Source: Phormidium tenue FACHB-1050
GTDB lineage: Bacteria; Cyanobacteriota; Cyanobacteriia; Pseudanabaenales; Pseudanabaenaceae
DNA length: 64,000 bases
Direction: 5' to 3'
Assembly (NCBI RefSeq): GCF_014696925.1
Contig: NZ_JACJQY010000019.1
Coordinates: 29,293-93,292 of the forward strand
Shown here piece after piece: positions 1-64,000 of the stretch (positions are counted from its first letter, which is position 1; each line of letters begins with the position of its first letter). Below the pieces are notes generated by a model that was not told where the DNA came from, did not search any database, and worked only from the letters and a program-made list of their open reading frames with translations. The position numbers and the translations under genes are program-made.

Positions 1-1079
1 GCCCAAATATTCGGCCAAGCTAATAATTGACCTTTTTTTTGAATTTCGGTTATTAGGATGGAATTAATTAAAACCCTGAGAAATTTACCCAAGACTGGTG
101 CAGTAGCAAGTAAACCTAAAACTCCGTCCCATCCCACCTTCATATCTACAAAATTAGTAGGTAATAAAACAATCATAGGTTGATGGAGGGCTGCTAGCTC
201 GGCAGTATTTGCCCCAACCGTCGTAATGCACAATTGACTACTTTGAATGAGAGCATGGGCTGGGAATTCCCGATGAATCTTAATAACTGTGCCTTTAGCT
301 GTTACTAAATTCTCATCGATCAAAGTTGCGGTTGCCCCATCACTATCGTCTGTAGGGAAACTATTTTGAGCATACTTCGCTAAGCCTTCTGGGGTAGTTG
401 TTGGGGCTAAGGCGATTACTAATTCTAAGTCAGGACGCTTTTGCTTGAGGATATCGGCGATCGCCACAGCTAGAGGTACACCGATCTGTAATTTATGTCC
501 TTTGGAACCTGGCATAAAGCAAATTTGTAAGGTAGAGCCAGAGTCACTTAGTAACTTTGTTTCTACCCGATCAACCATCAAATCTCCGATAACTGTTGAT
601 TTTTGACGAAATTCTGCTGGAATCTTGTCGGTGATCGCTTGATTACGCACAGCGAATAAATCAGCCCAGCGATACCATCTAGCTTCCCATTCTGCATAGA
701 TTAAAGTTTTGTAACCTAGACGCTTAGCGATCGCTACCGTAAAAAACTGATCCCCACCCAAAAAAATCACAATTCCTTGCTTTGCCCATTCCCAATTGGG
801 AGTTCTGCCCCACAGCAAAAAATCAAAAAACTGCTCCTGTGGCAATACTCGTTCAACATTAGGAAAGCTTTGGGCGAGTTGCGCCTCTTTTCCACTGGCG
901 TTCTGACAAGGCGAGAGGGCGATCGAGATGCGGATTTTCGCTAGGGCTTCAGGCGATCGCTGCTGCTCTATTGCCAAAGCTTTGAGAAAAGGATATACCC
1001 ATGTCGTTAACTCCCCAGGTCCATTCGACAGAATTAAAATATCTGTGAAGATATTTGTGGTTTGAGGATTGTTAATCAT
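1..1079 (-). CDS. Lipid-A-disaccharide synthase-related glycosyltransferase-like protein (partial, continues past the window edge)
   Basis: Own reverse-strand translation from ATG at 1079: MINNPQTTNIFTDILILSNGPGELTTWVYPFLKAL...; open to window position 1. Not in the ORF track. Confidence 0.7.
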   Translation of the reverse strand, partial: MINNPQTTNIFTDILILSNGPGELTTWVYPFLKALAIEQQRSPEALAKIRISIALSPCQNASGKEAQLAQSFPNVERVLPQEQFFDFLLWGRTPNWEWAKQGIVIFLGGDQFFTVAIAKRLGYKTLIYAEWEARWYRWADLFAVRNQAITDKIPAEFRQKSTVIGDLMVDRVETKLLSDSGSTLQICFMPGSKGHKLQIGVPLAVAIADILKQKRPDLELVIALAPTTTPEGLAKYAQNSFPTDDSDGATATLIDENLVTAKGTVIKIHREFPAHALIQSSQLCITTVGANTAELAALHQPMIVLLPTNFVDMKVGWDGVLGLLATAPVLGKFLRVLINSILITEIQKKGQLLAWPNIW

Positions 1080-1283
1080 AGTTAATAAACTTGGTTAATA
1101 AACTTGTAAGGGTAGATAGAGAAATTCGCGCCCTCTCTACTTTATGGGTTGATTGCTAGAAATTGGAATGGCGGGATCGAATTCACGATAAAATTATGCA
1201 CTCATGATCGAGTTAAATTAAAAGCTAGTAACGAAGCTTTTTACCCCAATTTTTTACTCAAGTTTTTTATAAGCGTCACGCAT

Positions 1284-2150
1284 GTGGATTTAAGTAGTTT
1301 ATTTGATACGCCAAAACCCGTGATCGGGGTCATTCATCTTTTGCCATTGCCTACTTCGCCGCGTTGGGGGAGCAGCCTTAAAGAGGTCATTGATCGAGCC
1401 GAACAGGAAGCAACTGCCCTTGCCGCAGGCGGAGTGCATGGAATTATCGTAGAGAATTTTTTTGATGCTCCGTTTACCAAAGATCGAGTTGATCCTGCGG
1501 TGGTCAGTTCCATGAGTCTGATTGTGCATCGTGTCAAACAGATGGTTGGCATTCCTGTTGGCATTAATGTGCTGAGGAATGATGGTCATAGTGCCTTAGC
1601 GATCGCCTCCTGTGTCGGTGCAAAGTTTATTCGCGTCAATGTCCTTATGGGCGTAATGGCAACCGATCAAGGCATTATCGAAGGAGATGCTTACAAGCTG
1701 CTCCGATATCGTCGTGAACTAGGTTCAGATGTGAAAATCTTTGCTGATGTTTTGGTAAAGCACGCTCAACCTATTTCTGTACCGCAGATCGCCGCCGCAG
1801 TCCACGATACTGTCCATCGCGGACTTGCCGATGCCGTAATTTTATCGGGATGGGCAACAGGACATGCTCCAACATCTGAGGATCTCAAGGAAGCAAAAAT
1901 TGCTTGTGGTGATACACCTCTATTGGTGGGATCTGGTGCAACATGGGATAACGTACCGCAGTTGATGGAATATGCTGATGGTGTGATTGTCTCTAGCTCA
2001 TTAAAGCGTAATGGCCAGATTCAACAGGCGATTGATCCAATCAGGGTCAGCCGTTTTGTCGATGCTGTGCGCTTAGATATTGCCAATAAAAAAAATAAGC
2101 GTATCGCTGAAGAGCAAATATTGCGATCGCCGCCAGTGTCGATTGGTTAA
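1284..2150 (+). CDS. btpA: BtpA family protein (photosystem I biogenesis)
   Basis: VDLSSLFDTPKPVIGVIHLLPLPTSPRW... BtpA-like; the track ORF starts at 1149 but the conserved start is likely GTG at 1284. Confidence 0.85.
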   Translation: MDLSSLFDTPKPVIGVIHLLPLPTSPRWGSSLKEVIDRAEQEATALAAGGVHGIIVENFFDAPFTKDRVDPAVVSSMSLIVHRVKQMVGIPVGINVLRNDGHSALAIASCVGAKFIRVNVLMGVMATDQGIIEGDAYKLLRYRRELGSDVKIFADVLVKHAQPISVPQIAAAVHDTVHRGLADAVILSGWATGHAPTSEDLKEAKIACGDTPLLVGSGATWDNVPQLMEYADGVIVSSSLKRNGQIQQAIDPIRVSRFVDAVRLDIANKKNKRIAEEQILRSPPVSIG

Positions 2151-2183
2151 AATAAAAACTAAAGGTGCATAGCGCCTCTAGTG

Positions 2184-2284
2184 ATACCAAACCACAAAAT
2201 GGCATAGCTACTTTTTAGTTTTAAAACCCTTACTGAGTATGTTGTTTAGTCTCAAAGTGTCGTCACACTTTTGAGCCTTGGTAT
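2184..2284. mobile_element. Family C MITE-like element
   Basis: TIR ATACCAA...TTGGTAT; interior ACAAAATGGC..., AAAACCCTTACTGAGT, AAAGTGTCGTCACACTTTTG. Confidence 0.6.
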
Positions 2285-2313
2285 TATAAATCTATTAGCA
2301 GGTAGGTACAAAA

Positions 2314-3204
2314 TTGTCAGGAACAGCTACAAGAAAACGATCTGAGCCTTGGTTGCATCGGTGGTCGCGCCCTGCGATCGTCGCTTTGACCCTATTTGGC
2401 TTTTCTCTAACAACTTATTTGACCGTAACCCACTTCTTTGGTCAAAAAGTCGCCCTCTGTGATGTACAAGGCAGCGGTTGTGATTTAGTGCTGAGCAGTG
2501 AGTATGCCAAGATTTTTGGAATCCCCCTAACGATTTTTGGCGCTCTAGGTTATCTCACTTTAGGACTTTTGGCAGGATTGCCATTGATATTAAAAAAGGA
2601 TGATCCCAAGGCGCAGGCGCAACTCAAGGAAGTAGCCAATTTCTTGATGTTCATGGTTTCTTCGGCAACATTTGTGTTTAGTGGATACCTAATGTATCTA
2701 CTTGCCTCAGGCAGTATCGGCGGACAGCCTCAGGTTTGCCTCTATTGCATATCCTCCGCTGCCACCATGACCACAATTTGGTTGCTCACGATATTTGGCT
2801 ATGCGTGGAAAGATGTTGGCAATCTTTTCTTTACAGGTGCGATCGTGGCGATCGTCACTCTTACCGCAACTCTTGGTGTTTACGCGAACCAAGGTAAACT
2901 TGCGGCTCAGAGTAACTCCTATGCAGGACGACTAGCCCAGCACTTAACCTCAACAAATGCCAAAATGTATGGGGCTTATTGGTGTTCACATTGTGAAAAT
3001 CAAAAAAGAAAATTTGGCGAAGCTCAAAAGCTGATTCCCTACATTGAATGTGATGCTAATGGTGTAAATCCGCAAACTGCCCTATGCCAACAAAAGGGAA
3101 TTAAGGGATTTCCCACTTGGGAGATTAATGGCAAGTTACTTTCTGGTGAAAGAAGTTTAGATGAATTAGCGAATGAGTCTGGCTATACAGGCGCTCGCAA
3201 CTAA
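2314..3204 (+). CDS. Vitamin K epoxide reductase family protein fused to a thioredoxin-like domain
   Basis: Multi-TM VKOR domain with paired Cys (CDVQGSGCD, CLYC) and C-terminal YWCSHCENQKRKFG / GIKGFPTWEING thioredoxin motif. Confidence 0.85.
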   Translation: MSGTATRKRSEPWLHRWSRPAIVALTLFGFSLTTYLTVTHFFGQKVALCDVQGSGCDLVLSSEYAKIFGIPLTIFGALGYLTLGLLAGLPLILKKDDPKAQAQLKEVANFLMFMVSSATFVFSGYLMYLLASGSIGGQPQVCLYCISSAATMTTIWLLTIFGYAWKDVGNLFFTGAIVAIVTLTATLGVYANQGKLAAQSNSYAGRLAQHLTSTNAKMYGAYWCSHCENQKRKFGEAQKLIPYIECDANGVNPQTALCQQKGIKGFPTWEINGKLLSGERSLDELANESGYTGARN

Positions 3205-3241
3205 ATAAAAAAAGAGAGTGCTTTGCACTCTCTTTTTTTAT
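3205..3241. terminator. Bidirectional intrinsic terminator between convergent genes
   Basis: ATAAAAAAAGAGAGTGC-TTT-GCACTCTCTTTTTTTAT; right arm overlaps the stop codon of the minus-strand gene. Confidence 0.88.
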
Positions 3242-4095
3242 AAACCCCAAAAATTTGCTCGTTCTTTGAGCCAGCCATTTTTACGCCATTTTTCGACAAT
3301 ATCAAATACACGATCGCGTAAGTCCAAATGTTGCAACCCTCGCGGCAAAGCGATCGCTAAACTATGCACGGCTAGGGGTTGCCCAATGATTGCAAAATCA
3401 GGATACTCTCTAAGCCATTGGGTGAGGCTAGTGCGATCGCCCACAAAAGCTTTGACTTTGCCCGATTGCAATGCATTTAAACCGTCTTGATAAGAATTAG
3501 CGCCAATGATCGCTGCCTTGGGGAATTGCGATTGAATCACCGCGATCGCTGCCGAATTTTTGAGTACCCCAATCGCTGAAGGTTGGCTTAGTTCTTGAAA
3601 AGTTGTGCCGCGCCTAGCGATGGCAATTGTGCTGTCAGTGTAGTAGGGCAATGAAAAATCTATCAGCCGCGAACGATTATTGGTAACTGTAATTTGGGCG
3701 ATCGCTAAGTCAACTAGATTGGTTTGTAATGCTGAGAGACGATCGCGATTTTTTAGTGGCACTAATTCAACGGGGAAATCTAGCTCTTTGGCTAACTCAC
3801 GCGCAATATCAATTTCTAGTCCTGCTAAGTTACCACTGCGATCGCGAAATCCTAAGGGATACAAATTATCTTTGACACCGACAATTAACTTGCCCCGCTT
3901 CTTAATTTTATCGAGAGTATTTATGTCTGGGGTGATAGCTGAATTTGTTTCTGCGGCGATCGCCAAATGATCGGGCTGAATCACCTTGAGATAATTTCCG
4001 CCAGTAAATAAAGCAATCATGGCGAGCGTTGTTACGGCAAAAGTATTACTTTGAGCTTTTCTCACATAACCTCCTGAAAAATCTCCAAAACCCAA
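3238..4095 (-). CDS. Amino-acid-type ABC transporter substrate-binding protein (PBP2-like)
   Basis: LDKIKKRGKLIVGVKDNLYPLGFRDRSGNLAGLEIDIARELAKEL: SBP_bac_3 signature. Confidence 0.8.
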   Translation of the reverse strand: MGFGDFSGGYVRKAQSNTFAVTTLAMIALFTGGNYLKVIQPDHLAIAAETNSAITPDINTLDKIKKRGKLIVGVKDNLYPLGFRDRSGNLAGLEIDIARELAKELDFPVELVPLKNRDRLSALQTNLVDLAIAQITVTNNRSRLIDFSLPYYTDSTIAIARRGTTFQELSQPSAIGVLKNSAAIAVIQSQFPKAAIIGANSYQDGLNALQSGKVKAFVGDRTSLTQWLREYPDFAIIGQPLAVHSLAIALPRGLQHLDLRDRVFDIVEKWRKNGWLKERANFWGL

Positions 4096-4142
4096 AAAAT
4101 AAAAAAGCGGCGCAATGCGCCGCTTTTTTATTTTTTGGGTTT
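4088..4142 (-). terminator. rplT terminator, 26-bp perfect arms
   Basis: AAACCCAAAAAATAAAAAAGCGGCGC-AAT-GCGCCGCTTTTTTATTTTTTGGGTTT; arm includes two bases of the rplT stop codon. Confidence 0.85.
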
Positions 4143-4494
4143 ATACGACAGATTTTGCTTTTTCGACGATCGCCGTAAATGCTTGGGGATCGAGAATGGC
4201 AATTTGAGAAAGCATCTTACGATTGATGTCGATATTTGCTTTCTTGAGCAGTCCTGCGAACTTGCTATAGCTCAAACCTTGTTGGCGAGCCGCAGCATTA
4301 ATGCGGGTAATCCAGAGGCTACGGAAATCGCGCTTCTTCTTGCGGCGATCGCGGTAGGCATTACGCAGAGCTTTCATTACCTGCTGGTTAGCAGTGCGGA
4401 ACAGCTTAGAGTGCGATCCGCGAAAGCCCTTGGCTAATTTTAGTACTTTGTTGCGGCGCTTTCTAGCTACGTTACCGCGTTTTACTCTCGTCAT
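4141..4494 (-). CDS. rplT: 50S ribosomal protein L20
   Basis: [43 protein letters not shown]. Confidence 0.98.
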
Positions 4495-4530
4495 GGCTTC
4501 GTTATTATCGTGATTTGTTTTTATTTAATT

Positions 4531-4561
4531 TTTTTACAGGGTGCTAAGCACCCTGTAAAAA
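4531..4561 (-). terminator. Hairpin between rpmI and rplT
   Basis: TTTTTACAGGGTGC-TAA-GCACCCTGTAAAAA. Confidence 0.65.
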
Positions 4562-4565
4562 GCTC

Positions 4566-4763
4566 TTAGGCGTAAGGCATCATTGCGCTTACTCTGTCAT
4601 TATCAGTCTCATCAACTATAGCCATCTGACCCAATCTGCTCTTACGAACAGTAGGCTTATGCTCTAGTAGGTGGTTGCGACCAGCGTGGCGGCGAGCAAA
4701 CTTGCCGCTACCCGTCACCTTGAATCGCTTGGCGGCAGATTTACGAGTTTTGAGCTTAGGCAC
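4566..4763 (-). CDS. rpmI: 50S ribosomal protein L35
   Basis: [36 protein letters not shown]. Confidence 0.98.
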
Positions 4764-4923
4764 TTCTTTCTAGTCCAAATTTTTGACCTTTACGAGTGTA
4801 CCATAAGGTAATGCCATATATTGCATTTAGTACGCAATTCAAATAATTATCATTTAAAACTGATTTTAGAGTTTTCTGTGCCGTAGGCACAGAAAACTCT
4901 AAAATCGGTTTCAGTCGAACTCT

Positions 4924-6135
4924 ATGGCACAACCTGTCTCTTACAACATAAGTATGGAATCTAGTTCAGAAATTAAGATCAAACGCCGTGTGTTTATCAG
5001 TACAGGGGAAGTTTCAGGCGACTGGCATGGGGCAATTTTAATTGAAGCTCTACGTGAGCGAGCCGTCCTTAGAAATATCGAATTAGAGATCGTCGGGCTT
5101 GGTGGCGATCGCATGGTAGCAACAGGAGCGAGAATCCTCGGCAATACAGTTGGTATTGGTTCTATTGGCGCAGTTGAAGCCCTGCCCTATATTTTGCCCA
5201 CACTCAAGGTGCAGCGAGATGCTAAAAAATGGTTGAAGACTTCTCCTCCTGATGTGGCGGTATTAATTGACTACATGATGCCCAACCAAGGAATTGGCTA
5301 TTATGCCAAGCGTACTTTAAAGATTCCTGTCATTTATTACATTGCACCTCAAGAATGGGTGTGGTCTTTTAATGACAAAAATACAAAGGCGATCGCCGCT
5401 TTTACCGATAAGTTATTGGCGATTTTCCCTCAAGAAGCAGTTTATTACGAGAAGCAAGGCACAAATGTGCAATGGGTCGGACATCCTTTTGTAGATCTAA
5501 TGGCAGAGATTCCTGATCGCGTTGAATCTCGTAAACAACTTGGCATTGCCGATGATGACTTGGTGGTAACTTTGCTTCCCGCTTCTCGAACTCAAGAATT
5601 GCGATCTGTCATGCCAATTATTCTCAAAGCAGCAAAAATCATCCAAACCAAGTTACCTCATGTCAAATTTTGGTTGCCGCTATCTCTAGAACGCTATCGT
5701 CCTGAAGTTGAGAAGTTGCTCAAGGAATATGACATCAAAGCTACGATTATTTCGGCTCAGTCACAAATTGCGATTAGTGCTGCTGACTTGGTATTGAGCA
5801 AATCTGGAACAGTGAATCTAGAGACGGCTCTTCTCAATGTGCCACAGGTGATTTTATATCGCGTCAGTGCGATTACAGCTTGGATTGCTCGCAATATTAT
5901 CAAACTGAAATTACCGTTTATTTCGCCCGTAAATTTGGTCAATATGGAATCAGTTGTGCCTGAGTTTGTGCAAGATGCGGCGATTCCCGAAGCGATCGCG
6001 GAATCTGCTTTAGATCTATTAATCAATCCTCAAGCAAGGCAAACTATGCTCGATGGATATATCAGAGTAAGGGAAAGTTTGGGAGAGAAAGGAGCAATTA
6101 ACCGCGTTGCTGATTCGATTCTTGATTATCTGTAA
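4924..6135 (+). CDS. lpxB: Lipid-A-disaccharide synthase
   Basis: FISTGEVSGDWHGAILIEAL...GLGGDRM...YYIAPQEWVW...KSGTVNLETALL motifs. Confidence 0.93.
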   Translation: MAQPVSYNISMESSSEIKIKRRVFISTGEVSGDWHGAILIEALRERAVLRNIELEIVGLGGDRMVATGARILGNTVGIGSIGAVEALPYILPTLKVQRDAKKWLKTSPPDVAVLIDYMMPNQGIGYYAKRTLKIPVIYYIAPQEWVWSFNDKNTKAIAAFTDKLLAIFPQEAVYYEKQGTNVQWVGHPFVDLMAEIPDRVESRKQLGIADDDLVVTLLPASRTQELRSVMPIILKAAKIIQTKLPHVKFWLPLSLERYRPEVEKLLKEYDIKATIISAQSQIAISAADLVLSKSGTVNLETALLNVPQVILYRVSAITAWIARNIIKLKLPFISPVNLVNMESVVPEFVQDAAIPEAIAESALDLLINPQARQTMLDGYIRVRESLGEKGAINRVADSILDYL

Positions 6136-6234
6136 AGCTACTCTTTCCATTGAATCACTAGTAATGTGCGGATTTGCCGCCCATCACTAATGATTTTTAT
6201 AACGCCTATTCTTTCGATGACAAGAAAGTACATC

Positions 6235-6350
6235 TATAGCAATGTAAGTTTTGCTTAGGACATAAAACCCAAAAGATGAGTGGCGGCGCTTCGCGCCGCC
6301 ACTCATCTTTTGGGTTTTGATTTGTCCCAGCTATCTCTTGCGTTGCTATA
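6235..6350. mobile_element. Family A hairpin element
   Basis: TATAGCAATG... AAACCCAAAAGATGAGTGGCGGCGC-TTC-GCGCCGCCACTCATCTTTTGGGTTT ...GTTGCTATA. Confidence 0.75.
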
Positions 6351-6515
6351 GAAATTTTTTACTGGAGGCACGATCATCATTTTCAACAGGAATATTTTAT
6401 TGCTTTATTGAGATATAAATAAATTAAATTTTGTCATCAATGCTAGTGAGAGGCGATCGCTAAGTTAAAGAATATTTTCATGAAATAAGTAAAAGTTCTT
6501 TCGCTTATAAAATTT

Positions 6516-6875
6516 TTAAAAAGGAATCCAGCCTATTTTATCGATCCATTCCTCAGCTTCAGAAACTTCCCAAATTAGATTTAATTCTTCAGCAACTTTA
6601 TTGAGAGGCAAGTTTGGGCGTAGCCAAAATAAACCCCAAGTGTGTCTACCTGATGACCAATGATCGTCTAGGTGTGAGGGCATACTTTTCCGATTATCTG
6701 TAACCAGCAATCTTTTGGACATTTCTAAGTAGATGAGAATTTCAGGATCTAGAGTTCCTAAAGGTGCCATATTTTCTTCACCAACTCGCATGATATCTAT
6801 TTTAGGATTAAGCCTTAATAGCGCAGATTTCAACTTTGGCGAGAGGTTTTCGTCAAGTAAAAATCTTGTTTTCAT
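6516..6875 (-). CDS. DUF5615-type PIN-like protein (putative toxin)
   Basis: MKTRFLLDENLSPKLKSALLRL...LLVTDNRKSMPSHL; overlaps the upstream DUF433 gene by 4 nt. Confidence 0.75.
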   Translation of the reverse strand: MKTRFLLDENLSPKLKSALLRLNPKIDIMRVGEENMAPLGTLDPEILIYLEMSKRLLVTDNRKSMPSHLDDHWSSGRHTWGLFWLRPNLPLNKVAEELNLIWEVSEAEEWIDKIGWIPF

Positions 6876-7207
6876 GAGATGAGTAACAATTTCTTTTTTG
6901 TCTGCTCTCTAAGCGATCGCAGTCTTGCGATTAATTCTGAAGGTTCTTTCTTTAACCATGCTTGATAGTGTTGTTCCTGTGAGTGCTCTAGTCGAAACAT
7001 ATACTCGTCAATTTGAGTGCGGTTACGCCAATAATAGGTAATTACGGCATAGATTTTTTCTAGATTTAAGCTTGGCAGTTCTTCTAAAATTTCTTCGGGA
7101 CTATAGCCGCTTAAATAGTATTTGATGACATCTTGGATGCCAACACGATGACCTTTGATGCGGATATCATCTGGGCTTAGAAAATCGAAATAGTCTTCTA
7201 AAAGCAT
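6872..7207 (-). CDS. DUF433 domain protein (putative antitoxin)
   Basis: DDIRIKGHRVGIQDVIKYYLSGYSPEEILEELPSLNLEKIYAVITYYWRN: DUF433 signature. Confidence 0.78.
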   Translation of the reverse strand: MLLEDYFDFLSPDDIRIKGHRVGIQDVIKYYLSGYSPEEILEELPSLNLEKIYAVITYYWRNRTQIDEYMFRLEHSQEQHYQAWLKKEPSELIARLRSLREQTKKKLLLIS

Positions 7208-7263
7208 AGGTATTGTCTCTTCTATGTGAATAATATCTTAGCTCATCTATATGATCGCCATCT

Positions 7264-7665
7264 TTATTCTTGCCAATCTTCAAGTTTTAATCCTTCAACA
7301 CGCTCAAACTCTCTAGTATTGTGGGTTACAAGGATAAGATTATTGGCTAAAGCGATCGCAGCAATCTGTAAATCATAGCTTCCTATCGGAGTTCCCATCT
7401 TTTGTAATTTGGCGCGTATTTGTCCGCAAATTAAGGCTGCTTTGCCGTCAAAAGGTAAGCTGGTTAAATCGGCAAAGAAGTGACTGAGGTTTTCTAGATT
7501 CTCAGCAGTTCGAGAGCCTTTGTAAGCACCATAATAAAGTTCAAATTTTACAACGTCACAAATACAGACATCATCAGGTGAGGTTGCTAAAAAATGCTGA
7601 TAAATAGCTGGATTACGGCGATTGATGTAACCAATACAGGTGTTGGTGTCGAGCAGATAAATCAT
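7264..7665 (-). CDS. vapC: VapC-type PIN domain toxin
   Basis: MIYLLDTNTCIGYINRR...IGSYDLQIAAIALANNLILVTHNTREFERVEGLKLEDW. Confidence 0.9.
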   Translation of the reverse strand: MIYLLDTNTCIGYINRRNPAIYQHFLATSPDDVCICDVVKFELYYGAYKGSRTAENLENLSHFFADLTSLPFDGKAALICGQIRAKLQKMGTPIGSYDLQIAAIALANNLILVTHNTREFERVEGLKLEDWQE

Positions 7666-7892
7666 AAAAGTTCGTTACGTTCTGGTTGTTCGCCTTGGGT
7701 TTCTCTTACTAACGGTTCTCCTTGCCATGCTCCAAATGTACTCAGAAATCGCTGTGACCATTGGCGCTTTTGAGTCTTCTGGACAATTTGATACACCAAT
7801 AAAATATCTAGTTTTTCTCCTGAATGTTCAGGAAGTTGAATTTGAAGTATGCCTTTTTCATCAACTTGGGCTGTCGTTTGGATTGTTTGCAT
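7662..7892 (-). CDS. Putative antitoxin of the PIN toxin
   Basis: Small ORF immediately upstream of and overlapping vapC by 4 nt: MQTIQTTAQVDEKGILQIQLPEHSGEKLDILLVY. Confidence 0.7.
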   Translation of the reverse strand: MQTIQTTAQVDEKGILQIQLPEHSGEKLDILLVYQIVQKTQKRQWSQRFLSTFGAWQGEPLVRETQGEQPERNELL

Positions 7893-7903
7893 TGTCTTAC
7901 TTC

Positions 7904-8002
7904 CTATGGATATTTTCTGTTAACACCTTGGATGCCAATACGATGACCTTTGATGCGGATGTCATCTGGACTTAGAAAGTCGAAATAGTCTTCTAAAAGC
8001 AT
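7904..8002 (-). pseudogene. Truncated duplicate of the DUF433 N-terminus
   Basis: Translates MLLEDYFDFLSPDDIRIKGHRIGIQGVNRKYP*; nearly identical to the start of the 6872..7207 gene, and the homology extends into the upstream region (8003-8050 vs 7208-7255). Confidence 0.88.
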
Positions 8003-8112
8003 AGGTATTGCCTCTTCTATGTGAATGCTATCTTAGCTCAGCTATGCGATTACCTCTAAGATTCATTGTCTAAAGTTTACTGTGGGTATTCTCTAGCTAT
8101 TTCATCCATTTT

Positions 8113-8862
8113 TTAGGTAGATTTTGACGTTCTTTCTTCCCAAGTTGCGACCAAAAATGCAGCCATTGCCCCCGCTAAATTGACCGCGAGTGCAGCGTGT
8201 CGAGGAGATGGTTTAATGGCTTTTTTCCCTTTGCCATGAGCATCACTCAACTTATTGCGTATAGTTCCAAGTCCTTGAATGACTGAAGAACAACCGCCAA
8301 GTATTTGTTTAAAGACTTCTTCTTGGTGCTGTTCAGGAGCCATATTAAGTTGTTTAGCAGTTTCTCTATAGAGTTTAAGCAAATCATCTTTATCGGTGTG
8401 AGGAATACCTGCTTCATCCAAAATATGTTTACAAACTGATTCAATTAATGTACGTGCCATAGTAATTGCTGCTTCAGGATCTTCATCTCTGCGTTCAAGA
8501 GCTTTTTGCCAAGCAATATGAACATGTTCAGTATCGAACTCAACAAGAATTGCGGAAATGTCGTTATCTGCTGGTTGAGCCGTAATACTATTTTGCTCCA
8601 GAGATGTAATCAACGAAGCAAACTCTCCCCATATAAAAACTTTTCGTTCTTGGTAGGTACTGAACTTTGATTTAATGAAACTCCAGAATTTTGATGGTTC
8701 GTCGCAAGTTATAACAAATTGAGGAAGAAGATCTTTGACTGTGCTATCTCTTAGCAACTCTAAACGGAGAATACTATAATCTTCATCCTTGATATCTCCA
8801 CCTGTTGCACGGGCAATAAAAATGTCTTGAAGGTGTCGTACTTTCTCTAAGCGTGTCGTCAT
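8113..8862 (-). CDS. Abortive infection C-terminal (Abi_C)-like domain protein
   Basis: AITMARTLIESVCKHILDEAGIPHTDKDDLLKLYRETAKQLNMAPEQHQEEVFKQILGGCSSVIQGLGTIRNKLSDAHGKGKK: Abi_C-like. Track ORF extends to 8943; MTTRLEKV at 8862 is a more plausible start. Confidence 0.75.
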   Translation of the reverse strand: MTTRLEKVRHLQDIFIARATGGDIKDEDYSILRLELLRDSTVKDLLPQFVITCDEPSKFWSFIKSKFSTYQERKVFIWGEFASLITSLEQNSITAQPADNDISAILVEFDTEHVHIAWQKALERRDEDPEAAITMARTLIESVCKHILDEAGIPHTDKDDLLKLYRETAKQLNMAPEQHQEEVFKQILGGCSSVIQGLGTIRNKLSDAHGKGKKAIKPSPRHAALAVNLAGAMAAFLVATWEERTSKST

Positions 8863-8945
8863 TGTTTCTAAAAGCTGGACTATATAACTAATATGTATTA
8901 GTCTAATCGACACCCAAGATATTTCTGAGAATGCCACAGACAATA

Positions 8946-8982
8946 AAACAAAAAAGAGGCGCTAAGCGCCTCTTTTTTGTTT
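8946..8982 (-). terminator. Intrinsic terminator of ndhB
   Basis: 17-nt perfect arms AAAACAAAAAAGAGGCGC-type / TAA loop / GCGCCTCTTTTTTGTTT, overlapping the ndhB stop. Confidence 0.8.
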
Positions 8983-10528
8983 ATTTTGAAGTTGTTGGTA
9001 AGACTGCTACTGGTTTTGATATTGGTGCTTTAGCTTGGAGAAACTTGGTTTCTTTTACGGCTTGATTGGATAGGGAGAAGAGAGGATTGGATGCAATACC
9101 AGCGATCGCTGTAAAGATCAGCGTAAATACGAGCGCCGCTTGTAAAGGCTTCATACCCACCTGAGTCCATGTGATCGCAGGATAGTTCTTAATCGACTCA
9201 GACATTTCTTGAGGCTCCTTAACTACCATCATCTTGACAACGCGGATGTAGTAATAGAGAGAAACCACACTCATCACTAGAGCTAGTAGAACTAAGCCAT
9301 AGGCGTGAGCTTGCCAACCTGCCCAGAAAATGTAGAGCTTACCAAAGAAACCTGCGAGAGGAGGAATACCACCCAAAGATAAGAGGCAGACACTTAACGC
9401 AAGCGTTAATAAAGGATCTTTTTGGTATAAGCCACTGTATTCACTGATTTGGTCGGTTCCTGTGCGAGAAGCAAACAGGATCACACAGGCGAAAGCACCC
9501 ATGTTCATGAATAGATACAGGATCAAGTAAAAGATCATGCTGGCGTAACCAGCTTCGGAGTCGATCGCCATGCCGAGCATCACAAATCCTGCTTGACCGA
9601 TGGAGGAGTAAGCCAACATCCGCTTCATGCTCGTCTGCGCGATCGCCACCACATTACCCAAGACCATACTCAAAATGGTCAATACCACAAACACGTAATG
9701 CCATTGCAGCGAAGCCAGAGGAAACGCTGTAATCAAAAATCTGAGTGCAAGTCCAAAGCCAGCCACCTTAGAGCCAATCGACAAAAAGGCAACTACAGGC
9801 GTGGGGGAACCTTCATAAACGTCAGGTGTCCATTGGTGAAAAGGTACTGCCGAGAGCTTGAAGGAAACCCCTGCAATCACAAATACCATTGAGATGATTA
9901 GGGCTGTGTTGTTAACGGTGATCTTTGAGGCAATCGCCGCTAGTGAAGTTTCGCCGCCCGAAAGTCCGTAGAGCAAAGACATTCCATAAAGAAAAATCGC
10001 CGAGCTAGCTGCACCGACTAACAAATATTTGAGCGCCGCTTCATTGGAGCGCGGATCGCGTTTGGTATAACCCGACAGCAAGTAAGACGAAATACTCAGG
10101 GTTTCAAGGGAGACAAATACCATCACCATTTCGTCGGAGCCAGTGAGGAACATACCGCCGAGGGTCGCACTGAGCAAAATCACGAGATACTCGCCAACTA
10201 CCACACCTGACTGCTCTAGATAACGTACCGAAACGAGAATCGTAAATAGAGCCGATAGGGCAATAATGCCACGAAAAATAATGCTGAGTTTGTCACTATT
10301 AAAACTGCCCAAAAAGGCGATCGGATTTTCTAAGCCCGTCCATTGCCACACAAGAGCCGCAGTAGAAGCTGCTAAACCTGCGATCGCAATATAGGGTAGA
10401 ACATTTACCGACTTTCGCCCTGATGCAATCAGATCGACAATCAATACGAGTACCAATGTCCCAATGACAATTAGTTCTGGCAAGATCGCACCACTATTGA
10501 GCAGAGCATTGAGACTTGCTGTATCCAT
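8981..10528 (-). CDS. ndhB: NAD(P)H-quinone oxidoreductase subunit 2
   Basis: Multi-TM proton-pumping subunit with [32 protein letters not shown]. Confidence 0.95.
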
Positions 10529-10817
10529 ACTTAATTCATGTGTTGTTGCTATGGCAATTGTATAGCAAAACTTGAGTCGCTCTAATTCCTTGTTCTCTTC
10601 TTCTTTTGTGACAAATACTTATAGAGATTTATCTAAGTACCTATGCAATAAATTACCAAAATCCGTAAGGTTTCGTCCCTGCGGGACGAAACCTTACGGG
10701 TTTTACAGAGTAAATAGATTTAAATCTATGATAATTATAAGAATAATAGACTTTACTCTATCAAGACTTAACTCTAATATATCAATAGCAACCAATCAAT
10801 CGTTTTTAAATATTTTC

Positions 10818-10841
10818 GCTAAATTATCTTGATAATTTAGC
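10818..10841. promoter_or_regulatory. Perfect 24-bp palindrome upstream of cmpA (candidate operator)
   Basis: GCTAAATTATC-TT-GATAATTTAGC, 11-bp perfect arms. Confidence 0.45.
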
Positions 10842-10866
10842 TTTTTAAATCACGATCCGTTGAGAT

Positions 10867-10895
10867 TGCATTGAAATGTGCAAATCAAATTTGCA
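10867..10895. promoter_or_regulatory. Overlapping LysR-type-like dyads upstream of cmpA
   Basis: TTGCA-N8-TGCAA (10867-10884) and TGCAAAT-CAA-ATTTGCA (10879-10895). Confidence 0.45.
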
Positions 10896-10981
10896 TATTA
10901 ACTTCAATCGCGATCGCAGCTTAATTTTTGCTGTCTTATTTTTTTGAAAAAACCTATTTATTATGTTTTAGGAGAGAAACT

Positions 10982-12328
10982 ATGTCTGGTTTCAATAACA
11001 ACTTTTCAAGGCGGCGCTTTTTAGCAACCGCAGGAGCTACCGCTCTCAGTTCAGTCTTACTTAAGGGATGTCTTGGTAACCCTCCAGAAGACACACCAAC
11101 GATTACATCATCACAGGCGGTCAAAATAAATCTGCCTCCTGAACAAGTTCCTGAAATTAACACAGCCAGACTTGGCTATTTGCCAATTGTTGAAGCTGCA
11201 CCATTAGTTATTGCTAAAGTGAAGGGCTTCTTTGCGAAGTATGGCATGGATAATGTGGAAATCTCTAAGCAAGCCAACTGGGGAGCCGCTAGAGATAATG
11301 TCAAAATTGGTTCCTCCGCAGGTGGAATTGATGGCGGTCAGTGGCAAATGCCCATGCCCTATTTAATTTCCGAAGGAATTATTACTGATAGCCTCAAAAT
11401 CCCAATGTATGTGCTGTTGCAGTTAAATACCCATGGCAATGCGATCGCGATCGCTGATAAGCACAAAAACAAAGGACTAACCCTCAAAATCGACAAAGCC
11501 AAGGATTTCTTTGAGAAAACTAAATCTGAAGGAGCGAAATTTAAAGCTGCTTACACTTTCCCTAAAGCCAATCAAGAATTTTGGATTCGTTACTGGTTAG
11601 CGGCTAATGGAGTCGATCCTGATACGGATGTCGAATTATTGACTGTACCTGCGGCGCAAACCGTAGCCAACATGAAAACTGGCTCAATGGATGCCTTCAG
11701 CACAGGCGACCCTTGGCCCTATCGCATCGTCAAAGAGAAGATCGGTTTCATTCCTGCACTGACTGCGGAAATTTGGAAGGGACATCCTGAAGAATATCTA
11801 GCGCTACGTGCGGATTGGGTCGATAAATATCCTAAAGCAACTAAGTCCTTGCTGAAGGCAATTATGGAAGCACAGCAATGGTGTGATAACTTCGACAATC
11901 GGAAAGAACTAGTGCAGATTGTTTCGGGGCAAAACTACTTTGGCGTTTCTCCTGAAATCCTTACAGACCCAATGATGGGCAAATATGACATGGGTGATGG
12001 GCGCGTGATTGACGATAAGACTATGGCTCCGCTCTATTGGAAAGATGCCAAGGGAAGTGTTTCCTATCCCTATCAAAGTCATGATCTTTGGTTCATTACA
12101 GAGAGTGTGCGCTGGGGCTTCTTACCAAAAGAGTCTTTAGCTACGGCTAAGGATTTGATTAAGAAGGTCAACCGTGAGGATCTATGGCGCGAGGCAGCTA
12201 AGGAAGCAGGTTTCCCTGATATTCCTACTAGCACTTCTCGCGGTATTGAGGAATTCTTTGATGGTACAAAGTTCGACCCCGAAAATCCTCAAGCCTATCT
12301 TGACAGCCTAAAGATCAAGAAGGCATAG
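10982..12328 (+). CDS. cmpA: Bicarbonate/nitrate ABC transporter substrate-binding protein, CmpA/NrtA family (CmpA favoured)
   Basis: Twin-Arg/lipobox N-terminus [22 protein letters not shown]; NrtA/CmpA fold throughout; porin in the operon and Glu at HPEE favour CmpA. Confidence 0.8.
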
Positions 12329-12389
12329 GTCAAAAAATTCGGTCAGAAAATTTAAAAAACAAACAAGTATTGTGTGAGGAAAATTAATC

Positions 12390-14117
12390 TTGAAAATTCA
12401 TACCAGTCGTCTCGGATTGCTTCTACTAAGCTTGCCCCTAGCTTTAGGCTCGATATCTTTGTCAGCAGAGGCAAATCCTACTAGTTCTTCAAAAGTTGCA
12501 TCCACTGAAACTAAAACTACTATCCCCCAAGTTTCTAGCGAAACTCAACTTAAGGCGATCGCTACCGATCCTATCGCTCAGAATGTTACCTCTGTTTCTC
12601 AATTATCAGATGTGCGTCCTACGGATTGGGCTTTTACCGCCTTACAATCGCTAGTTGAGCGCTATGGCTGCATCGCAGGCTATCCCGATAGCACATTTCG
12701 CGGCAAACAAGCTACCTCACGGTATGAGTTTGCGGCTGGCTTAAATGCCTGTCTTGACAAGATCAATGAGATTATTTCGGCGGGCTTGGCTGACAAAGTT
12801 AGCAAAGAAGACCTCGCAACCTTGCAAAAGCTCCAAGAGGAATTTGCTGCGGAACTTGCAACTTTGAGAGGTCGGGTTGATGCCCTTGATGCGAAGACTG
12901 CCAAGCTTGAGGCTCAACAGTTCTCCACTACAACCAAACTAAGCGGTGAAGCAATTTTCAGCGTGTCAGGCGCAACAGGAGCAAATCCTAACAACAGTGG
13001 CACAAACACTAACATTGTTTTTAATAACCGTGTACGCCTAAATTTATTGACCAGTTTTTCTGGTAAGGACTTATTGATTACAGGCTTACAAGCTACCAAT
13101 ATCAACAGTCTAGCTGCACCTTTAGGCTATGCCGATCCCCTTGGCAGTTCTAGTAACGTGAAATTGGGATTTGAGAATCAATTCCTCAATTTCAATCCAT
13201 CTAACTCCAATACAGCAGCCGCAAACTCGGTCAATCTTTACAAGTTACTCTACATTTTCCCAGTTGCTGATAAGTTGACGATGTTTGCAGGTTCTAATGC
13301 GGAAGTTTCTGATGCTTTCCCAGCAATTAGCCCATTTGCTAGTGAAGGGCAAGGCTCTATCTCCCGCTTTGGTCAGGGTTTAAATGCTGCGACCCGTGTA
13401 TCTGGAGGGACATCTGGTACTGGGCTAGCCGCTGCCGTTGGTTTCATCTGGACTCCTTCCGATAAGGTTGATTTTCGAGCTTTATATGGAAGTGTTAACT
13501 CTGCGATTCCGACCAACAGTGCCACGAGTTTGCTTGGGGCGGGCTTCTTTGGCGGTAGTAGTGTTGCAGCTGCCCAATTAACCCTCAAACCCACTTCCAA
13601 TCTCGATATCGGACTCAACTATGCCAATAGCTATCACCAGATTAACATTTTGGGAACAGGTTTAGCTTCCGCAGACATTAATGCAATTAGTGGAGCAGGG
13701 ACAGCACTAACCGACCCAATCAAAATGAATTCTATCGGTTCAACTTTGACATGGCGGATTACTCCCAAGATTGCTTTTAATCTATCTGGCGCTTGGATTT
13801 TTGCCAACCTTACTAATAAGGATGCTTCCACCACCTTTACTAGTTGGATGACAGGATTCCATTTCAATGATGTCTTCAATGAAGGCAACACGGCTGGGCT
13901 TATCTTTGGACAGCCTCTAGCACGTAATGCTGTTGGTGGGCTTGCTAATCCCACTGGGATTACCACTAAACCCTATCACTTGGAAGGATATTTCAATTTC
14001 AAACTTTCTAAAAATATCAGCGTTACCCCAGGAGTGTTCTTTGTCTTTAACCCCGAAGGTATCAACAACGCACCTACCGCGACCGTTGGAGTAGTTCGTA
14101 CTACATTTACGTTCTAA
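12390..14117 (+). CDS. Iron uptake/carbohydrate porin, SLH + OprB type
   Basis: VSQLSDVRPTDWAFTALQSLVERYGCIAGYPDSTFRGKQATSRYEFAAGLNACLDKI SLH motif followed by a beta-barrel ending ...VVRTTFTF. Confidence 0.92.
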   Translation: MKIHTSRLGLLLLSLPLALGSISLSAEANPTSSSKVASTETKTTIPQVSSETQLKAIATDPIAQNVTSVSQLSDVRPTDWAFTALQSLVERYGCIAGYPDSTFRGKQATSRYEFAAGLNACLDKINEIISAGLADKVSKEDLATLQKLQEEFAAELATLRGRVDALDAKTAKLEAQQFSTTTKLSGEAIFSVSGATGANPNNSGTNTNIVFNNRVRLNLLTSFSGKDLLITGLQATNINSLAAPLGYADPLGSSSNVKLGFENQFLNFNPSNSNTAAANSVNLYKLLYIFPVADKLTMFAGSNAEVSDAFPAISPFASEGQGSISRFGQGLNAATRVSGGTSGTGLAAAVGFIWTPSDKVDFRALYGSVNSAIPTNSATSLLGAGFFGGSSVAAAQLTLKPTSNLDIGLNYANSYHQINILGTGLASADINAISGAGTALTDPIKMNSIGSTLTWRITPKIAFNLSGAWIFANLTNKDASTTFTSWMTGFHFNDVFNEGNTAGLIFGQPLARNAVGGLANPTGITTKPYHLEGYFNFKLSKNISVTPGVFFVFNPEGINNAPTATVGVVRTTFTF

Positions 14118-14201
14118 ATAACAGCTAAAAGAGCGAATAGTCAAAAGCGATTCGCTCTTATGAAAAAAACAATTTACTTGATTCTCTAGGATTAAAAAAT
14201 T

Positions 14202-15044
14202 ATGGCAGTAAGTGTTGGTAATCGTAATGGTAGCTTTGGGCGATCGCTCAGCAAATTTTGGCAAAAGAATGCTCAAAACTGGGCGCTCCCAATCATCGGA
14301 CTATTAGGATTTTTACTGGTTTGGCAAGTTCTCTCGGCTACTGGTTTACTAAAACTGCCTAGCCCATTCGACATTATTTATGAAAAAAACACTCGTAACC
14401 TGTTACTTTATCCCTTCTTCGATCGCGGTGGTACGGATAAAGGCTTGTTCTGGCAAACCCTCGCTAGTTTTGAGCGCGTTGCTAAGGGTTACTCACTGGC
14501 GGCGATCGTGGGTATTAGTGTCGGGATTCTGGTGGGGACTAATGCAGTTATTGATAAAGCCCTCGATCCATTGTTCCAATTTTTGCGAACAGTGCCACCC
14601 CTAGCATGGGTTCCCATTGCACTTGCCGCCTTACGTCAAAATGAACCCGCCGCCTTGTTCGTTATCTTTATTACTGCTGTATGGCCGATCTTGTTAAATA
14701 CAGCGGTTGGTGTGAAGCAAATTCCTCAAGACTATCGCAATGTTTCGCGAGTCCTACAACTCTCTAAGCAAAAGTATTTCTTCAAGATTTTGATTCCTTC
14801 GGCACTGCCCTATATCTTCACTGGTTTACGCATTTCCATCGGTCTCGCATGGCTTGCGATTATCGCTGCGGAAATCATCATGTCAGGTATTGTCGGTATC
14901 GGTTTCTTCATCTGGAACTCCTATACCAATGACAAGGTGGGTGAAGTAATTTTGGCTCTAGTTTACATTGGTGCTGTGGGCTTGATTCTCGATCGCGCCG
15001 TTGCATGGCTTCAAAATGTGATCTTGCCTGAAGAACAGAAGTAA
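14202..15044 (+). CDS. cmpB: CmpB/NrtB-type ABC transporter permease
   Basis: FFDRGGTDKGLFWQTLASFERVAKGYSLAAIVGISVGILVG...; Ssu/Nrt permease family, in operon with the other components. Confidence 0.85.
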   Translation: MAVSVGNRNGSFGRSLSKFWQKNAQNWALPIIGLLGFLLVWQVLSATGLLKLPSPFDIIYEKNTRNLLLYPFFDRGGTDKGLFWQTLASFERVAKGYSLAAIVGISVGILVGTNAVIDKALDPLFQFLRTVPPLAWVPIALAALRQNEPAALFVIFITAVWPILLNTAVGVKQIPQDYRNVSRVLQLSKQKYFFKILIPSALPYIFTGLRISIGLAWLAIIAAEIIMSGIVGIGFFIWNSYTNDKVGEVILALVYIGAVGLILDRAVAWLQNVILPEEQK

Positions 15045-15048
15045 ATTG

Positions 15049-15156
15049 CCCTCACCCCCCAGCCCCCTCTCCCATTAAGGGAGAGGGGGAGAAAGAGAAA
15101 ATGTAATCTTTTCCTGTTCCCCTCTCCCCCATTGGGAGAGGGGCTAGGGGTGAGGG
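15049..15156. repeat. Imperfect inverted repeat in the cmpB-cmpC spacer
   Basis: CCCTCACCCCCCAGCCCCCTCTCCCA...TGGGAGAGGGGCTAGGGGTGAGGG. Confidence 0.9.
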
Positions 15157-15194
15157 TCTTAGAGATTTGAATGTAATAAAAGGAGAATTTTAAA

Positions 15195-17192
15195 ATGCAG
15201 GATTTTGTTTTAGTTGATCAGGTAGAGAGAACATTTCCCTTGGGCGGCGGCAAAGAATATATCGCCCTTAAAGGAATTGACCTCCAAATAAGAAAAGGCG
15301 AATTTATTTCTCTGATTGGTCACTCTGGTTGTGGCAAGTCCACCTTGCTCAATATGATTGCAGGTTTAGACTTACCTACGGGCGGCGTAGTGATGCTCGA
15401 AGATGAGCGTGTAACTCGCCCAGGGCCAGATCGCATGGTGGTATTCCAAAACTATTCGCTGTTGCCTTGGCTATCGGTACGGGAAAATGTGGCTCTGGCA
15501 GTTGATGAAGTTCTTTCCCATCTGCCAAAGGGCGAACGTCATGATCTGGTGGAACGTTATGTGAATATGGTCGGGCTTGCCCATGCGATCGATAAGCCAC
15601 CCACGCAGCTATCGGGTGGGATGCGTCAACGGGTTGCGATCGCCAGAGCGCTAGCCGTCCGTCCCAAACTCTTGCTCCTTGATGAACCCTTTGGAGCCTT
15701 GGATGCCCTGACTCGCGGCAATTTGCAAGAAAAGCTGATGCAGATCTGTAACGAAGATCAGATCACAGCGGTAATGGTTACACACGATGTCGATGAGGCA
15801 GTATTACTAAGCGATCGCATTGTAATGTTGACCAATGGACCCGCCTCAAAAATCGGTAACATTTTGGAGGTGGATATTCCTCGTCCTCGTCAACGCATGG
15901 AAGCGGTTAATCACCCTAGTTACTACAGCCTCCGCAGTGAAATTATTTACTTCTTAAATCAGCAAAAGCGCGTCAAGAAATTGAATGCTCGCAAGGTGAC
16001 AACGGTTGCCCGTCATGGCTTAGAAAAAGTCAATTTAGAGATCGGATTCGTTCCCTTAACCGCCTGTGCGCCGATCGCAGTTGCAAAAGAGAAAGGCTTC
16101 TTTGAGAAGCATGGTCTTGATGAAGTATCTCTCGTTCGCGAAACCAGTTGGCGCGGTATTGTCGATGGCATTGCAGGCGGCTATCTTGATGCAGCGCAAA
16201 TGCCTTCAGGTTTGCCAATGTGGATGACGCTAGGCGGCAACGGTGCTTGTAAGCCCATTGTTACGGCTCTAACTATGACCCGCAACGGTAACGCCATTAC
16301 CCTAGACAAGCATTTCTACGATCGCGGCATTCATACCCTCGCGGATTTCAAAGCGATGTTGCAAAATACTCGCGATCGCACTCACCGCATGGGCGTAGTC
16401 CATCCCTCATCGATGCACAATTTGCTGCTCCGTTATTGGCTAGCGGCTGGCGGTATCGACCCCGATCTCGATGTGGAACTCAAAACCATTCCTCCTGCTC
16501 AAATGGTAGTTGACCTCAAAGCAGGCAGTATCGATGGTTTCTGTGTTGGTGAGCCTTGGAACTTCCGTGCCGCCATGGAAAATATCGGCTTTACGGTTGC
16601 TACGGATTTAGAAATCTGGCAAGGACACCCTGGCAAGGTTCTCGGTGTACGGGAAGATTGGGCTAATGCCTATCCGAATACGCATATTGCCCTCGTCAAA
16701 GCATTACTAGAAGCCTGTATGTATTGCGCCGACCAAAATAATTCCGAAGAGATCCGTCAAATTCTCTCCCGTCGCGCCTACGTCAGCACTAATGTTAATT
16801 ACATTCATTTAGGTAACCCTGATGATGTCACCTGTGCGATCGACACTCCCATGCGCGAACCTGCTCACCACCAGTTCTATGGGGCTGGGGTCAATCGTCC
16901 GAGCCGTTCTGAGCATCTCTGGCACATTACCCAGATGGCACGTTGGGGCGATGTTCCCTTCCCACGCAACTGGGTGGAAGTATTAGAGAAAACCTGTCGC
17001 GTCGGCGTATTCAGTACTGCTGCCCGTGAGTTGGGTCTAACAGACATCACCTACAGCCGCAATGCGATTCAACTCTTTGATGATATTCCCTTTAATGCTG
17101 AAGATCCCATTGGCTATCTCAACCATCTAGACATTAAACGAAATATCACGATGGCAGAAATTGCCATGGAATCAATGCGAATGGTTGCTTAG
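15195..17192 (+). CDS. cmpC: CmpC/NrtC-type ATP-binding protein fused to a substrate-binding domain
   Basis: Walker A GHSGCGKSTLLN, signature LSGGMRQRVAIARAL, then C-terminal CmpA/NrtA-like domain (LEKVNLEIGFVPLTACAPIAVAKEKGFFEKHGL). Confidence 0.9.
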   Translation: MQDFVLVDQVERTFPLGGGKEYIALKGIDLQIRKGEFISLIGHSGCGKSTLLNMIAGLDLPTGGVVMLEDERVTRPGPDRMVVFQNYSLLPWLSVRENVALAVDEVLSHLPKGERHDLVERYVNMVGLAHAIDKPPTQLSGGMRQRVAIARALAVRPKLLLLDEPFGALDALTRGNLQEKLMQICNEDQITAVMVTHDVDEAVLLSDRIVMLTNGPASKIGNILEVDIPRPRQRMEAVNHPSYYSLRSEIIYFLNQQKRVKKLNARKVTTVARHGLEKVNLEIGFVPLTACAPIAVAKEKGFFEKHGLDEVSLVRETSWRGIVDGIAGGYLDAAQMPSGLPMWMTLGGNGACKPIVTALTMTRNGNAITLDKHFYDRGIHTLADFKAMLQNTRDRTHRMGVVHPSSMHNLLLRYWLAAGGIDPDLDVELKTIPPAQMVVDLKAGSIDGFCVGEPWNFRAAMENIGFTVATDLEIWQGHPGKVLGVREDWANAYPNTHIALVKALLEACMYCADQNNSEEIRQILSRRAYVSTNVNYIHLGNPDDVTCAIDTPMREPAHHQFYGAGVNRPSRSEHLWHITQMARWGDVPFPRNWVEVLEKTCRVGVFSTAARELGLTDITYSRNAIQLFDDIPFNAEDPIGYLNHLDIKRNITMAEIAMESMRMVA

Positions 17193-17218
17193 CTTCCTTC
17201 TTTAGCAAAAATTCTACT

Positions 17219-17302
17219 TGATCCCCCTCAATCCCCCTTGTAAAGGGAAGAAGAAAATAAATTGATTCTCCCCCCTTTACAAGGGGGGCTGGGGGGATCT
17301 CA
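17219..17302. repeat. Inverted repeat in the cmpC-cmpD spacer
   Basis: TTGATCCCCCTCAATCCCCCTTGTAAAGGG...CCCTTTACAAGGGGGGCTGGGGGGATCTCAA. Confidence 0.9.
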
Positions 17303-17346
17303 ACCCTTACTTTCATAACCAATTTTTCAAAGAGATCAAAAAGAAC

Positions 17347-18183
17347 ATGACCCAAACCATTTTTGAAAGTACAAACCAAATCGCCCAAATTCCACCTCAA
17401 GAAGCATTCCTACGAATCGAAAATGTTTCCAAAATCTATCCCACGCCAAAAGGTGAATATGTTGTTCTTAAGGATGTCAATCTACATATTCAAGAAGGTG
17501 AATTTATTTGTTTAATTGGTCACTCTGGCTGTGGTAAATCTACTCTCTTAAACATGGTCGGCGGCTTCTCAAAGCCTTCCATTGGTGAAGTAACAGTCAA
17601 TGGCAAACTGATCACCAAACCAGGTCCCGATCGCATGGTGGTATTTCAAGGTTATGCGCTCTTGCCTTGGCTAACGGTGTATGAAAATGTCATGCTTGCC
17701 GTTGACTCGGTTAACCCCAACATGTCGAAAGGCGAAAAAAATGATATCGTCCGCCATCATTTGGCAATGGTGGGATTAAGTGAAGCCGCCGAGAAAAAGC
17801 CCACTCAAATTTCGGGGGGGATGAAGCAGCGCGTATCGATCGCTAGAGCTTTAGCAATCCGTCCTGAAGTATTGATTCTTGATGAACCCTTTGGCGCTTT
17901 GGATGCGATTACCAAAGAGGAACTGCAAGAGGAACTATTACAAATCTGGACAGAGCATCGCTGTACCGTATTAATGATTACCCACGATATCGATGAGGCT
18001 CTATTCCTAGCCGATCGCTTAGTGATGATGACCAATGGTCCTGCCGCTAATATTGGTGAAATCATGACCATCCCTTTCCCCCGTCCTCGTGATCGCGCCC
18101 AAATCATGGAAGATCCTTTATATTATGATCTTAGAAATACAGCTTTAGATTTTCTGTATAACCGTTTTGCCCATGATGAGTGA
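17347..18183 (+). CDS. cmpD: CmpD/NrtD-type ATP-binding protein
   Basis: GHSGCGKSTLLNMVGGF... ISGGMKQRVSIARALAIRPEVLILDEPFGALD. Confidence 0.9.
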   Translation: MTQTIFESTNQIAQIPPQEAFLRIENVSKIYPTPKGEYVVLKDVNLHIQEGEFICLIGHSGCGKSTLLNMVGGFSKPSIGEVTVNGKLITKPGPDRMVVFQGYALLPWLTVYENVMLAVDSVNPNMSKGEKNDIVRHHLAMVGLSEAAEKKPTQISGGMKQRVSIARALAIRPEVLILDEPFGALDAITKEELQEELLQIWTEHRCTVLMITHDIDEALFLADRLVMMTNGPAANIGEIMTIPFPRPRDRAQIMEDPLYYDLRNTALDFLYNRFAHDE

Positions 18184-19078
18184 TGCCCTCACGCCTAGCC
18201 CCTCTCCCTATGGGAGAGGGGAACCAGATAACAGAATAAGCTTTCGCGATCGCCTAGCGGTAATTGCGACCATGCATCGTAAGGAATTAGCGATCGCACC
18301 AATCTTACAAACATCTTTGGGCGTAAGAGTTACCGTACCTCAAAATTTTGATAGCGACTTGTTCGGTACATTTACCCGCGATATTGATCGCCCTGCCAAT
18401 CAAATTGAAACCGCGAAGATTAAGGCGGAGAAAGCTTTAGAACTAATTGATGCTGACTTAGCGATCGCCAGTGAAGGCAGCTTTTTCCCGCATCCGATGC
18501 TAGGTATTCCCTTCAATCGCGAACTTGTTTTATTGCTAGATAAACAGCATAACTTCACAGTTTATGGTGAAGCCCTCTCATCTGATACCAACTTTCGCCA
18601 TCAAAAGATTTCCAGCTATGAGCAAGCCTATGATTTTGCGCTCAAAGTTGGCTTTCCAGACCATGCAGTTGTCTTAATTCCAGATACTCATACTTCAGCA
18701 AAGGAATCAATTTATAAAGGAATTACTTCTGAAGACATGCTGAAGGAAGCAGTAAATGAGTTATTGAAAAAATCGCTACAAATCCACATAGAAACTGACA
18801 TGCGAGCGCTATATAATCCCACTCGAATGAAAAATATTACCAAAGCTACTGAAGATTTAGTACGCAAATTACAGCAACTCTGTCCCAATTGTAATTTTGT
18901 GAATTTCGATATAGTAGATCGAATTAAGGGATTGCCCTGTGAGCTTTGCGGATTGCCTACAAAATCCACCCGCGCCAATGTCTATCGTTGCGATCGCTGT
19001 CTATTTCAGCAAGAGATTCTATTCCCAGATCAAGTTCAATTTGCAGATCCGATGTACTGCTCTTATTGCAATCCTTAG
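18167..19078 (+). CDS. DUF6671-like protein with C-terminal zinc-ribbon-like Cys clusters
   Basis: FRDRLAVIATMHRKELAIAPIL...; CPNCNF...CELCGL...CDRC...CSYC. Overlaps cmpD by 17 nt with the track start, which reads through a repeat. Confidence 0.65.
   Translation: MPMMSDALTPSPSPYGRGEPDNRISFRDRLAVIATMHRKELAIAPILQTSLGVRVTVPQNFDSDLFGTFTRDIDRPANQIETAKIKAEKALELIDADLAIASEGSFFPHPMLGIPFNRELVLLLDKQHNFTVYGEALSSDTNFRHQKISSYEQAYDFALKVGFPDHAVVLIPDTHTSAKESIYKGITSEDMLKEAVNELLKKSLQIHIETDMRALYNPTRMKNITKATEDLVRKLQQLCPNCNFVNFDIVDRIKGLPCELCGLPTKSTRANVYRCDRCLFQQEILFPDQVQFADPMYCSYCNP
18989..19078 (+). repeat. Direct repeat copy 1 (3' end of the DUF6671-like gene)
   Basis: 90 bp, 85/90 identical to 20485..20574 by manual alignment. 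Confidence 0.95.
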
Positions 19079-19145
19079 GAGCACAAACGAAATAAACCCC
19101 TATGACTCGGTGGGCTTAGCCTGCCAAGTCATATTTGGGGTTGGT

Positions 19146-19613
19146 TTAAATTTCTAGATTTGTCGAGATTAAGATCATGGCGCGATCGCAGACTTCTTGA
19201 CGGTTGACTAATTTGGCTAACTCCTTGGGTTCATAGCGACCTTCCTCAACCTCTGCGGATGCGCGATCGACTGCTTCAGTATAAGCTTCGGAAATTGCTA
19301 AGCATAATTCTTCGGTATTAAGGTATGTTCCGCCAGCTTTGCGTCTCTGGTTTTTGGTTTGGATACCGCGTATCGAGTTACGAATTGATAGCTCCCAAGA
19401 CTTGGTGGTGCGATTTTCTGCTTTTTGTTTGATGAGATGCATGAGCAGAATTACTGCATAGCTACGAATGTTGTTAATTTTATCGTCGCGGCTCATTTCT
19501 TCTAATTCATCAACAATTGCCAATGCTCCAGTCATATCGCCTTTAGTTAGCAATTCCCTTAACGTCAAAAGTTCTTCCATATCTTTATTGTGTGAGAACG
19601 CGAGATATTGCAA
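19146..19613 (-). CDS. Conserved cyanobacterial hypothetical protein, DUF29-like
   Basis: MEELLTLRELLTKGDMTGALAIVDELEEMSRDDKINNIRSYAVILLMHLIKQKAENRTTKSWELSIRNSI. Confidence 0.6.
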   Translation of the reverse strand: MQYLAFSHNKDMEELLTLRELLTKGDMTGALAIVDELEEMSRDDKINNIRSYAVILLMHLIKQKAENRTTKSWELSIRNSIRGIQTKNQRRKAGGTYLNTEELCLAISEAYTEAVDRASAEVEEGRYEPKELAKLVNRQEVCDRAMILISTNLEI

Positions 19614-19767
19614 ATATGAAAAACCAAAACAAAAATTATGATTATAACCTAAATCAATAATACCTTTGCTTAGTATAATTTATTGTACTTTCTATATTAC
19701 AGCCTAACTATTTAAGCAATTACAAAATGTTCAAAAAACAAATTATTTAAATTGCGGATAACCAAAC

Positions 19768-20476
19768 ATGAGAAACATCCAAAAAGCAATCCAACCAATC
19801 TACTAGTGCGAACAAAATCAACCAATAACTCTATATCAAGGGGAAATTGAGTTCTTAGATGATAGTAAAGCTTATCAAGGATATGGCGAAATTACATTTA
19901 ATTGGCTCCCCGATATAAAAGTAAAATTTTCATTTCAGGATAGTTCTTACCGCTCTCTTGATTTTACTAATGATATCTCTCTGCGGTTATGGCACTGGTC
20001 AGCTAATGTGGGATGGGTTCTGAAACGTCCATTTCATGACGATAAAAAAGACGCAAATACGTCGATCTCGATTTGGCTGACCAGTGCCTGATGGACTGGA
20101 TAAATTAAAAGCTGAAGGTAGTTTACGATTACTATTTTCTTGGCTTCAGATCCCAATAACAATGCCTCCAGTACCAGAAGAATCTCCACTTTTTCTTGAT
20201 GCTCTTAAAAAAATGCTCAAGGCAGAAAGTAATCTATTGGATTGTGCGGGATGTATTACGGCAATTCGGAATAGAATTACGCACCCAAAAAGAAAAGGCA
20301 AATCTACGACTATTCTAAAATACTCCCCTGAAGAGCGAACCGAAGCTTACAATCTAAGTAAATGGTATTTAGAGCTTTGCCTATTACGCTTGTTTGGCTA
20401 CAATGGAGTCTATACAAATCGTCTCTATAAATCAAGGTGGGAAGGTGATTATAACCAAGTGCCTTGGGCTTCTTAA
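19768..20476 (+). pseudogene. Decayed HEPN-like protein gene
   Basis: ATG at 19768 with in-frame TAG at codon 13 (19804), open to TGA 20091; C-terminal part continues in another frame at 20084..20476, containing AIRNRITHPKRK (RxxxxH). Confidence 0.55.
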
Positions 20477-20484
20477 GATAGCGA

Positions 20485-20574
20485 TGCGATCGCTGTCTAT
20501 TTCAGCAAGAAGTTCTCTTCCCAGATCAAGTTCAATTTGCTGATCCGATGTACTGCTCTTATTGCAATCCCTAG
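20485..20574 (+). repeat. Direct repeat copy 2 (displaced 3' end of the DUF6671-like gene)
   Basis: 90 bp, 5 mismatches against 18989..19078, including an equivalent TAG terminus. Confidence 0.95.
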
Positions 20575-20598
20575 TATCTATAAGCGTATTTGGTTTTT

Positions 20599-20631
20599 AT
20601 GGATCGGCGGCGCTTTGCGCCGCCGATCCAT
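20599..20631. repeat. Perfect hairpin
   Basis: ATGGATCGGCGGCGC-TTT-GCGCCGCCGATCCAT. Confidence 0.95.
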
Positions 20632-20657
20632 TCTTGATTTTAAGAATTGTAGTTTTT

Positions 20658-20730
20658 GCCCCCCTAGCCCCCCAATTCTGGGGGGAACTATATTTAAGTC
20701 CCCCAGAATTGGGGGATTTAGGGGGCTAGA
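20658..20730. repeat. Inverted repeat of C-rich/G-rich type
   Basis: CCCCCTAGCCCCCCAATTCTGGGGGG...CCCCCAGAATTGGGGGATTTAGGGGG. Confidence 0.85.
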
Positions 20731-20771
20731 CACCTAGAGTTTTTGAGGTTGTGTAATTCTTAAATGGGTTC

Positions 20772-20887
20772 TATAGCAATGCAAGAGATAGCTAGAACAA
20801 ATCAAAACCCAAAAGATGAGTGGCGGCGCAAAGCGCCGCCACTCATCTTTTGGGTTTTATGTCCTAAGCAAAACTTACATTGCTATA
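20772..20887. mobile_element. Family A hairpin element (opposite orientation to 6235)
   Basis: TATAGCAATG...AAGATGAGTGGCGGCGC-AAA-GCGCCGCCACTCATCTT...ACATTGCTATA. Confidence 0.75.
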
Positions 20888-23456
20888 AATCAATAGATTT
20901 TAAAGTTGATTTGGAATCCATTGATTTTAATGCTCGTTTTACAGCTAAGTCTAATTCTTTAAATGTGACTGGCTTACTAATATAGTCGTTCATACCAGCA
21001 TCTAAACATTCTTCCCTTACTCCTTGGGTCATATCTGCGGTCATAGCAATAATATAAGGAGAATCATCAGATGCTTCTTGGCGAATTAACCGAGTAGCTC
21101 CAATTCCATCTAATTGGGGCATATGCAGATCCATAAATACTAAATCAAAATGTTGCAGTTTAAGATGACTGATCGCTTCAAGTCCATCTCCAGCTAAAGT
21201 TACCGAGCATCCCATTTTTTTTAAAGACTTCAGCGCTGCAATCCTATTTAAGGAATTGTCTTCTACCACTAAGACTTTTAGATTTGCTTCTGTGTCAATA
21301 GCTTGAGGAGGTACTATGGAAGTTGCTTGAGTAGTTACTATGACCTTTGCTTGCGGGGTAACTGGTTGCTCCTCTTTTTCTTCTTTTAACGGGATCGCAA
21401 AACTAAATGTTGAACCTTTCCCAAATTGCGATCGCACCGAAATATTTCCATCCATTTTCTCAACTAGCCGTTTGCAAATTGCTAGCCCCAAACCACTACC
21501 ACCGTAGCGACGAGTATTTGAAGAGTCTACCTGAACAAATGGACTAAAAAGCTTATTTTGGTTTTCAGGCTCAATCCCAATCCCTGTATCTGAAACACTA
21601 AATTTAATTGTATAGTTGCCTTCATTTTGATCTAGCATTTCTACTATGATTCTAATCTCTCCAGATTCAGTGAATTTGATGGCATTACCAACCAAATTAA
21701 TTAAAATTTGCTCTATTCTATTGCTGTCTCCCCAAAATAAATTTGGTAACAATGGATCTATTATGGAGAATAAACCTAGATTCTTTTGACTAGCTTGTAG
21801 GCTGAGTAAGTTAACTATACTCTCAATAAAACGACGTAATTCAAAAGTTTTTACATCTAACTCTAGGTGATCTGCTTCTATACGGGAAAAATCAAGGATG
21901 TCATTAATCACATTTAATAATACTCTTCCCCCCTCAATAATCATCTGGATATAATCTTCTTGCTCTTCATTAAGTTCAGTAAAACTAAGAAGGTCGCTTA
22001 CAGCTATTACAGCATTCATGGGAGTGCGAATTTCATGGCTCATCATCGATAGAAACTCACTTTTGGCAACATTTGCGGCTTCAGCTTTTTCTTTAGAGCG
22101 TTTTAATTCATTCAATAAAATATTTTGTTTGATCGAAATTCCTAGCTGTAAACAAACTGCTGTAGCGATCGCAATTTCACTTTCTGTCCAAATACGGCTA
22201 GGCTGCTGATAATCAAAAGCAACTAATATTCCCCAAAGTTGGTCGCCTTCAAATATTGGCATACTCAAACGTGAGTAAATATCTTCATGATCTTCATGAT
22301 CTTTGATGGCGAGATGAGTTAACCCAGATCGAAAAGCCTTATTCTCGACAAAAAAGGATTGAAGTGTGCCATTGACAATAGGATCGTTACCTTGCCCTAC
22401 CGATTCGTTGATAAAGGTAGCAAAGTTTTGATCGTTAAATTGAAATATGGCTACGCGATCACAAGCAAATACTGAGCGCATGTCAGCCGTAACCGAGCTG
22501 AGGGTTTCCATAATCTCTAAAGAATGGCGTATTTGTTCAACAATGCTTAACACCAGACGCTCTTGAGTTAGCTTCTTTTTTAAATTAGCCTGTTCAAGCA
22601 TTAAAAGTTTTGTGCGTTCTTCTACGGTGTCTTCAAGTCGATCAAAGTTGGATTTAAGTTCATTTTGCATAACGGCAAAACTCTGGCTTAGTTGTCCCAA
22701 TTCATCATTCTTAGGGGATGGAAGCAGCACATCTATATTCCCTTGGCTAATCTGTTTAGTAGATAGAACCAATTCTTGTAAACGCTTAATAATAGAAGCT
22801 GATAAAGCTAGCCCAATTCCTCCCGCGAAAATAAATGTAAAAATACTGGCAATTAAGAAGATATTTCGACTGTCAATAATTGCAATCTGGACTTCAGTCT
22901 TAAGCCTTTGCAACTTTAATTCTTCGGCCTTTAGGGCGACATCGATTGCTTTAATAAATTCTTCTTCGCTCTCCTCAAACTCCTCTTTTTGCTCTAAAAA
23001 TTTCTGGGGATCATTGCTTGTTTTTTGAACCTCAATTAATTTTAAGCTATTTGCTTTGAGGGATGCACCTGCGGATTTAATTTGGTTAAGAGCACCTTTT
23101 TTATCAGCAGACAAGTTTTCAGGTACAGACTTATAAAGATTCAACGCCAAATCATATGCCAAAAATCCTTGTTTTACCTCTTCTTCTTCTTCAAGTAAAG
23201 CTGCGTTTATTTCTGGGGCTGGAGCCAAAACTTTCGAGCGTGCAGAGATCGTTGAGTATTCAGAAGTAGCAGCAATAATTTTTGAGCCTGAATTTTTTAG
23301 GTCTTTGAGCGCTGAGTTAGTAGGTATAGTTCCCTCGGAAACAGTTTGAAAATCTTGGTTGATTGTTTCTATGTTTTTGTAGTTGATTACACCAACTAAG
23401 CTTGTGATAGCAGCGATCGCTAAATAACTCAGAGTCAACTTTTGCTTAATCTTCAT
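20883..23456 (-). CDS. Hybrid sensor histidine kinase (sensor-HAMP-GAF-HisKA-HATPase-REC)
   Basis: [20 protein letters not shown]-box; [39 protein letters not shown]; receiver [10 protein letters not shown]...[14 protein letters not shown]. Confidence 0.95.
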
Positions 23457-23910
23457 TCTCTAAATGATTTGCTAACTTTATTTATATAAAAAAATAGATG
23501 ATAACTCATCCTAGACGTAAAAAAATACATGTAAATAAGCTTTTTGTCTTACCTTAAAGCACAAAATAGTGTAGCTATTTTGTGCATTTAAACTATTAAG
23601 TCGGCAATCAAAAAAGCTCTAAAAGCAAAGATTTACGACTTTTTTGTGGTTTTACAAATTGCCTTTGTTTGGCTAGAAAAAGTCGGATATTTTAATCTGT
23701 ATTTTTTTGATATTTCATATATCTAAATAGTTGCCGAGTTTTATCTTTTAATCCTCAAAAGTGTTACGCCATTTTGTGTTTTTAAAACCCAATAAGGGTT
23801 TTGTTTTTAATTCGCAAAAGTGTAGTTATACTTTCGTAAATTGGTCTTAATTATTATTTAGACTGTATCTAAACAACTGATGTTCCATGAATATTCTGTT
23901 ATTTAGCTTA

Positions 23911-24001
23911 TATAGCAGTCCTATATCATTTGTGATTTTTTTGGTTAGTGGAAGGACACCCCGATGGGGTGTTCTTCCACTAACCATTTAGGATTGCTAT
24001 A
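23911..24001. mobile_element. Family G hairpin element
   Basis: TIR TATAGCAGTCCTA...TAGGATTGCTATA around TGGTTAGTGGAAGGACACCCC-GAT-GGGGTGTTCTTCCACTAACCA. Confidence 0.6.
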
Positions 24002-24019
24002 CATTGCTATATTTGCGAT

Positions 24020-25234
24020 TTATTCGATCGCTTGTAAAACGACTTTAGGCGAAAGTTTATCCTTAAACCAAACCGTCAGTGCAGGCGTATCACTTACTTT
24101 TACGCCAGCCTTCTCCAGATTTAGGCGTTCAGAAATCGCCAAAATCAAATTCTCACAATTAGCCTGCCGCACTTGCGAAAATTTCTTGCGTAAATATTCA
24201 GGTCGCCAATAGCCGACAATCTCTAAGAGATAAGTACGTCCATCGGGATGCACTAATCGAAAGTCGGGAATCATCACACTTCCAGGGATAGGAATTAAAT
24301 CAACTTCTCTTTCTAACTTCCATTCTGTTTTTAATTCTGCCCATCGCTCAGCAAACGATGACTCGATCGCACTGTCATACATTTTGCCCGCAGGATAATG
24401 GCTGACTAACCCACAGTCTGAATCAAGAGTAAATAGACCTGTACGCTTTTGTTTAGAATAAGTATCTTTTTCAACAAGAGTGGCGTTGAGGCTCCATTTG
24501 GTGACATGGAGCAAAGCAGGAAGTAATTTAGCGATCGCCAAGCCATAACGGGTACTTGTACCAAACAGACTCGTTGCACCATCAACGGTAATCGTAAAGC
24601 CATAATCAACATCACCTTCAATATAGGACATCAATTGAAATAGCTTGAGATAACGGAACAGTAACTTGTATTCCCCTGGATCATTACGATGGACTTTGAG
24701 CGTCATATGACTTGCCCGATAGAAAATCCCCTGCACTTGCGAGAGATTATAACGATGGATGAGAGCTTCAGGCGTAGGGCTTTCAAATTGTGTCAGAATC
24801 CGATTTTCCATCAGATCAGCATAGAGTCCTGCGGTAATTTGAGAAGGTAGGACTTCGCGTTTCAGTTCTTCAGTCAGTTTATCGGCGAGTTGAATGAGAG
24901 TTTGCTTTGTAGCTTGATGACTAGGGATAACTTGCGCTGATAATTCAAAAATGCGGCGACGTAATTCCTGCGGTTCGAGGGGACTCATAATTTCAAAGGT
25001 ACTGAAGCTGGATTTGAGAATATGAGCCAATCCCCGCTTCACCCGATAGTCAGGAGTATCACCTTCAAGTTCTTGCAATAGGCGATCGAGTTCCCCCTGT
25101 GTACCACCCTTAGCATTCTCAAAAATTGCGATTAATTCCGTAGCGATCGCCTGATGCTTATCATCTAATTTCAATCGTTTAGGAACGACGGTTTCGCCAT
25201 TCAGTCGATGCATCAGGAGTTCGCTAGGCAGCAT
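24020..25234 (-). CDS. DUF790 / Bax1-like nuclease-family protein
   Basis: MLPSELLMHRLNGETVVPKRL...DVDYGFTITVDGATSLFGTSTRYGLAIAKLLPALL...VMIPDFRLVHPDGRTYLLEIVGYWRPEYL. Confidence 0.8.
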   Translation of the reverse strand: MLPSELLMHRLNGETVVPKRLKLDDKHQAIATELIAIFENAKGGTQGELDRLLQELEGDTPDYRVKRGLAHILKSSFSTFEIMSPLEPQELRRRIFELSAQVIPSHQATKQTLIQLADKLTEELKREVLPSQITAGLYADLMENRILTQFESPTPEALIHRYNLSQVQGIFYRASHMTLKVHRNDPGEYKLLFRYLKLFQLMSYIEGDVDYGFTITVDGATSLFGTSTRYGLAIAKLLPALLHVTKWSLNATLVEKDTYSKQKRTGLFTLDSDCGLVSHYPAGKMYDSAIESSFAERWAELKTEWKLEREVDLIPIPGSVMIPDFRLVHPDGRTYLLEIVGYWRPEYLRKKFSQVRQANCENLILAISERLNLEKAGVKVSDTPALTVWFKDKLSPKVVLQAIE

Positions 25235-25258
25235 AGATGTTTCACAGAAATGCTAATT

Positions 25259-25371
25259 TATAGCTGTCGCCGTTTGTATTATGACAAATCAAAACCCAAG
25301 AAGCGAGTAGCGGCGCTTTGCGCCGCTACTCGTCTTCTGGGTTTATGTCCTAATCAGACTGGCGACAGCTA
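25259..25371. mobile_element. Family B hairpin element
   Basis: TATAGCTGTCGCC...GGCGACAGCTA flanking the AAACCCA...TGGGTTT hairpin core. Confidence 0.75.
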
Positions 25372-25408
25372 GCAGCGTATTTATTGTCATTTGAGTATAA
25401 GAGTAAAC

Positions 25409-26032
25409 ATGATTCGATATTTGCCCCTTGTGGTAGGGACGTTGGGAGGCTTTGCCCTACTAGCAAATCGGATGGTAACATTCAATCTCACGGCTAGCCA
25501 ATCTCGCGCTGATGCTCTAGGAGTTTTATTGAGTGCTGTGTTGATTTTAGTGGGGTTACTATGGCAACAAGCTCAGCCGAAGCCCCCTGAGGCTGTAAAT
25601 TTGATTGGCGAAGAAGGGTTAGAAATCGATAACTCACTCAGCGATGCAGTTAAAACTGAACTGGCTTGGGCTTCGCATATTTTGCTAACTAATACAGTGA
25701 CTAAGGTAGTAGCGGTTTATTACGATCGCCAAACAATTTTACGACGAGGCATTTTAGGCAAGAGCAAACAGGTAAATATTGGCGCGATCGCTGAGCGGGT
25801 AATGAAAACCCAAAAGCCAGTTTATTTGGTCAAATTAGAGCTTTATCCAGGACGGGTGGAGTTTGACTATCTACCCGAAAATACTCAGGGTGTGATCGTG
25901 CAACCTCTGGGCGAAAAAGGAGTCATGGTATTAGGAGCAAATATTCCCCGTAGTTACACTAAGCAAGATGAAAATTGGGTAACGGCGATCGCTGAAAAAC
26001 TCACCTATAATCTCGAAAAAATGTCCTCATGA
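25409..26032 (+). CDS. Cofactor assembly of complex C subunit B (CCB2/CCB4-like)
   Basis: MIRYLPLVVGTLGGFALLANRMVTFNLTASQSRADALGVLLSAVLILVGLLWQ. Confidence 0.7.
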   Translation: MIRYLPLVVGTLGGFALLANRMVTFNLTASQSRADALGVLLSAVLILVGLLWQQAQPKPPEAVNLIGEEGLEIDNSLSDAVKTELAWASHILLTNTVTKVVAVYYDRQTILRRGILGKSKQVNIGAIAERVMKTQKPVYLVKLELYPGRVEFDYLPENTQGVIVQPLGEKGVMVLGANIPRSYTKQDENWVTAIAEKLTYNLEKMSS

Positions 26033-26109
26033 GTATCTCATCTGATCTAAAACCTGTGGCGAACGCGCAGCGTGCGCCACAGGTTTTCCTCATTACACTA
26101 AAAAAAATT

Positions 26110-26745
26110 ATGCTAAACCGCATTTTTCTAACTACTGCCTTGTCTTCATTGCTTACTACTAGCTTAGTCTTGCCCGCATCTCATCAAGCGATCGCCCAAA
26201 CACCTCAAGAAAGTAGTAATACAACTAAGCCTGCTGTCAAGCCTACTGTTAAGCCTACTGCGCCGATTATTTCACAAGAAAAACGAGCCTTGATCAAAGA
26301 GTTGCTAGAGATTACAGAATCTACTAAAAATGCTGAACAGATCATGGATTCGATGGTGCGTTCCGAGTTGCCTAAGTTAGTGTCAGCAGTCCTCAAAAAT
26401 GCTCCTGCCCTCGACAGCGATCGCCCAGAAATTCAAAAACAATTTAGTGAGATCGTCTCACGCATGGCGGGTAAGTATCGCGATCGCGTGGTCAAAAAAA
26501 TTGATGTCAATCAGTTAATTGAACAGGTTTCCTATCCGATCTATGACAAGTATTTTACAGAATCGGAATTGCGCGACATTATCGGATTTTATAAGTCGTC
26601 AACTGGCAAAAAGGCAATTAGTCTGATGCCACAGATTTTTAATGACTCTTTTCAGCGTACTAACGAAATTTTGATGCCCCAAATGTCGCGCATCATGACC
26701 GAAATTATTACCGAAGAGCTTTTAAACGCATTACCCCGTAAGTAA
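26110..26745 (+). CDS. DUF2059 domain protein, exported
   Basis: Signal peptide MLNRIFLTTALSSLLTTSLVLPASHQAIA; YDKYFTESELRDIIGFYKSSTGKKAISLMPQI. Track start (26029) reads through a hairpin. Confidence 0.75.
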   Translation: MLNRIFLTTALSSLLTTSLVLPASHQAIAQTPQESSNTTKPAVKPTVKPTAPIISQEKRALIKELLEITESTKNAEQIMDSMVRSELPKLVSAVLKNAPALDSDRPEIQKQFSEIVSRMAGKYRDRVVKKIDVNQLIEQVSYPIYDKYFTESELRDIIGFYKSSTGKKAISLMPQIFNDSFQRTNEILMPQMSRIMTEIITEELLNALPRK

Positions 26746-26908
26746 TAAGGGAAGCACAGTAACCAGATTTTGTATGGCGCGGCTTTGCCGCACCATACAA
26801 AAAACACTGTAACCGTCTTAGCGATTGCTATACTGTAATGCTGTAAGCGCTTTGTCGCTTTAGCAAACCTCTAACACTCTATTCCACCGTTACATCCTGA
26901 AAATACGC

Positions 26909-27430
26909 ATGGCACTTCTAGATCGGCAAGGTCGTTTATTTGGTAAATTCAGCATTCTAGACATCGGCGCGATCGCGACGATCCTGATTGTCTTGATTGG
27001 CTTACTCGTCGTCCCTGGCAATAGCGGCAGTTCGATCGCTCAAGTGCTATCTGCCGAAAATAAGACAGTCCAAGTAGATATGAATGTACGTGGTTTAAGT
27101 GCTAATGAGCCTCAAAAACTTGTCAAAGTCGGTGACAAAGTGAAAATTATTATCCGCAATCAACCACGCGGCGAAGTCACGATCACAAAAGTAGATATTT
27201 CGGTTCCCAAAATTGTCGCCGCAAAAGCTGATGGTACAGCCGTTTATTTTGATGATCCTCGCGCTGTCGCCACTTCTCAATCCGACCTAGCGCTCACCCT
27301 CGAAGCAACTGCCCAAATTACCAATGATGGGGCTGTATTTGCTAATGAAAAGGTTAAAGTCGGCACATCAATTGATATTGAAGGACCTAGATATATCATT
27401 CGGGGTAGTGCAATGGCGGTGAGGTATTAA
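26909..27430 (+). CDS. DUF4330-like membrane protein
   Basis: MALLDRQGRLFGKFSILDIGAIATILIVLIGLLVVPGNSG. Confidence 0.7.
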   Translation: MALLDRQGRLFGKFSILDIGAIATILIVLIGLLVVPGNSGSSIAQVLSAENKTVQVDMNVRGLSANEPQKLVKVGDKVKIIIRNQPRGEVTITKVDISVPKIVAAKADGTAVYFDDPRAVATSQSDLALTLEATAQITNDGAVFANEKVKVGTSIDIEGPRYIIRGSAMAVRY

Positions 27431-27432
27431 TT

Positions 27433-29148
27433 ATGCAACCCCCATTTCCTCAAGGTTTTATACTTAAAGGTCGCTATGCAATCCGCTCAACGATTGGACA
27501 GGGTGGTATGGGGCGCACATATTTAGCACAAGATTTAGAGCGCTTTAATGAAACCTGCGTACTCAAAGAATTTATTCCGCCTCAAGATTCTTTAGAAGTA
27601 ACCGAAAAGGCTAAAGAGCTCTTTCGCCGCGAAGCCTCAGTACTTTATCAAATCCGTCATTCTCAAGTGCCAGACTTCCGCGCTACCTTTGAGTCTGAGG
27701 GCAGGTTGCTCTTGGTGCAAGACTATGTGGAGGGCAAAAATTATCGTAATTTATTACTCGATCGCCTCAAGGTTGGACAGACATTCTCGGAGAATGAAAT
27801 TTTTGCTTTAATGCAGCAGCTTTTGCCAGTGCTGAGCTATCTGCATAGTCACAACATCATTCACCGCGATATTTCTCCTGAAAATCTGATGCTGCGATCG
27901 CAGGATAATTTACCTGTGCTGATCGATTTTGGGGTTGTCCAAGAAACCAATGCCAAACTCAACTCACAAATGGGTATTCCTGCCTCAACGGTCGCGGGTA
28001 AAGCGGGCTATGCACCACCAGAGCAATTGCAGTCAGGAAGTGCCTATGCCAATAGTGATCTCTATGCCCTTGCAGTAACTTCGATTGTGTTGCTTACGGG
28101 CAAAGAGCCATCGGAACTGTTTGACAGCATCAATTTAGCGTGGAATTGGCAGCAGTTTGCCAATGTCAATCCCGCCTTTGCAAGGGTGATCAACCAAATG
28201 TTGAGCTACAAACCCACCAATCGCTATCGTTCGGCGGACGAGGTAATGCAAGCTCTGCAAGTTGCTCAAGCCTCTTTTTCAGGTGCAAAGACCTATGTAG
28301 TAGGTCGGCAAGTGCCTTCCAATGTGGTCGCCAATATTCCTCAGAAAACAGTTGTTGCAGGTGCTAGCAATCGCAATCCTGCAAATTATGGTACTCAAAA
28401 TGCGCCAACTCGGACAAATAGTAGTGGTTCCGTCAATTGGATTTTGGGAATTTTAATTGTTTTAGTGGCTGGCATTGGCTCATGGGCGGTTACATCTTTC
28501 TTTTTTAGCCGTAATCGCGTTACAACAACTCCCACTGAGTCAGCGATCGCTTCTCCTACAGCCACACCAAGTGCCGCAAATGTGAAAAATATCAATACTA
28601 GTCTCGAACTTAAGTCGGTGAATGAAGGCTTAAATCGCGGATTTAGTAGCGATAAGATCGTGGCAGGACAAGTTGTCAATGTCCGTTTTAATGGTGAAAA
28701 AGATGAACTTCTTACCGTTTCTCTAAATGGTGCAGATTTACAAATGACCATCCAAAGTGATGATCAAGTTAGTCTAGACCGTAAGGCGATCGACAATGCT
28801 ACGGGATATTGGCAAGGTCGCCTGAAAAAAGATGGTGTGTACTACATCAAAATCAAAACCACTAGTACGAGTGAAACTACCTATAAGCTTGATGTTCAGT
28901 TAGAAGCACCTGTTCGTCCAAAACCAACTCCGACGCTAACTGCAACTCCGACACCCACTCCCACAGTCACACCAACACCAACGCCATCACCAACTCCGAC
29001 TGAACCCGTGCCATCTCCTGATCCTTCACCTACGCCTAGTCCTACAGAGCCGCCGAGATCGCCTGCTCCATCACCATTGCCTAATCCGAATGAGCCTGCT
29101 CCTGAACCCACCAAACCGACCTCAAATCCGAACACACTAACTTTTTAG
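27433..29148 (+). CDS. Serine/threonine protein kinase with TM segment and Pro/Thr-rich C-terminus
   Basis: GQGGMGRTYLAQD, HNIIHRDISPENLML, TPTPTPTVTPTPTPSPTPT tail. Confidence 0.92.
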   Translation: MQPPFPQGFILKGRYAIRSTIGQGGMGRTYLAQDLERFNETCVLKEFIPPQDSLEVTEKAKELFRREASVLYQIRHSQVPDFRATFESEGRLLLVQDYVEGKNYRNLLLDRLKVGQTFSENEIFALMQQLLPVLSYLHSHNIIHRDISPENLMLRSQDNLPVLIDFGVVQETNAKLNSQMGIPASTVAGKAGYAPPEQLQSGSAYANSDLYALAVTSIVLLTGKEPSELFDSINLAWNWQQFANVNPAFARVINQMLSYKPTNRYRSADEVMQALQVAQASFSGAKTYVVGRQVPSNVVANIPQKTVVAGASNRNPANYGTQNAPTRTNSSGSVNWILGILIVLVAGIGSWAVTSFFFSRNRVTTTPTESAIASPTATPSAANVKNINTSLELKSVNEGLNRGFSSDKIVAGQVVNVRFNGEKDELLTVSLNGADLQMTIQSDDQVSLDRKAIDNATGYWQGRLKKDGVYYIKIKTTSTSETTYKLDVQLEAPVRPKPTPTLTATPTPTPTVTPTPTPSPTPTEPVPSPDPSPTPSPTEPPRSPAPSPLPNPNEPAPEPTKPTSNPNTLTF

Positions 29149-29218
29149 AACGCAATGATGGGTGGCCCTTTGTGCTGGTCATCATTCTCGTGTCTTTATT
29201 ATTATTACCTTCTAATCA

Positions 29219-29656
29219 ATGCAAACCGTCGAAATCAAATTCCAAAAGTTACATCCTGAAGCCATAATTCCCAGCTATGCTCATATTGGTGATGCTGGTG
29301 CTGATGTTTATTCAGTCGTTGAAGCCACATTGCAACCACAGCAGCGCATTGCCATCCCTACGGGATTAGCTGTTGATATTCCCATTGGTTATGAAATCCA
29401 AGTGCGTCCTAAGAGTGGACTTGCTCTTAAACATGGGATTACAGTTCTCAATTCCCCAGGGACAGTTGATGCTGGTTACCGTGGCGAGATTCAAGTGATT
29501 GTGATTAATCTAGGCACAGAAGCCTATACCTTCGTCAAAGGGCAGAAGGTTGCTCAGTTAGTATTAAAGCCAGTAATTCAAGCTCTTTATGTTGAGGGAG
29601 AATTAGGAACCAGCGATCGCGGTATCGGTGGATTTGGAAGTACTGGGCTGAAGTAG
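29219..29656 (+). CDS. dut: dUTP diphosphatase
   Basis: GDAGADVYS, RPKSGLALKHGI, GTVDAGYRGEIQVI, RGIGGFGSTG motifs. Confidence 0.97.
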   Translation: MQTVEIKFQKLHPEAIIPSYAHIGDAGADVYSVVEATLQPQQRIAIPTGLAVDIPIGYEIQVRPKSGLALKHGITVLNSPGTVDAGYRGEIQVIVINLGTEAYTFVKGQKVAQLVLKPVIQALYVEGELGTSDRGIGGFGSTGLK

Positions 29657-29723
29657 CAATATCACAGCGAACTCTATCCCGTTATCCGAATCCTAAAATC
29701 TCTTGGGAGTGCATAGTTCATTC

Positions 29724-29821
29724 TATAGCTGTCGCCATTCTTGTTAGGACATAAAACCCAAATAGTGTGAGGCGGCGCTTCGCGCCGCCTCACACTATTT
29801 GGGTTTTTGACTACAGCTATA
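29724..29821. mobile_element. Family B hairpin element, one end shortened
   Basis: TATAGCTGTCGCC...AAACCCAAATAGTGTGAGGCGGCGC-TTC-GCGCCGCCTCACACTATTTGGGTTT...CAGCTATA. Confidence 0.7.
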
Positions 29822-29880
29822 GAAAGCTCATATAGGCACTATATCAAAAAAATAGAATGGCGGCGCTACGCGCCACTGCT

Positions 29881-31269
29881 CTATGAATACAAGCGATCGC
29901 AACTGAGCAAACCCCTAGGATCAAACTGCTGCTGAATCTTAACCATCAGATCCCGCGCATTACCGCGATAACCCCAAACATTTTCGAGATTACTAGAGTT
30001 ATTTCCTAAAGTTCTGTTGCCAAATTTTAAAGCTTGGGGTGCTTCCAGAATCGATAGAAAACCACCGCAGGATTCGGCAATACTTCTCACTTTAGCGATT
30101 TGCAAAGCGATCGCCTCTAAATCCTGTACATCTTCCACACGCAAAATCCCTAAACCACTACCAGTATGAATTTGCAAATAATAGGATTGAATATCAAAAA
30201 TTTGTTCGCATTCCTTTAAGAATGACACACTAGCCGATGGTAATAGACCTAACTTACAAACTACAGAAGCACTCTCAGAAGATTGCTCCAAATTACGAAG
30301 CTCATCTTGCCAGATCAGAATTTCTAATAACTCCCAAAATTCCTTTGCCTCTCCTAAAATCTGCACTTCTAAATTTAATTCTTTAGCAAGTACCGCAATG
30401 CGATCGCACTGTTCGATCACACTAGCTTTGAGACTAGCAAATTGGAGAACTAAGCCGCTACCTTGTCCCAAACCAAGATCGGTGATCGCAGTTGCTGATA
30501 GTAAATCGCAAGCCGTAGGCGTAAGTACCGAGGTACTAATTTTTTGTTGGGCTTGAGAGATCGCCTCAGCAGTCCCTGTAAGCACCACAATTTGCGTATA
30601 TTCGGGCAAAGGATAGAGCCGAAAGGTCACACTCGCAGCAATGCCCAAAGTTCCGTAAGAACCTGTTAATAATTTCATGAGGTCATAGCCAGCCACATTT
30701 TTAACTACTCGCCCGCCCGCCTTGACTACTTCCCCATCGGAGCGCACAAACTCGATACCTAAACACATGTCACGCACGCCATTATAGCGATGTCGCAATG
30801 AGCCTGCGCTGCCTGTCGCTAAAATACCGCCAATCGTGGCTTCAGCACTGTAAGGAGGATCGATCGCTAAAAATTGTCCTTCCTTGGCTAAGACTGTTTG
30901 CAAATCCTGATATTTCACGCCCGACTCAACTGTGACTGTGAGATCGCCAACGCAATGCTCAATCACCCGATTTAACTTTGCTGTACTGATCACCAGATCT
31001 GCTCGACTGACTAAGCCGCCCCAATCTAACTTCGTGGCACTCCCACATGGCAGCATTCGCAAACGGTGTTCGTATGCTAAAGAGATCGCCCTCGATAGTT
31101 CTGCGATCGTCTGAGGATAGAGTACAGCTGCTGGCGGTAGACTATCAGGGGTGAGACTAGTTACAACTCGTTCGTGTAAATTTGGAGTTAGGAGATCGAA
31201 TAGAACAACACTTTCGACTCCCAGTAAGTCAGTGAATAAAGAAATCAGTTGATTATCAGCAAGTCTCAC
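29881..31269 (-). CDS. glcE: Glycolate oxidase FAD-binding subunit (GlcE-like)
   Basis: FAD_binding_4: LPCGSATKLDWGG...AIDPPYSAEATIGGILATGSAGSLRHRYNGVRDM. Confidence 0.85.
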   Translation of the reverse strand: MRLADNQLISLFTDLLGVESVVLFDLLTPNLHERVVTSLTPDSLPPAAVLYPQTIAELSRAISLAYEHRLRMLPCGSATKLDWGGLVSRADLVISTAKLNRVIEHCVGDLTVTVESGVKYQDLQTVLAKEGQFLAIDPPYSAEATIGGILATGSAGSLRHRYNGVRDMCLGIEFVRSDGEVVKAGGRVVKNVAGYDLMKLLTGSYGTLGIAASVTFRLYPLPEYTQIVVLTGTAEAISQAQQKISTSVLTPTACDLLSATAITDLGLGQGSGLVLQFASLKASVIEQCDRIAVLAKELNLEVQILGEAKEFWELLEILIWQDELRNLEQSSESASVVCKLGLLPSASVSFLKECEQIFDIQSYYLQIHTGSGLGILRVEDVQDLEAIALQIAKVRSIAESCGGFLSILEAPQALKFGNRTLGNNSSNLENVWGYRGNARDLMVKIQQQFDPRGLLSCDRLYS

Positions 31270-31407
31270 AAAATTAATGTCCGTACATACCTAGTTCTGC
31301 AATTTAGTAAAGAACCAGATTTTTGATAGCGCAGCGCTATCAAAAATCCATTCCTTGTTTTATGGGCAAGTCCCAAAATTTAGAGCAAGAATTTTGTTGC
31401 CCCAGCA

Positions 31408-31500
31408 TATAACGTTTATCAGTCTAATTAAGTACGGGTTTGTTTCCCCGCCTTCGGCGGGGAAACAAACCTTTGTACCTTGCTTGTGAAAAACGCTATA
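31408..31500. mobile_element. Family D hairpin element
   Basis: TATAACGTTTATC...GGGTTTGTTTCCCCGCC-TTC-GGCGGGGAAACAAACC...AAAAACGCTATA. Confidence 0.65.
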
Positions 31501-31507
31501 TAAATTT

Positions 31508-33169
31508 TTAAAATAAGCGTTTACCGCCATCGGGACGAATCGTATTCCAGTTAGTTTTAGCTTGGGCTAATTGCTCCTCAGAGATCTTAGCGCCTTTTAA
31601 ATCAGCCCCGCACAGATTTGTCCCGTTTAAATTTGCTTGACTTAAATAAGCTCCCTTCAAATTAGCCCCACTTAAATTTGCGCCACTTAAATCCGCTTTA
31701 CTCATATAAGCCGATTGAAGATTTGCTTCGCGCAAATCCGCCAAAATCATCGAAGCACTCCCCAAATCACACTTAATCAAGATGGCGCGGTGCATCTTAG
31801 CTTCACGTAGATTGGCGCTATTTAACTTAGCTTGCGATAAATTAGCACCTTGAAAGCTAGCCCCAGTTAAATCACTATGACAAAAATCAGCCTCCACTAA
31901 TTTAGAGCGACTCATCACAATCCCCGTCAAAGTCGCACTTCCAAAAGCAGCTTTAGAGTAATCTTGGTTAGTAAAATTACGCTTACCTTGATTGTATTCA
32001 ACAATAACTCTGCGTCCACCTTTCAGTTCACCATTACCAATGCGACTGCCTGATCTGGTATTACCTGTGGTCATCATGCCGCTGTTATCAAACTGCGTTC
32101 CCTGATTATTGCCATATTTCTGGGATTGGATGCGTGAGTTAGGTGTCTGCGTCGCAGGTCTCACAGTCACAGAAGAAGGGGCGGAAGGCGGCACATAATT
32201 TGACGCGGGGGTGGAAGCTTTAGGTGGCTCTTCAGGAAGACCGCCAGATTCTAATGCGCGTAAAGCTTCTTCCGCCGAGCGAAATCGCTGTGATACTGAC
32301 TGCTGAAGCAGTTTCTCAAAAACGACTCTTAGGCGATCGCTTAGCTTAACCTGCGATTTCCAGTTAATTTCACCTGTATAAGGATCATGGGGTAAGTCCT
32401 TAGGCGATCGCCCTGTCATCAGATACAGACAACTCATCGCTGTAGCATACAAATCACTAGAATAAACAGGGCGCATCGCCATCTGCTCTGGCGGCGCAAA
32501 ACCAGGTGTACCGATCGCAAAATTGGTTAATAGACCACTGGGATCATCATCTGCCGAGGGTTTGTTAACTTGGCTAGAAACCGCACCAAAATCAATTAGT
32601 ACCAGTTGTCCATCTTGTTTGCGTCGCATGATGTTCGCAGGCTTAATATCACGATGAATTACCCCGTTTTCATGCATAAACCCAAGGGCTGGAAATATTT
32701 CTGAGAGAATCTTCCGAATTTCAATTTCGTTAAAAGCCCCACGTCTCTCAAATTCTTGCTTTAAAGTTTCCCCATCGACAAATTCTTGGACTAGATAAAA
32801 ATTACTATCTTCTTCAAAATAATCGAGTAAACGGGGAATCTGCGGATGGCTGCCGATTTTGCCAAGGGTAAAAGCTTCACGCTCAAATAACTCTCGCGCC
32901 ATTTTCATCACACTTGCCGATTGAGTATTTGGGCGCAGTTGCTTGACCACACAGGATGGAAATCCAGGAAGCCCTTCGTCAGCAGCTAAAAATGTCGCTC
33001 CAAATCCACCTTTGCCCAACGGACGACTGGCTCGGTAGCGATTTCGCAGCTTTAGATTAGAACCACAAGTCGCACAAGTAAGGGCGAATGGTTCATTATT
33101 TGGATTAGCACAGTTCGGATTAACGCAATAACTCACGGTTGATCGAAAGCCCAAGTAATGGTTGATCAA
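31508..33169 (-). CDS. Serine/threonine protein kinase with N-terminal Cys cluster and C-terminal pentapeptide repeats (SpkB-like)
   Basis: CVNPNCANPNNEPFALTCATCGSNL; GKGGFGATFLAAD; HRDIKPANIM; A(N/D)LxxA repeats. Confidence 0.9.
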   Translation of the reverse strand: MINHYLGFRSTVSYCVNPNCANPNNEPFALTCATCGSNLKLRNRYRASRPLGKGGFGATFLAADEGLPGFPSCVVKQLRPNTQSASVMKMARELFEREAFTLGKIGSHPQIPRLLDYFEEDSNFYLVQEFVDGETLKQEFERRGAFNEIEIRKILSEIFPALGFMHENGVIHRDIKPANIMRRKQDGQLVLIDFGAVSSQVNKPSADDDPSGLLTNFAIGTPGFAPPEQMAMRPVYSSDLYATAMSCLYLMTGRSPKDLPHDPYTGEINWKSQVKLSDRLRVVFEKLLQQSVSQRFRSAEEALRALESGGLPEEPPKASTPASNYVPPSAPSSVTVRPATQTPNSRIQSQKYGNNQGTQFDNSGMMTTGNTRSGSRIGNGELKGGRRVIVEYNQGKRNFTNQDYSKAAFGSATLTGIVMSRSKLVEADFCHSDLTGASFQGANLSQAKLNSANLREAKMHRAILIKCDLGSASMILADLREANLQSAYMSKADLSGANLSGANLKGAYLSQANLNGTNLCGADLKGAKISEEQLAQAKTNWNTIRPDGGKRLF

Positions 33170-33278
33170 ATCAAGTTGTAGGCATGGTAACAGTTGAATA
33201 TGTCACTGACCTACGGAGACTCATAGTTTAAATCAAAAATAAATTAAGTATATTTGTGATTAACTCTAGCAAATAAAT

Positions 33279-34034
33279 CTAAAAATCGTCGTTATTTGCT
33301 CCATCGGCATTGCCATAGGAGGAAGGACGGCTTGATGGTCTGCGTCTGCGTCCAGATGTGGCAGCAGTATCTTTAGGAGATTCGCCATAGTTATCAGATT
33401 CACTATTCCGATTTCGGGGGCGTTCTCCGTTCATATTATCATCGCTAGGTCTGGGGCGACGCTTGGGGCTGACAGGACGAATATCACTTTCGTCAATATC
33501 AATTACTGAGTCATTACCAACTGAGTCATTATTAGTATCACTACTAGTTCTTTTCGGACGACGTGAGCGACGAGTATCTGTGGTATCTCCACGTAGCTCG
33601 CTAGCTTCAGCACTGTTAGAAATAGAGCCTCTCATTCGGCGTGAGGGATCACGATCGCGGCGTGGAGCTATTTCACGAGTTGGATCAATTTCAACCCGAT
33701 AATCAGAACCAATCGGTTCTTCATCATCAACTAGGGGACTAGAAGGCGCTCTGCGAGCTTGATTGGCTAGAGCTTGGCGCAATACCAAAGACTCTACGGC
33801 AAACCATCCTGCAAAGCCCACCACTAGGACTTGGGCTAACTGCGTCGTAATTTCCATCCGAAAATTAAAAGCTAGCAGGATGATTCCGTATACCAAGGCG
33901 ATCGCCGAGAAAAAAATATCGTGGTCGCGGGCTAGTTCAGGGCGAAAGTTTCGCACAAAATATAAACCCACGCCTCCTAAAGCGGCAACAATTGCCAAAA
34001 GAATCATTAGCGGGTTGCCACCGATGTTGATCAT
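33279..34034 (-). CDS. ycf66: Ycf66 family protein
   Basis: MINIGGNPLMILLAIVAALGGVGLYFVRNFRPELARDHDIFFSAIALVYGIILLAFNFRME. Confidence 0.85.
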   Translation of the reverse strand: MINIGGNPLMILLAIVAALGGVGLYFVRNFRPELARDHDIFFSAIALVYGIILLAFNFRMEITTQLAQVLVVGFAGWFAVESLVLRQALANQARRAPSSPLVDDEEPIGSDYRVEIDPTREIAPRRDRDPSRRMRGSISNSAEASELRGDTTDTRRSRRPKRTSSDTNNDSVGNDSVIDIDESDIRPVSPKRRPRPSDDNMNGERPRNRNSESDNYGESPKDTAATSGRRRRPSSRPSSYGNADGANNDDF

Positions 34035-34167
34035 GGCTCTATATTTCTCCTAAATACCTGCATTTTTTGATCTCAAACACTAAATGTATGATTAAACAGT
34101 GTTTGGGACAGTCTTTGTTCATCAGTATAACAATACAGCGCTTTGCCTTGACGCAAATTTCTCTAAG

Positions 34168-34228
34168 TTAAAGTCCCAAATAATAAAAGTCGGCGCAATG
34201 CGCCGACTTTTATTATTTGGGACTTTAA
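34168..34228 (-). terminator. Perfect hairpin adjacent to the psbX stop
   Basis: 29-bp perfect arms TTAAAGTCCCAAATAATAAAAGTCGGCGC / AAT loop / complement; abuts the psbX stop at 34229. Confidence 0.8.
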
Positions 34229-34348
34229 TTAACCTTTGCGGATAATGCGATCTTTTTGGCTAACGATCAAGACGGCTGCGAAAATTAGACCAAGAACTAC
34301 GCCGCCTGCGACAAGGCTGCCTAGAAAATTAGTTAATGATTGTGTCAT
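34229..34348 (-). CDS. psbX: Photosystem II protein PsbX
   Basis: Own translation, 39 aa: MTQSLTNFLGSLVAGGVVLGLIFAAVLIVSQKDRIIRKG; next to ycf66. Absent from the ORF track. Confidence 0.9.
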   Translation of the reverse strand: MTQSLTNFLGSLVAGGVVLGLIFAAVLIVSQKDRIIRKG

Positions 34349-34439
34349 ATAGATATGTAGGTAAAGTTTTGATATACAAGTTAAATTCTTAACATAATTT
34401 TAGCTTAAAAAGCCAAGGAGTCAGTCTTCCAAGACTTAA

Positions 34440-34494
34440 ACCAAGGGATTTTTTGAAAGTGTTGCTAAGCAACACTTTCAAAAAATCCCTTGGT
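34440..34494. repeat. Perfect hairpin
   Basis: ACCAAGGGATTTTTTGAAAGTGTTGC-TAA-GCAACACTTTCAAAAAATCCCTTGGT, 26-bp arms. Confidence 0.95.
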
Positions 34495-34520
34495 CTTCTA
34501 ATTTCGTTGCACCAATAATT

Positions 34521-34635
34521 TATAGCTGTCGCCATTTGTTTTAGGACAAATCAAAACCCAAGAAGTGAGTGGCGGCGCGAAGCGCTGCCACTCACTTCTT
34601 GGGTTTGTATCCTAACAAGACTGGCGACAGCTATA
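34521..34635. mobile_element. Family B hairpin element
   Basis: TATAGCTGTCGCC...GGCGACAGCTATA flanking GAAGTGAGTGGCGGCGC-GAA-GCGCTGCCACTCACTTC. Confidence 0.78.
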
Positions 34636-34670
34636 AATAAGGGCTTCGCTCCAAAATAAAAAACCAGTTT

Positions 34671-34707
34671 TTGATGGTGTAGCTTCGCTACACCATCAAA
34701 AACTGCT
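34671..34707. repeat. Perfect hairpin
   Basis: GTTTTTGATGGTGTAGC-TTC-GCTACACCATCAAAAAC. Confidence 0.93.
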
Positions 34708-34748
34708 TCCAATCCCAAGCGATAGGAATACGAAAATAGAAGTTGGTT

Positions 34749-35234
34749 TTAATTTTTAGAGTTCTTGTTTTGGCTACGCACAATCCAGTAACTGATTGAC
34801 AAAGACAGAACCGCGACCGCTAGCCCAGCTAGATCCCCATCAGCTTTGCTATCAAAGATAATGACTTTGCGAGCAACCGCCGTTAAAGCCGTAATGATCA
34901 CTAGCTCTAGTTGGATTGTATGGTGGCGCAAGTAAGCTGTGACATTTTCCATGAGTTCCAGTGCGATTAGCACATTCAGGAACATCCCAAATATTTTGAG
35001 CAAAGGAATGCTGAAAGCACCTCTAGGGTCAGTTAAAAACAGATCAATGGTTAGTATCCGCAATAGGTCAAATAATGCGCCAAAAATTACCACGACTAAG
35101 GCGATCGCCATTACTTTAGAAACAACATTTTCAACCCTTCTAATTGCTCTTAAAAAGCTCTCATCAGTAAAAGCGTTCGCCAAAACGCGAAATAAATTTT
35201 TAACCTGTTGACTCACGTTCATTAACAGACTCAC
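34749..35234 (-). CDS. PsiE-like phosphate-starvation-inducible family membrane protein
   Basis: TM protein with LMENVTAYLRHHTIQLELVIITALTAVARKVII. Confidence 0.7.
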   Translation of the reverse strand: MSLLMNVSQQVKNLFRVLANAFTDESFLRAIRRVENVVSKVMAIALVVVIFGALFDLLRILTIDLFLTDPRGAFSIPLLKIFGMFLNVLIALELMENVTAYLRHHTIQLELVIITALTAVARKVIIFDSKADGDLAGLAVAVLSLSISYWIVRSQNKNSKN

Positions 35235-35414
35235 ACCATCTAAATTTCATATATAGCGATCTTTAGCCATAGAAAGTATAGCTGTCGATTGATTGGCAAC
35301 TGATAGATGTTCTACGAGATCGCTTAAGCAAAGATTATATAGACTAAATACATAGAACAAAAGTATATAATAATGATAAAATCATAGAATACAATCTATG
35401 ATTTTGTCATTATT

Positions 35415-36359
35415 ATGAGTTACCACTTATCTGATTCTCAATTAGCTAGTCATATCACCCTGCACCAGTTGCAGGTATTTGAAGTAGCAGCTCGACATGG
35501 GAGCTATACCCGTGCAGCCGAGGAATTATTTCTCACCCAACCCACTGTCTCCATGCAGATTAAACATTTGACAAAGGCGATCGGAATGCCTTTGTTTGAG
35601 CAGGTAGGCAAAAAACTTTTTTTAACTCAGGCTGGTCGAGAGTTGTTTACCACTTGTCAAGAGATTTTTGGACGCATATCTCAATTTGAGATGAGTGTTG
35701 CCGACATGAAGGGACTAAAACAGGGATATCTCAAGATAACAGTGGTGACAACAGCAAAATATGTGATCCCCCGTTTACTTGGTCCATTTTGTCAGCGTTA
35801 TCCTGGGGTAGAAATAGCGCTGAAAGTAACTAACCATAGCGGTATTTTAGAGAGGCTGTCTGAGAATAAGGATGATCTATATATTTTGAGTCAAGTTCCC
35901 GATGAGCCTGATGTAAAGGCGCATCCATTTCTAGCCAACCCATTAGTTGTTCTAGCAAACCATGATCACCCATTAGCGAATGAAAAAAATATTCCGATTC
36001 AAAAGTTAGCTGATGAGCCTTTTATCACGAGAGAGTCGGGTTCTGGGACAAGGGGATATGTACAAAGATTGTTTGATGAACACAAAGTTACGCCCAAAGT
36101 GAAAATGGAGCTTGCGAGTAATGAAGCGATTAAGCAGGCGATCGCAGGTGGTCTAGGTATCTCGATTTTGTCTCGCCATACGATCGCCTTAGAAGGGGCT
36201 TCAGGACAGATTGCGATTTTAGATGTGGAGAATTTTCCGATCCATTGTCACTGGTATGTTATTCATCTAGCAGGTAAGCAGCTATCGGTAGTTGCTCAAG
36301 CTTTTCTGGAGTACTTGCAAACTGAAGGAAAGCAGATTGCGGAAAATACTACATGGTAA
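35415..36359 (+). CDS. LysR-family regulator, CmpR/RbcR-like
   Basis: LHQLQVFEVAARHGSYTRAAEELFLTQPTVSMQIKHLTKAIGMPLFEQVGKKLFLTQAGRELF. Confidence 0.88.
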   Translation: MSYHLSDSQLASHITLHQLQVFEVAARHGSYTRAAEELFLTQPTVSMQIKHLTKAIGMPLFEQVGKKLFLTQAGRELFTTCQEIFGRISQFEMSVADMKGLKQGYLKITVVTTAKYVIPRLLGPFCQRYPGVEIALKVTNHSGILERLSENKDDLYILSQVPDEPDVKAHPFLANPLVVLANHDHPLANEKNIPIQKLADEPFITRESGSGTRGYVQRLFDEHKVTPKVKMELASNEAIKQAIAGGLGISILSRHTIALEGASGQIAILDVENFPIHCHWYVIHLAGKQLSVVAQAFLEYLQTEGKQIAENTTW

Positions 36360-36391
36360 AAGAGAGTGAATGCTTTGCATTCACTCTCTTT
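36359..36391 (+). terminator. Intrinsic terminator hairpin after the LysR gene
   Basis: AAAGAGAGTGAATGC-TTT-GCATTCACTCTCTTT, perfect 15-bp arms starting on the last base of the stop codon. Confidence 0.75.
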
Positions 36392-36398
36392 AAGAAAA

Positions 36399-36469
<71 letters not shown>

Positions 36470-36523
36470 GAACGGATAATGAGTATAACAAACTAATGTA
36501 ATTAGTTGCAAATTTTTGATTGC

Positions 36524-36619
36524 TATAGCAAAGCAAGTTTTGCTTAGGACATAAAACCCAAGAATCGAGTGGCGGCGCGAAGCGCCGCCACTCGATTCTT
36601 GGGTTTTATAGCTGTCGCC
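36524..36619. mobile_element. Hybrid A/B hairpin element
   Basis: Left end TATAGCAAAGCAAG (A-like), core GAATCGAGTGGCGGCGC-GAA-GCGCCGCCACTCGATTC, right end TATAGCTGTCGCC (B end). Confidence 0.65.
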
Positions 36620-36675
36620 GAAGGCGATTGGAAACACCAAAATCAAGCTTGAAGCGACTTGCTTCAAGCTTAATT

Positions 36676-38019
36676 TTAGGTTCGCTTAGTAGTTTTGGGT
36701 TCGTCATCTACTAGTGGTAATGGTGGAGAGAGATTAACTAGTACTTTATCGACACGGTTACCATCCATATCAACAACTTCAAAGCGCATTCTTTCCCAAG
36801 TAAAGTGTTCGCCAACCATGGGAATATGCCTGAGATAGGTCATCATCAATCCGCCGAGGGTGTGGTAATTATGATCTTTTTCATAGGGTAGCTCCTCAAC
36901 TTCGAGGATTTCTTTGAGGCGATCGCTGGAAATCATGCCATCGATCAACCAAGAACCATCTTCTCGTTGCATCGCATCGGGATCTCCTTGGCGATCGCTG
37001 GATGGCAAGTCACCAACGATCGCTTCGAGCAAATCTGTAAGTGTCACAAGTCCCTCAACACCACCATACTCATCAGTCACCATCGCCACGCGATCGCCAG
37101 ATTGCTTGAACTGCTCTAATACGCTCAAGGCACTAGCTGTCTCCGCAACATACAGAGGTGGACTGCTAACTTTAACTAGATCGATCTGCTGACCCTTAAG
37201 ACTTGCATTGAGGAATTCTTTGATTTCGACAATACCGACGCAATCATCAAGGTTTTCTCTGGCTACGGGAAAGCGTGAATGTCCACTCTCCAAAACTTCG
37301 CGCTGCGTTTCTTCAAACGGGGCATCGACATCCAGCCAGTCGATCTCGGTGCGCGGAGTCATTAGAGATTTAATCGGGCGATCGCCTAAACGAAAAACAC
37401 GCTCAACCATGTCATGCTCAGCTTCTTCAAACATTCCCGACTCAGCACCCTGAGCAATCATCACCTTAATTTCTTCTTCTGTAACTTGAGACTCTTCAGT
37501 TATCTGAATCCCTAAAATGCTCAGTAACGCTTCAGTTGAGATGCTCAACAAATAAACTACAGGAGTACCAATATTGGCAAGAAATCGCATTGGCGGGGCA
37601 ACAGCACAGGCAATCTGCTCAGCATTGCTCATTGCTAAGCGCTTAGGTACAAGCTCACCAACCACCAGAGATAGGTAAGTAATGATACCGACCACAATCG
37701 CAAAGCTAAGGGTTTCGCTATAGGGTAGTAACAGAGGGACAGTATCTAATGACTTTTGCAAGGTTTTTGCAACGGTTGCGCCGCCCAATGCACCGCTTAA
37801 AATCCCGATTAAGGTAATGCCAATTTGTACAGTTGACAAAAAATTATTAGGTGAGGCGATCAGTCTTAAAGCTGCTCTGGCTTTTGCATTTCCTTCCTTT
37901 GCCCACTGCTCTAGGCGCACTCTGCGAGCAGAAACAATCGCTAGCTCGGACATCGAAAAAACACCATTGGCAATAATTAGCAAAATGATGAGTAAAGCTT
38001 CAAAAGCGAGGGAAGACAT
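36676..38019 (-). CDS. CNNM/CorC-type hemolysin family transporter (CBS domains)
   Basis: SELAIVSARRVRLEQWAKEGNAKARAAL... PRTEIDWLDVDAP...DEYGGVEGLVTLTDLLEAIVGDL. Confidence 0.92.
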   Translation of the reverse strand: MSSLAFEALLIILLIIANGVFSMSELAIVSARRVRLEQWAKEGNAKARAALRLIASPNNFLSTVQIGITLIGILSGALGGATVAKTLQKSLDTVPLLLPYSETLSFAIVVGIITYLSLVVGELVPKRLAMSNAEQIACAVAPPMRFLANIGTPVVYLLSISTEALLSILGIQITEESQVTEEEIKVMIAQGAESGMFEEAEHDMVERVFRLGDRPIKSLMTPRTEIDWLDVDAPFEETQREVLESGHSRFPVARENLDDCVGIVEIKEFLNASLKGQQIDLVKVSSPPLYVAETASALSVLEQFKQSGDRVAMVTDEYGGVEGLVTLTDLLEAIVGDLPSSDRQGDPDAMQREDGSWLIDGMISSDRLKEILEVEELPYEKDHNYHTLGGLMMTYLRHIPMVGEHFTWERMRFEVVDMDGNRVDKVLVNLSPPLPLVDDEPKTTKRT

Positions 38020-38202
38020 TGTTTTGGGTCAGAACGACTTTATGGGAATCGTTTGTGAAATTTGTTAATAGTAGATATATATTCTCATACCAAATTTTGT
38101 GTCAAGTTGCTTAAGACTACAATAAAGGGTTAGCAATTAATGCAGATTTTTAATGGCGGGGCAAAGCCGCGCCATTAAAAATCTAAATCGTACAGATATT
38201 TT

Positions 38203-39738
38203 TTAGCGGCTATACAGTTTGGTAATTTCGAGTAGGCGATCGCTGAGATCTTGATTGAGCAAGTTGGGATCGCTATAGCGCCAGCCCCAATTTCCTGTCG
38301 CCGTACCTGGAGTATTCATCCGTCCACTGTTATCTAAACCAAGGACATCTTGTAACGGAACAATCGCAATTACCGACACAGCCGCCATCGCCATGCGGAT
38401 TAGCACCCAGTTGATCGGCTCACCTGCGGCAAACCCAACTATATATTTGTAGAACAATTCCTTTTCGTACTTACTTGCCCTTTGCCACCAACCTACAGCC
38501 GTGTCATTGTCATGGGTTCCTGTGTAGACAGCACTATTTCGCACATAGTTGTGTGGCAAATGGAAATTGTCCGAGCCACCGCCAAAGGCAAACATCAGGA
38601 CGCGCATTCCCGGAAAACCAAAGTCATCGCGCAATTTATCAACTTCAGGAGTGATCACACCAAGATCTTCGGCAAGAATTGGCAACTCACCCATTACTTC
38701 ATAAAGCCTTGTAAATAGTTCTGTCCCAGTAGCAACTTTCCATTCGCCCTTAATTGCAGTTTCTTCACCTGCGGGAACTTGCCAAAAAGCCTCAAAGCCT
38801 CGGAAGTGATCGATCCGAATAATATCTACATACCGATTTAAAAAGCGGAAGCGATCGATCCACCATGCAAAGTCAGTTTCTTGGAGATATTCCCAGTTAT
38901 AGACGGGGTTTCCCCATAGCTGACCTGTGGCGCTGAAATAGTCGGGTGGTACTCCTGCCATTTGTGAGACTTCATAGGTTTCAGGATCGAGAGCAAAGTT
39001 TTCGGGGTTTGCCCAGACATCAGCGCTATTGTGGGATACATAAATGGGAATATCACCAATAATCTGAATGTTTCGCATATTGGCGTATTGCTTTAGCTTC
39101 AGCCATTGATCAAAAAAGACGAATTGCACAAATCTTTGAAACTCAATTTGCTCGTGCAGTTCTTCGCGCTTTTGTTGCAATGCTTGAGGCTCGCATCTGG
39201 CGATCGCAGGCTCCCAATTATTCCAAAGAATTTTAGGATTTTGTTCATGCAATGCCATGAATAGCACATAGTCTTCGAGCCAGTCAGATTCTTCGTAGCA
39301 AAACTTTTTGAACTGCTCTTGGAGCAAATACAGATCGTGGTGGTGTTGGAGATCCTGATCGGTATATCCCTGCTTGAAGCGCTCAAAAGCAAGCTCCAGC
39401 AGTTTCCGTTTGTATGGCATTACTGCCTCAAAATCAACACGATCTTGATCAAAATCAGGAATATCAGCCCAATCCTCTTCCTTGAGCAAATGTTGCTTTG
39501 CTAACAGTTCAGGGCTGATCAGATAAAGGCTACCTGCGATCGCGCTAAAGCTCATATAAGGAGAGTTACCATATCCCGTGGGGCCAAGGGGTAGCACTTG
39601 CCAAAGCTTTTGACCACTGCGCGATAAAAACTCAATAAACTGATAAGCCGTCTCTCCTAAATCCCCAATCCCAAATTTGCTGGGTAGTGAGGTCGGATGC
39701 AACAAAATTCCACTAGCACGTTGAAAAGCCATAAACAC
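38203..39738 (-). CDS. malQ: 4-alpha-glucanotransferase
   Basis: GILLHPTSLPSKFGIGDLG...QVLPLGPTGYGNSPY...IIRIDHFRGFEAFW...YTGTHDNDTAVGWW. Confidence 0.97.
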   Translation of the reverse strand: MFMAFQRASGILLHPTSLPSKFGIGDLGETAYQFIEFLSRSGQKLWQVLPLGPTGYGNSPYMSFSAIAGSLYLISPELLAKQHLLKEEDWADIPDFDQDRVDFEAVMPYKRKLLELAFERFKQGYTDQDLQHHHDLYLLQEQFKKFCYEESDWLEDYVLFMALHEQNPKILWNNWEPAIARCEPQALQQKREELHEQIEFQRFVQFVFFDQWLKLKQYANMRNIQIIGDIPIYVSHNSADVWANPENFALDPETYEVSQMAGVPPDYFSATGQLWGNPVYNWEYLQETDFAWWIDRFRFLNRYVDIIRIDHFRGFEAFWQVPAGEETAIKGEWKVATGTELFTRLYEVMGELPILAEDLGVITPEVDKLRDDFGFPGMRVLMFAFGGGSDNFHLPHNYVRNSAVYTGTHDNDTAVGWWQRASKYEKELFYKYIVGFAAGEPINWVLIRMAMAAVSVIAIVPLQDVLGLDNSGRMNTPGTATGNWGWRYSDPNLLNQDLSDRLLEITKLYSR

Positions 39739-39780
39739 AAAATTTCTAGATCTGGCTTTACTTTACCTCCTTATGTAGAG

Positions 39781-40170
39781 AAGTTTGCAAATGAACATAC
39801 GCTTATTGATTGCTCTAATTCTCCCTGCTCATTATAAAATCTTATTTCACCTTGCTCATTACATAGCCATACTTCAAGAGCTTGAGCTTCAAAACAAAGA
39901 TTTTTTCTTGAATTCCATTTCACCCCAAGTGTTATCAATAGATTTAACTTCTATACAAATTTCTGGAGATATAGATAAGGATACTTCATCTTGGATTTTG
40001 TCAAATCTTGCTTCCGAACACCACACAACATCCGCAACCTTAAAACTGTCTGTAGTGTTAATCGAACATTCTGACATCACTTCCCCATTACTTAGTAAAG
40101 ATCCTCATACACTTGGCGGCAGATATATAAAAAAAATATTTGATACTGCGATCGCTATACTTACAAGACA
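39781..40170 (-). pseudogene. Uma2-like (PD-(D/E)XK) family remnant with frameshift(s)
   Basis: Reverse strand: ADVVWCSEARFDKIQDEVSLSISPEICIEVKS... then, after a 1-nt shift at an A/T run, FEAQELEVWLCNEQGEIRFYNEQGELEQSIS*. Confidence 0.65.
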
Positions 40171-40217
40171 AAAATAAGATTAGTTGATTGACCTTAAATA
40201 CAAAACCAAGATAGAAT

Positions 40218-40237
40218 AAGATTAGTTGACTAATCTT
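40218..40237. promoter_or_regulatory. Perfect palindrome upstream of the AAA/DUF4143 gene
   Basis: AAGATTAG-TTGA-CTAATCTT; a half-similar copy ATAAGATTAGTTGATTGACC lies at about 40173-40192. Confidence 0.5.
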
Positions 40238-40248
40238 GTTTAAGATCT

Positions 40249-41721
40249 ATGCTAGAAATTTCAGAAATAGATATTTTGTCCCGACTTCGGTTTGATAATC
40301 CTTGGTGGGAACTAGGTATAGAAGGGAAAATAACTTACGAAAATACGCCTCGGCGCAAGTACTTCGAGACTTTTTATGAAAATATTTTGGATGTAAATGT
40401 TCGTCGAGCGATCGTTTTAATGGGACCAAGGCGCGTTGGTAAAACAGTTATGGTTTATCACACCATTCGCGCACTCTTAGACTCTGGGGTAGAAGCAAAA
40501 AATATTCTATATATTTCCCTTGAAACTCCAATCTATACTGGACTTCATTTGGAACGAATACTTAATTATTTCCAGAAACTTTTTGAACATAAACGTAATG
40601 CAAGACTGTTTGTTTTCTTTGACGAAATCCAGTATTTGCGTGATTGGGAAGTCCATCTTAAATCTCTAGTTGATTCATACGCAGACTATCGCTTTATTGC
40701 CACAGGTTCTGCGGCGGCGGCATTAAGACTAAAGAGTAATGAGTCTGGTGCTGGTCGCTTTAGCGATTATGTTCTGCCGCCATTAACTTTCGCTGAGTAC
40801 TTAATGTTTATTGGGCGAGAAACAGAACTTATAAAGTTCACGCCGATTGAAGATTTTGATTTAGACAAAAATGAATATTCTGTTACAAATATTAAAGCGC
40901 TCAATGAAGAGTTTATAAACTACTTAAACTTTGGTGGATATCCAGAAGCAGTCTTTTCTGAAACCATCAGGCAAAATCCTAGTCAGTATATCAAAAGTGA
41001 CATTATCGATAAGGTATTACTCCGAGATCTCCCAAGTCTTTACGGTATTAACGACATTCAAGAATTAAATAGACTATTTACGACCCTAGCTTACAACTCT
41101 GGGAATGAGGTGAGCTTGGATGGATTATCTAAATCCTCTGGTGTTGCTAAAAATACGATCAAGCGTTATCTCGAATATCTTGAGGCTGCGTTCCTAATTC
41201 GACGTGTTGAGCGAATAGACAACAATGCAAAGAGATTTAAGAGAGCGATGTGTTTCAAGGTTTACCTAACCAATCCATCCATGAGAGCCGCATTATTTGG
41301 ACAGATTGATGAAAGTTCCGAATCTATAGGAGCGATGACGGAAACTGCAATTTTTAGTCAATGGCAGCACAGCAAAATTACTGAACTTTATTGTGCAAGA
41401 TGGAAGTCTGGAGAGGTTGATATCGTACATTTAGATAAGGTTAATCAATTACCTTCTTGGATTGTGGAAGTTAAGTGGAGCGATCGCCCTTATAGAACAC
41501 TTGCAGAGCTTGATAATTGTGTTGAATTTGTGAACAAGCATCCTGATATTTCTCAACCAATTTTGATAACTAGTCAAACTATTTCAGATAAAGACATTCA
41601 CTATAAAGGAGTAGAGTTTGAATTTTGCCCCTCCAGTCTTTACGCTTATCTACTAGGAGCAAATTTATTGAAGTATATTGACAATAAGCTGGTTAGGCGG
41701 AGAGTTTCAGAAGAAATTTGA
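40249..41721 (+). CDS. AAA ATPase with DUF4143 C-terminal domain
   Basis: GPRRVGKTVMVYHTIRALL, FDEIQYLRDWE, TGSAAAALRL, PPLTFAEYL; C-terminal nuclease-like ...EVDIVHL...WIVEVKWSDRP. Confidence 0.88.
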   Translation: MLEISEIDILSRLRFDNPWWELGIEGKITYENTPRRKYFETFYENILDVNVRRAIVLMGPRRVGKTVMVYHTIRALLDSGVEAKNILYISLETPIYTGLHLERILNYFQKLFEHKRNARLFVFFDEIQYLRDWEVHLKSLVDSYADYRFIATGSAAAALRLKSNESGAGRFSDYVLPPLTFAEYLMFIGRETELIKFTPIEDFDLDKNEYSVTNIKALNEEFINYLNFGGYPEAVFSETIRQNPSQYIKSDIIDKVLLRDLPSLYGINDIQELNRLFTTLAYNSGNEVSLDGLSKSSGVAKNTIKRYLEYLEAAFLIRRVERIDNNAKRFKRAMCFKVYLTNPSMRAALFGQIDESSESIGAMTETAIFSQWQHSKITELYCARWKSGEVDIVHLDKVNQLPSWIVEVKWSDRPYRTLAELDNCVEFVNKHPDISQPILITSQTISDKDIHYKGVEFEFCPSSLYAYLLGANLLKYIDNKLVRRRVSEEI

Positions 41722-41838
41722 TGAAAATGCTATGTTTGCCAAAAGCGATCGCCACCGCAATTTTTTCTGATCGCGATCAATGTCACGGCGGTAACGGTAA
41801 ATTAGTAGGTAGAACCAAAAGCAAAAGCAAAATTAGAT

Positions 41839-43272
41839 ATGTTTGATGAAATCGCCGATAAATTTGAGGCGGCTTGGAAAAAGTTACGCGGACAGGACAA
41901 AATCTCGGACTCTAATATCCAAGGCGCGATTCGCGAAGTACGCAGGGCGCTATTAGAGGCAGATGTCAACCTACAAGTTGTCAAAGAATTTGTCGAAGAA
42001 ATCTCCAAACAGGCTCAAGGCGCTGATGTCATCGCAGGTGTGCGTCCAGATCAGCAATTTATCAAGATCGTCTATGACGAATTGGTAAGGACGATGGGCG
42101 AGGCAAATGTGCCACTCGCCGAAGCAGACAATGCCCCGACAGTAATTTTGATGGCAGGGTTGCAGGGTACAGGTAAAACGACAGCTACCGCAAAATTAGC
42201 TTTACATTTACGCAAACTAGAGCGCACTGCTTTACTCGTAGCAACCGACGTATATCGTCCTGCGGCGATCGACCAGTTGCTCACCCTCGGTAAGCAAATT
42301 AATGTGCCAGTCTTTGAAATGGGAGCAGATGCTGACCCTGTAGAGATTGCCCGTCAAGGATTGGCAAAGGCGAAGGAATTGGGCGTTAATACCGTGATTG
42401 TGGATACGGCGGGACGCTTGCAGATCGATCGCGACATGATGGATGAACTCAAGCGCGTCAAGGATGCAATTAATCCCGATGAAGTGCTGCTGGTTGTCGA
42501 TGCGATGACAGGGCAAGAGGCGGCGACCTTGACCCGTACTTTCCATGATGAGATTGGGGTGACGGGCGCAATCTTGACCAAGATGGACGGCGATACTCGT
42601 GGTGGTGCAGCGCTATCGGTGCGCCAGATTTCGGGACAGCCAATTAAGTTTATCGGTGTTGGTGAAAAAGTTGAGGCGTTGCAACCCTTCTATCCTGAGC
42701 GTATGGCTTCGCGGATTTTGGGTATGGGCGATGTGCTGACGCTAGTTGAGAAAGCTCAAGAAGAAATCGATCTCACCGATGCCGCTAATCTCCAAGAAAA
42801 GATTTTGAGTGCCAAGTTTGACTTTGATGACTTCCTAAAGAATACCCGCATGATGAAAAACATGGGTTCTTTCGGAGGAATGTTGAAGATGCTCCCTGGA
42901 ATGAAAATCAATGACGCACAAATCCAAGAGGCTGAAAAGCAACTCAAGCGTTGTGAATCGATGATTAGCTCCATGACTAAACAAGAACGCAAAGATCCCG
43001 ACCTGATCGCCAAAAGCCCTAGCCGTAAACAACGAATTGCCAATGGTGCTGGTTACAAACTTCAGGATGTGACTAAGCTCGTTGCAGATTTCCAAAAGAT
43101 GAGAGCCTTGATGCAGCAAATGGGACAAGGCAAAATGCCCAACTTCCCCGGAATGCCAAATATGGGCGGCGGCGGATTCCCTGGAATGGGTGGTATGGGC
43201 AACCAAGCACCATCGGGTAATCCTGTTTATGGCAAGAAAAAGAAAAAGAAAAAGGGATTTGGCGAGTTGTAG
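41839..43272 (+). CDS. ffh: Signal recognition particle protein
   Basis: GLQGTGKTTATAKLA, DTAGRLQID, TKMDGDTRGGAALS, Met-rich M domain. Confidence 0.98.
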   Translation: MFDEIADKFEAAWKKLRGQDKISDSNIQGAIREVRRALLEADVNLQVVKEFVEEISKQAQGADVIAGVRPDQQFIKIVYDELVRTMGEANVPLAEADNAPTVILMAGLQGTGKTTATAKLALHLRKLERTALLVATDVYRPAAIDQLLTLGKQINVPVFEMGADADPVEIARQGLAKAKELGVNTVIVDTAGRLQIDRDMMDELKRVKDAINPDEVLLVVDAMTGQEAATLTRTFHDEIGVTGAILTKMDGDTRGGAALSVRQISGQPIKFIGVGEKVEALQPFYPERMASRILGMGDVLTLVEKAQEEIDLTDAANLQEKILSAKFDFDDFLKNTRMMKNMGSFGGMLKMLPGMKINDAQIQEAEKQLKRCESMISSMTKQERKDPDLIAKSPSRKQRIANGAGYKLQDVTKLVADFQKMRALMQQMGQGKMPNFPGMPNMGGGGFPGMGGMGNQAPSGNPVYGKKKKKKKGFGEL

Positions 43273-43339
43273 GGGTTTAGCATTTGCGCGACTATCTCCA
43301 AACTCTCCACCAAAACCTCAATTCGCAAATGCTAAACCC
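43273..43339. repeat. Inverted repeat with ~35-nt spacer
   Basis: GGGTTTAGCATTTGCG ... CGCAAATGCTAAACCC. Confidence 0.9.
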
Positions 43340-43382
43340 TCTTTGCTTTAACAGATCAATTTTCCCTGCGTTTTGAGATTAA

Positions 43383-43447
43383 GGGCAAAGCATTCCCAAA
43401 TTCAAAGGATCTGAAAATTTATCAATTTCTGCGGGAATGCTTTGCCC
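43383..43447. repeat. Inverted repeat with ~35-nt spacer
   Basis: GGGCAAAGCATTCCC ... GGGAATGCTTTGCCC. Confidence 0.9.
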
Positions 43448-43487
43448 CTACATAAATGGCTTAATCAATCATCAATTACCAAACTAA

Positions 43488-44360
43488 ATGCAACCAAAAA
43501 TCATTATTCATGGCGGTGCAGGTAGCACTGTCGAAAGTAAAGGCGGCTATGAACCTGTCCGCAAATCATTATTTGCGGTTCTGGAAACCGTTTATCCGAT
43601 GCTGCTTAATGGCACGAAGGCGATCGATGCTGTCGTCAAAGCTTGTCAAATGCTCGAAGATGATCCGCGATTTAATGCAGGGACTGGATCGGTTTTACAG
43701 TCCGATGGTCAGGTGCGGATGAGTGCCTCAATTATGGATGGCGATCGCCAAAGTTTTAGTGGTGTCATCAATACGGCGCGAGTTAAAAATCCGATTGATC
43801 TCGCTAAGCATTTGCAAACTAGCGACGATCGCGTTCTCTCTGACTATGGCTCGGCGGAACTCACTCGCGAATTGGGCATTCCAATTTACAATCCCCTCAC
43901 CGATGAACGTCTTGCCGAATGGGTAGAGGAGCGCAAAACTAACTTCACTCGCAAAATGGCAGATGTGGCGATGGGAACAATCGGTGCGGTAGTTCTTGAT
44001 CAATATGGCAGTATTTGCGTGGGAACTTCCACAGGCGGACGAGGCTTTGAGCGTATTGGTCGAGTCAGCGACTCGGCAACTCCTGCGGGTAACTATGCCA
44101 CTAAATTTGCAGGGGTTAGCTGTACAGGTGTCGGTGAAGACATTCTCGATGAAGGCTTTGCGACTAGAGTGGTGGTGCGCGTTACCGATGGCATGACACT
44201 TCAGCAAGCAGTCGAAAAATCAATCAATGAAGCGAAAAGTCGCGATCGCGATTTTGGCGCAATTTGTCTGGATGCTACGGGGGCGATCGCATGGGGCAAA
44301 ACCTGTCCCGTATTGTTCGCTGCATACCATGATGGCGAAAAGATGCAAGATACACTTTAA
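43488..44360 (+). CDS. Isoaspartyl peptidase/L-asparaginase
   Basis: IIHGGAGS, FNAGTGSVLQ..., GTIGAVVLDQYGSICVGTSTGG. Confidence 0.93.
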   Translation: MQPKIIIHGGAGSTVESKGGYEPVRKSLFAVLETVYPMLLNGTKAIDAVVKACQMLEDDPRFNAGTGSVLQSDGQVRMSASIMDGDRQSFSGVINTARVKNPIDLAKHLQTSDDRVLSDYGSAELTRELGIPIYNPLTDERLAEWVEERKTNFTRKMADVAMGTIGAVVLDQYGSICVGTSTGGRGFERIGRVSDSATPAGNYATKFAGVSCTGVGEDILDEGFATRVVVRVTDGMTLQQAVEKSINEAKSRDRDFGAICLDATGAIAWGKTCPVLFAAYHDGEKMQDTL

Positions 44361-44394
44361 AGTTAAGGTGAGCTACGCTCACCTTAACTTTAAA
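44356..44394 (+). terminator. Perfect hairpin overlapping the asparaginase stop codon
   Basis: TTTAAAGTTAAGGTGAGC-TAC-GCTCACCTTAACTTTAAA; stop TAA at 44358-44360 lies inside the left arm. Confidence 0.7.
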
Positions 44395-44444
44395 ATCACG
44401 ATCAAGATGAGCTAAGCTCTTCAAGAGGCATGAACTGAAACTGT

Positions 44445-45461
44445 ATGAAAGATGTAATTGTGATCGGCGCAGGGATGGCAGGATTAACCTGCGCTCAACA
44501 ACTAAAGCAAGCGGGGCTAGATGTCACCATTGTTGAGAAATCAGCAGGGGTGGGAGGAAGGATGGCAACTAGACGTTTGCAAGGTACTTGGGTCGATCAT
44601 GGCGCACAACTCATATCTGTGAAAAGTGACAGTTTCGGGAGATTTGTTCGCAAACTCCAAGAAAAAGGCATTGTTCAAGAGTGGACGCGCAATGTCTATC
44701 AACTATCATCATCTGGCTTGCGTCCTCCCGATGCCGATGCCAGACATCCAAGATACTGCTGTCCGATGGGGATGACGGCGATCGCCAAATCTCTTGCCAT
44801 TGACATTCCAATCATCAACAATGCCCGCATCGTTGGAGTCAACCACAGCGACACCAAATGGCAATTAGTAACTGATCGCCAAGAAACTCTCGAAACTTCG
44901 GCGATTATTTCAACCATACCCGCACCCCAATTTCTACCTTTATTTGAAGAAGTTCTGACCTTAGCACCTAGTTTTCTGCAAGCTGTCCAATCAGTCAAAT
45001 TTGCCCCCAGTGTAACGATCATGGCTGGTTACAATGCCAGTAATTCAGTCCCAGTAGAATGGCAAGCAATTAGATGTATCGATGATCCCATTCTTGATTG
45101 GATTAGCTACGACAGCAGCAAACATTTAGACAAAGCCTCACAACCTGTCTTTGTCTTGCAAAGTACTGCCGAGTTTGCTAAACAATCAATGGAGGAACCT
45201 GATCTGGAAATCGCGGGTAAGCCTTTGCTCAATCAAGTGGGGAGATTATTGGAAAAATGGCTAGCTAGTCCCGAATGGTGGCAAGTGCATCGTTGGCGTT
45301 ATGCTCTCGCCGAAGAGTCTCTGGGGGTTTCTTGCCTATCCACAGCGATTCCCTTGGCACTTGTCTGTGCAGGTGACTGGTGTGCTGGCAAAAATATTGA
45401 AGCTGCCTATAATTCGGGTATTGCCGCCGCAGAGTCAGCGATCGAGTTACTCAAATCTTAA
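44445..45461 (+). CDS. FAD-dependent oxidoreductase, renalase-like
   Basis: VIGAGMAGLTCAQQLKQAGLDVTIVEKSAGVGGRMATRRLQ...; C-terminal CAGDWCAGKNIEAAYNSGIAAAE. Confidence 0.88.
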   Translation: MKDVIVIGAGMAGLTCAQQLKQAGLDVTIVEKSAGVGGRMATRRLQGTWVDHGAQLISVKSDSFGRFVRKLQEKGIVQEWTRNVYQLSSSGLRPPDADARHPRYCCPMGMTAIAKSLAIDIPIINNARIVGVNHSDTKWQLVTDRQETLETSAIISTIPAPQFLPLFEEVLTLAPSFLQAVQSVKFAPSVTIMAGYNASNSVPVEWQAIRCIDDPILDWISYDSSKHLDKASQPVFVLQSTAEFAKQSMEEPDLEIAGKPLLNQVGRLLEKWLASPEWWQVHRWRYALAEESLGVSCLSTAIPLALVCAGDWCAGKNIEAAYNSGIAAAESAIELLKS

Positions 45462-45479
45462 AGAACAATGAAATAATCT

Positions 45480-46538
45480 ATGTTGCATCCAGAATCTTTG
45501 ATTAAAAAGACTGAAGGTTGGCAGTTTGCCAGTGAAGCAGATCTAGAAGATTTTGTTTGGAATAATCTCGGAAAATTATTTGGGCTAATCCCGCTTAAAC
45601 GTCAATATATTGTCCTGAATGATTGCTGCGATATTCTTGCTCTATCAGATTCAGGACAACTGGTAATTATTGAGTTAAAAAATGTAGAAGACCGCTATGT
45701 TGTACAGCAATTAACTCGCTACTACCATAGCCTTGCCACTGAAAAGCCAATAGCTGAAATTATTGAATATGATCAGCCTATCCGCCTAATTGCTATCAAG
45801 CCTGACTTCCATCGTCATAACTATATTGATCAGGCTTATAACAAACTCACAGTTGAATTTTGGCAGTTTAAAATTATTCAGAATGATAAACAACTAACAT
45901 TTCATATCAAAGATCAAGAAGAAACCACTATTTCCTCTGCGATAATTCCTTATCCACAGGAATATATCCTAGATGAAACAACCTCTCAGACTACATTACA
46001 CATATTGCCACGCATCCCCAGAGCATTTGAGAATTTGCTCGATGAGCGTCATTCCTCTGACAAAGATCTTGTTTTAAGGATCAGGGAGAAAATACTTAAT
46101 TTTGACGAAAGAATGGCAGAAGTAAGTACAAAAGTTATTACTCGATATGGCTATGCACAAAAGAATGGCAATATACCTACCACTAAAATGTGTGCCGAAT
46201 TCTATAGCCGCCCTATCAATGAATTTTATCAACTTGAGTTTTCTCTCTGGTTACCTATACCAAACCAAAGATATATTTCGCAAAAAATTTACCAGAAAAA
46301 AACTGCAAAAATACGTATGTGGGCATTTAACAAGGAAAATTCAAAGATTTCACTTAATGTATCAAGAAACCCTGATCCTAAATCCTATAGATCTAGTGAT
46401 AGTTATTCTTTGAATCAATACTCAAAAACTTATAAGTTAATGACAGATAGAGAAATTACTGACCAATCTCTAGAGGGTTTGATAGAAATAGCCTTAGCGG
46501 ATTGGCAAGAAAGGGTAGATAGTAAAATAAAGACTTAA
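45480..46538 (+). CDS. PD-(D/E)XK nuclease-like protein (NucS/DUF91-like N-terminus)
   Basis: SEADLEDFVWNNLGKLFGLIPLKRQYIVLNDCCDILALSDSGQLVIIELKNVEDRYVVQQLTRYYHSL: E...D-x-ELK arrangement. Confidence 0.65.
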   Translation: MLHPESLIKKTEGWQFASEADLEDFVWNNLGKLFGLIPLKRQYIVLNDCCDILALSDSGQLVIIELKNVEDRYVVQQLTRYYHSLATEKPIAEIIEYDQPIRLIAIKPDFHRHNYIDQAYNKLTVEFWQFKIIQNDKQLTFHIKDQEETTISSAIIPYPQEYILDETTSQTTLHILPRIPRAFENLLDERHSSDKDLVLRIREKILNFDERMAEVSTKVITRYGYAQKNGNIPTTKMCAEFYSRPINEFYQLEFSLWLPIPNQRYISQKIYQKKTAKIRMWAFNKENSKISLNVSRNPDPKSYRSSDSYSLNQYSKTYKLMTDREITDQSLEGLIEIALADWQERVDSKIKT

Positions 46539-46648
46539 ATTTTTGATTTTTTAGTTAGCAAAACGTTCTAAGACAGATCAATTGCTCATAAGTGATTGAC
46601 AAACGCTCATGTCTTTTGTGATAATTGTCAATTGTGAGATTTTATTGA

Positions 46649-47974
<1,326 letters not shown>

Positions 47975-48104
47975 ATTTGGCACTCAGCTTCTAGCTTTTA
48001 GCTTTTAGCTTCTGGGTTAAATCTAGGCAATGACAACTACAAATTAAAAGCCAATAGCTAATCGCTAACGGCTAAAAGCCATTAAGAAATCACAAATTAC
48101 CAAA

Positions 48105-48656
48105 ATGCAACTACAAATTAACGCTACTACACGTCCCCCAGCCAACAATCGCGCTCTTCGTCGCGGTGGTCAAATTCCTGCAACTGTATATGGACATAAA
48201 GGTGCTGAATCGATCTCGATCGCTTTAGATGCTAAAGAAGCAACTACTCTACTGCGCGAAGCTACGATCAATAACACAATGATCGAAGTAAATGTAACCG
48301 ATGGCGACTTCAAAGGCAAAACACTATTGCGTGAAGTTCAAAATCATCCTTACAAAAATGATATTTATCACCTTAGCTTTTTTGCGATCGAGGCTCAGTC
48401 GAAGATCGAAGTAGACATTCCTTTGCACTTCGTAGGCGTACCTGTAGGCGTAAAAGTTGGCGGTGGCTCCGTGGACACAATCAAGAACTATGTACGTGTA
48501 TCTTGCGCTCCAAGCAATATCCCTGAAAGCTTTGAAATTGATATTGCTCCTCTGGAAATCGGCAAGGGTGTGCATGTTAGCGAAATTAACTACCCTGAAG
48601 GTGTTAAGCCTGTAACCGAAAGCACTGCTCTCGTTGTTACCATTCTCAAGAAATAA
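48105..48656 (+). CDS. rplY: 50S ribosomal protein L25/general stress protein Ctc
   Basis: PPANNRALRRGGQIPATVYGHKGAESISIAL... Confidence 0.93.
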   Translation: MQLQINATTRPPANNRALRRGGQIPATVYGHKGAESISIALDAKEATTLLREATINNTMIEVNVTDGDFKGKTLLREVQNHPYKNDIYHLSFFAIEAQSKIEVDIPLHFVGVPVGVKVGGGSVDTIKNYVRVSCAPSNIPESFEIDIAPLEIGKGVHVSEINYPEGVKPVTESTALVVTILKK

Positions 48657-48692
48657 AAACAGGGGCGCTTCGCGCCCCTGTTTTTATTTCTT
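48648..48692 (+). terminator. Perfect hairpin overlapping the rplY stop codon
   Basis: AAGAAATAAAAACAGGGGCGC-TTC-GCGCCCCTGTTTTTATTTCTT; the last two Lys codons and TAA form the left arm. Confidence 0.8.
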
Positions 48693-48738
48693 TAAAAGTT
48701 GATAGGCGGCGCGAAGCGCCGCCTATCAACTTTTAAAG
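48690..48738. repeat. Second perfect hairpin in the rplY 3' region
   Basis: CTTTAAAAGTTGATAGGCGGCGC-GAA-GCGCCGCCTATCAACTTTTAAAG, 23-bp perfect arms. Confidence 0.9.
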
Positions 48739-48750
48739 GCTTTATGATTG

Positions 48751-49380
48751 CTATGCAAGAACTATATGCCGATCGCGATCGACTTTTAACCATCCTTCAT
48801 CTTGTAATAATTTCATCGCTCTAGTAACAGTGACGCGGGTGCTGCTAATGGCACTGGCAAGGTGCTGGTGCGTAAGACGCACAGTCAGACGAGTTCCACC
48901 GTCAACAGGGATGCCAACTTCTTGCTTAAGCAGAAGCAGGATTTGGCGGAGTCGCTCTTCCACCCGCTTATTACTAACTAGTGCTAGCAAAGCTTCCGTT
49001 TGCTGAAGACGACGATTGAGATGTTGCAAAATGCCATGATAAAGCTGTGGTGATTGTTCTAGCTCAATCAAGGTAAACCGCATCAAGTCAACATCTGACA
49101 GGGAAATCGCTTGATAAGGTTCAAGATTTGTTAATGGCAACCCAAAGGGCATTGCTTGTACTGCAAAGCCAACCAAAACTTCATCGCCTGACGGATGCAA
49201 GGTATTTAGTTGCACAACTCCACGACAAACTACCCATACTTCATGCGGATACATGGGAATAATTTGTCCACTCTTGTAAGTGTGCATGGTGCGACCGCGA
49301 TAAATTTCTTCGAGCGATCGCCGCCAATCAGTTACAGAATGGGTGGAGTTAAGATCAAAACTTGAGAACGTATATGTCAT
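48751..49380 (-). CDS. Crp/Fnr family transcriptional regulator
   Basis: cNMP-binding-like fold plus HTH: LTVRLTHQHLASAISSTRVTVTRAMKLLQDEGWLKVDRDRHIVL. Confidence 0.88.
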   Translation of the reverse strand: MTYTFSSFDLNSTHSVTDWRRSLEEIYRGRTMHTYKSGQIIPMYPHEVWVVCRGVVQLNTLHPSGDEVLVGFAVQAMPFGLPLTNLEPYQAISLSDVDLMRFTLIELEQSPQLYHGILQHLNRRLQQTEALLALVSNKRVEERLRQILLLLKQEVGIPVDGGTRLTVRLTHQHLASAISSTRVTVTRAMKLLQDEGWLKVDRDRHIVLA

Positions 49381-49466
49381 AAAAGCGTGAGGTACACATT
49401 AGTGATCCTATGTGTTTCTCGACACTATCGGGTTAAGCCTAGTTTATCTAATCAATAAATTCTTCT

Positions 49467-49577
49467 TAAATTCTTGCAGAGTGTGAGGCGGGGCAAAGCC
49501 CCGCCTCACGCTTTTTATTACTATTAAATTCTTGCAGAATGTGAAGCAGTGCTTTGCACTGCTTCACACTTTTTATT
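49467..49577. repeat. Tandem pair of 53-bp hairpin units with compensatory stem differences
   Basis: Units 49467..49519 and 49525..49577 share flanks TAAATTCTTGCAGA and CTTTTTATT; stems GTGAGGCGGGGC-AAA and GTGAAGCAGTGC-TTT are both perfectly paired. Confidence 0.95.
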
Positions 49578-50655
49578 TAATAACTAGCGTAATGTTGTTA
49601 TCTTTGGGTGGAATATCGCTAAATGCTTCAAAATATTCTTTAGCTACTGGCGGAAAGTTAGGGAACTCAAATTTGGCATCACCATCAGCAATATATGCCC
49701 AAAAGTAACGAAGTTGTGGCGTTAGGGTTTCGGCTAACTCTACAGGCAAATTTAGAGGTGGGTGAGTAAGCAACCTGAGGACAAACGGATGGGAATGATT
49801 TCCCATCCATTCCCGTGAGAAATGTAGTAGATCAGATTGCTCAGGAATCGACTTGACTCGAAAAGATTCTATTTCTAAGCGATCGCCTGCTGCATCAGAA
49901 ATGTAATTGAGAACACGGTAGGGGTGAGGATAGCTCACCAGAGAGCCTGTGGTGATGTCATAGAGGTCGTAGCGATCGCTATAAGCAATATCCTGCACAT
50001 GGAGATGTCCAGTAAAGACTAACTTCACATTTGCCTGATGTAAAACTTTGCATAGCCGCTCATTATTTCCCAACATATAGCGCTTACCGAGAGCATTGCG
50101 GGACTGATCATGCATATGTTCCAACACATTATGATGAATTGTCACCAAGTTCAATTCATAGTCTTGGTTTTCAAGAACCGATTGCAACCAAACTAACTGC
50201 TCATCATCGATCCAGCCAATTTGTTGTCCATCAGCATCAAATTGATTAGAGTTCAATCCAATTAGACGAACTCTCGGTAATACTTCGCATTCATAGTAGA
50301 GTTTATTTGGTTCGCTAAGTCCATGCTCAAAGCCAAAACTAGTATAGTGAGGAGAGAATTTATCAAAGGTATCGATCCTTGGTACGTCATGGTTTCCCGC
50401 AATCACATAGACGGGATAAGGAAGTTTCGCGAGTCGCTCCGATAACCATTGATGATTCTCAGGTTCTCCATGCTGTGTGAGATCCCCTGGTAAAAGTAGA
50501 AAGTCTAAATCTAGATTAGCAAGGTGTGACAGTACTTCTTCAAATGCGGAGATGCTGTACTCAACAAGATGAAATCGCGCAGGATGCTGCCAAATCGTAT
50601 GGGGCAATGCGATATGCAAATCGGAGACGATCGCAAATTTAAACTTAAGTGCCAC
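49573..50655 (-). CDS. Metallophosphoesterase (CpdA-like)
   Basis: FAIVSDLHIALP, LLPGDLTQHGEPENH, VIAGNHDVPR, VTIHHNVLE, LVFTGHLHVQD. Confidence 0.92.
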   Translation of the reverse strand: MALKFKFAIVSDLHIALPHTIWQHPARFHLVEYSISAFEEVLSHLANLDLDFLLLPGDLTQHGEPENHQWLSERLAKLPYPVYVIAGNHDVPRIDTFDKFSPHYTSFGFEHGLSEPNKLYYECEVLPRVRLIGLNSNQFDADGQQIGWIDDEQLVWLQSVLENQDYELNLVTIHHNVLEHMHDQSRNALGKRYMLGNNERLCKVLHQANVKLVFTGHLHVQDIAYSDRYDLYDITTGSLVSYPHPYRVLNYISDAAGDRLEIESFRVKSIPEQSDLLHFSREWMGNHSHPFVLRLLTHPPLNLPVELAETLTPQLRYFWAYIADGDAKFEFPNFPPVAKEYFEAFSDIPPKDNNITLVIK

Positions 50656-50729
50656 CTAGATCCAAACCATGAATAGTTACCTTTTGATTATAGGGTATAG
50701 CTAGATATAGGCGATTGCAAGATCGCCGC

Positions 50730-50846
50730 TATAGAGCTGTCACCATTTGTATTAGGACAAATCACAACCCAGAAGACGAGTTGCGGCGCTTCGCGCCGCA
50801 ACTCGTCTTCTGGGTTTGCGTCTTAACAAGACTGGCGACAGCTATA
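50730..50846. mobile_element. Family B hairpin element
   Basis: TATAGAGCTGTCACC...GGCGACAGCTATA flanking GAAGACGAGTTGCGGCGC-TTC-GCGCCGCAACTCGTCTTC. Confidence 0.75.
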
Positions 50847-50904
50847 CAAAGACAAAATGACGTTTACAATAGTTTAGTTACATTGTTTCAAGATCGAAAT
50901 TTGA

Positions 50905-53592
50905 ATGGCTGAACTAGCTCTATCGTCGGCTCTAGTTAATCGTGCTGCCCTCACACCAATGATGCTGCACTATATCGAAATGAAAGAGCAGTATCCCCAT
51001 GCCGTGATGTTGTATAGGTTGGGAGACTTTTTTGAAGCATTTTTTGAGGATGCAGAACTAATTTCGCGGGAATTGGAATTGGTGCTAACGGGGCGTGATG
51101 GTGGTAAGGCGATCGGTCGCATCGCCATGGCAGGAATTCCGCACCATGCCCTCGATCGCTATGCTAATCAGTTAGTCGAAAAAGGCTACTCGATCGCTGT
51201 TTGTGATCAGATGGAAGCAGCTTCAGAGGCACAAGGACTTGTGCGGAGGGAAGTCACAAGGGTCATCACTCCTGGAACCGTGATTGAAGAGGGAATGCTG
51301 GCGGCGAAAAAAAATAATTTTTTGGTGGCGATCGCTAATGGGGGCGAAAATTGGGGCTTAGCCTATACTGATATTTCCACAGGTGAGTTTTCCGTCACCC
51401 AGCTAAATAGTACTGAGCATTTAATTCAAGAACTATTACGCTTACAACCTGCGGAAGTTCTCATTCCCATTGATGTCCCTAATCCCCAATTATTTCGCGG
51501 TTATAAGGCAGAGAAGCCGCAAGCTTTTTGGGAAGGAATTTCGCCAACAAAGCAATCGAGTTTACCTGAACCCTATAGCGCCTTACCTGAGAGTTTTTGC
51601 TACACACCGCGATCGCAATCTGCCTTTGCCTTAGCTGAAGCTAAACAGAGGATTCTCGATACCTTTAGAGTGCGATCGCTTGAGGGCTTTGGCTGTAAGT
51701 CTTTACCTCTAGCAATTAGAGCCGCAGGTGGGATTTTAGAATATCTGGAATCCACTCAAAAAAGCGTGAAAATGCCATTGCAAGGGATTTCCACCTATGC
51801 GATCGCTGACTTCTTAATTCTGGATAATCAAACGCGCCGCAATCTCGAAATTACGCAAACTGTGCGTGACGGCACTTACTACAGTTCGCTCCTATGGGCT
51901 CTAGACAAAACCACCACGGGCATGGGTAGCCGAGCATTGCGCCGTTGGCTATTGCAACCGCTTAAGGATATCAACGCGATCAATGAACGTCTCGATACAA
52001 TTACAGAACTCCTAAAGCAGCATTCTTTACGCAAGAACTTAAGGAGTTGTCTTAGTCAAATCTATGACATTGAGCGCTTATGCAGTCGGATTGGTGCAGG
52101 TACGGCAAATGGACGTGATTTAATTGCTGTCGCAGTATCACTAGAAAGGATGCGTGATGTTGCGGATGTGGTAGCTAGATCGAATTCTCGCTACTTAAAA
52201 GCTTTGCAGTCCGTACCATCGGAACTATTACAACTTGGGGATCAATTACAAAGAACTCTCGTTGAAGAACCACCAATTTACATTACCGAAGGCAATATTA
52301 TTCGTTCGGGAGTAAATGAACAACTTGATCGCCTCCGTCAACAAAGTCGTGATGACGTGGAATGGTTAGCAACTTTTGAGAAGCAGGAAAAGGAACGTAC
52401 AGGTATTAATACGCTCAAAGTTGGCTTTAATAAAGCCTTTGGCTATTACATCAGCATCTCTCGCGGCAAGAGTGAACAAGCTCCAGCCGATTACATCCGT
52501 AAGCAAACTCTGACTAATGAAGAGCGTTATATTACACCTGAACTAAAAGAGCGAGAAACAAGGATTCTTAATTCCGATAGTGAACTCAAGCAATTGGAAT
52601 ATGACTTGTTTGTGGAATTGAGGCTGCTCACCGCTAAACATATCGAACCGATGCGAACTCTTGCCACAGCCCTCGCTGCCGCCGATGTGTTGTGTAGTCT
52701 TGCTGAAGTTGCTGTGACCTATAACTATTGTCGTCCCCAAATTACCAGCGATCGCGCGATCGCTATTTACAATGGTCGTCATCCCGTAGTTGAGCAGTCT
52801 CTCCCCGCAGGTTTCTTTGTTCCTAATACCACCTATTTAGGGCATGACGATCAGGCTCCTGATTGTCCAGATTTAATTGTGCTGACTGGTCCCAATATGA
52901 GCGGCAAAAGTATCTATTTGCGGCAAGTAGGACTAATTCAATTAATGGCGCAAGTAGGTAGCTTTGTCCCAGCGGAATCCGCAACTTTAGGAATTTGCGA
53001 TCGCATCTTTACTCGCGTTGGTGCAGTCGATGATCTTGCCACAGGTCAATCCACTTTCATGGTGGAAATGAATGAAACCGCAAACATTCTCAATCATGCT
53101 AAAGATCATTCACTAGTATTACTCGATGAAATTGGTCGCGGTACTTCCACCTTTGATGGCATGGCGATCGCTTGGTCAGTCGCTGAATATATCGCCAATA
53201 AAATCAAAGCGCGCGGTATTTTTGCTACCCATTACCATGAACTCAATGAACTCGCGAGTCTGCTTCCCAATGTTGCCAATTTCCAAGTTACGGTCAAAGA
53301 ACTAGAAGATGAAATCATTTTCTTACATCAAGTCCAAGAAGGCGGCGCAGATCGTTCCTATGGTATTGAGGTGGGTCGTTTAGCAGGCTTGCCTGCGAGT
53401 GTGATTAGTCGTGCTAAGCAAGTTTTAGAGCAAATTGCTAAAAATAGCCACATTGCTACGGGCTTAAGATCGGGTGGATCGACTAAAACAAATAGTCAAT
53501 CAAGCGATCGCTCATCAAAGTCTTCATTAAAAGCTTCTAAGGATTTACCTAAAGAATCACAAATGACAATTTTTGATCCTCATTCTCCATAG
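50905..53592 (+). CDS. mutS: DNA mismatch repair protein MutS
   Basis: [66 protein letters not shown]. Confidence 0.98.
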
Positions 53593-53735
53593 ACCAAATG
53601 CGATGATTTGGGTAAAGACTGCCAACCTCTACTTTTCAAGATTTTTAAAGATTGCTATAAAGTGCTATAACTTTGGGCAAATTAATAATTAGATGTATTT
53701 TAATAACTCAGTTTTATTGTCTTAAAAAAATCATT

Positions 53736-53852
53736 TATCGCAATGCAAAAGTTAGATAGAACAAATCAAAACCCAAAATACAAGTAGCGGTGCAAAACAC
53801 CGCTACTTGTATTTTGGGTTTTATGTCCTATGCAAACCTTACATAGCTGCAA
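53736..53852. mobile_element. Family A hairpin element (diverged)
   Basis: GCAATGCAAAAGTTAGATAGAACAAATCAAAACCCAAAATACAAGTAGCGGTG...CACCGCTACTTGTATTTTGGGTTTTATGTCCTATGCAAACCTTACA. Confidence 0.7.
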
Positions 53853-53883
53853 ATCAACGTATAAATGAATAATTACAGTACTT

Positions 53884-53978
53884 TACAGCGCTTTTCCAGC
53901 AAGCAAAGTCCAAAGGTTTGTTTCGCCACCGAAGGTGGGGAAACAAACCCGTACTTCACTAGACGGATAAACGCTATA
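53884..53978. mobile_element. Family D hairpin element (inverted relative to 31408)
   Basis: Reverse complement aligns along its length with 31408..31500 (TATAGCGTTTATCCGTCTAGTGAAGTACGGGTTTGTTTCCCC...). Confidence 0.68.
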
Positions 53979-54153
53979 TGCTGAAGGTATAGATAGATTT
54001 TGTTGAAAGTATCTTTTTTGTAATACGTTCAATAAAATCTAATTATTTATCCGATCGCAAATTACTATAAATTATTCATCTTATTCATCAATTTGATACT
54101 GACAGTAGTATTCATACAGGCTATTAAACGTAAAATTTTTAGCAGCAAAACCT

Positions 54154-55416
54154 ATGACTAGCCTCAAAAATGTCCTTGAGGAAATCGTTGTTGTAGAGGT
54201 GCAAGAACAAACCAAGCATCTCAACCCAGCAGCCCTTGAAGCGATTAACCTTAGCGAGGTAGCAGCCTTTGCACTCAATCGATTGCCAGTACTCTATGCA
54301 AGTACCAGCCGAGGATGGCTGCAACAACGTAAACGCGCCCACAATGAACTACAGCAGCAGATTGTCAACGCAGTACAGCAAGCCCTGCTGGGCGTAAAGC
54401 GTGATCCCTTGCGAAAATCGACCAAAATTGCGGCTAGTAAAGTTGAAGCACCTGCTCATGTTCTGGCAAAGCTACAAAAGCTTTTTTGTAAGTCTTCTTT
54501 GCAATGGCAGGATGTGCCAAAAGCGTTTCAGGAAGCACTTACACTAATCAGTCACAAACCAGAATATGCAAGTTTAAGTATTAACGATCGCCATCGATTG
54601 CGAGAAATTAAAGGCTATTTACAGCGTAATAAAGGCTCTCATCATCAAGATCTTCAGTCTTGGCAAAATAACATTGAATTGCCAAATCCTGAACTTAAAT
54701 CTTATATTCTTTCGGCTTCTTATTTCCTAATTAATGTTTTAGAGGATTTAGCAAAACAGGAAATAAAAAATCAATTGACCCATATGGCAAATGTTTTGCC
54801 CCGCAAAGTTGGTATTGATGATGTATGTGCATATGTACTCAATCGTCTCCCCCCCCTGTATGCCACCACTGAGCAGGGGGTAATCTGGCAAACCCAAAAA
54901 GCAAAAGAGCAGCTATCCAGCCAGATTGAATCAACTGTAATTCAATCACTAATGACTTTAGGAAAAACACCCCGTCGGCTAGCCGATCCAATTCCATTAC
55001 TCAAGTTTGAAGAAGAATGTGAACAAGCTATCAGTGAACTACGTTCAATTTTTCAAAGGGAAGATATTACTTGGCGAAATATTGCCACCCTCGCGGAATA
55101 TGCGATCGATCAGGAGAAGCAGGGGATGACCTATTGGCGACAACAGTGGCGCATGTTAGGACAAATTTACAGTGAAATGTATTTAAAACCAGGGGATGCC
55201 GAACTATCTCTTAGCCATAATTCAGAAGGAGAAGTCTTAATCGTGTACGCACATACTAAAGAAGCTTTTGGGTGGATCGCCGATAATCCCAAAAATTTAG
55301 GCGTTAGTACTTTAAGGCTGTTCCCAGCGGTTTCTGAGATTGAACTTTATGGGTTTTTCTTAGATTTCTCAATTAACTACACCCGCGAAGAAATGGCAGC
55401 CGATGGGATTATTTGA
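54154..55416 (+). CDS. Tandem ComFB-domain protein
   Basis: Two copies of the motif: LSEVAAFALNRLPVLYASTSRGW and VDDVCAYVLNRLPPLYATTEQGV-like (KVGIDDVCAYVLNRLPPLYATTEQGVIWQ). Confidence 0.8.
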   Translation: MTSLKNVLEEIVVVEVQEQTKHLNPAALEAINLSEVAAFALNRLPVLYASTSRGWLQQRKRAHNELQQQIVNAVQQALLGVKRDPLRKSTKIAASKVEAPAHVLAKLQKLFCKSSLQWQDVPKAFQEALTLISHKPEYASLSINDRHRLREIKGYLQRNKGSHHQDLQSWQNNIELPNPELKSYILSASYFLINVLEDLAKQEIKNQLTHMANVLPRKVGIDDVCAYVLNRLPPLYATTEQGVIWQTQKAKEQLSSQIESTVIQSLMTLGKTPRRLADPIPLLKFEEECEQAISELRSIFQREDITWRNIATLAEYAIDQEKQGMTYWRQQWRMLGQIYSEMYLKPGDAELSLSHNSEGEVLIVYAHTKEAFGWIADNPKNLGVSTLRLFPAVSEIELYGFFLDFSINYTREEMAADGII

Positions 55417-55495
55417 TTTTTTAGTTTAATGCTATAGCAATGTAAGGGCAATTCATAAATTGCCCTTACATTGCTTTTTTTGAGTAATTCCTATC

Positions 55496-55647
55496 TATAG
55501 CTATCACCTTTGTATTTGTCTTATACCAATTCACGAAAGTGTGGCAACACTTTTGGGAATTAAAAACCAAACCCAGTAAGGGTTTTCAACGTACAAAATG
55601 GCGTAGCCATTTTGTACGTTGGTATAACAAGATTGGCGACAACTATA
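55496..55647. mobile_element. Chimeric/nested element: family C inside family B ends
   Basis: TATAGCTATCACC...[TATACCAA...TTGGTATA]ACAAGATTGGCGACAACTATA. Confidence 0.7.
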
Positions 55648-55781
55648 TGTATGAGTTCATAAAAGTATGATGACACTTTTATGAATTTGCAAATCAAATC
55701 CAGTAAAGATTACAGCGCAAAATGGCTACGCCATTTTGCGCTGTAATCATAAAAAAGATCGCCTAAATTTTTTACTCAGTT

Positions 55782-56963
55782 TTAGGCAGGAGTAGAGAAG
55801 CGGATTTTCAGATAATCATCTTCCATTTTTGCGCCAGAAGTTTGGAGAACAGATAGAGCTTGAGGTAATACTAAATTACGGCGATGATTGCCAATGCGGA
55901 TGTTTAGCTCGTCACCAGTCTTCGTTAACTCAATCTTCTCTTTCGGCACACCTGGTAAATACAACTCCAAACGATATTGCTTATTCTCTTCCACCACCCG
56001 CATTGTATTTTCTTTGTAATAGACCTGCGAAGGATCTTCGTTACCATAGAGAGTCTCTTTTAAGCGCTCTAAAGCCGCAATCCCACACATCTCTTCAGCA
56101 TAAAGTGGAATCTGCTTAATGGGCAGAGGATGGAAATCACGATGAATTTGTTCACAATATTGCTTCTGATTGTCCTTCCAAACCTTAAAGAATGGATCTT
56201 GCACTTCTTCAGGAATAATCCGATTAGCAATCACCATATCTGTAGCAACATTGTAGAGACTGAGATAGGAATGCGCCCTCAAGGACTCATTAATTACCAT
56301 CTTTTCAGGATTAGTTACCAGTCTGACGGTTGTGGTGGTGTTATCTGTGAGGATTTTTTCTAAAGCTTCTAATTCTTCATAGAACTCATAGGGAGCATCC
56401 ATTACTTCTTTGTTAGGCAATGAGAAACCAGTCACTCGCTTAAAAATAGGCTCAAATACAGGACTAAGAACCTGAGCCATGCCCTGTAACGGTTTATAAA
56501 ACTTCCGCATATACCAACCTGCTACTTCTGGCAGAGATAGCAGTCGGAGAGCTGTCCCCGTAGGTGCAGAGTCAATCACTAATACATCATATTCCTTTTC
56601 GTCATAGTGACGCTTCACACGCACTAAACCAAAAATCTCATCCATTCCTGGCAAGATTGCCAATTCTTCAGCCTGAACACCCTCCAGCCCTCTAGCTTGA
56701 AGAACTTCACTAATGTAGCGTTTAACCGCCCCCCAGTTACCTTCTAGCTCGCGTAAGGCATCTAACTCTGCTCCCCAAAGATTAGGGCGTACTTCCTTAG
56801 GATCATGTCCTAGCTCGACCATAAAGCTATCGGCGAGAGAGTGAGCAGGGTCAGTGCTTAGTACTAGAGTTTTATAGCCTAATTCAGCACAGCGTAAGCC
56901 TGTAGCTGCGGCGACAGACGTTTTACCAACGCCGCCTTTTCCTGTCATTAAAATGATACGCAT
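55782..56963 (-). CDS. ArsA/GET3 family ATPase with C-terminal HSP20-like domain
   Basis: [43 protein letters not shown]-terminal [29 protein letters not shown]. Confidence 0.93.
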
Positions 56964-57138
56964 GGTCGATATGACTCGTCTTGTTTAAATTTTGATGAGA
57001 TTAGGCTTGACAAGGCAAAGCACTGCCAATTCTAATAAATTTTGAATAAATAGTTGACTTTGCAAATCTTTACAATTGCTTCTCATTCTAACATCGATAT
57101 CGCGATCGCCTAAAATGCTTTTGAATAGCTTTTTTAGT

Positions 57139-57254
57139 TATAGCTATAGCCACCTGTATCAGGGCAAATCAAAAACCAGATAATGTGAGGCGGCGCAAAG
57201 CGCCGCCTCACATTATCTGGTTTTTATGTCCTAACAAGAATGGCGACAGCTATA
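57139..57254. mobile_element. Family B hairpin element
   Basis: TATAGCTATAGCC...GGCGACAGCTATA flanking ATAATGTGAGGCGGCGC-AAA-GCGCCGCCTCACATTAT. Confidence 0.75.
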
Positions 57255-57339
57255 ACTGGATTTTTGGATTGTATACATGGTAGTTTAGCCAGATACAAGC
57301 TAAAGTAGCCTAGTTAATCGCTGTAAGGCTTTTATCTAT

Positions 57340-57723
57340 ATGAATCAGCAACCAGACTCACCTGTTAACTTAGAACAACTTAACCAAATATCAGAAGGAG
57401 ATATAGAGTTTGAGATTGAGGTTTTACAGGTTTATGTTGAAGATATCTCACAGCGTATTGAAACAATCCGAGATGCAATTATTGGAAATGATTGGTCAAT
57501 AGTTATGGGTGAAGCACATCACCTAAAAGGTTCTAGTGCGAATGTGGGGGCTTTGCAAATCCAGACCTTGGCAGGACAACTTGAGAAACTAGATGAAAGT
57601 CAAGATCAGCAAAAAGCTCTGGAGATTATTAATGATATGTTGAGAAAAATACAAGCTGTTGAGTTATTTATTCACGAAAAATCAGCGACTTTATTGTCAG
57701 CACCGAAAAAAATTGAATCTTAG
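57340..57723 (+). CDS. Histidine phosphotransfer (HPt) domain protein
   Basis: MGEAHHLKGSSANVGALQIQTLAGQLEKL. Confidence 0.88.
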   Translation: MNQQPDSPVNLEQLNQISEGDIEFEIEVLQVYVEDISQRIETIRDAIIGNDWSIVMGEAHHLKGSSANVGALQIQTLAGQLEKLDESQDQQKALEIINDMLRKIQAVELFIHEKSATLLSAPKKIES

Positions 57724-57725
57724 CC

Positions 57726-58292
57726 ATGGATAATATAGTTTTAAGAACTATAAACTTTATGATCAGTAAGCAATGGCGATCGCTTGCCAATATTTTTTTA
57801 ATCTGTCTAATTTGCCTTGGGATAACCTGCACAAACTCCTTTATCCCCAAAGTTTCGGCAGCCGCTGAACCTTCATCAAGTCAGATCATGGATCGTTTTG
57901 AAAATATCAAAAACAAGATGGCAAAACTAAGATTTTGCTATAACGAGAGCTGTTTCTATCGCAATGTCACCAGCAAAGTTATCCCGCCAAATGATAAAAA
58001 TCCCCACTACATTGGCGAAATATCTGCTGCTGTAGAACGCCCATCATCCAGTCCAGATCTTGCCGATTATCATTTTGTCTATGTAGGCGATCGCTGGCAA
58101 CTAGTTAAAGGTGAAGAGTTTACCGATGTTGCTGATTACGTATTTATAGGCGATCGCTACGAAATCTACAGCGTTCATAACAGCCATACTTTGCGCGGTA
58201 ACTTGGATAAAGCTAAAGAAGAAGGTGGCATTAAGTCGGGATACTTACCGCTTTACTATGAAGTGTTAGATCATGGTCTTGAAAAAACATAG
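57726..58292 (+). CDS. Hypothetical exported protein
   Basis: Signal-like N-terminus IFLICLICLGITCTNSFIPKVSAAA; starts 2 nt after the HPt stop. Confidence 0.6.
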   Translation: MDNIVLRTINFMISKQWRSLANIFLICLICLGITCTNSFIPKVSAAAEPSSSQIMDRFENIKNKMAKLRFCYNESCFYRNVTSKVIPPNDKNPHYIGEISAAVERPSSSPDLADYHFVYVGDRWQLVKGEEFTDVADYVFIGDRYEIYSVHNSHTLRGNLDKAKEEGGIKSGYLPLYYEVLDHGLEKT

Positions 58293-58324
58293 GATATCGC
58301 AAAGCGCTATCCTATGTTTAAAAC

Positions 58325-58353
58325 AAAAAAGCCTCGCAATGCGAGGCTTTTTT
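58325..58353. terminator. Bidirectional terminator between the hypothetical gene and rpsI
   Basis: AAAAAAGCCTCGC-AAT-GCGAGGCTTTTTT. Confidence 0.85.
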
Positions 58354-58369
58354 TTTGTGAAGTAAATAA

Positions 58370-58783
58370 TTACCGTTTCGAGTATTGAGGAGCCTTACGA
58401 GCTTTCTTGAGTCCGTATTTTTTGCGTTCCTTACAACGGGGATCGCGAGTCATGTAGCCTTCAACTTTGAGAGGCTTACGGTTTTCTGGAGCAAGTTCAC
58501 ATAAAGCACGAGCAACACCCAAGCGAATTGCATCAGCTTGACCAGTGACACCGCCACCATGAGCATTGACCAAAACATCGTACTCGTTTTCCAAGCCTAA
58601 GGTTTCCAGAGGAGCCTTTACACCTGAGATGTAGCTTGGGTTAAACTGCAAATACAGATCACCTGGTTTGCCATTGATCACGATTTTACCTTCACCTGGG
58701 ACGAGGCGTACACGGGCGATCGCTCTTTTACGACGACCAGTTCCCCAGTAAACAGCACGATTAGAACGTTCAGTATCTGACAT
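58370..58783 (-). CDS. rpsI: 30S ribosomal protein S9
   Basis: [23 protein letters not shown]...[14 protein letters not shown]. Confidence 0.98.
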
Positions 58784-58795
58784 CTGTAATTTCTC

Positions 58796-59263
58796 CTACT
58801 TCAGCGATGGAATGGTGTTAATGACCAAGGTTTCAGGCTGTTGAGCCTCATGGGGATGGCTAGCACCCTTATAAACCTTGAGCTTGGTGAAAAGCTGACG
58901 ACCGAGGGTATTCTTCGGCAACATACCCTTAATCGCATGTTCGAGGACACGTTCAGGAACACGAGCGATTACTTTATCGAAAGTCTCTTCCTTCATCCCA
59001 CCTGGACGACCAGAATGTCTTCTGTATAGCTTTTGGGTGGATTTCTTGCCAGTTACAGCAATTTTTTCGGCGTTGATCACTACGACGAAATCGCCAGTAT
59101 CTAAATGGGGCGTATAGATGGGCTTATTTTTACCGCGTAGGATTACCGCGATCGCGCTAGCAAGTCTTCCTAGGCGCTGACCTTCCGCATCAATGACATA
59201 CCATTTGCGATCAGGATCTTTTGGTAAGTAGCTTTTATTGGGAGTAAGTGTAGTTGTAGTCAT
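58796..59263 (-). CDS. rplM: 50S ribosomal protein L13
   Basis: [48 protein letters not shown]. Confidence 0.98.
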
Positions 59264-59368
59264 TAGTTTCTCTACAAACGAGATTTATCTATGATATTTA
59301 TCTGGAAAATATATTTGAGAAATATATTTATCAAACTTTTGAGTTTGGGACAGGTTAGCTTTTAAACT

Positions 59369-60208
59369 TCAAACCAAGTTAAGTACATGGCTGTCATTTA
59401 AACCTAGTGTTTGCTTGCGCGATGCGAACTCTGCAAAGGGATGATCGGCATAACCGATCGCCAATAGGCACAATCCTTGTGGGGGAGCAGCATACTTCAC
59501 TTCAATACGACGTTTTTCTTGCCAAATGCTAGTAAAGGCTTCGACACTCAGACGCGAACGCCCCACATCGACTAATTGCCCTACCAACAGGCGAATCATG
59601 CCGTACAAAAAGCCACTTGCTTGGACTTCCACATGGACAAAATCACCATCTCGCCAACATAGTGCTTCTTGAAGCTCAAGGCGACTATGGGGACGGCTTG
59701 AACCTGCTCTCTGAAATGCTGCCATGTCTTGCTCACCTAACATCGGCTGCAAGGCTTGATGGATCAGCTTTTCATCAAGGCGATCGTGGTAATAGTGCCA
59801 GCTAAACGGCTTTACAAACAAATTCGGAATGGCTGCGGTGTAAATCGTGTAACGATAACGCCGCCATGTCGCCGAAAATCTTGCGTGCCAGTCGTCAGCT
59901 ACTTCCGCAGATCCACAGATTAAGATCCCTTCAGGCAAATAACTATTAAGTACCTTTGCCCAACGTTGGGGAGGGATCACGCTAGACGTATCAAAATGCG
60001 CTACTTGAGCCGCAGCATGAACTCCTGTATCAGTCCTACCTGCACTATGCAAAACGGTTGGTTTTCCACAAATCTTAGCGATCGCTTCTTCAATCGTTTG
60101 CTGCACACTGGGATGATTTGGCTGTCTTTGCCACCCGTAGAAGTATGTACCTAGATATTGAATAACTAAAGCAATACGATGGGGAGACTCAGAATCAGCA
60201 GAGAACAT
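59369..60208 (-). CDS. truA: tRNA pseudouridine synthase A
   Basis: YLGTYFYGWQRQPNHPSVQQTIEEAI, SAGRTDTGVHAAAQVAHFD. Confidence 0.96.
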   Translation of the reverse strand: MFSADSESPHRIALVIQYLGTYFYGWQRQPNHPSVQQTIEEAIAKICGKPTVLHSAGRTDTGVHAAAQVAHFDTSSVIPPQRWAKVLNSYLPEGILICGSAEVADDWHARFSATWRRYRYTIYTAAIPNLFVKPFSWHYYHDRLDEKLIHQALQPMLGEQDMAAFQRAGSSRPHSRLELQEALCWRDGDFVHVEVQASGFLYGMIRLLVGQLVDVGRSRLSVEAFTSIWQEKRRIEVKYAAPPQGLCLLAIGYADHPFAEFASRKQTLGLNDSHVLNLV

Positions 60209-60226
60209 CTTGAGGCATCTTAATGT

Positions 60227-60661
60227 TTACACAAGTTGCAAGATCGCCATTTCGGCATTGTCGCCGCGACGGCTAACTGTGCGAACGATACGGGTATAAC
60301 CACCGTTACGCTCAGCATAGCGATCCTTAGCTTGGGTGAACAATAGGTCAACCAAGGTAGTTACACGCTCTTCTTCAGGTAATTGTTCTTGTTTGGTCTT
60401 AGTCTGAGGACGATCGCTTACGGGTTCGCCATCTTTGACCGAAATATCATATAAGTAGGAGATCGCTTGACGACGAGCGTGCAGAGAACCATCTTTAGCA
60501 AGAGTAATCATGTGATCAACGCTGCTACGAACGGCATCAGCCTTAGCTCTGGTGGTCTTAATTTCGCCTCTGAGGATTAGCTCAGTGGTCAAAGCCCGTA
60601 GGAGAGCTTTGCGCTGATCGGCAGCCTTATTAAGCTGGGGGGTTTTACAACGGTGACGCAT
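60227..60661 (-). CDS. rplQ: 50S ribosomal protein L17
   Basis: [37 protein letters not shown]. Confidence 0.97.
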
Positions 60662-60720
60662 AGGTGTGTACTAGATGGATATGAAACCAAACTCTTTAGA
60701 GATAAAGAGATTTTGCTTTT

Positions 60721-61674
60721 TTACAGAACTTTAGAAGCTTTGGACTCAGTTAAGGTCAAGCCAAGATGCTGTTTAAGTGCATCCATAACTTCCTCAGCCG
60801 ACTTTTGACCAAAGTTTTTGATTTCCAGTAAATCGTCTTGGGTGTATTCCAACAAATCCGCAACAGTGTTAATCTGAGCGCGTTTGAGACAGTTATAAGC
60901 TCTAACAGATAGTTGCAATTCTTCAATGTGAATTTGCTTAGTCTCGTCTTGCTCATCACGTTCTTGAGGCAACGAAGGCGCAAGGGTGATTTCTTGCAAG
61001 GGCGAGAACAAGTTCACTAACACGCTAGCGGCTTGGCTAAGTGCTTCTTGAGGTGTAATGCTGCCATTTGTCCAAATATCGATTAGCAGACTCTCCTTAT
61101 TGATCGCATCACCGATCCGAGCGTCCTTAATCTCATACTTGACCTTACGCACAGGCATAAACACAGCATCAATCTTGAGTGTATCAATCGGAGAACTGTG
61201 ATCTTCCTTAGAGCGGTCTACCGAGCGATAGCCTTTACCACGTTCGATTGTGAGTTCCATCTCCAAAGTTGCACCCTCACTGAGAGTTGCAATGTATTGG
61301 TTAGGATTGACAATCTCGATGTCCGATGGCAAAGAATGGAAACTGGTAGCCGTGACTAATTTTGGACCGCGCTCTACCAAACGAATGATCTGCGGTGCTG
61401 AGCTATAAGACTTCAGCACTAGTTCTTTCAAGTTGAGCATCAAATCCAAAACGTCTTCCCGCACGCCTGGAATCGTCGCAAACTCATGGTTGACACCAGC
61501 AATGCGAACAGCAGTGACGGCCGCACCCTCAAGATTGGAGAGCAATACCCGTCTGAGCGCATTTCCAATGGTAATGCCTTGCCCCCGATCTAGTGGTTCC
61601 AGTACGAATTGGCTGTACTGGCTATTGTCTTTTTCTGTGTGGGATGCAACGCACTCAACCTGAAACTGTGCCAT
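60721..61674 (-). CDS. rpoA: RNA polymerase alpha subunit
   Basis: FVLEPLDRGQGITIGNALRRVLLSNLEGAAVTAVRI; alpha-CTD LLEYTQDDLLEIKNFGQKSAEEV. Confidence 0.98.
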   Translation of the reverse strand: MAQFQVECVASHTEKDNSQYSQFVLEPLDRGQGITIGNALRRVLLSNLEGAAVTAVRIAGVNHEFATIPGVREDVLDLMLNLKELVLKSYSSAPQIIRLVERGPKLVTATSFHSLPSDIEIVNPNQYIATLSEGATLEMELTIERGKGYRSVDRSKEDHSSPIDTLKIDAVFMPVRKVKYEIKDARIGDAINKESLLIDIWTNGSITPQEALSQAASVLVNLFSPLQEITLAPSLPQERDEQDETKQIHIEELQLSVRAYNCLKRAQINTVADLLEYTQDDLLEIKNFGQKSAEEVMDALKQHLGLTLTESKASKVL

Positions 61675-61804
61675 ATTTGTACCGACTTAGTCTGCAAGAG
61701 TAAACGAAAATCAAAGGGAGAAATTAGAGGATTGGGGAATTACGAATTACGAGTTACGAATTATGAGCTTAGTTTCTAATTCGTAATTTCTAATTCGTAA
61801 TTAA

Positions 61805-62200
61805 TTACACACGTCTGCGCTTTGGAGGACGACAGCCATTGTGGGGGATTGGGGTAATGTCACGAATAAGGGTGATCTCTAGTCCAGCAGCTTGTAATGC
61901 TCTCACTGCGGTTTCGCGACCTGATCCAGGACCTGTGACCATTACTTCAACCTGACGCATTCCTTGTTCCATCGCTCTTCTAGCCGCCGATTCGGCAGCA
62001 GTTTGGGCTGCAAATGGAGTGCCCTTCTTCGCGCCCTTAAAGCCACTAGCACCAGCCGAAGACCATGAGATCACATCTCCAACAGTGTCTGCGATCGTGA
62101 CGATAGTGTTGTTAAAAGTAGACTGGATGTAAGCGACTCCATTAGGGACATTGCGCTTATTCTTACGTGCGCCAGTTCTACGAGTTGTTTGACGAGCCAT
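61805..62200 (-). CDS. rpsK: 30S ribosomal protein S11
   Basis: [45 protein letters not shown]. Confidence 0.98.
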
Positions 62201-62220
62201 TGTTTCGTATTAATCCTTAC

Positions 62221-62604
62221 TTACTTCTTACCTGGAGCCTTCTTCTTACCTGCGACAGTACGACGACCGCCACGGCGAGTACGCGCATTGGTGCGAGTAC
62301 GTTGTCCACGGACAGGAAGCCCCATACGATGTCTACGACCTCGGTAGCAACCGATGTCTACTAGGCGTTTGATGCTTAAACCTTCGAGACGACGCAGATC
62401 GCCTTCTACTTGAAAGTTGGATTCTACCTCTTGGCGTAAAGTTGTTACTTCAGGATCAGTAAGTTCTTTAACCCTTGTGTCAGGGTTTATTTTGGTAGCT
62501 GCTAAGATTTTTTTGGCGCTAGTTAGACCGATTCCGTATATGTACGTTAGTCCTATTTCGATGCGCTTGTCACGCGGAAGGTCAACTCCTGCAATGCGAG
62601 CCAC
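62221..62604 (-). CDS. rpsM: 30S ribosomal protein S13
   Basis: [34 protein letters not shown]. Confidence 0.98.
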
Positions 62605-62863
62605 TATAAGTCTCCCAATTTGTTGTCAGTTTTCAATTTTATGGTTGCCCTAAAAGTACTTATTGACAAACCTTTTCAGGTATTTCATGAGCAAATTTCG
62701 GGACGGATGGCTGTACAACACTATCTTCGTGAGAGCGTGCGTTCTATGCAGTGGGTTAGCTACAATCGACAGAAGCAAATTACGAAGACGTAATATTTTA
62801 CAGCGAACTCTATAATATATTGACAATGGCAACTTCTGTCAATATTTTTGCAATTAATCTGTG

Positions 62864-62912
62864 TTTTAAGATTAAAGATGTGGGGCATAGCCCCACATCT
62901 TTAATCTTAAAA
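62864..62912 (-). terminator. Perfect hairpin downstream of the NYN gene
   Basis: TTTTAAGATTAAAGATGTGGGGC-ATA-GCCCCACATCTTTAATCTTAAAA, 23-bp perfect arms, 2 nt from the stop. Confidence 0.75.
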
Positions 62913-62914
62913 GC

Positions 62915-63631
62915 CTAAATATCACGATCATTGTCTATGGATGCAACTCCAGAGATCGGACGATAAGTATAGCTCGCAATCGATGGTGCAGTGTTGGGTA
63001 AATTACTTTGCAAATTACTGGACGATTGAGGTCGCGATATTTTCATAATATCTTCTTTGATCGCTTCGAGATCGACGTAGCGATCGGCAACATTAATCAG
63101 ATGATCGCTGGTCATTGATCTCAAACTGACCACTTCAACACGTACACCGCGATAACTTGCGGCATCAACTGCGTAGGCGAGATCCCCATCGCCACTCACT
63201 AATACGGCTGTATCATAGGAACCAATTAGCGCCATCATGTCTACAGCAATTTCGACATCAAGGTTAGCTTTCTTGGAACCGTCGGGTAGTTGTACTAGCT
63301 CTTTAGAAATAACTCGATAGCCATTGCGACGCATCCACAACAGAAATCCCTGTTGCTTTTCATTGGTGCGATCAACTCCTGTATAGAAGAATGCGCGTAG
63401 TAAACGCGAACCATCCGTAAGGCAGAGGAGCAATTTGGTGTAGTCGATTTCAATTCCCAATTGCAGGGCGGCATAGAAAAGATTAGAGCCATCAATGAAG
63501 ATGGCGACTCGCCCTCGATTTTCTAAAATTTGGTCTGGTTTAAAACCAGAATCTTGCTCAAAAGGTAACATATTTTTGCCTATAGAACGCTTGTTATCTA
63601 GTGCTGCGGGATGAAGCTTTGGTATTAGCAT
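62915..63631 (-). CDS. NYN domain (LabA/DUF88-like) protein
   Basis: RVAIFIDGSNLFYAALQLGIEIDY...VDVEIAVDMMALIGSYDTAVLVSGDGDLAYAVDAASYRGVRVEVVS-like. Confidence 0.88.
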   Translation of the reverse strand: MLIPKLHPAALDNKRSIGKNMLPFEQDSGFKPDQILENRGRVAIFIDGSNLFYAALQLGIEIDYTKLLLCLTDGSRLLRAFFYTGVDRTNEKQQGFLLWMRRNGYRVISKELVQLPDGSKKANLDVEIAVDMMALIGSYDTAVLVSGDGDLAYAVDAASYRGVRVEVVSLRSMTSDHLINVADRYVDLEAIKEDIMKISRPQSSSNLQSNLPNTAPSIASYTYRPISGVASIDNDRDI

Positions 63632-64000
63632 TGATACTTAAAACCGTCCTAAGTGTTTACCTAATTCAGAAGAACCTCTTAAAATTTTTTAATAAACTCA
63701 CACATAGCTGATTTAAAGCTAGTATCGGACGTTAAAAGTAGCTTTCAATAAAGAAACTTGCTTTATCCCAAGACTTTTTGAGAATTATTAGGAGAATTTA
63801 ATAGTAAGTAATCCAAAGTTAGTCAAGATAAATCTAAAATAAACTTGGAACTATAAACGATTTTTTTATAAATAGGATACAAAAACAATAAATTTATTTG
63901 TAATTGCTCAACCTATAGCAAACAATGATTTGAGAGGATTCAAAGCGATAAGAATGGACTCAAAAGCGGAAAAGCCTTTTCTTTTTCCAGTATTGACAAT

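Follow-up and report, generated by a model that had tools for sequence, protein, structure and literature searches.

Two 53-base units stand in tandem between a metallophosphoesterase gene and the leader of a Crp-like regulator gene in the window, meaning the whole 64-kb stretch of DNA analysed here (Table 1). Both units are present verbatim in the window, start 58 bp apart and consist of a 15-pair stem and a 3-base loop within common flanks. As DNA they fold far better than shuffled sequences, with z of -6.8 for unit 1 and -5.5 for unit 2.

Table 1. Positions of the features discussed, numbered within the window.
Feature	Position	Strand	Details
Crp-family regulator gene	48751..49380	-	PF13545; downstream of hairpins
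Leader of Crp-like regulator gene	49381..49466	-	83-97% identity in 19 relatives
Unit 1	49467..49519	+	Flank TAAATTCTTGCAG; tail CTTTTTATT
Unit 1 stem	49480-49494 / 49498-49512		Loop AAA, 49495-49497
Unit 2	49525..49577	+	Flanks as in unit 1
Unit 2 stem	49538-49552 / 49556-49570		Loop TTT, 49553-49555
Metallophosphoesterase gene	49573..50655	-	Pfam PF00149, 3.3e-18; stop codon abuts unit 2
ORF, putative ArsA/GET3-like ATPase	55782-56963	-	C-terminal extension similar to a small heat-shock domain
Copies of the miniature element (about 105-117 bp)	20771-20887, 6264-6318, 29753-29807, 36551-36609, 57171-57225

The first-pass annotation had described adjacent paralogous units with 42 of 53 positions identical, three compensatory base-pair changes in the core stem and a loop that goes from AAA to TTT. 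A recount gives exactly this identity. The 11 differences comprise three two-sided stem changes, the three loop bases and two one-sided changes. All three two-sided changes keep Watson-Crick pairing and fall at pairs 3, 5 and 8 from the loop (GC/TA, GC/AT and GC/AT, respectively), and the one-sided differences leave T-G at pair 13 in unit 1 and A-C at pair 14 in unit 2. Six random substitutions on a 15-pair stem would make exactly three complementary pairs with a probability of ~2.5e-5, and chance does not explain the unit pair. The loop change was likewise confirmed. Complement and reverse complement are indistinguishable for AAA/TTT, and it is other loci, with TTC/GAA, TAC/GTA and GCA/TGC, that identify the change as reverse complementation. 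The units are rightly called paralogous, and a like pattern is also found between species at many single-copy hairpins.

An intrinsic terminator serving a neighbouring gene was rejected at the unit pair because its T-run and the two neighbouring genes are on opposite strands. Separately, 12 bases of the leader beside the Crp-like start codon (49381-49392) are the exact complement of part of the outer arm of unit 1 (49504-49515). A regulatory switch based on this complement was set aside, as relatives largely retain the leader side but not the hairpin side, which is not conserved in either G005 or G022.

The orthologous site and the hairpins of the genus

The closest relatives found by protein search of named genomes are Pseudanabaena records. 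The leader of the Crp-like gene is conserved among congeners and anchors the orthology of the site. Most of the Pseudanabaena relatives examined carry a hairpin of varied sequence shortly 3' of the metallophosphoesterase stop codon. The close relatives G005 and G022 each have a single hairpin at the site and share the flank TTAAATTCTTGCAGA; their stems carry changes of their own, and both loop orientations occur between them. In G022 the loop is TTT, and the stem has T-A at pair 3, A-T at pair 8 and an A-C mismatch at pair 14 in common with unit 2. The G005 hairpin has the loop AAA and a broken inner stem, and its outer stem is matched but two-sidedly different from that of G000. No single simple order of events fits the stem states of these four hairpins. 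In more distant congeners the hairpin at this place is very different in sequence or is missing.

The unit pair is two of thousands of intergenic hairpins in Pseudanabaena. Requiring arms of at least 12 bases with at most one mismatch, 41 hairpins were found in the window and none in each of three shuffles. A sample of 2.3 Mb from nine congeneric genomes contains 1,124 perfect or near-perfect hairpins, or ~0.5 per kb (range 0.37-0.80 per kb), after exclusion of a masked N-run stretch of G002 that holds none of the orthologous sites compared below. Their density is 2.6 per kb in non-coding DNA versus 0.025 per kb in ORFs of at least 100 aa, and 96% lie outside long ORFs. It peaks between convergent genes at 4.5 per kb, versus 1.8 per kb between divergent genes, and the median distance from hairpin to stop codon is 28 bases. 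The loop is exactly three bases long in 857 of 1,123 hairpins (76%). Perfect inverted repeats cover 13-27 bases per kb in the genus, compared with a bacterial mean of 3.14 bases per kb over 118,019 genomes (PMC13155455), although the details of counting may differ.

In all 26 of 26 genomes of the genus the pattern GGCGCNNNGCGCC is found in 94-794 copies, against 0-7 of the reversed control, and other genera of the same family have 0-4 copies. Separately, 53-124 copies were seen in G027, G030, G025 and G074, which belong to unrelated cyanobacterial genera; most loops at these copies in G027 read TAC or GTA, both orientations being found.

Some of the hairpins are enclosed by miniature elements with asymmetric ends, TAGGACAT...ATTTGTCC. 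Many dispersed copies of a miniature element, about 105-117 bp long, are found in the genus; it has a long perfect hairpin between the ends TAGGACAT / GATTTGTCC. A second miniature family, seen at sites in G002 and G021, has ends like AGTAGCTGGGCGCAATTAAA...TTTAATTATGCCCAGCTACT that contain GTAG, as in REP elements, and hairpin loops of GCA/TGC. At one site (L009 vs L010), a hairpin intact in G021 is apparently split in G002 by a hairpin-bearing insert (AACTCCAAAAGTAAAGAA...).

Rfam covariance models applied to the 64-kb window at gathering thresholds returned tRNA only, with no match for the hairpins. Loss of SbcCD as the cause of palindrome persistence was rejected, as SbcD-family genes are present throughout the genus. 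A literature search found no description of these Pseudanabaena hairpins, which does not prove that none exists, and the set appears to be undescribed so far.

Loop and stem changes at orthologous hairpins

Flank-anchored comparison between congeners yielded 161 independent orthologous hairpins with ~94% flank identity. The genomes compared are distinct species, and no event was caught in a single step. Three-base loops are found at 126 of the 161 sites, of which 51 are unchanged, 43 are the exact reverse complement and 32 are otherwise altered. At least two base changes are needed in 38 of the 43 reverse-complemented loops, where point mutation predicts 0.0015. Among the 54 loops differing at two or more bases, these 38 are exact reverse complements, one is a complement only and none is a reverse. 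Random re-pairing of loops gave a mean of 8.6 and a maximum of 20 over 10,000 trials. In 16 of the 46 sites with all 12 inner pairs unchanged, the loop is nonetheless inverted. Hairpins with unique arms also flip their loops (6 of 23), as at position 73646 of G000, where TAC has become GTA in a unique-arm hairpin with an unchanged stem and 97% flank identity. Arm homogenisation together with spacer inversion is the signature of template switching (PMC8604942), and conversion of the spacer to its exact reverse complement is what 38 of 54 loops display.

Recombination through a cruciform, or an invertase specialised for the arms, would likewise yield exact loop inversion with unchanged arms. Genes for HUH (Y1) transposases, which could possibly act on the hairpins, do occur, with PF01797 matches in G000 and most of the congeners searched and none in G007. 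However, inversion by itself leaves the two-sided stem changes unexplained, and the inverting loops belong to hairpins whose arms are quite unlike in sequence, which disfavours a sequence-specific recombinase. An origin of this kind is very improbable.

The stems contain 56 two-sided Watson-Crick changes in the 12 pairs nearest the loop, where 2.8 are expected, a ~20-fold excess across the 161 sites. The arms thus change together beyond what independent substitution predicts, which is the second part of the template-switch footprint. The numbers of sites with zero, one, two and three two-sided changes are 119, 31, 8 and 3, which is near Poisson and indicates that these changes are mostly single.

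Selection for an RNA hairpin, such as a terminator or a stabiliser of mRNA 3' ends, could produce two-sided changes through stepwise compensatory substitution. The position of the hairpins, mostly intergenic, densest between convergent genes and close to stop codons, is in keeping with this, as is the presence of CTTTTTATT within the unit tails. However, such selection does not predict exact loop inversion, and a strand signal of RNA is absent. When mismatches are oriented by transcript, G-T and A-C number 68 and 71, respectively (p = 0.87), with no preference for wobble pairs. Purine-rich loops make up 196 of 360 (p = 0.10), and loops oriented by the single gene reading in are close to 50:50 in orientation, with TTC 55 and GAA 62, AAA 42 and TTT 34, and TAC 17 and GTA 13. 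T-rich tails follow 43 of 480 hairpins on the transcribed side versus 36 of 480 on the other side, giving no sign of a U-tract bias in the direction of the gene, and the T-run of the unit pair itself is on the wrong strand for both neighbours. Transitions are proportionally fewer among two-sided changes (31 transitions and 25 transversions) than among one-sided ones (109 and 47), which disfavours a route through G-U intermediates; bacterial data cited in PMC8604942 showed template switching to favour transversions. Selection on the folded form, one of two explanations offered by the first-pass annotation, is therefore disfavoured by the lack of strand bias in mismatches, loops and T-tails and the lack of transition enrichment, and an RNA origin of the stem changes is very unlikely.

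The changes are unevenly placed along the stem. The ratio of two-sided to one-sided changes is 26:137 at pairs 1-8 and 30:26 at pairs 9-12 (p = 1e-7). Single mismatches within genomes number 31, 30, 27, 21, 17, 11, 6, 1, 2, 5 and 3 at pairs 3 to 13, so that unresolved mismatches are rarer at 9-13 pairs from the loop than at 3-8. Mismatches at pairs 1-2, which the scan enters as longer loops, and those beyond pair 13, which are inflated by chance extension, were not used. This footprint fits a fold-back primer in which loop-proximal pairs anneal uncopied and outer pairs are copied. The one-sided excess near the loop could be partly due to a mutation hot spot in the GC-rich core. This is the weaker alternative, as the overall rate of changed pairs differs little along the stem, at about 13% for pairs 1-6 and 9% for pairs 7-12. 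The contrast between near and far pairs is significant only in hairpins whose inner arm recurs elsewhere; the 'unique' class gives p = 0.39 on few events. Two-sided changes also differ between the classes, with 9 in 576 pairs in the 'unique' class versus 47 in 1,354 in the recurring-arm class. Given these differences, copying between dispersed hairpins may contribute, or the two classes may be of unequal age.

If dispersed hairpin elements exchanged sequence or re-inserted in either orientation, both arms would be altered and the loop flipped. Many hairpins form the centre of miniature inverted-repeat elements, inner arms are common to other hairpins at 103 of 126 sites, and certain hairpins occur in only one of the two congeners compared. 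The inner arm of unit 1 is one base from the dispersed core AGTGTGAGGCGGCGC and that of unit 2 three bases away; allowing up to two differences, the sampled DNA holds 24 matches to the former and none to the latter. Judged by this similarity, a dispersed hairpin may have been copied into unit 1, and copying from dispersed copies may thus have had a part in the unit pair. Against exchange as the general cause, unique-arm hairpins flip their loops as well, two-sided changes are mostly single, and the two-sidedly altered arms have no match elsewhere in 32 of 41 cases, with only part of each genome sampled. Loop orientation is scrambled even inside a homogeneous family with asymmetric ends, where, once the ends are set in a single orientation, the loop reads TTC in 11 cases and GAA in 9. 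Exchange among dispersed elements is accordingly considered unlikely, with somewhat more in its favour than the RNA and recombinase accounts. Because unique hairpins flip, two-sided counts are near Poisson and most changed arms lack a sampled donor, copying in place is taken to be the general process.

Probable arm-to-arm copying and its meaning

Copying of one hairpin arm from the other during replication best explains the matched stem changes and flipped loops of the units, and is probably the correct explanation. The first-pass annotation made such arm copying its second proposal, which gains support from the inversions in place with unchanged stems and from the excess of two-sided changes. 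The units would be two tandem copies of one intergenic DNA hairpin from the dispersed Pseudanabaena set, the pair having presumably arisen by tandem duplication. In replication the polymerase would occasionally leave its template for the other arm of the hairpin and later return, either because the nascent strand folds back or by a jump to the opposite strand. A mutation in one arm would thereby be copied into the other, giving a two-sided change, or be erased. A switch across the centre would leave the 3-base loop reverse-complemented, and the pairs near the loop, acting as the annealed primer stem, would escape copying. We infer that replication template switching, rather than another route of copying between DNA arms, is the agent. 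Both intramolecular and intermolecular routes may act, since inversion was assigned to an intermolecular switch and arm copying to either in PMC8604942. Template switching would be unusually frequent in these Pseudanabaena hairpins.

The mechanism is already known, and the hairpin set is a new and unusually rich instance of it. At short inverted repeats of Saccharomyces cerevisiae, arms are likewise homogenised and spacers exactly inverted, among them 3-base spacers that read TTC/GAA between unchanged arms (PMC8604942). In wild yeasts ten spacer inversions were recorded within coding sequence, whereas in Pseudanabaena 43 of 126 sampled orthologous loops are inverted, in mostly non-coding DNA. 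In RNA genes, simultaneous multiple compensatory changes and loop inversions have been read as template-switch footprints (PMC8794818); those hairpins belong to rRNA and other RNA genes under structural selection, unlike the Pseudanabaena hairpins, which bear no sign of selection as RNA. The quasipalindrome hot spots of Escherichia coli (PMC7202029) are a bacterial case in which imperfect inverted repeats are perfected during replication. That work concerned reporter loci and drug effects, and measured neither a genome-wide hairpin family nor loop flips. Small inversions in chloroplast DNA, such as that of trnH-psbA, also involve palindromes in the non-coding DNA of a cyanobacterium-derived genome; they occur in an organelle, and the likeness drawn here is one of inversions (PMC2903610). 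REP/REPIN palindromes associated with HUH transposases are likewise high-copy, intergenic and bacterial (PMC3116915, PMC6006769), but neither the REP tetranucleotide rule nor the transposase link is established for the Pseudanabaena hairpins.

A wider picture can be offered tentatively, and it may well prove wrong. The genus would carry several thousand short palindromes that are continually rewritten from arm to arm at a raised rate. The loop would be a two-state mark that flips freely, and the six to eight pairs nearest to it an uncorrected primer stem, with either the palindromes themselves or an unusual replication and repair background as the driver.

Compensatory stem changes normally count as proof that an RNA is functional. 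In the Pseudanabaena set many stems covary with no strand signal of RNA, and covariation tests would for this reason call false RNAs in such genomes. The hairpin set is also a natural genome-wide record of bacterial template switching. Thousands of sites can be scored for loop state, for unresolved mismatches and for distance from the loop, and from such counts the rate of the process, its step length and its strand bias become directly measurable.
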